A stretch of DNA of 40,124 nucleotides, from assembly GCA_031291075.1 (NCBI GenBank), contig JARLJS010000020.1, positions 1 through 40,124 of the forward strand, read 5' to 3'. The stretch is from Nevskia sp. GTDB taxonomy: Bacteria; Pseudomonadota; Gammaproteobacteria; Nevskiales; Nevskiaceae. Below are positions 1 to 40,124 of this stretch, one piece after another. Below the pieces are notes generated by a model that saw only the letters and a list, made by a program, of their open reading frames with translations, was not told where the DNA came from and searched no databases. The translations under genes were made by a program, and so were the position numbers. Each line of letters starts with the position of its first letter. The first letter of the stretch is position 1.

Positions 1-92
1 AATAAAAACAAAAAAAAATCACAACCCCGGGGGGGGGGGGGGGGGCCCGAAAACCACACCCCCCCACACTACACACGGGCCAGGGCCTGCGC
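1..92. other. Low-complexity contig edge, probably artefact
   Basis: The first ~80 bases are an A-rich run, then an uninterrupted G run of about 17 bases, then C/A-only stretches, unlike anything else in the window. In relatives the sequence upstream of hemY codes for hemX/hemD. No coding or regulatory signal is visible here. I infer a low-quality sequence end; the real upstream operon genes are missing from the window. Confidence 0.6.
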
Positions 93-1286
93 ATGATCTA
101 TGTGATCCTCGTCCTCCTGGCCCTCGCCGCCGGCGTTGCGGCCATGCTGCTGCTGCAGCCGGACTCGGGCTATGTGCTGGTCAACTACGGCCCATGGGTG
201 GTGGAGACCTCGCTGGCGGTGCTGGTGCTCGGCGTGGTGGTCTGGTTCCTCGCGGTGTACCTCGCCTTGTGGCTGCTGCGCGGCGTCATCCGCCTGCCCG
301 GCAACCTGCGCCAGGCGATGGACCGGCGCCGCCAGGACCGCGCGCGCGAGTCGTTCGAAGCCGGCCTGCTGAACCTGTTCGAAGGTAACTGGAAGCGCGC
401 CGAGGTGGAGCTGCTGCGCCGTGCCGGCGACCATCACGCCACCCATCTCAACTATCTCGCCGCGGCCCGCGCGGCACAGCGGCAGGGCGCCATCGACCGG
501 CGCGACAACTACCTGCGGCTGGCAGCTGTGAACCAGCCCGAGCACGAATTCGCCACGCTGCTGTCCGCCGGCGACCTGCAGCGCAAGCGCGGCGAGCACG
601 CCGCCACCCGCGACACCGCGTTGCGCCTGCGCCAGCGCGACCCCAACCACCCGTTCGCGATCGAACTGCTGGCGGAGAGTTACGCCGCGCTGGGCGAGTG
701 GGAGCCGCTGCGCCAGCTGCTGGCGGAGCCGGTAGCCCGCACCGCTCTCGATCCGCCGCGCTACGAGGCGCTGAGCGTGCGCTGCCTGCGCGAACTGATG
801 CAGACGGCGGTGGCCGAAGCGCGGCTCGACCGGCTCAAGGGCCTGTGGGACGGCGCCGCCCCCCTGCATGCCCAGCCCGAGTTGCGCCGCGCCTACGCGC
901 ACGGACTGGCACGGCTCAACGCCGATGCCGAGACGATGGCGCTGGTCGCGCAGACCCTGTCGAAGGAATGGGACGCGGACCTGGCGCTGCTCTACGGCGG
1001 CCTCAATGCCAACGACCCGATCGCCCAGCTCGCCACGGTGGAGCAGTGGCTGGTGGCTCACGGCGACAAGCCGGAACTGCTGCAGGTGGCGGGCCGCGTC
1101 TGCCTGCGCAACAAGCTGTGGGGCAAGGCGCGCAGCTATCTGGAAGCGAGCCTGCAGGCGGCGCCGACGCCGCAGGCTTACCTCGACCTGGCCCGCGTCT
1201 GTCAGGACACCCAGCGACCGGAGGAAGCGGTCAAGTTCTACCGCCAGGGACTGGAACTGGCTGCGGAAAAAGCTTGTGAGACGTGA
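93..1286 (+). CDS. hemY: HemY-type inner-membrane TPR protein of the heme operon
   Basis: A 397-residue protein of the gammaproteobacterial HemY family (not the protoporphyrinogen oxidase also called HemY in Bacillus). Two hydrophobic segments lie at about residues 2-20 and 40-62, followed by an arginine-rich loop (RQAMDRRRQDRARESF) and a long alpha-helical, TPR-like region with a clear repeat near the C-terminus (about 345-390). The length matches the family (about 390-400). The family is usually the last gene of hemCDXY and is thought to help organise late tetrapyrrole synthesis at the membrane; its exact role is unsettled. Upstream partners are off the window. The final codons and the TGA stop lie inside a GTGAGAC heptamer repeat, so the last four or five residues (ACET) are probably repeat-derived rather than ancestral. 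Confidence 0.9.
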   Translation: MIYVILVLLALAAGVAAMLLLQPDSGYVLVNYGPWVVETSLAVLVLGVVVWFLAVYLALWLLRGVIRLPGNLRQAMDRRRQDRARESFEAGLLNLFEGNWKRAEVELLRRAGDHHATHLNYLAAARAAQRQGAIDRRDNYLRLAAVNQPEHEFATLLSAGDLQRKRGEHAATRDTALRLRQRDPNHPFAIELLAESYAALGEWEPLRQLLAEPVARTALDPPRYEALSVRCLRELMQTAVAEARLDRLKGLWDGAAPLHAQPELRRAYAHGLARLNADAETMALVAQTLSKEWDADLALLYGGLNANDPIAQLATVEQWLVAHGDKPELLQVAGRVCLRNKLWGKARSYLEASLQAAPTPQAYLDLARVCQDTQRPEEAVKFYRQGLELAAEKACET

Positions 1287-1370
1287 GATGTGAGACGTGA
1301 GACGTGAGACGCAAGCGCAACACCGCGCGAGTTTGCCATTGTGGTTGCCTTTCACGTTTCACGTCTCACT
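1276..1370. repeat. Heptamer-repeat palindrome between hemY and mscL
   Basis: Left arm 1276-1310 is five near-identical heptamers of the type GTGAGAC. The right arm at about 1350-1370 (TTTCACGTTTCACGTCTCAC) is its near-perfect reverse complement over about 20 bp. Roughly 40 bp separate the arms. The left arm contains the hemY stop codon. It could fold as a large hairpin in a read-through hemY transcript; there is no U-tract to make it a canonical terminator. Confidence 0.75.
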
Positions 1371-1439
1371 TCTTCCACGCCGCTGTTACGCTATCGCCAC
1401 AATCACCTCGAACGCAGTCGACTCAAAGGAGAACAAACA

Positions 1440-1832
1440 ATGGGCATGCTCAAGGAATTCAGGGAATTCGCCACCCGCGGCAACGTCGTCGATCTCGCCG
1501 TCGGCGTGATCATCGGCGGCGCCTTCGGCAAGATCGTGTCGTCGCTGGTCGGCGACATGCTGATGCCGGTGCTGGGCCTGGTCACCGGGGGCATCAATTT
1601 CTCCGACATGGCGATCACGTTGAAGGAAGCCGCCAACGGCAAGCCGGCGGTGCTGCTGGCGTACGGCAAGTTCATCCAGGCTTCGATCGATTTCATCATC
1701 ATCGCGTTCGCCATCTTCCTGTTCGTCAAGGCCGCGAACCGTTTCAAGTCGAAGGCCGAGGCGGCACCCGCAGCACCGACCGCCACCGAATTGCTGCTGG
1801 CCGAGATTCGCGATCTGCTGAAGAAGACGTAA
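1440..1832 (+). CDS. mscL: Large-conductance mechanosensitive channel MscL
   Basis: A 130-residue MscL, the homopentameric inner-membrane channel that opens under membrane tension to release solutes on hypo-osmotic shock. The amphipathic N-terminal helix ([23 protein letters not shown]) runs into TM1 with the pore-lining [12 protein letters not shown] stretch at about residues 22-35. A periplasmic loop follows (residues 45-70), then TM2 ([20 protein letters not shown]) and a C-terminal helix ending [11 protein letters not shown], typical of the cytoplasmic bundle. The start at 1440 is fixed by an AAAGGAGA ribosome-binding site and by alignment; an in-frame extension upstream is repeat sequence. 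It stands alone between two different palindromic repeats, and its TAA stop lies in the left arm of the second. Confidence 0.97.
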
Positions 1833-1957
1833 GGCGGGAGGCGGAAGGCGCAAAAAGCGGATGAGGCGGTGAGGGCGGCGGTGTTCATCAAAGTTGCTGT
1901 CAAGGCCGGGAGCCTGGGCTTTTTACGCCTCCCGCCTTCCGCCTCCCGCCTCACGTC
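1826..1957. repeat. Heptamer-repeat palindrome between mscL and the Kdo hydroxylase
   Basis: Left arm 1826-1850 (core GGCGGGAGGCGGAAGGCG, period 7) and right arm 1933-1957 (CGCCTTCCGCCTCCCGCC) are reverse complements over 25 bp with one mismatch. The mscL stop codon lies in the left arm, and the ATG of the next gene starts at the base after the right arm. Same architecture as the palindrome at 1276-1370 with an unrelated heptamer. Confidence 0.8.
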
Positions 1958-2836
1958 ATGAGCCAGATCGAAACCCTCGACGTCGCCGACTGGTCGCCGC
2001 ACCCTGACGAACAGCAGTCGCGGGCTTACGCCGCGGCGCTGGAAGCGGGCAAGGTGCTGTACCTGCCGCGGCTGGGCTTCGGGCTGCAGCCGCAGGAGCG
2101 CCGCTTTCTCGATCCGCGCTGGTCGGACCGCAAGGCCAAGAACATCAGCTTCGATCCGGCCACGGCACACATCAAGGGCGCGCACGGCAACGCCTCCGAC
2201 CTGGAGGAGCTGCGGCGCCTGCTGGAACGCTTCCATCACAGCGCGGTGGGGCTGATCGAGCACCTGCTGCCGCGGTACACCGCCCGGTTGCGGCGCGCGC
2301 GCGCCAGCTTCCGCCCGATGCCGGTGGCGGGCCGCGCCGGCTCCTGGCGCAAGGACGACAGCCGCCTCCACGTCGACGCCTTTCCCTCGCGGCCCAACCA
2401 GGGCGAACGCATCCTGCGCGTGTTCGCCAACGTCAACCCGCGCGGTGAAGCGCGCGTATGGCGGGTCGGCGAACCGTTCACGGACATGGCGCGCAGGTTC
2501 CTGCCGGGCATGCCGCGGCCCTGGTTCGGCTCGGCGCCGGTGCTGCACGCCCTGCGCATCACCAAGACGCGGCGCAGCGAATACGACCACACCATGCTGC
2601 AGCTCCACGACCGCATGAAAGCCGACCTGCGCTACCAGGAGCAGGCGCCGCAGGAGCTGGTGCCGTTCCCGCCCGGTTGCGTCTGGATCTGCTTTTCCGA
2701 CCAGACCTCGCACGCCGCGATGAGCGGACAGTACCTGTTCGAGCAGACCCTGCATCTGCCGGTGGAGGGACTCTACGATCCGGCGAGCGCGCCGTTGCGG
2801 GTGCTGGAGTCGCTCACCGGCAGGACGCGGGTGTAG
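1958..2836 (+). CDS. kdoO: Kdo hydroxylase, Fe(II)/2-oxoglutarate oxygenase (KdoO family)
   Basis: A 292-residue protein resembling KdoO, the iron and 2-oxoglutarate dependent dioxygenase that hydroxylates Kdo of the LPS inner core to Ko at the cytoplasmic side of the inner membrane. The iron-binding HxD motif is seen as RLHVDAFPSRP (H138, D140), followed by the conserved NQGERILRVFANVNP block. The distal histidine is in SDQTSHAAMSGQYLFEQT (H252), and the C-terminus has the expected HLPV sequence. Length agrees with the family (about 290). The start immediately follows the right arm of a palindrome, with no strong ribosome-binding site between, so translation may be weak or coupled. It is followed two bases later by a small lipoprotein. 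No other LPS-core gene adjoins. The 2-OG oxygenase assignment is firm; the Kdo substrate comes from family resemblance. Confidence 0.85.
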   Translation: MSQIETLDVADWSPHPDEQQSRAYAAALEAGKVLYLPRLGFGLQPQERRFLDPRWSDRKAKNISFDPATAHIKGAHGNASDLEELRRLLERFHHSAVGLIEHLLPRYTARLRRARASFRPMPVAGRAGSWRKDDSRLHVDAFPSRPNQGERILRVFANVNPRGEARVWRVGEPFTDMARRFLPGMPRPWFGSAPVLHALRITKTRRSEYDHTMLQLHDRMKADLRYQEQAPQELVPFPPGCVWICFSDQTSHAAMSGQYLFEQTLHLPVEGLYDPASAPLRVLESLTGRTRV

Positions 2837-2838
2837 CT

Positions 2839-3330
2839 ATGCGCGGCCGCACGATCGGGCTGGCGCTGGTGTTGATGCTCACCGCTTGCGGCGGACCCGA
2901 TCCGGCGGCGAACCAGGCCGCCCAGGCGGCGAAATTGCTGGATACGGATCGCGCCTTTGCCGCCCGCTCGCTGGAACAAGGCACCGCCGCCGCGTTCTAC
3001 GCCAACATGGCGGACGACGCGCTCGAACTGCCCGCCAACGCCCCGCCGGTGCAGGGACACGGCCGCATCCGCGACCGCCTCGGCACACTCGGCGCGCACG
3101 TGCTGGACTGGACGCCGCGGCAGGCCGAGGTATCGCGCTCGCTGGATCTCGGCTGGACCTGGGGCGAGTGGCGGTTGTACGAATCCCTCTCCTCGCGCAA
3201 AGTGATCGCGCACGGCAAGTATCTCAACGTGTGGAAGCGCGGCGCTGACGGCGCCTGGAAGCTGGCGGTGGACATCGGCAACGAGGCGGGACCGTCGTCG
3301 CCGCCGCCCGATTCTTCGAGCGGCGGTTAA
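2839..3330 (+). CDS. Small lipoprotein with NTF2-like (DUF4440/SnoaL-type) fold
   Basis: A 163-residue protein starting two bases after the kdoO stop, so probably in the same transcript. The N-terminus MRGRTIGLALVLMLTACGG is a lipoprotein signal with lipobox LTAC (Cys17). The mature part (LLDTDRAFAARSLEQGTAAAFYANMADDALELP ... GEWRLY ... GKYLNVWKRGADGAWKLAVDIGN) has the pattern of the DUF4440/NTF2-like superfamily: an N-terminal helix, an 'A..Y...A.L.LP' segment, and a terminal YLNVWKR..DG.WK strand pair. These folds bind small ligands or act as assembly scaffolds; no catalytic role can be assigned. A Ser/Pro/Gly-rich tail ends the protein. The substrate or partner is unknown. Confidence 0.8.
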   Translation: MRGRTIGLALVLMLTACGGPDPAANQAAQAAKLLDTDRAFAARSLEQGTAAAFYANMADDALELPANAPPVQGHGRIRDRLGTLGAHVLDWTPRQAEVSRSLDLGWTWGEWRLYESLSSRKVIAHGKYLNVWKRGADGAWKLAVDIGNEAGPSSPPPDSSSGG

Positions 3331-3425
3331 TTGCTTTTCTTTACATTTGCTTGGCAGGTCTAGGGGATTTTACCCACTGCCGAAGGGGGCGGGTGGACGA
3401 TTACCGTACCGGCTGCAAAGGGAAT

Positions 3426-3446
3426 GCAACGCCGTGGGGGCGTTGC
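3426..3446. other. Perfect 8-bp hairpin upstream of a small gene
   Basis: GCAACGCC, loop GTGGG, GGCGTTGC, ending 18 bases before the ATG at 3465. It lies in the 134-bp gap between the NTF2-like gene and the small ORF. It could be a weak terminator without a U-tract or a 5'-UTR structure affecting translation of the downstream gene, which has no evident ribosome-binding site. Confidence 0.4.
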
Positions 3447-3464
3447 CCGTACTAGAGTGTACGC

Positions 3465-3752
3465 ATGACAATGACCACCGCCGCCCCTGCCAATACTGAC
3501 GCCGTCTACGAACTGGCACTGAGGGTGCGTTCAAAGCGCGACCTCGAGCGCTTTCTCGATCGGCTGGCCGAAGACTACGAAACCAACCGCGAAGTTTGGG
3601 AGAATCGTTCGATCCCGGATTTCCTGATCTCGCTGGCCGATTGCTCGCGACGTTCCGAGTACGTCGGCACGCCCGGTGCGGAATCCACCAGTTCCGGCGA
3701 CTACTGGCAGTACATGGCCTGTCTGATGCTGGGGGCAAGCGTCGTACGGTGA
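3465..3752 (+). CDS. Small conserved hypothetical protein, DUF7660-like
   Basis: A 95-residue soluble acidic protein. The core reads ELALRVRSKRDLERFLDRLAEDY, then NREVWENRSIPDFLISLADCSR, then a short variable loop, then SGDYWQYMACLMLGASVV. The order 'FL..L..D....P..WEN..I.DFL..L' followed by 'W......L..A..' is what I recall for the DUF7660 family, whose function is unknown; many members are found alone in genomes. No signal peptide or membrane segment. ATG codons at 3465 and 3471 are both possible starts; neither has a good ribosome-binding site. It is preceded by a hairpin (3426-3446) and is convergent with the GST at 3799. Confidence 0.7.
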   Translation: MTMTTAAPANTDAVYELALRVRSKRDLERFLDRLAEDYETNREVWENRSIPDFLISLADCSRRSEYVGTPGAESTSSGDYWQYMACLMLGASVVR

Positions 3753-3798
3753 AGCCGGCGTCATCGTTCGCCGGGGTTGGGGTTACAGCATTCGAGGC

Positions 3799-4410
3799 TC
3801 AGGGACCTTTACAAGGCATCGCCACGAATCCGGGTAGTTCCGCGAAGCGGGCAAGCCAGGCGCGCAGAGCCGGATAGTCGTCAAGACGGTAGCCGCCCTC
3901 GTGGGCGACATGGGTGTAGGCGTAGAGGGCGATGTCCGCCAGCGTGGGCGCCGCGCCCACCAGGTAGGGCGTCCGCCCCAGCTGCCTTTCCATCACGCCC
4001 AGCGCCGCATAGCCCTTCACCATGGTCTCGGCGATCTTCTCGCGCCATTCCTCGTGCTTCTTCAGGTACGCCACCCAGAAGCGCACGGTGGCCACGGCCG
4101 GCTCGTGCGTGTACTGCTCGAAGAACAGCCATTCGTATACCTTGGCCCGCTCGTAGGCGTCCGCAGGCAGCCAGGCCGTGCCTTCGCCCAGGTGCAGCAG
4201 CATGGCGTTGGACTCCGCCAGCCGCCGCCCGTCCGGGAGCTGCAGCAAAGGCACGCGGCCGTTCGGGTTCATGGCCAGGAACTCCGGCGTGCGGCTGGCG
4301 CCGGCGAGGATGTCCACCTCCACCCAACGGAACGGCAGCCCGCGCTGGCGCAGCATGAAGGCCGGCTTCCAGCAGTTGCCGGAGATGGAGTTGCCGTAAA
4401 CGGTGTGCAT
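3799..4410 (-). CDS. Glutathione S-transferase family protein
   Basis: A 203-residue cytosolic GST. The N-terminal thioredoxin-like domain (1-80) begins MHTVYGNSISGNCWKPAFMLRQRGLPF and contains the cis-proline GSH-binding motif NPNGRVPLLQLPDG and the LAESNAMLLHL segment (the E-S pair binds the glutathione gamma-glutamyl group). The all-helical C-terminal domain (95-200) carries the usual folding signature APTLADIALYAYTHVAHEGG. Length is normal. The putative catalytic position is in SISGNC (Ser/Cys), as in bacterial beta/theta-like classes. It is a single gene transcribed leftward with a 440-bp non-coding region upstream. The substrate cannot be inferred. Confidence 0.92.
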   Translation of the reverse strand: MHTVYGNSISGNCWKPAFMLRQRGLPFRWVEVDILAGASRTPEFLAMNPNGRVPLLQLPDGRRLAESNAMLLHLGEGTAWLPADAYERAKVYEWLFFEQYTHEPAVATVRFWVAYLKKHEEWREKIAETMVKGYAALGVMERQLGRTPYLVGAAPTLADIALYAYTHVAHEGGYRLDDYPALRAWLARFAELPGFVAMPCKGP

Positions 4411-4852
4411 CCGAACATCCCCCTGCTGAGGGCGGATAGCTTAAGGCATGTCGCCGGGCGAACCTGAAATGTGAACGGGACTACAGTTTTGCAGCCGTCC
4501 GGCATATCTGACGGCCCGTTCATCTGCCCCCCGATGATTTTTCCACTGCCCCCGGTGTGAGATAGGCCTTACCCTTACGGCGAGGCTAGGACCGTGTGCC
4601 TGCAGGGATGTGGCGCGGCCCATGGTATCGTGGGAGACGGATATGGAGATGGGAACGTTCGTGGACTGCTCGCCGGTCGGTTCTTTAGCCGGTGCCGGAG
4701 TCACGGGCGTGCCTCATAATTCTGATAATTCAAAGACTCAGGCCCGGCGTAGGAACCGCCGGCCGGGAAGTCTCGACGTGCAGTGCAATGCGCCTGCCAG
4801 CCCGTTGCCGAACGGCCGGCCGCGCAGTGGCGAGCGGTAGGGAGTGGCAACG
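4411..4852. other. 442-bp divergent intergenic region
   Basis: This lies between the divergent GST and TadG-like genes. Short ORFs here have no recognisable product. An AT-rich patch at about 4714-4736 (CATAATTCTGATAATTC) is the only lower-GC stretch and could carry a rightward -10 element. GC-rich inverted segments follow at about 4741-4770. A GGGAG ribosome-binding site sits at 4840-4844 ahead of the ATG at 4853. I could not recognise a riboswitch or structured RNA family. Confidence 0.4.
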
Positions 4853-6829
4853 ATGAGCAATAAGAACTTTTCCCCCAGGCGTAGCGGTGGCCTGCGCGCG
4901 TCCGCCCGTCGTCAGCGGGGTGCGGCGGCCATCTACGCCGGCGTGATGCTGATCGCGATGATCGCCTCCGCGCTGCTCGCGATCAACGTCGGACAGCTCT
5001 ATTTCGCCCAGCAGGATCTGCAGAAGCAGGCCTCCCTGGCGGCGCTGGCCGGGGCGGAAATCGGCAGCGGCTGCCGCAACGGCGGCATTCCGGGCGGCTT
5101 GGGGGAAGTCTCCGCCAAGGTTGCGGAAAGCCTGAACAACAACGCCAGCAAATTCACCTCCGGCGCCGCCCTGCTCAGCAAGATCAACGGCGCCCAGGCC
5201 GTGGCTTTGGGTCAGCTGGTGCAGCCGGCGGGCGGCCTGAACACCTTCGTCGACTTGAGCACCGGCGTGTCCGGGCCGGTGTCGGCCGAAACGAATCCGA
5301 ACATCAACGCCGTGCGCGTCAACGTGTCGCGCCCGTTTCCGTCGCTCATCGGCAACCTGTTCGCACCGCCCGGCGGAACGCTCAAGGCGTCCGCCACGGC
5401 TTACCAGCCGGCGTGGGGCAATTTCTACGTAACCACAGGCCTGGCCGCCGTCACCACCAACAACTCGCCCTTGCTGGCGCCGGTGTTCGACGCGCTGCTG
5501 GGCTTGAAGAGCGGCTCCGGCATCAGCGCCGCTGTGCTGGCCGGCGGCGCACTGGCCAACGCGCAGATCACGTTGAGGGACCTGGAAATACAGGCCGGCG
5601 TGAACAACCTCAACGACCTCGTCAACCTCGGCACCAACCTGAGCGGAGCGGTGAAGATTCTCGGCGATGCTACCTCCGGCGCAGCGGGAGGCCTGATCAG
5701 CGGTCTCGCCGGCAAGGTTTACAACGGCGGCGGCGGTCCCACCCAGAAGTACTTCGGCCAAGTGCTGAATGATTTTGGCGGCACTTTCAACCCCACCGTG
5801 ACGGACCTGGCGTCTGCACAGACCTTTGTGAACGCGCAAAGCCTGTTGATAGCACTGGGCGAGGCTGCCTCCGTGGGCCAGACCTTACAGCTGAACATCA
5901 CCAGCCCTCTTGTTTTACCGAAACTCAACAGCGGCAACACCCATACCACCATGTTCCTTAAGGTGTTTGCGCCAGCCCAGTTTTCGCCGCTCGGACCACC
6001 GGGACCGATGAACACCGCGCACAGCGAGCAGCTCGAGTTCGATGTGCGCTTCGATTACACACAAACTTTTCCTAGCGGTCTTTTGAAAGGCAGCAGTTTT
6101 GACATCTACCTCGGCACCAACTTCAGCCTCGCATCCGGAACGGGAACTCTCACCTCGCTGAGTTGCCCTTCCGCCGCTAACCCCAAGCCCACGGCTTATG
6201 TCGATGCCACCACCCAGGTTGGCAAGCTGACCATGGGTTCATTCACTCCGAGCACAACATCCGATACTGCTCTCGGCTCCGGCAACCTCGTCAACCTGGT
6301 GCTTTCCATCCCCATCCTGGGCATCAATAACATGGAGCTCCTTGACGTGGCGCTGGCCAATAACGACGTGCAAGTCGATCTCGGAGATCCTGGCTCGCAC
6401 CTCACCGGGCCTTACAACACCTACCTGGCCGGCGTATCGGACACCACGGACCTTCATCCGCACAACTACACCTATATTCCCGACGCCCCGGACAACAAGG
6501 ACACGATCGCCAGCTCCGCGGTATTGAGCAGCGCGGTACGGTCGTTGTTCGGCAGTCTGGGCAACAAGGACAACCTGAAGATCACCTTGTTCAAAGCGGA
6601 TCTCAGCGCTATTGTGGATCCAGTTCTCTCGGCCATCGGGGCGGCGATCAACCCGCTGGTGACCTTGATGGACGGCATCATCGAGGCCCTGCTCCAGCTC
6701 CTGGGTGTCCAGTTCGGCGACACCACCGTGGTGATGAACAAGGCCTACATCGGCCAGCCGGTGATCGTCAGCACGGCGCTGCCGGTTGCAGCTCCCGCAG
6801 CGCCCAACGCGGTAGCCTCGGTGCCGTAA
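4853..6829 (+). CDS. TadG-like pilus-assembly protein (orphan)
   Basis: A 658-residue secreted or membrane-anchored protein. After a basic N-terminus (ARRQRG) comes the hallmark TadE/TadG-type hydrophobic segment, residues 24-45 (AAAIYAGVMLIAMIASALLA), then INVGQLYFAQQDLQKQASLAALAGA, the conserved start of TadG-like proteins. The remainder is Gly/Ala/Asn/Thr-rich beta-type sequence without a recognisable von Willebrand A domain. Cysteines are few (for example GSGC at about 75). TadG family members help Flp/Tad pilus assembly at the envelope, but no tadA, B, C, Z or rcpA is in view, so a pilus role is unproven here. The ATG at 4853 is chosen because GGGAG stands at the proper distance; a GTG nine bases upstream is the alternative. 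Confidence 0.8.
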   Translation: MSNKNFSPRRSGGLRASARRQRGAAAIYAGVMLIAMIASALLAINVGQLYFAQQDLQKQASLAALAGAEIGSGCRNGGIPGGLGEVSAKVAESLNNNASKFTSGAALLSKINGAQAVALGQLVQPAGGLNTFVDLSTGVSGPVSAETNPNINAVRVNVSRPFPSLIGNLFAPPGGTLKASATAYQPAWGNFYVTTGLAAVTTNNSPLLAPVFDALLGLKSGSGISAAVLAGGALANAQITLRDLEIQAGVNNLNDLVNLGTNLSGAVKILGDATSGAAGGLISGLAGKVYNGGGGPTQKYFGQVLNDFGGTFNPTVTDLASAQTFVNAQSLLIALGEAASVGQTLQLNITSPLVLPKLNSGNTHTTMFLKVFAPAQFSPLGPPGPMNTAHSEQLEFDVRFDYTQTFPSGLLKGSSFDIYLGTNFSLASGTGTLTSLSCPSAANPKPTAYVDATTQVGKLTMGSFTPSTTSDTALGSGNLVNLVLSIPILGINNMELLDVALANNDVQVDLGDPGSHLTGPYNTYLAGVSDTTDLHPHNYTYIPDAPDNKDTIASSAVLSSAVRSLFGSLGNKDNLKITLFKADLSAIVDPVLSAIGAAINPLVTLMDGIIEALLQLLGVQFGDTTVVMNKAYIGQPVIVSTALPVAAPAAPNAVASVP

Positions 6830-6891
6830 GCAGGCCCTTGGGTCCGGGAATCCCGCGGCGGACTTGACCCGCCCGGCGTTTTCGCCCGAAT

Positions 6892-6910
6892 CTTGCCGGA
6901 TAACGGCAAG
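6892..6910 (+). promoter_or_regulatory. Hairpin in the cstA leader
   Basis: CTTGCCG, loop GATAA, CGGCAAG: a perfect 7-bp stem ending just before the GGGAGGAG ribosome-binding site of cstA at 6927. Its position suggests a leader structure able to affect cstA translation, or 3'-end processing of the tadG-like transcript; there is no U-tract. Confidence 0.4.
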
Positions 6911-6926
6911 GATCCGGGAGGAGCGC

Positions 6927-8984
6927 ATGACTTCGGTGGTGGGCAAGCTGGCTTGGGCGGGGCTTTCCATTTTCGGCGCGGCCTGTCTGGCCGTGGTCGC
7001 CCTGCATCGCGGCGAGTCGGTCAACGCCATGTGGCTGGTGGCCGCCGCAATGTCGGTGTTCCTTGTCGGCTACCGTTTCTACGGCCGTTTCATCGCCGAT
7101 TCCGCGTTGCGCCTGGACTCCTCGCGCGCCACCCCGGCGCTGCGCCGCAACGACGGCCTGGACTACGTCCCTACCGACAAGTACGTCCTGTTCGGCCACC
7201 ACTTCGCCGCCATCGCAGGCGCCGGGCCGCTGGTGGGGCCGGTGCTGGCGGCGCAGATGGGCTACCTGCCCGGCACGCTGTGGATCCTGACCGGCGTGAT
7301 CTTCGCCGGCGCGGTGCAGGACTTCGTCATCCTGTTCCTCTCCACCCGCCGCGACGCTCGCTCGCTCGGCGACATGATCCGCAGCGAAGTGGGCACCGCC
7401 GCCGGCTGGGTGGCGATGATCGGCATCCTCGCCATCACCCTGATGCTGCTGGCGGTGCTGGCGCTGATCGTCGTGAAGGCGCTGGCGATCAGCCCCTGGG
7501 GCACCTTCACGGTGGCGGCCACGCTGCCGATCGCGGTGCTGATGGGCGTGTACCTGCGCTTCATCCGGCCCGGCCGGGTGCTGGAAGTCTCGGTCATCGG
7601 CTTCGTCCTGCTGCTGGCTTCGATCTGGCTCGGCGGCGTGGTGGCGGCCGATCCCGCCTGGGCCGCCGTCTTCACCTTCAAGGGCCCGCAGCTGGCCTGG
7701 ATGCTGATCGGCTACGGCTTCGTCGCCTCGGTGCTGCCGGTGTGGCTGTTGCTGGCACCGCGCGACTATCTCTCGACCTTCCTCAAGATCGGCACGGTGG
7801 CGCTGCTGGCGCTGGCCATCTTCATCGTCATGCCGCAGCTCAAGCTGCCGGCGGTGACGCGCTTCATCGACGGTACCGGCCCGGTGTTCGCCGGCAAGCT
7901 GTTCCCGTTCCTGTTCATCACCATCGCCTGCGGCTCAGTGTCCGGCTTCCACGCACTGGTGTCCTCCGGCACCACGCCAAAGATGCTCGACAACGAATCC
8001 AATGCGAGGTTGATCGGCTACGGCGGCATGCTGATGGAGAGCTTCGTCGCCATCATGGCGCTGGTGGCGGCCGGCGTGCTCGAGCCTGGCGTGTACTTCT
8101 CCATGAACAGTCCGGCCGCAGCGATCGGCACCACCGTCGAATCCGCCGCGCAAGCCATCGGCGGCTGGGGCTTCACCGTCACGCCCGACATGCTGGCGCA
8201 GACCGCCAGGGACATCGGCGAGACCACGATCCTGTCGCGCGCCGGCGGCGCCCCCACCCTGGCGGTGGGCATGGCGCAAATCCTGCGCGGCCTGATTCCC
8301 GGCAACGGCATGATGGCCTTCTGGTACCACTACGCCATCCTGTTCGAGGCACTGTTCATCCTCACCACCATCGACGCCGGCACCCGCATCGGCCGCTTCA
8401 TGATCCAGGACCTGGTGGGCGCCGCGTATGCACCGTTCCGCAACACCGAGTCCTGGCCCGCCAACCTCATCGCCACCGCGCTGTGCGTCAGCGGCTGGGG
8501 CTATTTCCTCTACCAGGGCGTGGTCGATCCGCTGGGCGGCATCAACACCCTGTGGCCGCTGTTCGGCATCGCCAACCAGATGCTCGCCGGCCTGGCGCTG
8601 ATCTTCGCCAGCGTCACCCTGATCAAGATGAAGCGCGAACGCTACGTCTGGGTGACCGCCGTGCCGATGGCCTGGCTGCTGGTATGCACCCTCAGCGCCG
8701 GCTGGCAGAAGGTGTTCTCGCCCGACGTCAAGATCGGCTTCCTCGCCCACGCCCGCAAGTTCGGCGACGCCCTGGCCCAGAACCAGGTGCTGGCCCCCGC
8801 CAAGTCCATCGACGACATGCAGCGCATCGTGCAGAACGACCGTGTCGACGCCTCCCTGGCCATGCTGTTCATGACGGTGGTGGTGCTGATCTTCCTGCTC
8901 GGCGCCCGCGCCGCGCTGCGCGCGCGGCAGTCGGAGAAGCCCACCGCGCTGGAGGCGCCATATGTCGCGGTTACGGCCCGCTGA
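6927..8984 (+). CDS. cstA: Carbon starvation protein A family pyruvate/peptide transporter
   Basis: A 685-residue multi-pass inner-membrane protein of the CstA/BtsT family, which takes up pyruvate (and has been linked to peptides) as a proton symporter. Visible family blocks are LVGYRFYGRFIADSALRLD, the DYVPTDKYVLFGHHFAAIAGAGPLVGPVLAAQMGYLPG signature at residues 74-111, FAGAVQDFVILFLSTRRDARSLGDMI, the YLSTFLKIG stretch, GSVSGFHALVSSGTTPKML, and TTIDAGTRIGRFMIQDLVG near residue 490. About 16-18 membrane segments can be counted. The ATG at 6927 follows a strong GGGAGGAG site. It is translationally overlapped at its 3' end by the ybdD gene, the usual pair. Confidence 0.95.
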   Translation: MTSVVGKLAWAGLSIFGAACLAVVALHRGESVNAMWLVAAAMSVFLVGYRFYGRFIADSALRLDSSRATPALRRNDGLDYVPTDKYVLFGHHFAAIAGAGPLVGPVLAAQMGYLPGTLWILTGVIFAGAVQDFVILFLSTRRDARSLGDMIRSEVGTAAGWVAMIGILAITLMLLAVLALIVVKALAISPWGTFTVAATLPIAVLMGVYLRFIRPGRVLEVSVIGFVLLLASIWLGGVVAADPAWAAVFTFKGPQLAWMLIGYGFVASVLPVWLLLAPRDYLSTFLKIGTVALLALAIFIVMPQLKLPAVTRFIDGTGPVFAGKLFPFLFITIACGSVSGFHALVSSGTTPKMLDNESNARLIGYGGMLMESFVAIMALVAAGVLEPGVYFSMNSPAAAIGTTVESAAQAIGGWGFTVTPDMLAQTARDIGETTILSRAGGAPTLAVGMAQILRGLIPGNGMMAFWYHYAILFEALFILTTIDAGTRIGRFMIQDLVGAAYAPFRNTESWPANLIATALCVSGWGYFLYQGVVDPLGGINTLWPLFGIANQMLAGLALIFASVTLIKMKRERYVWVTAVPMAWLLVCTLSAGWQKVFSPDVKIGFLAHARKFGDALAQNQVLAPAKSIDDMQRIVQNDRVDASLAMLFMTVVVLIFLLGARAALRARQSEKPTALEAPYVAVTAR

Positions 8985-9189
8985 TCCTGCCGGCTGGCTT
9001 GGCCGCCTGCGGGCGGTGGCGCGTGTTTTTGCGAAAGGCGCGCGGCTGGCGGTGGGGATACCGGATTACGAGAACTATGTGGCGCACCGGAGGCAACATC
9101 ATCCTGCCGAGCGGGTGATGAGCTATGAGGAGTTTTTTCGGGAGAGGTTGGGGGCGCGGTATCGGAAGGGGAGCAGCAGGTGCTGCTGA
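8962..9189 (+). CDS. ybdD: YbdD/YjiX family small protein
   Basis: A 75-residue protein overlapping the 3' end of cstA by 23 bases in another frame. The sequence WLGRLRAVARVFAKGARLAVGIPDYENYVAHRRQHHPAERVMSYEEFFRERLGARYR matches the short YbdD/YjiX family (about 65 residues, with the constant G.PDYE.Y..H....HP..P.M.YEEFFRER block). These proteins are almost always encoded directly after cstA or btsT and are thought to be accessory subunits of the transporter. The last residues after the RYRKG block (SSRCC) abut the repeat region that starts at about 9200. Confidence 0.9.
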   Translation: MSRLRPADPAGWLGRLRAVARVFAKGARLAVGIPDYENYVAHRRQHHPAERVMSYEEFFRERLGARYRKGSSRCC

Positions 9190-9203
9190 GAACCCCGTTG
9201 TTT

Positions 9204-9298
9204 CGTCATGCCGGCGAAAGCCGGCATCCAGGGGACGTTGGCGCCGCGGCTGGGTCGTCGCCTGTCGTCATCCCGCGTAGGCGGGGATCCAGTTTTCG
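9204..9298. repeat. REP-like hairpin pair, left copy
   Basis: Two consecutive hairpins of the type GTCATGCCGGCGAAAGCCGG and GTCATCCCGCGTAGGCGGGG, each followed by ATCCAG. The same pair occurs in reverse order and orientation at 11282-11382, and a related pair ends the window. It forms the outer end of the left composite repeat arm. Confidence 0.8.
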
Positions 9299-9399
9299 TT
9301 ACGGCGCGCGACGTAGTCTACTTTTGCGTAGCGCAATACTGCGCTCTGGAAACATCGCTGCATGCGCTTGCGCGCGTGTGGTGCTTTCCCGGGATTGAA
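9299..9399. other. Linker of the left composite repeat arm
   Basis: No coding signal. The part just after the REP pair (CAGTTTTCGTTACGG) matches the corresponding linker of the right arm (reverse complement of about 11270-11290); the rest has diverged. Confidence 0.4.
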
Positions 9400-9720
9400 G
9401 GCGCGTATTTCGCCTGGCGGCGACCTACTTCTTGTCTACAGCGACAAGAAGTAGGCAAGAAACGCCGCCCCGGAGGCTGCGCCCTCTCATCGCAAAAACG
9501 AGAAGCGCGATGAGAGGGTCCCCTGCGCTTCTCGCCCGCGGCGGGGTCCACCGACAGGCCATCCCTGGCCTGCCGGTGGACGCTTCGGCATCCTGCCTCG
9601 CCTCGCGCCAAACAGGCGCGAGCCCCTATCGCCGCGAGCTGCGATGCTCGGCGCATCCTACGGGGAGGAACGTCAAAAGCGAACTGCTCAGGTCGGAACC
9701 GCTGCGCGGTTCCGACTACG
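9400..9720 (+). repeat. Multi-hairpin dispersed element, left copy
   Basis: About 320 bp with a chain of hairpins: stem 1 9424-9436/9443-9455 (CCTACTTCTTGTC arm), stem 2 9482-9493/9507-9518 (CCCTCTCATCGC arm), stem 3 9546-9561/9566-9581 (16-bp arms, loop TCCC), stem 4 CTCGCGCC/GGCGCGAG at about 9602-9622, and stem 5 GTCGGAACCG/CGGTTCCGAC at about 9692-9716. Constant spacers such as GCTGCGATGCTCGGCGCATC join the hairpins. A second copy lies inverted at 10877-11190. Short ORFs reading through it are not believable genes. Confidence 0.85.
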
Positions 9721-9757
9721 CGAAATGTCGGTGCAGTGTAGTGGGGCAAGCCAGCGT

Positions 9758-9853
9758 AGTGCCGTAGGCTGGGTTGAAGTGAAACGAAACCCAGCGAGCT
9801 TATTGGAAGCGTGATGCCGGGATTCGCTACGCTTCATCCCAGCCTACGGCACT
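9758..9853. repeat. 96-bp palindromic element
   Basis: The 22-bp ends 9758-9779 (AGTGCCGTAGGCTGGGTTGA...) and 9832-9853 (...CATCCCAGCCTACGGCACT) are inverted with one mismatch, around a 52-bp centre that contains CGAAACCCAGCGAGC. It resembles widely dispersed GTAGG(G/C)TGGGTT palindromes of proteobacteria. It ends two bases before the stop codon of the small leftward ORF at 9856. Confidence 0.7.
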
Positions 9854-9855
9854 GC

Positions 9856-10104
9856 TCAATGTTCGTCGGATCTCATATACGGCGACATACACCGTGCTTT
9901 CTCCGGTGGAATGCGGGGGCCTGCCTTTACTGGCGTCGAAAGGTCGCATCGCAATGTGACCACCTCGGGTGGGAAGCCCATGCCCACATCTCTATAGCCA
10001 AGGAGCCACAAATTGTTGGACCGAATGCAGACACCCCAATTGACCAGCCGATCCCCTAGCAGGGAGACCAACTCGAACTTGTGAGTTCCGTCGATGTGGA
10101 ACAT
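9856..10104 (-). CDS. Hypothetical short ORF in the island core (low confidence)
   Basis: An 82-residue leftward ORF starting ATG at 10104 (MFHIDGTHKFELVSLLGDRLVNWG...), ending beside the palindrome at 9853. Codon use is looser and lower in GC than the housekeeping genes, as in the neighbouring cassette-like gene. An in-frame TTG at 10119 would add five residues. I recognise no family. It may be a second, partly eroded cassette gene, or a 3' fragment cut by the palindrome. An opposite-strand ORF of similar length overlaps it and cannot be excluded. Confidence 0.3.
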   Translation of the reverse strand: MFHIDGTHKFELVSLLGDRLVNWGVCIRSNNLWLLGYRDVGMGFPPEVVTLRCDLSTPVKAGPRIPPEKARCMSPYMRSDEH

Positions 10105-10141
10105 GCCGAACCGAACCAAAGTGCAGGCATCAGGGCCGTCA

Positions 10142-10161
10142 GGTTGAACGATGGGTTAGGC
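10142..10161. other. Integron attC-like half-site (3' end of cassette)
   Basis: GGTTGAACGATGGGTTAGGC; read leftward it is GCCTAACCCATCGTTCAACC, which matches the R-box (GCCTAAC) and adjoining L-box pattern (GTTCAA) of attC sites. It lies 25 bases after the stop of the ORF at 10187-10690. The partner half that would complete the attC palindrome is not found further left, so the site is truncated or diverged. Confidence 0.5.
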
Positions 10162-10186
10162 ATGCACCCTTCTTGAGTCATACGAG

Positions 10187-10690
10187 CTACTCGCTGTTCC
10201 GAATTATTACCTGACCACGCATCAGAGCAACGCAGGTTAGGAACTCTAATTGAGGATCACTTGCAAGCTGGCCCTCTGTGAGATTGATGGGAACAGGAAG
10301 GCTCTGACTTGAGCTGTGAATATTTTTTATGTCAGCTAAACGTGCTGATATGTAGCCATGGTATTCGCTTGAGAGAGTTTCCGCAGCAGTAAGCGCTTGA
10401 TAGTAAGACGACAGCGCTACAAATGCCGCCTCACCGTCCAAGACAAAGCGACGCCCAACCTGGATAACTCTATCTGGATATTTAACCCTCAGGCTTTCTC
10501 TGAGTTCATTAATTCCGCCTCGCTCATCCGGGGCGCATTGATACAAAGCAAAATGGTAGCGAGAATAAGCTTCCTCACTCCCATCTAGAGAGGTTTCCAG
10601 CGCTTTGGTTGATGCGAATCTGAGGTCAGCCTGATCCTCTTGACTCGGCACCTGAGGCGTTGTCGATTTTGTCGTTCTAAATAACCTCAC
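10187..10690 (-). CDS. Hypothetical protein, probable integron cassette gene
   Basis: A 167-residue soluble protein of unknown family. The N-terminus is polar (RLFRTTKSTTPQVPSQEDQ). The body has helical stretches (SEEAYSRYHFALYQ; AAFVALSSYYQALTAAETLSSEYHGYISARLADI) and a hydrophobic C-terminal segment (LEFLTCVALMRGQVIIRN). No signal peptide or known motif. The start is GTG at 10690 with a GGAGGA site 7-8 bases upstream. The gene is visibly poorer in GC than its surroundings and is bounded on each side by GTTAGGC/GCCTAAC boxes next to GGTTCAA-like sequence, in the places expected for an integron cassette (GTTAGGCATG, ribosome-binding site, ORF, GCCTAAC). The cassette reading is an inference; no integrase gene is present. 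Confidence 0.7.
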   Translation of the reverse strand: MRLFRTTKSTTPQVPSQEDQADLRFASTKALETSLDGSEEAYSRYHFALYQCAPDERGGINELRESLRVKYPDRVIQVGRRFVLDGEAAFVALSSYYQALTAAETLSSEYHGYISARLADIKNIHSSSQSLPVPINLTEGQLASDPQLEFLTCVALMRGQVIIRNSE

Positions 10691-10718
10691 AAGACGTCCT
10701 CCATTACCGCCATGACAT

Positions 10719-10768
10719 GCCTAACGCTGATTGAACCGCACCAGCAAACGCCGCACGTGCGGCCTAAC
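10719..10768. other. Integron attC-like half-site and GC palindrome (5' end of cassette)
   Basis: 10719-10742 reads GCCTAACGCTGATTGAACC followed by GCACC; on the minus strand it is GGTTCAATCAGCGTTAGGC then ATG, the usual end of one attC and start of the next cassette. It is followed by the perfect palindrome GCCGCACGTGCGGC (10750-10763) and a second GCCTAAC (10762-10768). The paired 5' half of this attC is not evident, so it may be rearranged. Confidence 0.5.
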
Positions 10769-10876
10769 ACGGCAATCCATACTTCAACCCCCTGAAAGTT
10801 CTGGATGCTCTGATATTAAGGCTGATCAATTTTGGACGACAAGGAGCGGTCGTTTACTCTGTGGCTCAATACCCAA

Positions 10877-11190
10877 GTAGTCGGAACCGCGCAGCGGTTC
10901 CGACGTTAGCAGTTTGCTGTCGCTTTTGACGTTCTCCCCGTAGGATGCGCCGAGCATCGCAGTCCGCGGCGATATGGGCCCGCGCCTGTTTGGCGCGGGT
11001 CGAGGCAGGGATGCCGAAGATTTCATCGACAGGCCAGGGACGGCCTGTCGATGAAACCCGCCGCGGGCGAGAAGCGCAGGGGACCGATCAATCGCGCTTC
11101 TGCTTCTTGCGATTGATCGGCGCAGCCTCCGGGGCGGCGCTTTTTGGTTACTTTTTGTCGCTGGAGACAAAAAGTGACCCGCCATTTATG
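10877..11190 (-). repeat. Multi-hairpin dispersed element, right inverted copy
   Basis: Reverse-complement relative of 9400-9720 with the same hairpins in the same order: GTCGGAACCG stem near 10878-10902, CCCGCGCC/GGCGCGGG, the TTTCATCGACAGGCC stem with loop TCCC, CCGATCAATCGC/GCGATTGATCGG, and the ACTTTTTGTC/GACAAAAAGT stem at about 11149-11178. Spacers are nearly identical to the left copy, while stem arms differ by paired substitutions. Its reading frames give no believable protein. Confidence 0.85.
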
Positions 11191-11281
11191 GCGGAACAGA
11201 ACGGTTCGGAGCGGGAGCCGCAGCCACGCGAAGCGCGTGCCGCAGCATCAGCCCACTTCGACAAGCGCGGCGTCCACCGCA

Positions 11282-11382
11282 ACGAAAACTGGATCCCCGC
11301 CTACGCGAGGATGACGACCAGCGACTCAACCGCGACACCAACGTCCCTGGATGCCGGCTTCCGCCGGCATGACGGAGTCTGA
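11282..11382. repeat. REP-like hairpin pair, right inverted copy
   Basis: Inverted counterpart of 9204-9298: CTGGATCCCCGCCTACGCG then CTGGATGCCGGCTTCCGCC with a spacer of about 40 bp. It ends just before the stop codon of mnmG at 11386. Together with 10877-11190 it makes the right arm of a mirrored composite about 500 bp long. Confidence 0.8.
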
Positions 11383-11385
11383 AGC

Positions 11386-13282
11386 CTACGCGCTCTTCCG
11401 CAACCGCCCCGTCTTCTTCAAATGCACCAGCAGCAGCGACACCGCCGCCGGTGTGACACCGGAGATGCGCGCCGCCTGCGCGACGGTTTCCGGCCGATGC
11501 GCCGTCAGTTTCTGCCGCACCTCGTTCGAGAGCCCGCTCACCGCCGCGTAGTCGAGGTCCGCCGGCAGCGGCGCCTCTTCGTGGCGGCGCGCGCGCTCGA
11601 CTTCGGCGTGCTGGCGGTCGATGTAGCCGGCGTACTTGCTCTGGATCTCGACCTGCTCGGCCACCAGCGGGTCGATGTCGGCGGGCGCGAGGCGCAGGCG
11701 CTGCAGCACGGCGTAGCCGCCCTCCGGACGGCGCAGCAGTTCCAGCGCGGTGGCGCCGCTGCTCTCCGGTGCAGGGCCGAACACTTCGACCATATCGGCC
11801 TGGGCGAGCTGAGCGGGCTTGAGGCGCAGCGCTTCCAGCCGCACGCCCTCGCGCTCGATGGCGTCGCGCTTGCGGGCGAAGGCGTCCCAGCGGGTGTCGT
11901 CCACCAGGCCCAGCTCGCGGCCAAGCGCGGTGAGGCGCAGGTCGGCGTTGTCCTCGCGCAGCAGCAGGCGGTGCTCGGCACGCGAGGTGAACATGCGATA
12001 GGGCTCGGTGGTGCCGCGGGTGATGAGGTCGTCCACCAGCACGCCGATGTAGGCTTCGTGGCGCAGCGGGGTCCAGGCCGGCTTGTCGCCGGCGTGGCGG
12101 GCGGCGTTGATGCCGGCGAGCAGGCCCTGGGCGGCGGCTTCTTCATAACCGGTGGTGCCATTGATCTGGCCGGCGAAGAACAGGCCTTGCGTGTGCTTGG
12201 TCTCCAGGCTGCGCTTGAGATCGCGCGGGTCGAAATAATCGTACTCGATGGCGTAGCCGGGGCGGGTGATGCGCGCCTGCTCGAAGCCGCGGATGGAGCG
12301 TACGAAGGCTTCCTGCACATCGTAGGGGAGGCTGGTGGAGATGCATGGGATAGATCTCGCGGGTGTTGAGGCCTTCCGGCTCGATGAAGATCTGGTGCGC
12401 GTCCTTGCCGGCGAAGCGGTTGACCTTGTCCTCCACGCTGGGGCAGTAGCGCGGGCCGGTGCCTTCGATCACGCCGGTGAACATGGGGCTGCGGTCGAAG
12501 GCGGCGCGGATGATGTCGTGGGTGCGCGCGTTGGTGTGGGTGATCCAGCACGGCACCTGGCGCGGGTGCTGTGCACGCGAGCCGAGGAAGGAGAACACCG
12601 GCGTGGGTTCGTCGCCGGGTTGTTCCTGCAGGCTGGAGAAGTCGATGCTGCGGCCGTCGATGCGCGGCGGCGTGCCGGTCTTGAGCCGGCCGGTGCGCGG
12701 CGCCAGCTCGCGCAGGCGCGCTGCGAGCGGCAGCGAGGGGGCGTCGCCGGCGCGGCCGCCGGAGTAGTGGTTCAGGCCGACGTGGATCTTGCCGCCGAGG
12801 AAGGTGCCGACGGTGAGCACCACGGCGCGGGCGAAGAAGCGCAAGCCGAGCCGGCTGACCACGCCGGCAACGCGGCCGTTCTCGACGATGAGGTCTTCCG
12901 CCTCCTGCTGGAAAAGAGAGAGATCAGGCTGGTTCTCCAGCGTCTCGCGCACCGCCCACTTGTAGAGCATGCGGTCGGCCTGGGCGCGGGTGGCGCGCAC
13001 GGCCGGGCCCTTGCTGGCGTTGAGGATGCGGAACTGGATGCCGGCGCGGTCGGCGGCGTGGGCCATGAGACCGCCGAGGGCGTCGATCTCCTTCACCAGG
13101 TGACCCTTGCCGATGCCGCCGATGGCGGGGTTGCAGGACATCTGGCCCAGGGTTTCGATGTTCTGGGTCAGCAGCAGGGTGCGACGGCCCATGCGGGCGG
13201 CCGCGAGCGCGGCCTCGGTGCCGGCGTGGCCGCCACCGACGACGATGACATCGAATTGCTGCTCGCTGGACATGTAGGCCAT
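11386..13282 (-). pseudogene. mnmG: mnmG with an apparent 2-bp deletion frameshift
   Basis: tRNA uridine-5-carboxymethylaminomethyl modification enzyme MnmG (GidA), the FAD-binding partner of MnmE acting at wobble U34. The N-terminal part shows the dinucleotide-binding motif [22 protein letters not shown] and [22 protein letters not shown]. The C-terminal part shows [38 protein letters not shown] and [19 protein letters not shown]. The two parts are in different frames. The break is at about 12341-12350: after REIYP the family has NGISTSLP, but the DNA reads CCC-ATGC-ATC-TCC, four bases where six are expected. Restoring two bases gives 632 residues, the normal length. Only one site is affected, so a sequencing or assembly error is as likely as a real mutation. 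Starts at 13282 or 13273 are possible. Confidence 0.9.
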
Positions 13283-13302
13283 CTCAAAAGAACAGGTTCA
13301 AC

Positions 13303-13383
13303 AGTCCGCAAATGAACGCGAATAAACGCAAATGAAAAACGCTGTTGACGTTATTTGCGTTTATTCGCGTTCATTTGCGGACT
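13303..13383. repeat. Perfect 31-bp inverted repeat with 10-bp periodicity
   Basis: Arms 13303-13333 and 13353-13383 are exact reverse complements around a 19-base loop. Each arm is made of about three 10-bp units (CGCAAATGAA, CGCGAATAAA, CGCAAAT). It is AT-rich against a GC-rich background and lies just upstream of mnmG. A diverged relative sits upstream of polA (20129-20214). Confidence 0.9.
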
Positions 13384-13427
13384 GGCTCGCGGACTGGCCC
13401 CCATTTTACCAGCAGCGCGGCGCCGCC

Positions 13428-13739
13428 TCAGAGCGGGATCTTGCCGGCCCAGATATCCTTGTACATCACGAAGTCGCCCATCAGGCTGTACAGCGGGTAC
13501 TTGAAGGTGGCCGGCTTGTTTCCTTCGAAGAAGAAATGGCCGACCCAGGCGAAGCCGTAGCCGAGCAGCGGCAGCAGCAGCAGGAAGGCGAAGCGGCCGG
13601 TGATGCAGGCATAGAACGCGGTGAAGATCACCAGGCTGGTGCCGACGAAGTGCAGCCTTCTGCAGGTGCGGTCGGCGTGCTCGCCCAGGTAGAAGGGATA
13701 GAACTGCTCGAAGGAATGGAATTCAACCGGCTTTTCCAT
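13428..13739 (-). CDS. Mpo1-like (DUF962) membrane protein
   Basis: A 103-residue protein of the DUF962/Mpo1-like family. It has the family opening EFHSFEQFYPFYLGEHADRTCRRLHFVGTSL, two hydrophobic hairpin segments (about 32-48 and 50-66), and the closing GHFFFEGNKPATFKYPLYSLMGDFVMYKDIW block. The yeast homologue Mpo1 is an Fe(II) dioxygenase of 2-hydroxy fatty acid alpha-oxidation; the histidines here (in YLGEHADRTCRRLHFVGT and GHFFFEGNKPA) agree with conserved metal ligands. The bacterial role is not established. It sits between mnmG and the M14 peptidase on the same strand. Confidence 0.88.
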   Translation of the reverse strand: MEKPVEFHSFEQFYPFYLGEHADRTCRRLHFVGTSLVIFTAFYACITGRFAFLLLLPLLGYGFAWVGHFFFEGNKPATFKYPLYSLMGDFVMYKDIWAGKIPL

Positions 13740-13788
13740 GGCACCGCTCCGTACCCCGACGCGATCAGTATAGACCCGCCCGGACCGC

Positions 13789-14655
13789 TCAGCTGGACGC
13801 GGCGGGCAGGCTCTTGTTGAGCCATTCGATCAGGTCGGCCAGGATGCGGCCGGACTGTTCCGCCGAGGGCGTGTGCTTGGCGGTGGGCAGCTCCGGCGTG
13901 AACACCGGCAGCTTGAGCATCACGCCGCCGTAGCCGCCGAGCGAACCGGGATAGGTGCCGATGGGCGACAGCCGCAGGTAGCCCAGCTTCACCGGCGGGG
14001 TGTAGGGTCCGTCGAAGTCCAGCAGGTTGAGCGGGGCGTGGATGGAGACGATGGCATCCGGCTTGTAGTCGATGATCTGCTTGACGATCCAGCGCGTTTC
14101 CGGCTCGGAGCCGGCCTGCTTGCCGGGGTAGCGGCGCGGATCGCTGCCGGTCTTGTTCTTCCAGTAGTTGAAGGCCTGGGCGTTCCAGTCCTGGGTGGGG
14201 AAGTTGCGGTTGAGGTCCACGCCGTGGGCATTGGTGCGCCGCGAGGGCTGCGCCAGCAGGCCATCCGGGTTGACGCAGGGCAGGAAGCGCCACTCGAAGT
14301 GCTGGAAGCGGTCGTCCTTGAGGCGCTCGATCCATTGGAAGGCCACCACTACCGCGGAGAGCTCGTCGCCGTGGATGCCGCCCAGCACCAGCACCCGGCG
14401 CGTGGCGTGGGATTCCGGCGCGGCCGGCGGCAGGTCGCGCACCAGCAGCGGCCGCCCCTGCGCGCTGGCGGCCACGGCCGGGTGCAGGCCGGCGAGACGG
14501 CACTGGTCCGAGTCGAAGCCGTTGATGCGGGAGGCGAACTGGCTGCAGATATGGTCCACCGCCGGCGGGATGGAGGCGGGCACGGCCTGGGCCGGCCCCG
14601 CGACGGCGGCGAGCGGCAACAGACCGGCGATCAAGCCCACGGCTACCAGTCTCAT
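13789..14655 (-). CDS. Secreted M14 zinc carboxypeptidase, MpaA-like
   Basis: A 288-residue protein with a clear Sec signal peptide (MRLVAVGLIAGLLPLAAVAGPAQA, cleavage after about residue 24). The M14 metallopeptidase zinc site is visible as GGIHGDELSAVV (H95 and E98) and SIHAPLNLLDF (H206). The substrate-binding arginine/asparagine region is NPDGLLAQPSRRTNAHGVDLNRNFPT. This arrangement resembles murein tripeptide amidase MpaA and related deacylases; with a signal peptide it would act in the periplasm, possibly on peptidoglycan peptides. The ORF can be extended upstream by 57 codons into dsbA, but the ATG at 14655 gives the signal peptide. It lies 34 bases downstream of dsbA on the same strand. 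Confidence 0.88.
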   Translation of the reverse strand: MRLVAVGLIAGLLPLAAVAGPAQAVPASIPPAVDHICSQFASRINGFDSDQCRLAGLHPAVAASAQGRPLLVRDLPPAAPESHATRRVLVLGGIHGDELSAVVVAFQWIERLKDDRFQHFEWRFLPCVNPDGLLAQPSRRTNAHGVDLNRNFPTQDWNAQAFNYWKNKTGSDPRRYPGKQAGSEPETRWIVKQIIDYKPDAIVSIHAPLNLLDFDGPYTPPVKLGYLRLSPIGTYPGSLGGYGGVMLKLPVFTPELPTAKHTPSAEQSGRILADLIEWLNKSLPAASS

Positions 14656-14689
14656 CGCGCCACCACCGCCATCAATCCATCCCAAGGAA

Positions 14690-15319
14690 CTACTTGCGTT
14701 CCTTGCGTACTTTGTCGACGACGAAATCGACCACCTTGAACATATCGGCCTGGGCATCGACGATGTACTTGCCGCCGACCACCACGGTGGGCGTGCCGGT
14801 GATGCCGTAGGACACGGCCAGCGCATCGGCGCGGCGCATGCCGCTGTCCACCACGAAGCTGTTGGCGATGTTGTCGAAGTCCTCCGGCTTGATGCCGGCC
14901 TTCTCGACGTAGAGCGCGCGGATCGACTCCAGCGAGCTCATCGGCAGCTGCTGCGCGTGGATCGCGTCGAACAGCGGCTTGTGCACCTTGTCGAGGATGC
15001 CGAGCGTCTGGGCGATGTAGAACGCCCGCTCATGCAGTTCGCCGATCGGGCGGCCCAGCGTGTTGGGGACGCGCACGAAATCGACGTCGGCCGGCTTGTG
15101 CTGCAGCCACTTCTCGATCTCCGGCTCTTCGTGATAGCAGTGCGGGCAACCGTACCAGAAGAACTCCTCCACCGTGATGCGCTTGGGATTGTCCGGCTTC
15201 TGCACCTCGCTGACTTGGCGGTAGTTCTTGCCCATCTCGTAAGCGGGCGCGGAGTCCGCGGAGCAGGCGGCGGCGGCGAGGCCGAGGAGGGCGAACACCC
15301 CGTATTTCAACAGGCGCAT
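14690..15319 (-). CDS. dsbA: Thiol:disulfide interchange protein DsbA
   Basis: A 209-residue periplasmic thioredoxin-fold oxidase that introduces disulfides into exported proteins. The active site EFFWYGCPHCYHEEP gives C58-P-H-C61, the classical DsbA dipeptide; the cis-proline loop is seen in GITGTPTVVVGGKY. The helical insertion lies between. The N-terminus MRLLKYGVFALLGLAAAACSADS is a signal sequence with a cysteine at position 19 in a lipobox-like context (AAAAC), so the protein may be lipid-anchored, as in some DsbA homologues; the -3 position is Ala rather than Leu, which weakens this. It is followed by the M14 peptidase and preceded by cytochrome c4, 31 bases away. Confidence 0.95.
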   Translation of the reverse strand: MRLLKYGVFALLGLAAAACSADSAPAYEMGKNYRQVSEVQKPDNPKRITVEEFFWYGCPHCYHEEPEIEKWLQHKPADVDFVRVPNTLGRPIGELHERAFYIAQTLGILDKVHKPLFDAIHAQQLPMSSLESIRALYVEKAGIKPEDFDNIANSFVVDSGMRRADALAVSYGITGTPTVVVGGKYIVDAQADMFKVVDFVVDKVRKERK

Positions 15320-15350
15320 GAGCGATGATCCCTTGGTGGCGGACGGCCCC

Positions 15351-15995
15351 TTACTGCAGGCCGGAGACGTACGAGGCGAGCGCCTGGATTTCCTGGTCGC
15401 TGAGCTTGGAGGCGATCGCCGCCATCATCTGACCCTTGCCCTGGGCGCCGCGTTCCCCGCTCTTGTAGCTCTTCAGCTGGTTGGCCGAATAGCCGGCGTT
15501 CTGGCCGGCGATGCGCGGGAACTGGCCGGCGGCGTTGCCGGCGCCGGTCGGCCCGTGACAGGCGGAGCAGGCCGGCAGGCCACGCGCGGCATCGCCGGCG
15601 CGGTAGATCTTCTCGGCGACGGCGACGGCGTCCTTGCTGGCCACGCCGGGCACCGGCTTCTGGCCGGCGAAGAAGGTGGCGAGGTTGCGCATGTCCTCGT
15701 CGGACAGGGCGGCCGCCTGGCCCAGCATCACCGGGTTCTTGCGGTCCCCACCCTTGAACGCGGTAAGCTGCTCGTAGATGTAGGAGGAATGCTGCGCGGC
15801 CAGCTTGGGCCATTCCGGATTGATCGCGCCATTACCGCCCGGGCCGTGGCAGGCGAAGCAGGCGGCCGCCTTGGCGCCGCCGGCACCGGCATCGCCCTGC
15901 ACGAAAGTATCCTTGGCCGCGCTGGCGGGGGCCCCTGCGTCGGCCGCCGCGTACAGAGGCGCACACAGGGCAAGGGCGAGAAGGACGCGCTTCAT
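15351..15995 (-). CDS. Diheme cytochrome c4
   Basis: A 214-residue periplasmic protein with a signal peptide (MKRVLLALALCAPLYAAADA) and two cytochrome c domains in tandem. Heme motifs are ACFACHGPGGNG and ACSACHGPTGAGN (CxxCH twice). Candidate axial methionines are in KNPVMLGQA and GKGQMMAAIASKLSD. The repeated architecture, with PKLA.Q...Y...QL..FK.G.R in each half, is diagnostic of cytochrome c4, which carries electrons between the bc1 complex and terminal oxidases. The order cytochrome c4-dsbA next to engB-polA is common in gammaproteobacteria. It is divergent from engB across a 107-bp gap that must hold promoters for both. Confidence 0.95.
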   Translation of the reverse strand: MKRVLLALALCAPLYAAADAGAPASAAKDTFVQGDAGAGGAKAAACFACHGPGGNGAINPEWPKLAAQHSSYIYEQLTAFKGGDRKNPVMLGQAAALSDEDMRNLATFFAGQKPVPGVASKDAVAVAEKIYRAGDAARGLPACSACHGPTGAGNAAGQFPRIAGQNAGYSANQLKSYKSGERGAQGKGQMMAAIASKLSDQEIQALASYVSGLQ

Positions 15996-16102
15996 TCAGG
16001 ACTCCAATGGCGACTTTGTTTTCGGGACTTGCGCGCGGGCCGTTCAGATGCGCGCAGACTAGCTGATTTCAGCCGCGAATATTACACCATGGGCGTACCC
16101 TT

Positions 16103-16732
16103 GTGACTTCCTCCGCGGTTTCCCCTGCTCCGCCCAATCCCTTTGCGCAGGCGCGCTTTCTGCTGTCGGCGGCCAAGCTGGCACAACTGCCCCAGGACGA
16201 GGCGGCGGAGGCGGCTTTCGTCGGCCGCTCCAACTCGGGCAAATCCAGCGCCCTCAACCTGATCTGCGAGCAGAAGCAGCTCGCCCGCGTCAGCAAGACG
16301 CCGGGGCGCACCCAACTCATCAACCTGTTCGGGATTCCATCCGGCGGGCGCCTGGTGGACCTGCCGGGGTATGGCTTCGCCCAGGTCCCGGAGGCAATAC
16401 GGCGCAACTGGGGCGGGCTGGTCGGCGGCTACGTCGAGCAGCGTCCGAACCTGCGCGGGCTGGTGGTGGTGATGGACATCCGCCATCCGCTCACCGATCT
16501 GGACCGGCAGATGCTGGGCTGGTGCAGCTCGCGTGAGCTGCCCGCGCACGTGCTGCTGAGCAAAGCGGACAAGCTCGGGTTTGGCGCCAGCAAGTCGACC
16601 TTGCTCAAGGTGCAGGCCGAGCTGCGCGCGCTCGACCCGGCGATGACGGCGCAGTTGTTTTCCGCGCAGGCGAAGACCGGCGCCGATGCCGCGCGCGCGG
16701 TGCTGTGCGCCTGGCTGGGACTGGGCGGGTAA
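16103..16732 (+). CDS. engB: Ribosome biogenesis GTPase EngB (YihA/YsxC)
   Basis: A 209-residue small GTPase needed for assembly of the large ribosomal subunit. G motifs are complete: G1 GRSNSGKSS, switch/G2 KTPGRTQLINLF, G3 DLPGYGFA, G4 SKADK, and the terminal SA.. G5 region (LFSAQAKTG). Its length is typical. Translation is taken from GTG at 16103; an ATG 14 bases upstream opens a five-codon out-of-frame peptide that overlaps it. It is convergent with polA, with two small RNA genes between. Confidence 0.95.
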   Translation: MTSSAVSPAPPNPFAQARFLLSAAKLAQLPQDEAAEAAFVGRSNSGKSSALNLICEQKQLARVSKTPGRTQLINLFGIPSGGRLVDLPGYGFAQVPEAIRRNWGGLVGGYVEQRPNLRGLVVVMDIRHPLTDLDRQMLGWCSSRELPAHVLLSKADKLGFGASKSTLLKVQAELRALDPAMTAQLFSAQAKTGADAARAVLCAWLGLGG

Positions 16733-16753
16733 GGGGCTATAAAGGGGCGCCAC

Positions 16754-16793
16754 AAAAAAAATGTGCCCGGCGGGTCGGGGGAACCCGCCGGGC
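16754..16793 (-). terminator. Intrinsic terminator of small RNA copy 1
   Basis: Perfect 11-bp GC stem 16765-16793 (GCCCGGCGGGT arms) with a C-rich loop, followed on the minus strand by ACA and an eight-U run at 16761-16754. Confidence 0.88.
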
Positions 16794-16869
16794 AACGCGT
16801 TCCGGCTTGGGGGTACCGGAAAGTCCGCCCAGGGAGTGAGGCGGAGAACGGGAAAGGGAGTCACCGTTC
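16754..16869 (-). ncRNA. C-rich-loop small RNA, copy 1 (sX13-like)
   Basis: A predicted ~116-nt leftward transcript made of four hairpins. In transcript order: GAACGG/CCGTTC with a loop containing CTCCC; TCCGCC/GGCGGA with loop containing CUCCC; TTCCGG/CCGGAA with loop ACCCCC; and the terminator GCCCGGCGGGT/ACCCGCCGGGC with a CCCCC loop followed, after ACA, by eight U. A promoter-like TTGAAC (16899-16904) and TCTAAC (16875-16880) precede the start. It differs from copy 2 at only four positions. Size, C-rich loops and polA neighbourhood recall the Xanthomonas small RNA sX13, which pairs with G-rich mRNA sites; Spot 42 occupies this place in enterics. The RNA itself is inferred from sequence. 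Confidence 0.82.
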
Positions 16870-16874
16870 ACAGA

Positions 16875-16904
16875 GTTAGATGGGTGCGGCCCCGATAAGT
16901 TCAA
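16875..16904 (-). promoter_or_regulatory. Predicted promoter of small RNA copy 1
   Basis: On the minus strand TTGAAC (16904-16899) and CATCTAAC (-10 at 16880-16875) are spaced 18 bases apart. Both boxes are kept in copy 2 although the sequence between and around them has diverged. An AT-rich block at about 16934-16953 lies upstream, as an UP element would. Confidence 0.6.
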
Positions 16905-16998
16905 GGCTCGCCGGAACATTCCAGCAACTCACTGAAAAAATTAATAAAATTGTAGCAAGTGCCTGCCGATGCGGCCGTTTTTAAGCAAGGCTTCGGAC

Positions 16999-17037
16999 AA
17001 AAAAAAGTGCCCGGCGGGTCGGGGGAACCCGCCGGGC
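16999..17037 (-). terminator. Intrinsic terminator of small RNA copy 2
   Basis: GC stem 17009-17037 identical to that of copy 1, followed on the minus strand by AC and an eight-U run ending at 16999. Confidence 0.88.
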
Positions 17038-17114
17038 AACGCGTTCCGGCTTGGGGGTGCCGGAAAATCCGCCCAGGGAGTGAAGGCGGAGAACGGGAAA
17101 GGGAGTCACCGTTC
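16999..17114 (-). ncRNA. C-rich-loop small RNA, copy 2 (sX13-like)
   Basis: Second tandem copy, 245 bp to the right of copy 1 and nearer polA, with the same four hairpins and the same terminator. Differences from copy 1 are one extra U in the second loop, two substitutions at linker or loop-closing positions, and one base before the U-tract. All stems are intact. Its own promoter-like boxes are at 17120-17125 and 17145-17150. Two complete transcription units rather than one with a duplicated terminator are therefore likely. Regulation and targets cannot be read from the sequence; exposed CCC(C)C loops predict pairing with G-rich mRNA leaders, including Shine-Dalgarno sites. Confidence 0.82.
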
Positions 17115-17119
17115 GGAAA

Positions 17120-17150
17120 ATTAGATGCGGGCTCTGCCACGTTAGTTCAA
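17120..17150 (-). promoter_or_regulatory. Predicted promoter of small RNA copy 2
   Basis: Minus-strand TTGAAC (17150-17145) and TCTAAT (17125-17120), spacing 19, with the start about 6 bases downstream at 17114. The boxes match those of copy 1. Confidence 0.6.
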
Positions 17151-17302
17151 CCGCATTGCAACAAATTTTTCGAGATGGGTCGGCAAAGCCAATAAGAATG
17201 GTGCAAGCGACTGAAAGAGATACAAACTTTGTCGCAAATTTCCGCAGCGTGTGCCGCTGGGCGGATTTTGCTTGATCTTAACTATCTTGCAGCGATCAGC
17301 TT

Positions 17303-20113
<2,811 letters not shown>

Positions 20114-20128
20114 GCGGGAAACCACAAG

Positions 20129-20214
20129 GCAGTCCGCAAATAAACGCAAATAAACGCAAATGAAAACCGGCTGTTGTCTCTATTCGCGTTCATTTGCGTT
20201 CATTTGCGGACTGC
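20129..20214. repeat. 33-bp inverted repeat with 10-bp periodicity, upstream of polA
   Basis: Arms 20129-20161 and 20182-20214 match as reverse complements at 30 of 33 positions; the three mismatches are A.C pairs. Units are ACGCAAATAA / ACGCAAATGA. It has the same outer GTCCGCAAAT end as the repeat at 13303-13383 and lies between lysA and polA, 15 bases upstream of the polA ATG. Confidence 0.88.
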
Positions 20215-20238
20215 TATTGATTCCGGCAGATCAAGGAT

Positions 20239-21486
20239 CTAGGGCAACAGATTTTCGCCGCGCAGCAGATCATCGATGCTCTCGCGCGCCCGGGCCAGGT
20301 GCACGGCCGCGCCGTCCACCAGCACCTCGGCGGCGCGCGGGCGGGTGTTGTAGTTGGAGCTCATGGCGAAACCGTAGGCGCCGGCGGTGCGGAACGCCAG
20401 CAGGTCGCCCTCGGCCAGCGCCAGCTCGCGGTCGCGCGCCAGCCAGTCGCCGCTCTCGCACACCGGGCCGACCAGGTCCCAGTTGCGCGGCGGGGCGTCG
20501 CTGCGCTCGCGCACCGGCAGCACGGCGTGCCAGGCGTCGTAGAACGACGGACGGATCAGGTCGTTCATGGCGGCGTCGATCACCGCGAAGTTCTTGTGGG
20601 CGGTGGGCTTGAGCAGCTCGACCCGGCTGAGCAGGATGCCGGCGTTGCCGGCGATGGCACGGCCGGGCTCGGTCATCACGGTGAGGCCGCGGCCTTCCAG
20701 GCGCGGCCGCAGCGCGCGCGCCCACTGCTCCGGCTCGGGCGGCGTCTCGTCGCGGTAGCGCACGCCGAGGCCGCCGCCGACGTCGATGTGTTGCAGGCGG
20801 ATACCCTTCACCGCCAGGCGGTCGATCAGCGCCAGCACGCGCTCCAGCGCGTCGAGGAACGGCGCCAGCTCGCACAGCTGCGAGCCGATGTGGCAGGCCA
20901 CGCCGTGCACCTCCACCCCGGGCAGCCTGGCGGCGGAAGCATAGAGCCGCTCGGCCTCGTCGATGTCGACGCCGAACTTGTTCTCCTTCAGGCCGGTGGA
21001 GATGTAGGGATGGGTGCGGGCGTCGACGTCCGGGTTGACGCGCAGGGCGATGCGCGCACGCCGGCCCAGCGCCGCCGCGATGCGGTCCAGGCGCAGCAGC
21101 TCGGCCTCCGACTCGACGTTGAAGCAGTGGATGCCGGCCCGCAGCGCCTGCTCGATCTCCGCGGCGGTCTTGCCGACACCGGAGAACACCACCTTGGCGG
21201 CGTCGCCGCCGGCGCGCAGCACGCGCGCCAGCTCGCCGCCGGAGACGATGTCGAAGCCGGCGCCGAGGCGGGCCAGCACCTGCAGCACCGCCAGGTTGGA
21301 ATTGGCCTTCACCGCGTAGCAGACACGGTGGTCGAGCCCGGCCAGGGCGTCGTCGAATGCCCGGTAGTGGCGCGTCAGCGTGGCGCGCGAGTAGACGTAG
21401 GTGGGCGTGCCAAAGCGGGCGGCGATCGCCGACAGCGGCACATCCTCGGCGTGCAGTTCGCCGTCGCGGTAGTTGAAGTGGTCCAT
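20239..21486 (-). CDS. lysA: Diaminopimelate decarboxylase
   Basis: A 415-residue PLP enzyme of fold type III that decarboxylates meso-diaminopimelate to lysine, the last step of the pathway. The PLP lysine is in [13 protein letters not shown]; further family blocks are [86 protein letters not shown] (active-site Cys) and [22 protein letters not shown]. Length is typical. It begins 4 bases after the lptM stop, so the two are cotranscribed, the common lptM-lysA arrangement (often followed by dapF, absent here). Confidence 0.97.
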
Positions 21487-21490
21487 GGGC

Positions 21491-21679
21491 TTACGGGGTG
21501 GGCGCGGGCGGCGCCGGTGCGGCTGGCGGTTCGGCCGGCACGGCCGGCGCCGGCGCGGCGGCCTTGTGTTCCTTGCGGTTGGCGGCGACCTTGTCCGGCT
21601 GCTGGTCCGGCAGGTACAGCGCGCCGGAAGCGCCGCAGGCGGCGAGCAGCAGGGCCAGGATCAGGGTACCGCATCTCAT
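21491..21679 (-). CDS. lptM: LPS translocon maturation chaperone LptM (YifL-type lipoprotein)
   Basis: A 62-residue lipoprotein. The signal MRCGTLILALLLAAC has a lipobox LAAC (Cys15). The mature N-terminus CGASGALYLPDQQPDK matches the LptM/YifL pattern CG..GpLy.P, which in E. coli contacts the LptDE translocon and helps its disulfide maturation. The tail is a Pro/Ala-rich low-complexity stretch (APAVPAEPPAAPAPPAPTP). The gene directly precedes lysA, the usual neighbour. Its function is taken from family and context. Confidence 0.88.
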   Translation of the reverse strand: MRCGTLILALLLAACGASGALYLPDQQPDKVAANRKEHKAAAPAPAVPAEPPAAPAPPAPTP

Positions 21680-21797
21680 GTGTCGGTTCCGGTGAAAGGC
21701 AGGGCGAGCCCGTGCCTGGAAGGGCGAAGTTTACCAGCGGTTGCCGTGCACGCCGCGGCCTCGGCACAATCGGCGGATCATCCTCCCGAAAAATCCC

Positions 21798-22472
21798 ATG
21801 AAAATCACGGAATCGAGCGAAGCCGTCCAGCTGGAGCCGGAGCTGCCGGCGACGGCGGCGGTGGTCTGGCTGCACGGCCTGGGCGCGGACGGCCACGACT
21901 TCGTGCCGCTGGCGCCGGCGCTGCGCCTGCCGCCGACGGTGCGCTTCGTGTTCCCGCACGCGCCGGTGCGCCCGGTGACGATCAACGGCGGCATGCGCAT
22001 GCGGGCCTGGTACGACATCCTCAGCCTGAGCCGCGCCGACCAGCAGGATGCCGCCGGCGTCCGTGCCTCGGCCGCCATCGCGCAGGGCTACATCGAGCGC
22101 GAGGTGTCAGCCGGCATTCCGCGCAGCCGCATCGTGCTGGCCGGCTTCTCGCAGGGCGGCGCCATCGCCCTGCACGCCGGTCTTCGCCAGGCCGAGGGCC
22201 TGGCCGGCATCCTGGCCCTGTCCACCTACCTGCCGCTGCACACCACCATCTTCACCGAGCTCACCCCCGCCGGCCGCGCCACGCCGCTGCTGATGTGCCA
22301 CGGCCGTAGCGACAACGTGCTACCGATGGCGCTGGGCAGCAGCACCCGCGACGGCCTGCGCCAGCTCGGCTGCCACGTCGACTGGCACGACTACCCGATG
22401 CAGCACGAGGTGTGCGAGCAGGAGGTGGAGGATATTTCGGCATGGCTCAAGGCGCGCCTGTCGCAGGCTTGA
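21798..22472 (+). CDS. Alpha/beta-hydrolase carboxylesterase (EstB/phospholipase-carboxylesterase family)
   Basis: A 224-residue cytosolic serine hydrolase. The start of the fold VVWLHGLGADGHDFVPL supplies the oxyanion hole. The nucleophile elbow is GFSQGGA (S118), with acid D172 in GRSDNVLP and H203 in YPMQHEVC, so the triad is complete. It resembles Pseudomonas carboxylesterase EstB and acyl-protein thioesterases, which hydrolyse short acyl esters or thioesters. The ATG at 21798 is preferred over an upstream in-frame ATG because the family begins near TESSEAVQLEP. It is divergent from lptM across 118 bp. Confidence 0.93.
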   Translation: MKITESSEAVQLEPELPATAAVVWLHGLGADGHDFVPLAPALRLPPTVRFVFPHAPVRPVTINGGMRMRAWYDILSLSRADQQDAAGVRASAAIAQGYIEREVSAGIPRSRIVLAGFSQGGAIALHAGLRQAEGLAGILALSTYLPLHTTIFTELTPAGRATPLLMCHGRSDNVLPMALGSSTRDGLRQLGCHVDWHDYPMQHEVCEQEVEDISAWLKARLSQA

Positions 22473-22486
22473 CTGATCGCCGCCGC

Positions 22487-22509
22487 ATGTATATCTTTTG
22501 GATATCCAT
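22487..22509. promoter_or_regulatory. Candidate operator of the mazEF-like operon
   Basis: ATGTATATC, spacer TTTTG, GATATCCAT: a 9-bp dyad with one mismatch located 21 bases upstream of the antitoxin ATG, in a short AT-rich patch. MazE-type antitoxins typically bind such dyads over their own promoter. Confidence 0.5.
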
Positions 22510-22530
22510 GAATTCCGCAGCGGCCCTGGC

Positions 22531-22776
22531 ATGAAGGCAAAAGCGTCCAAGTGGGGAAACAGCATTGGCGTGCGCGTCCCGGCCGCCATCGCGGCGGAGG
22601 TCGGCCTTCGCCCCGGCACGGAAGTGCGCATGGTGACGGAAGGCAACACGCTCCGGTTGATCCCTTCCCAGCCGCGCCGCTATATCCTCAAGGAGCTTCT
22701 GGCCGGGGTCACCAAGAAGAACCTGCATGGTGAAACCCACGGCGGTCCGTCCGTAGGCGCTGAAATCCTCGAATGA
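22531..22776 (+). CDS. MazE-like antitoxin (AbrB/SpoVT fold)
   Basis: An 81-residue protein beginning MKAKASKWGNSIGVRVPAAIAAEVGLRPGTEVRMVTEGNTLRLIP, the standard swapped-hairpin AbrB/MazE DNA-binding domain (W GNS G VR P ... G V). A flexible C-terminal toxin-binding tail follows (RYILKELLAGVTKKNLHGETHGGPSVGAEILE). It overlaps the toxin gene by four bases (ATGA), which couples their translation. An earlier in-frame TTG would add eleven residues running through the candidate operator and is rejected. Confidence 0.88.
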   Translation: MKAKASKWGNSIGVRVPAAIAAEVGLRPGTEVRMVTEGNTLRLIPSQPRRYILKELLAGVTKKNLHGETHGGPSVGAEILE

Positions 22777-23111
22777 CCGCACATGTGCCCGATCGTGGGC
22801 AGATCGTGGCGATCGACTTCGAGCCGCAGGCCGGCTCCGAGATCGGCAAACGGCGGCCGGCGCTGGTGATGTCACCGAAGTCCTACAACCGGCTGACCGG
22901 ACTGGTGCTGGTCTGCCCCATCACGACGAAACCACGGGACTACCCGTTCGAAGTCCGCATCCAGACTGCAAAGACCATCGGCGCCGCGCTGGCCGACCGG
23001 TTTCACTCCTTCGATTGGCGGGCCCGGCGGTGCTCATTGATCGAGAAAGCACCTGGCGGATTTCTCGAAGAAGTCCGGGCAAAATTCCTTACGTTGATCG
23101 AGGACCCTTAG
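22773..23111 (+). CDS. MazF-like endoribonuclease toxin
   Basis: A 112-residue PemK/MazF-family protein. VPDRGQIVAIDFEPQAGSEIGKRRPALVMSPKSYN carries the family's substrate-binding and catalytic arginine (KRRPALV). The middle strand LVLVCPITTKPRDYPFEV supplies the PIT motif with its catalytic Thr, and ALADRFHSFDWRARRC corresponds to the usual ADQVKSLDWRAR segment. No motif is missing, so it is probably active; family members cut mRNA at short sequence motifs. Its 3' end overlaps by four bases the 3' end of the convergent HigA-like ORF. Confidence 0.9.
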   Translation: MTAHVPDRGQIVAIDFEPQAGSEIGKRRPALVMSPKSYNRLTGLVLVCPITTKPRDYPFEVRIQTAKTIGAALADRFHSFDWRARRCSLIEKAPGGFLEEVRAKFLTLIEDP

Positions 23112-23311
23112 AACGGCCCCGGTAACTTGATCGCGTCCACCGCGTCGGGCAACTCCATCGGGAAGTGAAGCCGCTCGTAAGCTTCCGCGAGCGCGACCAG
23201 CACGTCCAAACGGTCTCCTTCGGGAGTATCGGCCTCGGCGCTCATGAGCCCTTCGATCTCACGCAGCGCGCGGCGATAGTCGGCTCGGGTCTTGATCGGC
23301 TTGATATACAT
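23108..23311 (-). CDS. Truncated HigA-type antitoxin, N-terminal part only
   Basis: A 67-residue leftward ORF: MYIKPIKTRADYRRALREIEGLMSAEADTPEGDRLDVLVALAEAYERLHFPMELPDAVDAIKLPGPF. It matches the N-terminal region that precedes the helix-turn-helix of HigA-like antitoxins (I.t..dY..AL.eIe.Lm.a..gTpegDrLdvL..L.EaYE..h.pi..pdPveAI). The HTH is absent: the ORF stops directly after DAIKLPGPF, where the toxin gene on the other strand begins to overlap. No HigB toxin lies beside it. It is either a decayed remnant or a short stand-alone member, of which I recall similar examples. Confidence 0.65.
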   Translation of the reverse strand: MYIKPIKTRADYRRALREIEGLMSAEADTPEGDRLDVLVALAEAYERLHFPMELPDAVDAIKLPGPF

Positions 23312-23374
23312 GGCTTGAGCTCAAATCGTTTGCGCGTGAATCCGCCCCGCGACGAACCAGTGGAGTCTGGGATT

Positions 23375-26300
23375 CTACCGCCCGCGCTCAAACGTATAGA
23401 TCAGATCCCCGCCGGAGGCCACGCCGGACTCGGTCTGCAGCTTGAAGCCGTGGCCGATGTCGTACAGCATGCGGAAGGTCTGTCCCGGCTGGAACAGGCT
23501 CACGCCGTAGCTGACGAACAGCCTGGGCGTGAGGTACTTGCCGAGCGTGAGCTGGGCCGCCTGCGAGGTGTAGGCGGCGGAGCCGGGGGCATTCTGCGCC
23601 GCCTGTGAGCCCTGGATCGAGGTCGCGTCGGCGGCGACGCTGGCGCCGCCGACCGGCCCCTGGCCGATGGAGATCTGGTCCAGGCCCAGGCTCTTGCCGA
23701 ACTTCTGCGCGAAGTAGTCGCCACCGGACAGGCCCAGCGACAGCGCCGCCTGCGAGATCGCGCTGCGGTCGCCGGAGGAGCTCTGGTCGAGCGGGCGTCC
23801 CAGCACCAGCCAGGAGAGCTGCTGCTCGCGCGCCATCGCCGGGTCGGACTGCAGCGTGAGGAGCGGCTTGTCGAGCGTGCCGCGCACGCGCACGCCGACG
23901 GTGATGTCCTGCTGCGGCCTGCGCGTGGCGTAGAGATCCACCGCCGGCTGCTGGATCGGACCGCCATCGAAGATCAGGCGGCCGGTCTCGATCTTCAGGT
24001 CCTGGCCGTAGGCCTGGTAGCGACCCTCCACCAGCCGCAGCTCGCCGAGGCCGCTGGTGTCCCGCTGCGGCTCTTCGCTGACCGTCACCGATCCTTCCAG
24101 CCGCGTGGCGAGGCCGAAGCCCTTGAAGTTCACGGCGTCGCCGAGCACCAGCGCCACCGTGCTGTAGATGCGCAGCGGCGGAGGCTGCGGCTGCGGCTCG
24201 GCGCCGACGATCACCTGGTCGGAGCTGATGGTCACGCCGCTGTCGCCCAGACCTTGCGGTGTGATGTCGGCCTTGGGCACGGTCAGGGTTCCCTGCAGGC
24301 GGATGCCGCTGTCGTCGCTCTGCAGGTGCAGGTCCGGAGTCACCCAGATGCGCGCGTCCGGCACGGCCACCGCCTGGAAGTTCTCGCCCTTGAGCGCCAG
24401 GTCGGCGCGCGGCGGGGCCACCGATGGATCGAGCGTACCGTCGACCCTGAGGGCGCCGCCGCCGGACACCATCGAGCCGTCGAGTGCGAGCGGACCCTGG
24501 CCGCGGCCGGTGATGTGTACCTCCAGCTTCTGCACCTCGATACCCGCCTGGACCACCTTGGCGTGACCGTCCTGCAGCGCGATGTCGCCCTGCAGACGCG
24601 GCAGCGCCACCGTGCCGCCCAGGTCGAGCTGGCCGGCAAGGCTGCCGCCGACCGCGTGAAGCTGCGGCACCAGGGATTCGACGAAGGCCAGGTCCGGCAC
24701 GCTGACGTGCAGCGCGCCGGACAGCGGGCGGGCATCGAAGTCCGCCGCCGGGCCGGCACTGACGTCGCCGCCGATACTGCCGTTGGCAAAGCGCAGGTCG
24801 AGCGCCGCGTGAATGCGGCCCTGCTGCTCGTCGGCCTTGAGCGTGCTGGGTTCCAGCTCCACCACGGGCGCGCCCGGAGCCTGGAAGTGCACGACGGTGG
24901 TGCGCAGATCGGCGCTCACCGCCGCGACGTCGGCGCCGGCGAGGTCGATGCTGCCGCTGCCATCGATCTCGCCGTCGATGGCGTACTTCGGCGGCAGCAG
25001 CGGCTTGAAGGTGGCGAGCAGCAGGCGGTCGAGGTCCAGCGACAGGCGCAACCCGGCGCGGGTCACGTTCTGTTCCAGGCGCAGGCAGGCGCGGCCGCCA
25101 TCGCCGGAGAAGCAGGCCGGCTCCAGGCTTTGCCGCGTCGCTCCCAGCAACAGGCCCGCCGGCTTCTCCAGCGCCCAGGGCGGCAACTGCGCCGGCGCCA
25201 CCCGGCCCGACTTGATCTGGCCGCCCCACTCGCGGCGGCGGCGGTCATAGCCGCCGTCCACCGCCAGCTCGAGATCGCCGCGTTCGCTGCGCAGGTCGAG
25301 CGCGGCGCGGTGGTAGGTCTCCTGGCCGTCGGCCGTCAGCTTCAGGCTGTGGATGGCGAAACCGACCTGCGCCTCGTGGACCTGCAGGCCGAGATGCGAG
25401 GGCCTGGCCGGGTCGAGATCCGTGTCCAGCTCCACGGCGGCAACGCGGTAGGCCTGGTAGCGCAGCCCTTCCGCATGGCCGTGCGCCTGCAGGTGCGGGT
25501 CGTCCAGCGGGCCCTGCAGCTTGAAGTCGAGCAGCGCGTGCCCGCCGAGCTGCGGCGCGAACGCCGCCAGGTTGGACGCGTCGAGCTTGCCCGCCAGGTC
25601 GAACGGCGGCGTGGCCTGGCCGCTGGCATCGAGCCGGTTGTTGCCGAGCGACAGCGCCAGCTTTTGCAGCAGCACGGTATCGCCGCGCAGCTCGGCATTG
25701 GTCGACAGGCTGAGGGGACTACCGCGGAACTGGGAACGGTCGAGGTTCACCGCCACGGCGATGGCCGGCTTGCCGTCGCGCTGGATGGTCCGGGTCTCGA
25801 CGCTGCCGTTGATGGAACCGGACCAGGCCACTGTCGGCTGCTTCGCCGCGGTGCTGGTGAACAAGGGCACGAAAGGCGCCGGGTCGAAGGAGGCGATCTG
25901 CGCCTTGAGGTCGACGCTCAAGGTGGGCGACCAACCGACGCTGCCGCTGGCGGCCATGCTGCCCTGGCCGGACTGCAGGGTGAGTTGGGCGAGGTGTACA
26001 CCACGCGTATCGGTGTCGCCCTGCGCCTTCATTTGCAGCGGCAGGCCGCGCAGCTGCGACGGATCGAGGTGAAGGTCGAACACGATGTCCGGCGCGCCGT
26101 TGCGCAGTACGGTGCGGGTATCGAAACCGCCGTTGAGCGAACCGTTCCAGCCGGAAGCGAACAGCGCCGGGTCGAGCTGGGCGAAGCTGCCCGCCAGGTC
26201 GGCGCGCAGCTCGGGCGCCCACGCCACGCTGCCGCGCAGCTGCGCCGAGCCCTTGCCGGAGGCGAGCTTGAGCGCGGATAGATTGATCTGCTGAAAATCA

Positions 26301-27148
26301 CCGTCGCCGCTGGCGGTGAGGTCGAGCGGCAGCTGGCGGAGCTGCGCATCGGTGTGCAAGTCGAAGCGGTAACGATCGAACGGTCCGCTCAAGGTGGCCG
26401 TCCCGTTCGCCCGCTCCAGCAGGCGATCGCCCGCGCGCCCCAGCAGCGGCCAGCGCAGCTCGCGCCAGTGCAGCTGCAACCGGCTGCCGGCCGCGTCGAA
26501 ACCGAGCCTGCCGCTGGCGTCGATCTGGCCCGGCCCCTTGAGTTCGAGCGCGGCCACGTCGACATGGTCCGCGGCCATGCGTGCCTGGCCGTTCAGTTGC
26601 AGCGGCCCGGTTTCGGCGAGGTCGGCGTCGAGGCGGGCGATTTCGAGGCGGTCGCCGATCCAGCTGCCCGCGAGGCCGGCGCGCTCGAGGCGGAACGGCG
26701 GAGCCGCGCCCTGGCTGAAGCTGAAGCCGCGCAGGCTCAGGGCGTCGATGGCGATATCCAGCGGCAGCTTCGCCGGCAACCGGACCGGTCCCGCCGGGCC
26801 CGAATCCTTTGCCGCCGGCGGCAGGTGCAGCTGCAGTTCCTCCACCTCCGCCACCTCGACGTGCAGTCGCCGTTGCAGCAGTTCGTGCGGACGCAGACGC
26901 AGGTGGAGGTGCGCCAGATCCACCCGCGTACCGTCGGCGCCGGCATAGTGGACGTCGTCGACGACGAACTCGCGCAGCAGCGTGCCCTGGACGGCGCCGA
27001 TGCGCACGCTGCCACCGCCGAGCTCGCGCGCCAGCCCGGCCAGCGCCCGCAGGCCGGCCGCGCTGTCCAGCGCCAGCCACAGCGCGGCACCGGCCAGCAG
27101 CAGTGCCGCCGCCACCACGGCGATGACGAGGCCGAGGCGGCGCCTCAC
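23375..27148 (-). CDS. tamB: Translocation and assembly module protein TamB
   Basis: A 1257-residue AsmA-like bridge protein of the envelope. The N-terminal membrane anchor (RRRLGLVIAVVAAALLLAGAALWLAL) is followed by about 1000 residues of beta-strand repeats with Gln/Leu/Asp patterns (for example LDASGQATPPFDLAGKLDASNLAAFAPQLGG), a lipid-binding groove in this family. The C-terminal DUF490/TamB domain contains GELRLVEGRYQAYGQDLKIETGRLIFDGGPIQQP, VRGTLDKPLLTLQSDPAMAREQQLSWLVLGRPL and the terminal GQTFRMLYDIGHGFKLQTESGVASGGDLIYTFER. It overlaps tamA by four bases. TamB with TamA supports outer-membrane protein insertion and phospholipid transport. Confidence 0.95.
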   Translation of the reverse strand: MRRRLGLVIAVVAAALLLAGAALWLALDSAAGLRALAGLARELGGGSVRIGAVQGTLLREFVVDDVHYAGADGTRVDLAHLHLRLRPHELLQRRLHVEVAEVEELQLHLPPAAKDSGPAGPVRLPAKLPLDIAIDALSLRGFSFSQGAAPPFRLERAGLAGSWIGDRLEIARLDADLAETGPLQLNGQARMAADHVDVAALELKGPGQIDASGRLGFDAAGSRLQLHWRELRWPLLGRAGDRLLERANGTATLSGPFDRYRFDLHTDAQLRQLPLDLTASGDGDFQQINLSALKLASGKGSAQLRGSVAWAPELRADLAGSFAQLDPALFASGWNGSLNGGFDTRTVLRNGAPDIVFDLHLDPSQLRGLPLQMKAQGDTDTRGVHLAQLTLQSGQGSMAASGSVGWSPTLSVDLKAQIASFDPAPFVPLFTSTAAKQPTVAWSGSINGSVETRTIQRDGKPAIAVAVNLDRSQFRGSPLSLSTNAELRGDTVLLQKLALSLGNNRLDASGQATPPFDLAGKLDASNLAAFAPQLGGHALLDFKLQGPLDDPHLQAHGHAEGLRYQAYRVAAVELDTDLDPARPSHLGLQVHEAQVGFAIHSLKLTADGQETYHRAALDLRSERGDLELAVDGGYDRRRREWGGQIKSGRVAPAQLPPWALEKPAGLLLGATRQSLEPACFSGDGGRACLRLEQNVTRAGLRLSLDLDRLLLATFKPLLPPKYAIDGEIDGSGSIDLAGADVAAVSADLRTTVVHFQAPGAPVVELEPSTLKADEQQGRIHAALDLRFANGSIGGDVSAGPAADFDARPLSGALHVSVPDLAFVESLVPQLHAVGGSLAGQLDLGGTVALPRLQGDIALQDGHAKVVQAGIEVQKLEVHITGRGQGPLALDGSMVSGGGALRVDGTLDPSVAPPRADLALKGENFQAVAVPDARIWVTPDLHLQSDDSGIRLQGTLTVPKADITPQGLGDSGVTISSDQVIVGAEPQPQPPPLRIYSTVALVLGDAVNFKGFGLATRLEGSVTVSEEPQRDTSGLGELRLVEGRYQAYGQDLKIETGRLIFDGGPIQQPAVDLYATRRPQQDITVGVRVRGTLDKPLLTLQSDPAMAREQQLSWLVLGRPLDQSSSGDRSAISQAALSLGLSGGDYFAQKFGKSLGLDQISIGQGPVGGASVAADATSIQGSQAAQNAPGSAAYTSQAAQLTLGKYLTPRLFVSYGVSLFQPGQTFRMLYDIGHGFKLQTESGVASGGDLIYTFERGR

Positions 27149-28896
27149 AAGCCCACCCGCACACCGAGGTGCAGATGCACGATCTCCGCTCCCGGATCGA
27201 AGGGATGGGCCAGGTCCACCGCCACGGAACCGAACGGCAGGCGGTAGCGGAAACCCAGGCCGGCGCCGTAGTGCAGCTTCACCTCCGGCACGTCGTCGAC
27301 GCCGCCAGCGTCGGCGAAGGCGGCGAGGCCGTAGTTCCTGTAGAACTGCCAGTCGACCTCGGCGCTGGCGGTGGTGAGGTACCTGCCGCCGACCAGGTTG
27401 CCCTGGGGGTCACGCGGCGCCAGGGCGTGATAGCTGTAGCCGCGCACGCTTTCGTCGCCGCCGGCGAAGAACCGCTGCGACGGCGGCAGGTTGTCGAAGC
27501 CGGACACGAACACCGCGCCTTCCTCCAGCCGCCCGAGCAGGCGCAGACCGGGACCGAGCGGGATGACGCCGCGCAGCTTGAGCAGGCCTTCGATGAAGTC
27601 GGTGTCCGAGAGCAGCACCGTGCTGCCGCCGTGCACGTCCATCGAGGCGAACCAGCCCCGGCGCGGGTAGATGGGGTCGTTCACCTGGGTACGGCTGAAC
27701 GACACGCCGGGGGTCAGCAGCTTGCTGCTGTTGCCGGGCTCGCTCTGCAGGTTGTACTGGTCGGCGGAATAGACGAGGTAATAGCGACGCTGCCAGTCGC
27801 CGTCCTGCCGCGTGTAGGCGGTGCCGAGGGACCACAGGTTCTCGTGGATGCCCTGGAAATCCTGCTTCAGCCCCTGGCCGGTGAAGCTGATGGAGTCGCC
27901 CGGCACGCTGCCGTAGGGAACGCGGTACTCGGCCACCGCGGTGCTGATGTTCTGCGAGGGCTGCAGGGTCAGTCGCAACTTGTGGCCCTTCTCGTTGAGA
28001 CGGCGGAACTCCATGCCGGCAAGCGCGCGCGGTCCGGTGTCTGTGCCGTAGCCGGCGCCGAACTTGTACACCCGCGGCGGCTTGGAACTGGTATGGATGA
28101 CCACCGGGATGCGCCGGTCGGGGCCGGCCTTGCCCTTCTGCGGTTCCAGCTCCACCAGCTTGAAGTAGTCGAGGTCGCTGAGGGCGAACTGCGTCGCCAG
28201 CACCTTGGACGAATCGAACGGCTCGCCTGGCACGATTTTCAGGTAACGCCGCAGCAGGCGGTCCTGCAAGCGCCCGTCCTGCTCGATGGTGACGTCGCCG
28301 AAGTACCAGCGCGGCCCGGTGTCCAGGGCCAGCAGGACCTCGGCGGTGTTGGCCTCCACATCCACCCTCAGCTCGCGGCGGGTGAAGGCGGCGTCGAGAT
28401 AGCCGCCGCCGGTGGCGGCCTGCAGCAGGCGCGCCTTGAGCGCTTCGTAGTCCGGATGCTTGAGCCGCTGGCCGGTCTGCAGCCGCGGGCGCGACACCAC
28501 CTTCTGCAGCGGGGCGTAGTCCTTGCCCTCGCCCTCGACGCGGATGTCGATGCGCGAGATCAGCACCGGCGGGCCGGCATCCACCGTGTAGGTGGCGGTC
28601 CAGTCCTGGCCGCCGCCCTGCAGCCCGGACTTGACCGTGGGGTTGTACCAGCCGAAGGGTTGCAACGCCTTGCGGATGTCGTCCTCGCCCTGCGTCAGCA
28701 GCCGCCGCACCTCGGCTTCGTCGTACTGCTCCTTGGCCGCGTCCACGCTCTTGGCGTAGTCGAGGATGCGCAGCTGGGCGTAGGCGTTGTCCTGCTCGTC
28801 AGAGCCCAGGCCGCGCACGCGCACGTCGATACCCGCGAACGCGGGCGCGCTCGCGCAGAGGACGCCGCAGAGCAGTAGAAGTCGGGCACGGGGCAT
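27145..28896 (-). CDS. tamA: Autotransporter assembly factor TamA (Omp85/BamA family)
   Basis: A 583-residue outer-membrane protein. The signal peptide is MPRARLLLLCGVLCASAPAFA. Three POTRA-like domains follow (about 22-270), with phrases such as YTVDAGPPVLISRIDIRVEGEG and LDTGPRWYFGDVTIEQDGRLQDRLLRRYLKIVPGEPFDSSKV. The Omp85 barrel includes KFGAGYGTDTGPRALAGMEFRRLN, the barrel signature RFFAGGDESVRGYSYHALAPRD (the (V/I)RG(Y/F) tip of loop 6), and ends in VDLAHPFDPGAEIVHLHLGVRVGL. The ORF can be prolonged upstream by 67 codons through the MITE-like repeat, but the ATG at 28896 gives the signal peptide. tamB follows with a four-base overlap. Confidence 0.95.
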   Translation of the reverse strand: MPRARLLLLCGVLCASAPAFAGIDVRVRGLGSDEQDNAYAQLRILDYAKSVDAAKEQYDEAEVRRLLTQGEDDIRKALQPFGWYNPTVKSGLQGGGQDWTATYTVDAGPPVLISRIDIRVEGEGKDYAPLQKVVSRPRLQTGQRLKHPDYEALKARLLQAATGGGYLDAAFTRRELRVDVEANTAEVLLALDTGPRWYFGDVTIEQDGRLQDRLLRRYLKIVPGEPFDSSKVLATQFALSDLDYFKLVELEPQKGKAGPDRRIPVVIHTSSKPPRVYKFGAGYGTDTGPRALAGMEFRRLNEKGHKLRLTLQPSQNISTAVAEYRVPYGSVPGDSISFTGQGLKQDFQGIHENLWSLGTAYTRQDGDWQRRYYLVYSADQYNLQSEPGNSSKLLTPGVSFSRTQVNDPIYPRRGWFASMDVHGGSTVLLSDTDFIEGLLKLRGVIPLGPGLRLLGRLEEGAVFVSGFDNLPPSQRFFAGGDESVRGYSYHALAPRDPQGNLVGGRYLTTASAEVDWQFYRNYGLAAFADAGGVDDVPEVKLHYGAGLGFRYRLPFGSVAVDLAHPFDPGAEIVHLHLGVRVGL

Positions 28897-28907
28897 GCCG
28901 GGGCATG

Positions 28908-29165
28908 ATCCTAGAAACGGCAGTTGGGGATCGGACCCAGGATTGATTGGGCGGCGATCCCGCAGCGAGGGATGGCGCCGGCCTGGAGCGACACCCATGG
29001 TGGTTCCATGGGTTTCGCGAAGGCCAAGCCAGACCCGCGAGGGGCGCCGAGCGCCGATCCAGCGGGAGAAGCATTCACCCAGGTGGCGAGCCCACACCTT
29101 TGCAAATTCGTAATCACCTCAACCAATTTGCGGCTTCTCCCGCGGCCAACTGCCGTTTCTAGGAT
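28908..29165. mobile_element. MITE-like element, 258 bp, with perfect 20-bp terminal inverted repeats
   Basis: The ends 28908-28927 (ATCCTAGAAACGGCAGTTGG) and 29146-29165 are exact reverse complements. The interior has no believable ORF and contains smaller dyads, such as CCCATGG..CCATGGG at about 28991-29012. Flanks show no obvious target duplication. It fills nearly the whole gap between the TraB/GumN gene and tamA, starting 12 bases upstream of the tamA ATG, so tamA must use a promoter in, or reading through, the element. Confidence 0.75.
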
Positions 29166-29183
29166 GATACTGGAGGGACGGGC

Positions 29184-30101
29184 TTAGTCGGCCCTGGCCA
29201 TGGTCATCAGCTGTTGTTCCACCGCCGAGTATGGCGCCACCTTGTAGCCGTGGGCGCGCAGCGCCGCGATCAGGCCGTCCGGGCCGACCAGGTGGGCGGC
29301 GCCCACCACCACCAACTCCGGCTCGTCGCCGTCGAAGATGCGCTTGAGCTGCGGCATCCAGTTGCGGTTGCGCTGCGCCAGCAGATGGTCGTAGACCTGC
29401 GGGTAGCCGTGCTTGAGCTGGCGGTCGAGCGCCTCGACCACGCCGACGTCGTTGTCGCGCCAGGCGCGCAGCATCTGCTCGGGATCGTCGCCGGAATCGC
29501 CGTCCTGTTCGTCCATGGCCGAGGCCAGGAACTCCCGCGCCAGCGGCCCGTTCATGCCGGTGAACAGGCCGATGTGGGCGGCCGGCGCCTCCAGCCAGCG
29601 CACGTCCTTGCCGTCCTCCAGGGCCCAGTGGTAGATCTGCTCGTCGATGCCGTTCTCGCCGCTGAACCCGGCCTTGCGATAGCTGAACACTTCCAGCGTC
29701 ATCGCGCAGAACCAGGGCTTGAAGGGATCGCAGGCGGACACCGGCATGCCGATATGGGCCGAGTAGCGCTCCAGCTGCTCATACATCTTGCCGCCGATCT
29801 CGGCCTTGAGACCGGGCTGGGAGCGGGCCGCGGCCAGCATCGCCACCCGCACGCGCGGCTGCGACAGCGCGCCCAGGTCGGTCTCGAACACCACGGCGTC
29901 GGAGGCGTCGTAGGCCTCGGCGATGCCCTGCGGCAGCTCCTCGCTGTTGTCCGGCAGCAGGTGCACCGAGCCCAGCAGGTAATGGGTGGCCTTGGCGCCG
30001 TGCACCTCCCACAGGAACGGCACCCCGCCCTCGGCACGGACCTGCGGCCCGGCGCACAGCAGGTACAGCGGCAGCAACCACGACAGACAGCGGCGGATCA
30101 T
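29184..30101 (-). CDS. TraB/GumN family protein
   Basis: A 305-residue protein with an N-terminal signal peptide (MIRRCLSWLLPLYLLCAGPQVRA). The family's two GxxH elements are present: LLGSVHLLPDNSEELPQGI near the start and VVVGAAHLVGPDGLIAALRAHGYKV near the end; between them lie FETDLGAL and the GIDEQIYHWALEDGKDVRWLEAPAAHIGLF block. TraB/Tiki-like proteins are metal-dependent proteases in eukaryotes; in bacteria GumN and ligand-free relatives are uncharacterised. The ATG at 30101 has a GGAG site six bases away; an alternative ATG at 30143 overlaps the ttcA stop (ATGA) and would add 14 residues before the signal. It is cotranscribed with ttcA. Confidence 0.88.
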   Translation of the reverse strand: MIRRCLSWLLPLYLLCAGPQVRAEGGVPFLWEVHGAKATHYLLGSVHLLPDNSEELPQGIAEAYDASDAVVFETDLGALSQPRVRVAMLAAARSQPGLKAEIGGKMYEQLERYSAHIGMPVSACDPFKPWFCAMTLEVFSYRKAGFSGENGIDEQIYHWALEDGKDVRWLEAPAAHIGLFTGMNGPLAREFLASAMDEQDGDSGDDPEQMLRAWRDNDVGVVEALDRQLKHGYPQVYDHLLAQRNRNWMPQLKRIFDGDEPELVVVGAAHLVGPDGLIAALRAHGYKVAPYSAVEQQLMTMARAD

Positions 30102-30139
30102 CCAGGTCTCCGGACCGTTCACGGTCCTGTTGAGGTGCT

Positions 30140-31006
30140 TCATTGCGGCCCAGGCTCGCCGCCGCGGTCCGGCATCAGCCAGTCCACCGCGTCGGCGCCG
30201 CCGTCGAGCCCGGCGAAATCGAACAGGCCGGTATCTGCCAGCTGCGACGGCGCTACGTTGCGCAGGGCGCCGAAGATGTGCTCCACCCGGCCCGGCTGCT
30301 GCCGCTCCCACTCGTCCAGCATGCGGCGGATCTGCTTGCGCTGCAGCTGCTCCTGCGAACCGCACAGATTGCACGGGATGATGGGGAAGCCGCGCAGCTC
30401 GGCATAGGCCGCGATGTCCTGCTCGCGACAGTAGGACAACGGCCGGATCACGATGTTACGGCCGTCGTCGCTCTTCAGCTTGGGCGGCATCGCCTTCAGC
30501 GTCGAGCCGTAGAACATGTTGAGGAAAAATGTGGCGACGATGTCGTCGCGGTGGTGACCCAGGGCGATCTTGTTGAAGCCGTTTTCGGCGGCGTAGTTGT
30601 ACAGCGCGCCGCGGCGCAGCCGCGAGCACAGGCTGCATAGGGTCTTGCCCTCCGGGATGACGCGCTTCACCACCGAGTAGGTGTCCTGCTCGATGATGTG
30701 GTAGGGCACCCCGCGCGATTTCAGGTACTCCGGCAGCACGTGCTCGGGAAAGCCGGGCTGCTTCTGGTCCAGGTTCACCGCCACCAGTTCGAACTCCACC
30801 GGCGCCGCCTCGCGCAGCAGCAGCAGCAGGTCGAGCATGGTGTAGGAATCCTTGCCGCCGGACAGGCACACCATCACCTTGTCGCCGGCGCGGATCATGC
30901 CGTAGTCCTGGATCGCCTGGCCGACCTGCCGGCGCAGGCGTTTGACCAGCTTGTTGGCTTCACCGCGCGCTTTCGCGCGCGGCGGATTGACCACGACAGC
31001 GTTCAC
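30140..31006 (-). CDS. ttcA: tRNA 2-thiocytidine(32) synthetase TtcA
   Basis: A 288-residue ATP-pyrophosphatase that thiolates C32 of certain tRNAs through an Fe-S cluster. The PP-loop is [21 protein letters not shown]; cysteine pairs are in [14 protein letters not shown] and [16 protein letters not shown] (cluster ligands C-x2-C). Further family sequence is [30 protein letters not shown]. The start is uncertain: no ATG lies upstream of the N-terminal helix. GTG at 31006 follows an AAGGCGAAG stretch and gives a sensible N-terminus; a GTG at 31087 would extend it into the transporter gene. The downstream TraB gene nearly abuts. Confidence 0.93.
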
Positions 31007-31040
31007 GATTTTCTTCGCCTTTAGGGCCTGTTGACCATTA

Positions 31041-32861
31041 CTAGGCCGTGGCGTCAGCCACAGCCTCACGGACGTGGATTTTCTCACGATACAGGCCGCT
31101 GACGAAAATGAAGACCACCCCTGCCGCGCCGGCCATGATGGCGAAGAACCAGAAATACACCGGCCCCACCAGCTTGTAGGTGGAAACCTGGGCGGTGGCG
31201 GCCTTGAACTCGCCGCTGCTGGCCAGCGCCTGGCGGTGGACCACGTCCATCAGCTTGACCCGCTTGCCGGCGGCATCGACCTGCTGGACCAGGAAGGTGC
31301 CGGCCAGCTCGGTCGGCTTGCCGTCGTCGCCGGTCATGCTCAGGCCGGTGTCGCCGGTGAGGTCGATCTTCTGGCCCACCCGCAGGCGGGCGACGTTGGA
31401 CAGCGACACCCAGGTCTCGGCGCCGGACTGCACGCCGGCGACCTGCAACGGCTCGATCATGCGGGTGTTGACCTGCACGGTGAAGGCCTGGCCGACGCTG
31501 ACCGAGAACAGGTACATCGCCGCCATCATGAAGCTCTTCATCTTCAGCGGCGCCTGGCTGTAGGCGAACTCCAGCGCGGTGATGGAAATCAGCACCTCGG
31601 ACGCGCTCAGCACGCCGTAGGCCAGGATCTGCCACCAGGCGTTGACGCTGCGGCCATGGAAGATCTGGTCCTCGATCAAGGCGATGATGGCGAAGGAGGC
31701 GCCGATCACGAACAGGCCGACGCAGATCTTGCGCAGGGCCGTGATCCTGAAGAAGCGCGCCCACACCGGGAATACCACGAAGGTGAATAACGGGATCATG
31801 GCCAGGATGAACAGGCCGTTCACCACGGTGAGCTGGGCCGGCAGGATCTCCCAGTCCGCCAGGGCACCCAGCAGCGGCACGCCCTTGAGAAAGGCGAACA
31901 GGTGCTTGTCCATCAGGTCCGAGGTGGCCTGCAGCGTCCAGGTCTGGCCGTTGGACTGTTCCCACAGCGACCAGAAAATGGCGACGAAGATGTAGTAGAT
32001 GAAGCCCAGCTTCAGCACCAGCTTGAGGCTGTCGCCGGTGAACGACTGCTCCAGCCAGGCGATCAGCTCCACCGGCAGCGCGCGACGCAGGCCGGTCTTC
32101 AGGCACAGCCAGATCACCAGGGCCATCTGCAGCAGCAGCGCCGCCACCGCGGCCAGCGCCGACTTGTCGGTGATGTAGAACACCCAGCCGGTCAGGGCCA
32201 GCACCGGCGCGAAGCAGAGGGCAAATGCCAGCGCGCCCTGGTTCTGCCGCTCGCTGCGCGCCGGCGGGATCACGGTGAAGCGCCCGCGGCCGGCCCAGAA
32301 CGCCAGGGTGGCGAACAGCATGGCCGCCGCGGGAATGCCGAAGGCGACGCGCGGCCCGTAACGGTCGAGCCAGACTGGGCACATGAAGATCGAAACCGAG
32401 GAGCCCAGGTTGATCGAGAAATAGAAATAGCTGAAGGCCTTGGAGATCAGATGCTGGTTCTTGGTGGTGAACTGGTCGCCGACGTTGGTCGACACGCAGG
32501 ACTTGATGCCGGTGCCGAAGGCGGTGAGGGCCAGGCCCAGCGCCAGCGGCACCGAGCCGGTGTTCAACGCCACCACGGCGCAGCCGGCGCAGTAGAACAG
32601 CGCCAGGAACATGATGGTCTTGAACTTGCCCCAGAACACGTCGGCCAGGATGGCGGCGAAGAAGGGGAAGAAGTAGGCGCCGAACTTGAACAGCGTCTGC
32701 CAGATGGTGGCCTGCGCTTCGGCAAAGTGCAGGTGCTGCACCATGTACACGGTGAGGATGGAATTGATGCCGTAGTAGCAGAAGCGTTCGGCGAGCTCGT
32801 TGACGATGATGAACGGGATGCCGGCCGGCATGCGCTCGGCGGAACTGGTCTGGGCGGTCAT
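31041..32861 (-). CDS. POT/PTR-family peptide transporter with inserted soluble domain
   Basis: A 606-residue proton-coupled oligopeptide transporter (MFS superfamily). The N-terminal helix carries [24 protein letters not shown], the E-x-x-E-R-F-x-Y-Y-G proton/substrate motif, and the second family signature is [17 protein letters not shown] with [16 protein letters not shown] and [11 protein letters not shown]. About 13-14 membrane segments can be counted. Between the last two there is a hydrophilic stretch of roughly 90 residues (from [14 protein letters not shown] to [10 protein letters not shown]) rich in beta-type sequence ([27 protein letters not shown]). In classical bacterial POTs this loop is short, so a periplasmic domain is inferred. 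Substrate not determined. Confidence 0.92.
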
Positions 32862-33042
32862 GAACGGTTCGATTTGTGACGGGCGGCGCGGCCGCCCTGA
32901 TGGAGAAATAATGCGCGAACCTGCCGACCTTGTCTAAAAACTGACCAACCGCGGTTCAGGCCTCCAGCCATGGCCGTAGGGCGGGGGCCTCCGGCCTGTC
33001 GCGGAAGGCGGGATCGCTGCGCTGCTCCCGCCCTGCCGAACT

Positions 33043-33498
33043 TCAGGTCTCCAGCCAGAACGTCACCGGCCCGTCGTTCACCAGGCTCACCTGCATATCC
33101 GCCCCGAACACCCCGCTGCCCGTTCCCGGCCATTCGGCCTGCGCCAACGCCAGCAGGAACCCGAACAGCTCGCGCGCCCGCGCCGGCTCGGCCGCGCTGG
33201 TGAAGCTGGCGCGGGTGCCCTTGTCGGTATCGGCGGCCAGGGTGAACTGCGGCACCAGCAGCAGGCCGCCGCCGGTGTCGCGCAGGCTCAGGTTCATGCG
33301 TCCCTGTGCGTCGGGGAATACCCGGTAGCCGAGCAGGCGCTCCAGCAGGCGCCGCGCCTGCGCCTCGCCGTCCTCGCGCTGCACCCCCACCAGCACCAGC
33401 AGGCCGGAGCCGATCGTTCCGACGGTCTCGCCCGCCACCTCCACCGATGCCCGCCGTACCCGCTGCAATAGCCCGATCACGTCCGCCGCCCGCTTCAT
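33043..33498 (-). CDS. dtd: D-aminoacyl-tRNA deacylase
   Basis: A 151-residue DTD that removes D-amino acids (and glycine from tRNA-Ala) from mischarged tRNAs. Motifs SQxxL-like VPQFTLAADTDKGTRASFTSAAEP and NxGPVT-like VSLVNDGPVTFWLET are both present, forming the cross-subunit active site. The family normally begins (M)IGLIQRV; here MKRAADVIGLLQRV offers the ATG at 33498 and a GTG at 33480 giving 145 residues, the usual length, so the true start may be 33480. The ATG overlaps the divergent acyltransferase ATG. Confidence 0.95.
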   Translation of the reverse strand: MKRAADVIGLLQRVRRASVEVAGETVGTIGSGLLVLVGVQREDGEAQARRLLERLLGYRVFPDAQGRMNLSLRDTGGGLLLVPQFTLAADTDKGTRASFTSAAEPARARELFGFLLALAQAEWPGTGSGVFGADMQVSLVNDGPVTFWLET

Positions 33499-34396
33499 GA
33501 ATAATGTCCGGATGCAAACTTTACTGCGCTGGACGCTGACCGTCCTCGGCCAGGCCCCGCTGCCGCTGCTGCACGGCCTAGGCTGGATCCTGGGCAGCCT
33601 GCTCTGGCTGGTGCCGAACCGTTTTCGCGCCATCACCTTGCTGCACTTGGAGCTGTGCTTCCCGGAACAGCCGGCGGCGGAGCGCGCGCGCATCGCCCGC
33701 CGCAGCCTGATCGAGAGCGGCAAGGCGGTGTGCGAGGTGCCGGCGCTGTGGTTCGGCTCCGACCGGCGGCTGCGCCGCTGGCTGGCCGACGCGGAGGCGC
33801 TGCGCGCGCTACAGACCGCGGTGGCGGGAGGCAAGGGCGCGATCATGCTGACGCCGCACCTGGGCGCCTGGGAGATCGCCAGCTTTTTCTGCGCCCAGGC
33901 GGGGCCGATCACGGTGCTGTACAAGCCGCAGAAAGGCGCCGCCGACGCGGTGATCCTGCGCGGCCGCAGCCGCTGGCCGGAGGTGAAGCCGGTGCCGACC
34001 AGCGGCGGTGGCGTGAAGGCCCTGCTGGCGGCGCTCAAGCACGGCGAGCTGGTCGGCATCCTGCCCGACCACGACCCCCCGGAGGAGTCCGGCACCCGTT
34101 TCGCGCCGCTGTTCGGCATCCCCGCCAACACCATGGACCTGGTGGGCAGGCTGGCGGCCCGCAGCGGCGCGCCGGTCTGGTTCGTCACCGCCCGGCGGCT
34201 GCCCTGGGGCCGCGGCTTCCGCTTCCAGCTCGACCGGGCGCCGCCCGGCATCGACGACGCCGAGCAGGGCGCGGCAGCCCTCAACCAGGGGGTGGAGGCC
34301 TGCGTGATGCGTCTTCCCGAACAGTACTGGTGGAGCTACAAACGCTATCGGCGGCGGCCGCCGGGCTCCAGCGACCCTTACCTGAAGCTTTCCTAG
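33497..34396 (+). CDS. LpxL/HtrB-family lipid acyltransferase
   Basis: A 299-residue membrane-associated acyltransferase of the lipid A late acyltransferase family. The N-terminal anchor is LRWTLTVLGQAPLPLLHGLGWILGSLLWLVPNRFR. The family catalytic HX4(D/E) motif is seen as TPHLGAWEIASFF (H121, E126). Further conserved parts are VLYKPQKG, GGGVKALLAALKHGELVGILPDHDPPEESGTRFAPLFGIPANT and the closing QYWWSYKRYRRRP. It would add a fatty acid to lipid A or a related lipid at the inner membrane. Start 33497 or, six residues shorter than the motif start allows, 33512 (MQTLLRW); the upstream ATG is kept with moderate certainty. It is divergent from dtd with overlapping start codons. Confidence 0.9.
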   Translation: MNNVRMQTLLRWTLTVLGQAPLPLLHGLGWILGSLLWLVPNRFRAITLLHLELCFPEQPAAERARIARRSLIESGKAVCEVPALWFGSDRRLRRWLADAEALRALQTAVAGGKGAIMLTPHLGAWEIASFFCAQAGPITVLYKPQKGAADAVILRGRSRWPEVKPVPTSGGGVKALLAALKHGELVGILPDHDPPEESGTRFAPLFGIPANTMDLVGRLAARSGAPVWFVTARRLPWGRGFRFQLDRAPPGIDDAEQGAAALNQGVEACVMRLPEQYWWSYKRYRRRPPGSSDPYLKLS

Positions 34397-34501
34397 CACA
34401 GCAACTGCTCTTATAGTTGCGGCCGCTGCCCGGGAACTCCGGGCGTGTTGCGCCGGTCACATGCGCGCTTTGTATTTCCGAACAACCATCACTCATCGGA
34501 C

Positions 34502-35458
34502 ATGGACAAGCAAATCCTGATCGAGGCACGCGAGCTGTCGCGGCGCTATGGCGCGACGGCTGCGGTGAACGGCCTCAACCTGACCCTGCGCCAGGGCGAG
34601 ATCCTCGGCCTGCTCGGCCCCAACGGGGCGGGCAAGTCCACCACCATGAAGATGCTGGCCGGCTGCCTGGCGCCGAGCGGGGGCGAGGTGACCATCAACG
34701 GCGTGAAGCTGGCGGAGGACCCGAAGCGGGCCAAGACCCACCTCGGCTACCTGCCGGAGCAGCCGCCGCTGTACCCGGAGCTGACGGTGGACGAGTACCT
34801 GGGGTTCTGCGCCGGCCTGCACGGCATCCCCGGCGGGGAGCGCGCCGCCGCCGTGGCGCGGGCCAAGCAGGCTTGCGGCCTCACCGACGTGGGGCAGCGC
34901 CTGATCCATAACCTGTCCAAGGGCTACCAGCAGCGCGTCGGCCTGGCGCAGGCGATTGTCCACCGCCCGGCGGTGATCATCCTGGACGAGCCGACCGTGG
35001 GGCTGGACCCGATCCAGATCCGCGAGATCCGCGTCCTGATCCGCGAGCTGGGGCAGAGCCACAGCGTGATCCTGTCCAGCCACATCCTGCCGGAGATCCA
35101 GGCGGTGTGCGACCGCGTGATGATCATCAACAAGGGCCGCGTGGTCTATGCCGAGACCCTGGACCGCATGGCCCAGCACCGGGTCGAGGCGGTGATCCTG
35201 GGCCTGCTGCGGCCGCCGGCGCTGGAGACCCTGGCCCGGCTGCCCGGCATCAGCCACGTCGACGTGCTGGAGAACGGCCAGTTCCGCCTCGCCGTCGCCG
35301 GCGACGCCGATCCGCGCGAGGCGGTCGCCGACGCGGCGGCGAAGAACGGCTGGGGCCTGGTCGAGCTGCGGGCCCAGGCCAAGACCCTGGAGGAGGTGTT
35401 CGTCGAACTCACCTCCGGCGACGTCACCATCCACGAGACCACCAAGGAGGCGGCGTGA
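34502..35458 (+). CDS. ABC transporter ATP-binding protein, GldA-like
   Basis: A 318-residue ATPase. Walker A GPNGAGKST (39-47), Q-loop LGYLPEQPPLYPELTVDEYL, signature LSKGYQQRVGLAQAIVHRP, Walker B VIILDEPTVGLDP and H-loop SVILSSHILPEIQ are all intact. The C-terminal extra domain (about 230-318), ending in LEEVFVELTS, is typical of GldA/NatA-type exporters. It opens a four-gene operon with the permease (GTGA overlap), a GldG-like protein and a DUF4340 protein. In Bacteroidetes GldAFG is linked to gliding; in proteobacteria the same gene set has no settled role. The ATG at 34502 is preferred; an upstream extension is not conserved in type. Confidence 0.95.
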   Translation: MDKQILIEARELSRRYGATAAVNGLNLTLRQGEILGLLGPNGAGKSTTMKMLAGCLAPSGGEVTINGVKLAEDPKRAKTHLGYLPEQPPLYPELTVDEYLGFCAGLHGIPGGERAAAVARAKQACGLTDVGQRLIHNLSKGYQQRVGLAQAIVHRPAVIILDEPTVGLDPIQIREIRVLIRELGQSHSVILSSHILPEIQAVCDRVMIINKGRVVYAETLDRMAQHRVEAVILGLLRPPALETLARLPGISHVDVLENGQFRLAVAGDADPREAVADAAAKNGWGLVELRAQAKTLEEVFVELTSGDVTIHETTKEAA

Positions 35459-36198
35459 GCACCGTCCTGTCCATCGCGCGCAACGAGACGCGCCGCATCT
35501 TCGTGTCGCCGCTGGCCTGGACCATGCTGGGCGTGTTCCAGTTCATCGTGGCGATGGCCTTCGTCAAAAGCCTCGACACCTACGCCATGAACGCCGAGAT
35601 GGGCGACCGCGTCACCGGCGTGTCCGACTACCTGACCATGAACGTGTACGGCTTCGCCTCGGTGATCGGCCTGTTCGTCATCCCGCTGCTGACCATGCGC
35701 ACCTTCGCCGAGGAGCGCAAGTCGCAGTCGCTGACTTTGCTGCTGTCGGCGCCGGTGTCGCTGATCGAGATCGTGCTCGGCAAGTTCTTCGCCGTGCTGG
35801 TGTTCGTGCTGGCGGCGGCCGCGTTGCTCGCCGTGCAGGCCAGTGTGCTGATGTTCGGCACCCATCTCGATCTCGGCAAGGTGGCGGCGGGGCTGCTCGG
35901 CTTCGTGCTGATGCTGGGCGCGTTCGGCGCCTCCGGGCTGTTCGCCTCCACCCTGACGCGCGAGCCCACCATCGCCGCGCTGCTCGGCTTCGCCATCGCC
36001 CTGGTGGTGTGGATCTCCAGCATGTTCCAGTCCTCGCCGGGCTGGCTTGGGCAGCTCGTCGGCTACCTGTCGCTGATCACCCACTACGACAGCCTCAGCC
36101 GCGGCGTCTTCAATTCGGCCGACGTCGTCTACTACCTGCTGTTCACCGTGTTCTTCCTGTGGCTGGCCGTGCTGCGGCTGGACATCGAGCGCAGCTGA
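35455..36198 (+). CDS. ABC transporter permease, GldF-like
   Basis: A 247-residue ABC-2 type permease with six membrane segments (about 18-40, 60-80, 103-130, 140-165, 172-195, 222-243). The opening VLSIARNETRRIFVSPLAWTMLGVFQFIVAMAF and the cytosolic MRTFAEERKSQSLTLLLSAPVSLIEIVLGKFFAV coupling segment are characteristic. Translation starts at GTG 35455, overlapping the ATPase stop as GTGA and preceded by a strong AAGGAGG site. It forms the membrane part of the exporter with the preceding ATPase. Confidence 0.93.
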   Translation: MSTVLSIARNETRRIFVSPLAWTMLGVFQFIVAMAFVKSLDTYAMNAEMGDRVTGVSDYLTMNVYGFASVIGLFVIPLLTMRTFAEERKSQSLTLLLSAPVSLIEIVLGKFFAVLVFVLAAAALLAVQASVLMFGTHLDLGKVAAGLLGFVLMLGAFGASGLFASTLTREPTIAALLGFAIALVVWISSMFQSSPGWLGQLVGYLSLITHYDSLSRGVFNSADVVYYLLFTVFFLWLAVLRLDIERS

Positions 36199-36220
36199 CC
36201 ACGCAAGCTTCCCAACACCC

Positions 36221-37633
36221 ATGAATGCCAAACGCTCAAAACTGCTGCAGCAAATCGTCAACGGGCTCCTGATCACGATCGCGCTCGGCCTGCTGGGCGT
36301 GTTGTCGGTGCGCTACAAGGTCGAGCTGGACTGGACCGCCGGCCACCGCAACACCCTGACCGAGGCCAGCCGCAAGCTGCTGGCACAGATGCACGACCCG
36401 GTCCACTTCATCGTGTTCGACGACCTCAGCTCGGAGAACCGGCCGGGAGTGCAGATGTGGGTGGACCGCTACAAGCGCTTCAAGCCGGACATCGACGTCA
36501 GCTTCGTCGATCCCTCGCGCGACCCCGCCAAGGTGAAGCAGTACAGCATCGACCAACGCGGCGAATTGGTGGTGGAGTACCAGAACCGGCACGAGACGCT
36601 GCGGGCGCTGTCGGAGACCCTGGTGACCGGGGCGCTGCAGCGGCTGATGGATTCGAGCGAGCACTACGTGGTGTTCCTCGAAGGCCACGGCGAGCATTCC
36701 ATCAACCCGACCAACAGCGAGTACAGCTCGCAGGTCGACTACGACCAGTTTGTCCAGGCGCTGCGCGAGAAGGGCCTCAAGGTGCAGGGCCTGAACCTGA
36801 TCAAGTCGCCGTCCATCCCGGACAACACCTCGGTGCTGGTGATCGCCAGCCCGACCCAGAAGCTGCTCGACGGCGAGATCAAGATCGTCGACGACTACGT
36901 CAAGGCCGGCGGCAACCTGCTGTGGCTGAACGACCCGGAACAGCCGACCGGCCTCGACGCGGTGGCCAAGACGCTGGGCTTCACCTGGCTCAACGGCTAC
37001 GCCGTGTTCCCGGACTACCAGGCGCTGGGCACCGGCTCGCCCTCGATCTACCTCGCCGCGAACTACCCGCCCAACCCGGTGACCGAGGGCTTCACCGAGA
37101 TCACCGCCTATCCGCTGGTGCGTCCGGTGGATTGGGACAAGGACGCCGACCGCGCCGCCGGCTGGGACGTGCTGCCGCTGCTGGAAACCAACGACAGCTC
37201 ATGGCTGGAGACCGGCCCGGCGACGCAGACCACCATCACCTTCGACGAGAAGAAGGGCGACAAGCCGGGGCCGCTCACCATCGGCCTGACCATGACGCGC
37301 CAGGTGCAGCCGCCCGCCGCCGCCAAGGACGACAAGACGGCCGCGAGCAAGCCCGCGCGCAGCCAGCGTGTGGCGATCATCGGCGATTCCGATTTCCTGA
37401 CCGATGCCTTCCTGACTTTCGCGCCAGGCAACAAGCTGCTGGGCCTGAACGTGATCCAGTGGCTGGCAGCGCGCGACGCGCAGCTCAACATCGACGTGCC
37501 GAAGGCGCCGGACGTCTCGCTCTACCTGCCCGGCTGGGCCGGCTGGCTCATCACCGCGGGCTTCATCGGCCTGCTGCCGCTGCTGTTGATCGGCTACGGC
37601 GCGTTGCGCTGGGTGCGGCGCCGGCGCAGTTGA
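36221..37633 (+). CDS. GldG-like ABC-associated substrate/periplasmic protein
   Basis: A 470-residue protein with one N-terminal membrane helix (IVNGLLITIALGLLGVLSV) and one C-terminal helix (PGWAGWLITAGFIGLLPLLLIGYGALRW), leaving a large periplasmic domain between. The sequence DWTAGHRNTLTEASRKLLAQMHDPVHFIVFDD is the family start (cf. GldG/DUF7088), and VVFLEGHGEHSI, SPTQKLLDGEIKIVDDYVKAGGNLLWLNDPE and RVAIIGDSDFLTDAFLTF.PGNKLLGLNVIQWLA are the later conserved blocks. It follows the permease by 22 bases and precedes the DUF4340 gene by 19. Its job, presumably substrate capture or scaffolding for the ABC exporter, is inferred from its neighbours. Confidence 0.92.
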   Translation: MNAKRSKLLQQIVNGLLITIALGLLGVLSVRYKVELDWTAGHRNTLTEASRKLLAQMHDPVHFIVFDDLSSENRPGVQMWVDRYKRFKPDIDVSFVDPSRDPAKVKQYSIDQRGELVVEYQNRHETLRALSETLVTGALQRLMDSSEHYVVFLEGHGEHSINPTNSEYSSQVDYDQFVQALREKGLKVQGLNLIKSPSIPDNTSVLVIASPTQKLLDGEIKIVDDYVKAGGNLLWLNDPEQPTGLDAVAKTLGFTWLNGYAVFPDYQALGTGSPSIYLAANYPPNPVTEGFTEITAYPLVRPVDWDKDADRAAGWDVLPLLETNDSSWLETGPATQTTITFDEKKGDKPGPLTIGLTMTRQVQPPAAAKDDKTAASKPARSQRVAIIGDSDFLTDAFLTFAPGNKLLGLNVIQWLAARDAQLNIDVPKAPDVSLYLPGWAGWLITAGFIGLLPLLLIGYGALRWVRRRRS

Positions 37634-37652
37634 GAATCGAGGAGGGGATATC

Positions 37653-38600
37653 GTGAAGCGGCAGCGCTTGAACCTGATCCTGTGCGTGGTGGTGCTGGGG
37701 CTGACCGCCGCGGTATACCTGAGCCAGAAGAAGGAACCGCCCAAGGGCGCGCCGCTGACCGCGCTCAAGGAGGAGGCGGTGGACCGGATCACGCTGCAGC
37801 ATCCGAAGTCTGCGGACATCGTGCTGGAGAAGAAGGACGGCAAGTGGGCGCTGACCGCCCCGGTGCAGACGCCGGCGGACCCCTTCGAGGTGAAGACGCT
37901 GACCGGCCTGGCCACGCTGGAGACGCGGTCCATCATCGAGCCCAAGGAGGTCAAGCTGGCCGACCTGGGACTCGATCCGCCCGGGTTCAGCGTGCTGCTC
38001 AACGACGTGAAGCTGGAGTTCGGCGGAGTGGAACCGCTCAAGTACCGCCGCTACATCCTGCTGCACGCCGGCGCGCCGGACGCCAAGGTCGCGCTGGTGG
38101 ACGACCCCGCCGGCTCGGTGCTGGACGCGGACTACTCCGACCTGGTCAGCAAGAACCTGCTGCCGGAAGGGGCGGAGATCGCCTCCATCGCCGTGCCCGG
38201 CCTGCGCGTGGCACGCGGCGCGGACGGCAAGTCCTGGAACACCGATCCCGCCGACCCCAAGGCCGGCAGCGACGAGCTGCAGAAGTTCGTCGACGCCTGG
38301 TCCGGCGCGCACGCCATGTGGAACGCCGCCCAGCCGGCGGACGACAAGCCCGCCGACAAGCCGGAGGCCGTCACCGTGACGTTCAAGGACGGCAGGTCGA
38401 TCGTGTTCAATATCGTCGCGCGCGATCCGCAGCTCCTGCTGGAACGCCCCGACCTCAAAGTCCGCTACGCCCTGTCCAAGACCGATACCGACACGCTGCT
38501 GAAGCTGCCGGAGCCGCCGCCTGCGCCCAAGGCCGCAGCGGTGGAGGACAAAAAGGCCGAAGCCGCGCCCGCGCCGCCGGCGCCCGCCGCCAAGCCCTGA
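37653..38600 (+). CDS. DUF4340 domain-containing protein
   Basis: A 315-residue protein with an N-terminal anchor (KRQRLNLILCVVVLGLTAAVYLSQ) and the DUF4340 beta-rich domain: VDRITLQHPKSADIVLEKKDGKWALTAPVQTPADPFEVKTLTGLATLETRS, LADLGLDPPGFSVLLND, and a repeat-like second half (VARGADGKSWNTDPADPKAGSDELQKFVDAWSGAHAMW). The C-terminus is Ala/Pro/Lys-rich. GTG start at 37653 with GAGGAGGGG upstream. DUF4340 proteins accompany gldFG-like genes across bacteria; function unknown. It ends the operon. Confidence 0.9.
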   Translation: MKRQRLNLILCVVVLGLTAAVYLSQKKEPPKGAPLTALKEEAVDRITLQHPKSADIVLEKKDGKWALTAPVQTPADPFEVKTLTGLATLETRSIIEPKEVKLADLGLDPPGFSVLLNDVKLEFGGVEPLKYRRYILLHAGAPDAKVALVDDPAGSVLDADYSDLVSKNLLPEGAEIASIAVPGLRVARGADGKSWNTDPADPKAGSDELQKFVDAWSGAHAMWNAAQPADDKPADKPEAVTVTFKDGRSIVFNIVARDPQLLLERPDLKVRYALSKTDTDTLLKLPEPPPAPKAAAVEDKKAEAAPAPPAPAAKP

Positions 38601-38652
38601 GCGCAGCCGCGGCGGGCATTCCCGCCTGCGCCGGAATGCGGGACACTCGGCC

Positions 38653-39468
38653 ATGCCCGAACTGCCCGAAGTCGAAACCGTCCGCCGCGGCGTGGAGCCG
38701 CATGTCGTAGGCCGCACCATCCGCGAGGCGGTGGTGCGCGACGCGCGCCTGCGCTGGCCGGTGCCGGCCGGCTTCGCCGACTACGTGCGCGGCAAGCGCA
38801 TCCGCGGCGTGGCGAGGCGAGGCAAATACCTCATCTTCGACCTCGGGGGCGACCGCGTCATCGTGCACCTGGGCATGACCGGCCGCCTGCTGCTGCTCGA
38901 CGCGAAGGAGCCGCTCAAGCGCCACGACCACGTCGACCTGGTGCTGTCCGGCAAGCTGCTGCTGCGCTTCAACGACCCGCGCCGCTTCGGCGCCGTGCTG
39001 CCGTGGCCGGAGGCGGAGAAGGAGCATGTGCTGCTGGCCGGCATGGGGCCGGAGCCCCTGTCCGACGACTTCTCCGGCGAATATCTCTACCAACGCTCGC
39101 GCGGGCGCAGCGCGGCGGTGAAGCTGTTCATCATGGATGGGGGCATCGTCGTCGGGGTTGGCAACATCTACGCCTCGGAGGCGCTGTTCCGCGCCGGCAT
39201 CCGGCCGGCGAAAGCGGCGGGCCGGGTGAGCCGCGTGCAGTACGACAAGCTGGCGCAGGCGATCCGCGACGTGCTCAATTTCGCCATCGCGCATGGGGGA
39301 ACCACGCTGCGCGACTATCGCGGCAGCGACGGCAACGCGGGATACTTCCAGCAGGAACTGATGGTGTATGGGAGGGAAGGGCAGGCGTGCAAAGTTTGTG
39401 GCACACCGATCAGGCGGGTGGTGCTGGGACAGCGCTCGACGTATTACTGCCACACCTGTCAGAAGTAG
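38653..39468 (+). CDS. mutM: Formamidopyrimidine-DNA glycosylase (Fpg/MutM)
   Basis: A 271-residue base-excision repair enzyme that removes 8-oxoguanine and formamidopyrimidines and nicks the abasic site. The N-terminal catalytic PELPEVETVRRGVEP is intact (Pro after Met, Glu3), the catalytic lysine is in VARRGKYLIFDL, and the H2TH region includes IVVGVGNIYASEALFRAGIRP. The zinc finger is CKVCGTPIRRVVLGQRSTYYCHTCQK with all four cysteines. The segment FIMDGGIVVGVGN is slightly unusual (GG in place of the common NK/QK). Confidence 0.97.
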   Translation: MPELPEVETVRRGVEPHVVGRTIREAVVRDARLRWPVPAGFADYVRGKRIRGVARRGKYLIFDLGGDRVIVHLGMTGRLLLLDAKEPLKRHDHVDLVLSGKLLLRFNDPRRFGAVLPWPEAEKEHVLLAGMGPEPLSDDFSGEYLYQRSRGRSAAVKLFIMDGGIVVGVGNIYASEALFRAGIRPAKAAGRVSRVQYDKLAQAIRDVLNFAIAHGGTTLRDYRGSDGNAGYFQQELMVYGREGQACKVCGTPIRRVVLGQRSTYYCHTCQK

Positions 39469-39549
39469 GATGGCCACGTTTTGTGTGCCCACGCGGTTGG
39501 GAACCACCCCCGTCGCCAACGCAGGCAGTACGAATCAGGAGGTCGCACG

Positions 39550-39996
39550 ATGTCGCTCGCGCTCTACGGTCATCCCTTTTCCTCGTACACGCAGAAGGTG
39601 CTCATTGCGCTGTACGAAAACGGCACGCCCTTCGAATTCCGCAGCCTCGGCCCGGATACGCCGCAGCACGCGGCCGAGTGGCTGCGGCGCTGGCCGCTAC
39701 GCAAGTTTCCGCTGCTGGTGGACGGCGAGCGCAACGTTGCGGAGACCAGCATCATCATCGAATACCTGCAGCTCATGCATCCCGGCCCGGTGCGACTGCT
39801 GCCCGCGGACCCGATGGCCGCGCTGGACGTACGCTTCCTCGACCGCTTCTTCGACCTGCACGTCATGAACGCGGCGCAGCACGCGGTGGATGGGGCGCTG
39901 ACGGGCGACCCGGTGAAGCGCCAGGAAGGACTGGCGCTTGCCGTGAAAAAGCTGGAACTCGCCTACGGCTGGCTCGAAGGACAGCTAGTGTGGTGA
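39550..39996 (+). pseudogene. GST-like protein truncated in the C-terminal domain
   Basis: A 148-residue ORF with a complete N-terminal thioredoxin-like GST domain: MSLALYGHPFSSYTQKVLIALYENGTPFEF with active-site Ser, FPLLVDGERNVAETSIIIEYLQLMHPG. The helical domain begins normally (DVRFLDRFFDLHVMN) but stops at LAYGWLEGQLVW, where full-length relatives continue with the A..TLAD..A folding helix. A dispersed repeat begins about 25 bases later, and no frame continues the domain. The start has a good AGGAGGT site. It is either decayed by insertion of the repeat or a natural short form. Confidence 0.7.
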
Positions 39997-40024
39997 GTTG
40001 GAAATCCGTTTATTAAGTTGGGAC

Positions 40025-40115
40025 TGTCGTCCCCGCGGAGGCGGGGACCCAGTTCTGCTTTGGAGCTTCGTGCAAAATCGAAAACTGGATTCCCGCCTGC
40101 GCGGGAATGACGAAG
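40025..40115. repeat. REP-like inverted hairpin pair at right end
   Basis: GTCGTCCCCGCGGAGGCGGG ... CCAGTT and AACTGG ... CCCGCCTGCGCGGGAATGAC: two hairpins of the family at 9204-9298 and 11282-11382, here facing each other about 38 bases apart. They abut the truncated GST-like gene. Confidence 0.8.
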
Positions 40116-40124
40116 AAATTTAGT

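Follow-up and report, generated by a model that had tools for sequence, protein, structure and literature searches.

A tandem pair of predicted small RNAs with C-rich hairpin loops between engB and polA in Nevskia, and their likely kinship with the anti-hemB and sX13 RNAs

The window analysed here, a stretch of 40,124 nucleotides from a Nevskia sp. genome (contig JARLJS010000020.1), carries two predicted 116-nt units that can be read directly on the minus strand between engB and polA (Table 1); their length presupposes a transcription start 6 nt past the -10 box. Each copy folds as four successive hairpins with loops containing, in order, CUCCC, CUCCC, CCCCC and CCCCC. The last hairpin is followed in both copies by a run of eight T, and the terminator of copy B ends 21 nt from the engB stop codon. 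The fold energies of copy A (-60.6 kcal/mol, z -6.35) and copy B (-58.4 kcal/mol, z -5.74) were matched by none of 200 shuffled sequences in either case. The two copies agree in 110 of 115 aligned columns (96%), the hairpin bodies differing by three substitutions and one 1-nt indel, and the predicted start by one further base. The 60 nt directly upstream, promoter boxes included, are only 56% identical between the copies (39/70 aligned columns), and the subsequent 60 nt are 52% identical, compared with a mean of 49% in shuffled sequence. An earlier note, made from the letters of this DNA alone, had described two minus-strand units of about 116 nt with four stems, C-rich loops and an eight-U terminator, matched TTGAAC/TCTAA boxes upstream of them, bodies differing at four sites and a diverged spacer. 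Direct reading and folding bear out each element of this description: the boxes are found in both copies, the four sites are the three substitutions and the indel, and the spacer identity lies at background. A protein-coding reading of the units was ruled out by inspection, given the 1-nt indel between the copies and a longest frame that runs antisense into engB. Judged by its sequence, the locus is a real and well-supported pair of predicted sRNAs, placed at the edge of a known Rfam family.

Table 1. Features of the engB-polA interval, in window positions (double changes: base pairs altered on both sides in the alignment of 38 units; R1: the model built here)
Feature	Position	Strand	Basis
engB (yihA), convergent neighbour	16103-16732	+	Pfam MMR_HSR1, 54 bits; tblastn with relatives
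sRNA copy B (engB side), ~116 nt predicted	about 16869-16754	-	four hairpins; R1
Copy B hairpin 4 with eight U, intrinsic terminator	16754-16794	-	fold; direct reading
Copy B hairpin 3	16800-16821	-	fold
Copy B hairpin 2, loop one base shorter than in A	16824-16845	-	fold; alignment
Copy B hairpin 1	16846-16869	-	fold
Putative sigma-E type promoter, copy B	16875-16902	-	GAACTT 16902-16897, N16, TCTAAC 16880-16875; read directly
sRNA copy A (polA side), ~116 nt predicted	about 17114-16999	-	four hairpins; RF02837; R1
Copy A hairpin 4, CCCCC loop with eight U, intrinsic terminator	16999-17038	-	double changes at 9/11 pairs
Copy A hairpin 3, CCCCC loop	17044-17065	-	fold; double changes at 2/5 pairs
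Copy A hairpin 2, loop with CACUCCCUG	17068-17090	-	fold; double changes at 4/7 pairs
Copy A hairpin 1, CUCCC loop	17091-17114	-	fold; double changes at 4/6 pairs
Putative sigma-E type promoter, copy A	17120-17148	-	GAACTA 17148-17143, N17, TCTAAT 17125-17120; read directly
polA, same-strand upstream neighbour	17303-20149	-	DNA_pol_A, 529 bits, and both exonuclease domains; predicted start codon

The four-hairpin structure is under selection. In a structure alignment of 38 related units from the family, RNAalifold recovers four helices comprising 29 pairs, 19 of which have changed on both sides, and 97.4% of the alignment cells are paired. The covariation score of 0.406 compares with 0.186 in shuffles (reached by 0 of 500) and with 0.04-0.09 when the partners are slid; the separate measure of further pair types shows no excess over shuffles of the same 38-unit alignment (262 of 500 reach it). 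All 38 units agree in the cores of their loops, which read CCC, CUCCCUG (hairpin 2), CCC and CCC. The hairpins described in the earlier note are kept in related genomes, with compensatory changes in the stems and constancy in the loop cores. That the stems drift while the loop cores stay fixed suggests that the RNA works through its loops. Among 101 units from the class, hairpins with CCC in the loop number 2.63 per unit against 0.31 in letter shuffles, a count that is partly favoured by the model that picked the units, which scores those very letters.

This model, R1, was built from the 38 units, both window copies included; left out of its training were L002, which represents the same locus as L001, and the near-identical relatives L028 and L030. 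It scores copy A at 119.2 bits and copy B at 113 bits, both being members of the training set. R1 finds the RNA in 83 of the 85 genomes of the order and in 106 of 369 genomes sampled from the class. From a phylum sample of 398 genomes it retrieves 25, of which 23, the window's genome included, belong to the same class; the two matches outside it (E 4.5e-4 and 5.6e-4) are weak and were taken as chance. The duplication noted in the window is real and yet not peculiar to it: at least two R1 matches occur in 21 of the 58 family genomes, tandem copies within 1 kb in at least 16 of the 58, and three to six matches in 13 of the 14 genomes of genus g21, which belongs to the same order. Among the matches listed, those in G005, G008, G027, G013 and G029 include copies on separate contigs or at a distance from one another.

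The genomic position of the RNA is conserved as well. At 89 class loci, with 101 units in all, the neighbourhood was searched by tblastn, the two proteins of the window serving as the only queries. These loci come from 88 of the other 105 genomes with R1 matches; the remaining 17 have mostly weak matches and a few stronger ones (e.g. G246, G367, G105). Of the 89 loci, 77 lie near polA and/or engB: within about 1.5 kb both genes are present at 37, engB only at 25, polA only at 15 and neither at 12. Where the genes are found, 49 of 52 polA genes are upstream and share the strand of the RNA, and 59 of 62 engB genes are downstream on the opposite strand; E. coli K-12 shows this arrangement with spf between polA and yihA. 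At two loci (L107 and L114) the R1 match, which has a GAACTT-N16-TCTTAG box, is flanked instead by a Radical SAM/TRAM gene on one side and an AAA-ATPase gene on the other; the RNA family may have a second home there. At two further loci, Rfam matches to the cspA thermoregulator just over threshold stand beside the sRNA (L062, 958-1398; L069, 1015-1448). The sX13 paper reports that RNA as always downstream of polA, and already notes that it shares its locus with Spot 42 and alpha-r7, asking about other bacteria (PMC3771888). In the open-licence literature this was the only paper found on an sRNA downstream of polA, and a link between sX13 and ErsA was not found there; an earlier mention is possible.

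To which of the known RNAs do the units belong? The earlier note had taken them for an sX13-type regulator, an assignment favoured by the site beside polA, the C-rich loops and the R1 matches at sX13 loci; the closest Rfam family, by contrast, is anti-hemB (RF02837). Its model matches copy A with 49.9 bits over 17000-17092, 0.4 above the curated threshold of 49.5, and copy B with 42.4 bits, below it, and the threshold is exceeded in only 15 of the 58 family genomes. In the covariance-model search that the note had suggested, sX13 (RF02232) matches only weakly, at 26.3 and 26.4 bits (E 0.006) where the threshold is 50, and Spot 42 (RF00021) is absent from the 19 Rfam matches up to E 10. ErsA (Pseudomon-1, RF01719) matches over part of its model with 17.2 bits (threshold 50), and among alphaproteobacterial families BjrC80 reaches 26.1 bits (threshold 80) and ar14 38.0 bits in L066 (threshold 58.8), so low that kinship with either is unproven. 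Membership in the Spot 42 family was rejected: its arrangement, polA > sRNA < yihA, is identical, but its predicted hairpin loops are not C-rich and R1 gives it only 9.6 bits. As for the name of the closest family, hemB is absent among 20 neighbouring frames typed by Pfam; the window sRNAs adjoin engB and polA, and a hemB adjacency is implied by the family name alone.

The comparison was also made in the opposite direction. R1 meets three anti-hemB loci that adjoin engB (L293, L295 and L299, with 76.5-85.6 bits for RF02837), coincides at L290 with an sX13 match over threshold (53.8 bits; neither polA nor engB was seen at this locus), and meets two bona fide sX13 loci with 30.0 bits (L181) and 23.3 bits (L180). 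Since R1 thus meets above-threshold loci of both kinds, anti-hemB and sX13 look like one family. A four-copy tandem array in G079 matches anti-hemB throughout, one of its copies also matching sX13 (48.3 bits) and one ErsA (37.1 bits), all under the respective thresholds, and among 274 class genomes RF02232 matches occur in 12, five of which have them at R1 match places (G096, G079, G165, G316 and G105). ErsA is linked only indirectly, through its locus, its promoter and weak RF01719 matches, six of nine of which fall on R1 loci among the same 274 genomes; R1 gives no match up to E 10 at the bona fide ErsA locus L192. The Rfam listing shows no clan for the three families.

Each of these RNAs resembles the window units in some respects and departs from them in others. 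The Rfam model of anti-hemB comprises three hairpins over 81 positions, whereas the window units have a conserved hairpin 1 upstream of these and add a sigma-E type box and tandem copies; ncS04 of Burkholderia cenocepacia, an RNA of 105 nt, is equated with anti-hemB in the part of its description cited here (PMC5688073). The sX13 of Xanthomonas is alike in its site downstream of polA, its similar length and its C-rich loops, with weak but consistent profile matches in both directions. Its published account, as far as used here, describes three stem-loops with loops of 4C, 4C and 5C (PMC3771888). In the fold of an sX13 locus obtained here, a 5' hairpin with a loop that is not C-rich precedes three hairpins whose loops are C-rich; sX13 loci differ from the window in having no clear sigma-E -10. 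ErsA shares the polA-downstream site, a sigma-E/AlgU type promoter at the level of the motif and a C-rich terminator loop, and differs in the weakness of its profile matches.

GAACTT-N16/17-TCTAA is the pattern recognized by sigma-E (RpoE, AlgU), and the boxes upstream of the window units, of which relatives carry those of copy A at near-fixed spacing, appear best read as being of this type, a reading absent from the interpretation in the earlier note. A regular expression of the sigma-E type matches 35 of the 38 family units, the remaining three having GAAACTT. In a scan of the class that searched for exactly these sigma-E letters, 80 of 101 units score at least 9 of 11 (4.1% of dinucleotide shuffles do so) and 60 at least 10 (0.2%), while 21 score below 9; the spacer measures 16 nt in 68 of the 80 units with a site. 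The -35 letters include 30 instances of TGAACTT and 27 of GGAACTT, with -10 boxes such as TCTTAT, TCTGAC and TCATAA. By count, the pattern GAACTT-N15-17-TCTRA is not over-represented in the window's 5.65 Mb genome (5 matches against 3 for the backward pattern). The five comprise copy B, a site directly before rpoH (identified by TIGR02392, 400 bits), one ahead of a frame whose beginning resembles a signal peptide, and two more; rpoH is a classical sigma-E target. The same genome has rpoE (295 bits), followed by a frame weakly resembling rseA (29 bits, cut-off 263), and the region upstream of rpoE holds no match to the sigma-E type motif. Elsewhere in the putative family the boxes vary. The two bona fide sX13 loci show only GAACC and a TTATA-like -10, a degenerate form of the sigma-E box, and four anti-hemB loci (L287, L291, L292 and L297) have no clear box by eye. 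The bona fide ErsA locus (121 bits) carries TGAACTT-N17-TCATAG, and ErsA is stated in the cited parts of two papers to be under AlgU control (PMC7264166, PMC5819304).

The loop sequences CUCCC and CCCCC are complements of GGGAG and GGGGG as they occur at ribosome-binding sites. For sX13, the sections cited report that C-rich loops repress mRNAs with G-rich motifs and that the RNA is Hfq-independent (PMC3771888); ErsA is described, in the part of the source used, as repressing oprD together with Hfq (PMC7264166). A search of the 58 family genomes for the loop 2 complement before a start codon (CCAGGGAGTG-N0-10-ATG) returned 61 rows against 2 for the backward control, and a flank-swapped control pattern 20 rows against 9 for its own; the target pattern resembles a ribosome-binding site, 12 of the 61 rows are the complement of the sRNA genes themselves, and such counts alone prove nothing. 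Genuine starts, and their sorting into envelope and cytosol, were judged by eye after the matches had been seen. The starts with the complement are often those of envelope genes, namely OmpA, two TonB receptors, a PilQ-like secretin, HlyD (two genomes), AcrB and MscL; more belong to a peptidoglycan-binding protein, an AI-2E transporter and others, and outside these to AceF (by eye), GST (three genomes), enoyl-CoA hydratase and alcohol dehydrogenase. The flank-swapped control gave few genuine starts, by eye, at AcpP, PilA, Bcp (two genomes) and ferredoxin. Envelope starts account for about 11 of 17 distinct genuine starts against 1 of 4 in this control, a difference that is not secure. In exploratory terms, then, the tilt of the candidate targets towards envelope genes would fit a sigma-E sRNA while falling short of statistical security.

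A looser pattern yields 15 rows in the window's genome against 4 in the backward control, about half of them not at convincing starts; among the matches are two proteins ranked with the envelope, one with LysM and one with SCPU, further a putative lipoprotein and a CHASE2-like membrane protein (both by eye) as well as the cytosolic aceF. Within the window, a frame at 4839-6829 (+) of 661 aa with ATG at 4853, TadG-like by eye and with no Pfam match, is preceded by AGGGAGTG, the loop 2 complement, and is a candidate target. In L210, the complement stands before a 56-aa frame (~1336-1503, -) with a VAGG stretch, bacteriocin-leader-like by eye. The window also contains, at 23375-29097 (-), two adjacent genes, one TamB-like (1257 aa) and the other TamA/Omp85-like (650 aa), which form a TAM outer-membrane assembly pair.

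Starting from the observed structure and its covariation, the conserved locus, the links between families and the promoter motif, we infer that the window encodes two sibling trans-acting sRNAs of one old polA-downstream family, induced by envelope stress via sigma-E, and we consider this reading probable. The family would be that of anti-hemB and sX13, with ErsA possibly related. Under envelope stress each copy would be transcribed from its own sigma-E promoter and end at its own terminator. The product would be a rigid row of four hairpins in which the stems may vary and the C-rich loop cores are held fixed. These loops would pair with G-rich ribosome-binding sites (GGGAG, GGGG) and block translation of the targeted mRNAs, many of them perhaps encoding outer-membrane, pilus and envelope proteins. 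Tandem copies would raise the sigma-E-driven dose and keep their bodies nearly identical. The neisserial sibling sRNAs also form a near-identical pair.

Could the same RNA family be expressed from a housekeeping sigma-70 promoter (TTGAAC / TCTAAT) and serve carbon or growth regulation in the manner of Spot 42? The string TTGAAC...TCTAAT does also resemble a sigma-70 promoter, and Spot 42 of E. coli occupies the same place between polA and engB; sX13 and some anti-hemB loci are devoid of a clear sigma-E box, and the sigma-E pattern is not over-represented in the window's genome. The class sites, however, read GAACTT and TC with a prevailing 16-nt spacer, far above shuffles, and one sigma-E type site in the window's genome precedes rpoH; we consider the sigma-70 reading unlikely. 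We find it hard to believe that the units are RNA decoys (sponges) or mere strong terminators insulating polA from engB, and not trans regulators. Short, very stable and terminator-ended elements between convergent genes do invite this view, as does a 13-nt perfect complement between the polA 3' region (17257-17269) and hairpin 2 of copy A (17064-17076). Promoter boxes of their own, four covarying hairpins, invariant C-rich loop cores and additional copies that lie at a distance or on separate contigs (G005, G008 and G027) all argue to the contrary, and the polA complement is not conserved in relatives. In a comparison of 54 rows, which include the window's genome, three rows without the interval and several rows of one genome, the longest complement in other loci is 5-9 nt, about as in shuffles, and a conserved sponge in the polA 3' region was accordingly rejected; the exception is G012 (two rows), with a 12-nt complement in an interval that also holds further sRNA copies.

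A different question concerns the second copy. The pair might be a very recent duplication whose second member has no function of its own, which is compatible with the sigma-E explanation for a single copy, and which we regard as possible if rather doubtful. The copies are 96% identical and pair as sisters, with a FastTree support of 0.94 and an ultrafast bootstrap of 98, in a tree of the units that stands without the copies missed by the regular expression behind it (R1 finds four against two in G012 and in G022, and two against one in G026). However, identity of the flanks is at background, and the relatives closest in EngB and PolA sequence, these same three genomes, all have arrays of 2-4 R1 matches. 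Pairs can also be old: in five Solimonas genomes with two copies each, four of the second copies form one group (bootstrap 77; 99 for G037/G046), although support for a group of the corresponding first copies is only 45 and the G040 second copy lies outside the second-copy group. Spacers at background level around near-identical bodies suggest that the copies were homogenised, that they were repeatedly lost and regained, or that the duplicated unit was short. Given flanks no more alike than background and arrays in the closest relatives too, sequence homogenisation seems at least as likely as recent duplication. The earlier note had offered selection or recent duplication as the reason for the likeness of the bodies; recent duplication is thus only one option among several.

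With envelope-stress-induced sibling sRNAs as the preferred reading of the window, a broader proposition can be framed. In enterics, MicA and RybB shut down envelope protein synthesis. Similarly, anti-hemB, sX13 and ErsA may be branches of one ancient sigma-E-driven sRNA of the polA-engB interval in the Gammaproteobacteria (in the GTDB sense), which would act to the same end in much of the class, through its C-rich loops, and which in Nevskiales would have formed dose-tuned tandem arrays of two to six units with bodies alike and spacers drifting; we see the chances of this proposition as evenly balanced. What is gained is the sigma-E type promoter, the conservation of the locus across the class and the bridge between anti-hemB and sX13. 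Separate and partly uncharacterised families would thereby be drawn into one testable hypothesis, that of a class-wide envelope-stress sRNA, for which the tandem arrays may offer a natural test of sRNA gene dosage.
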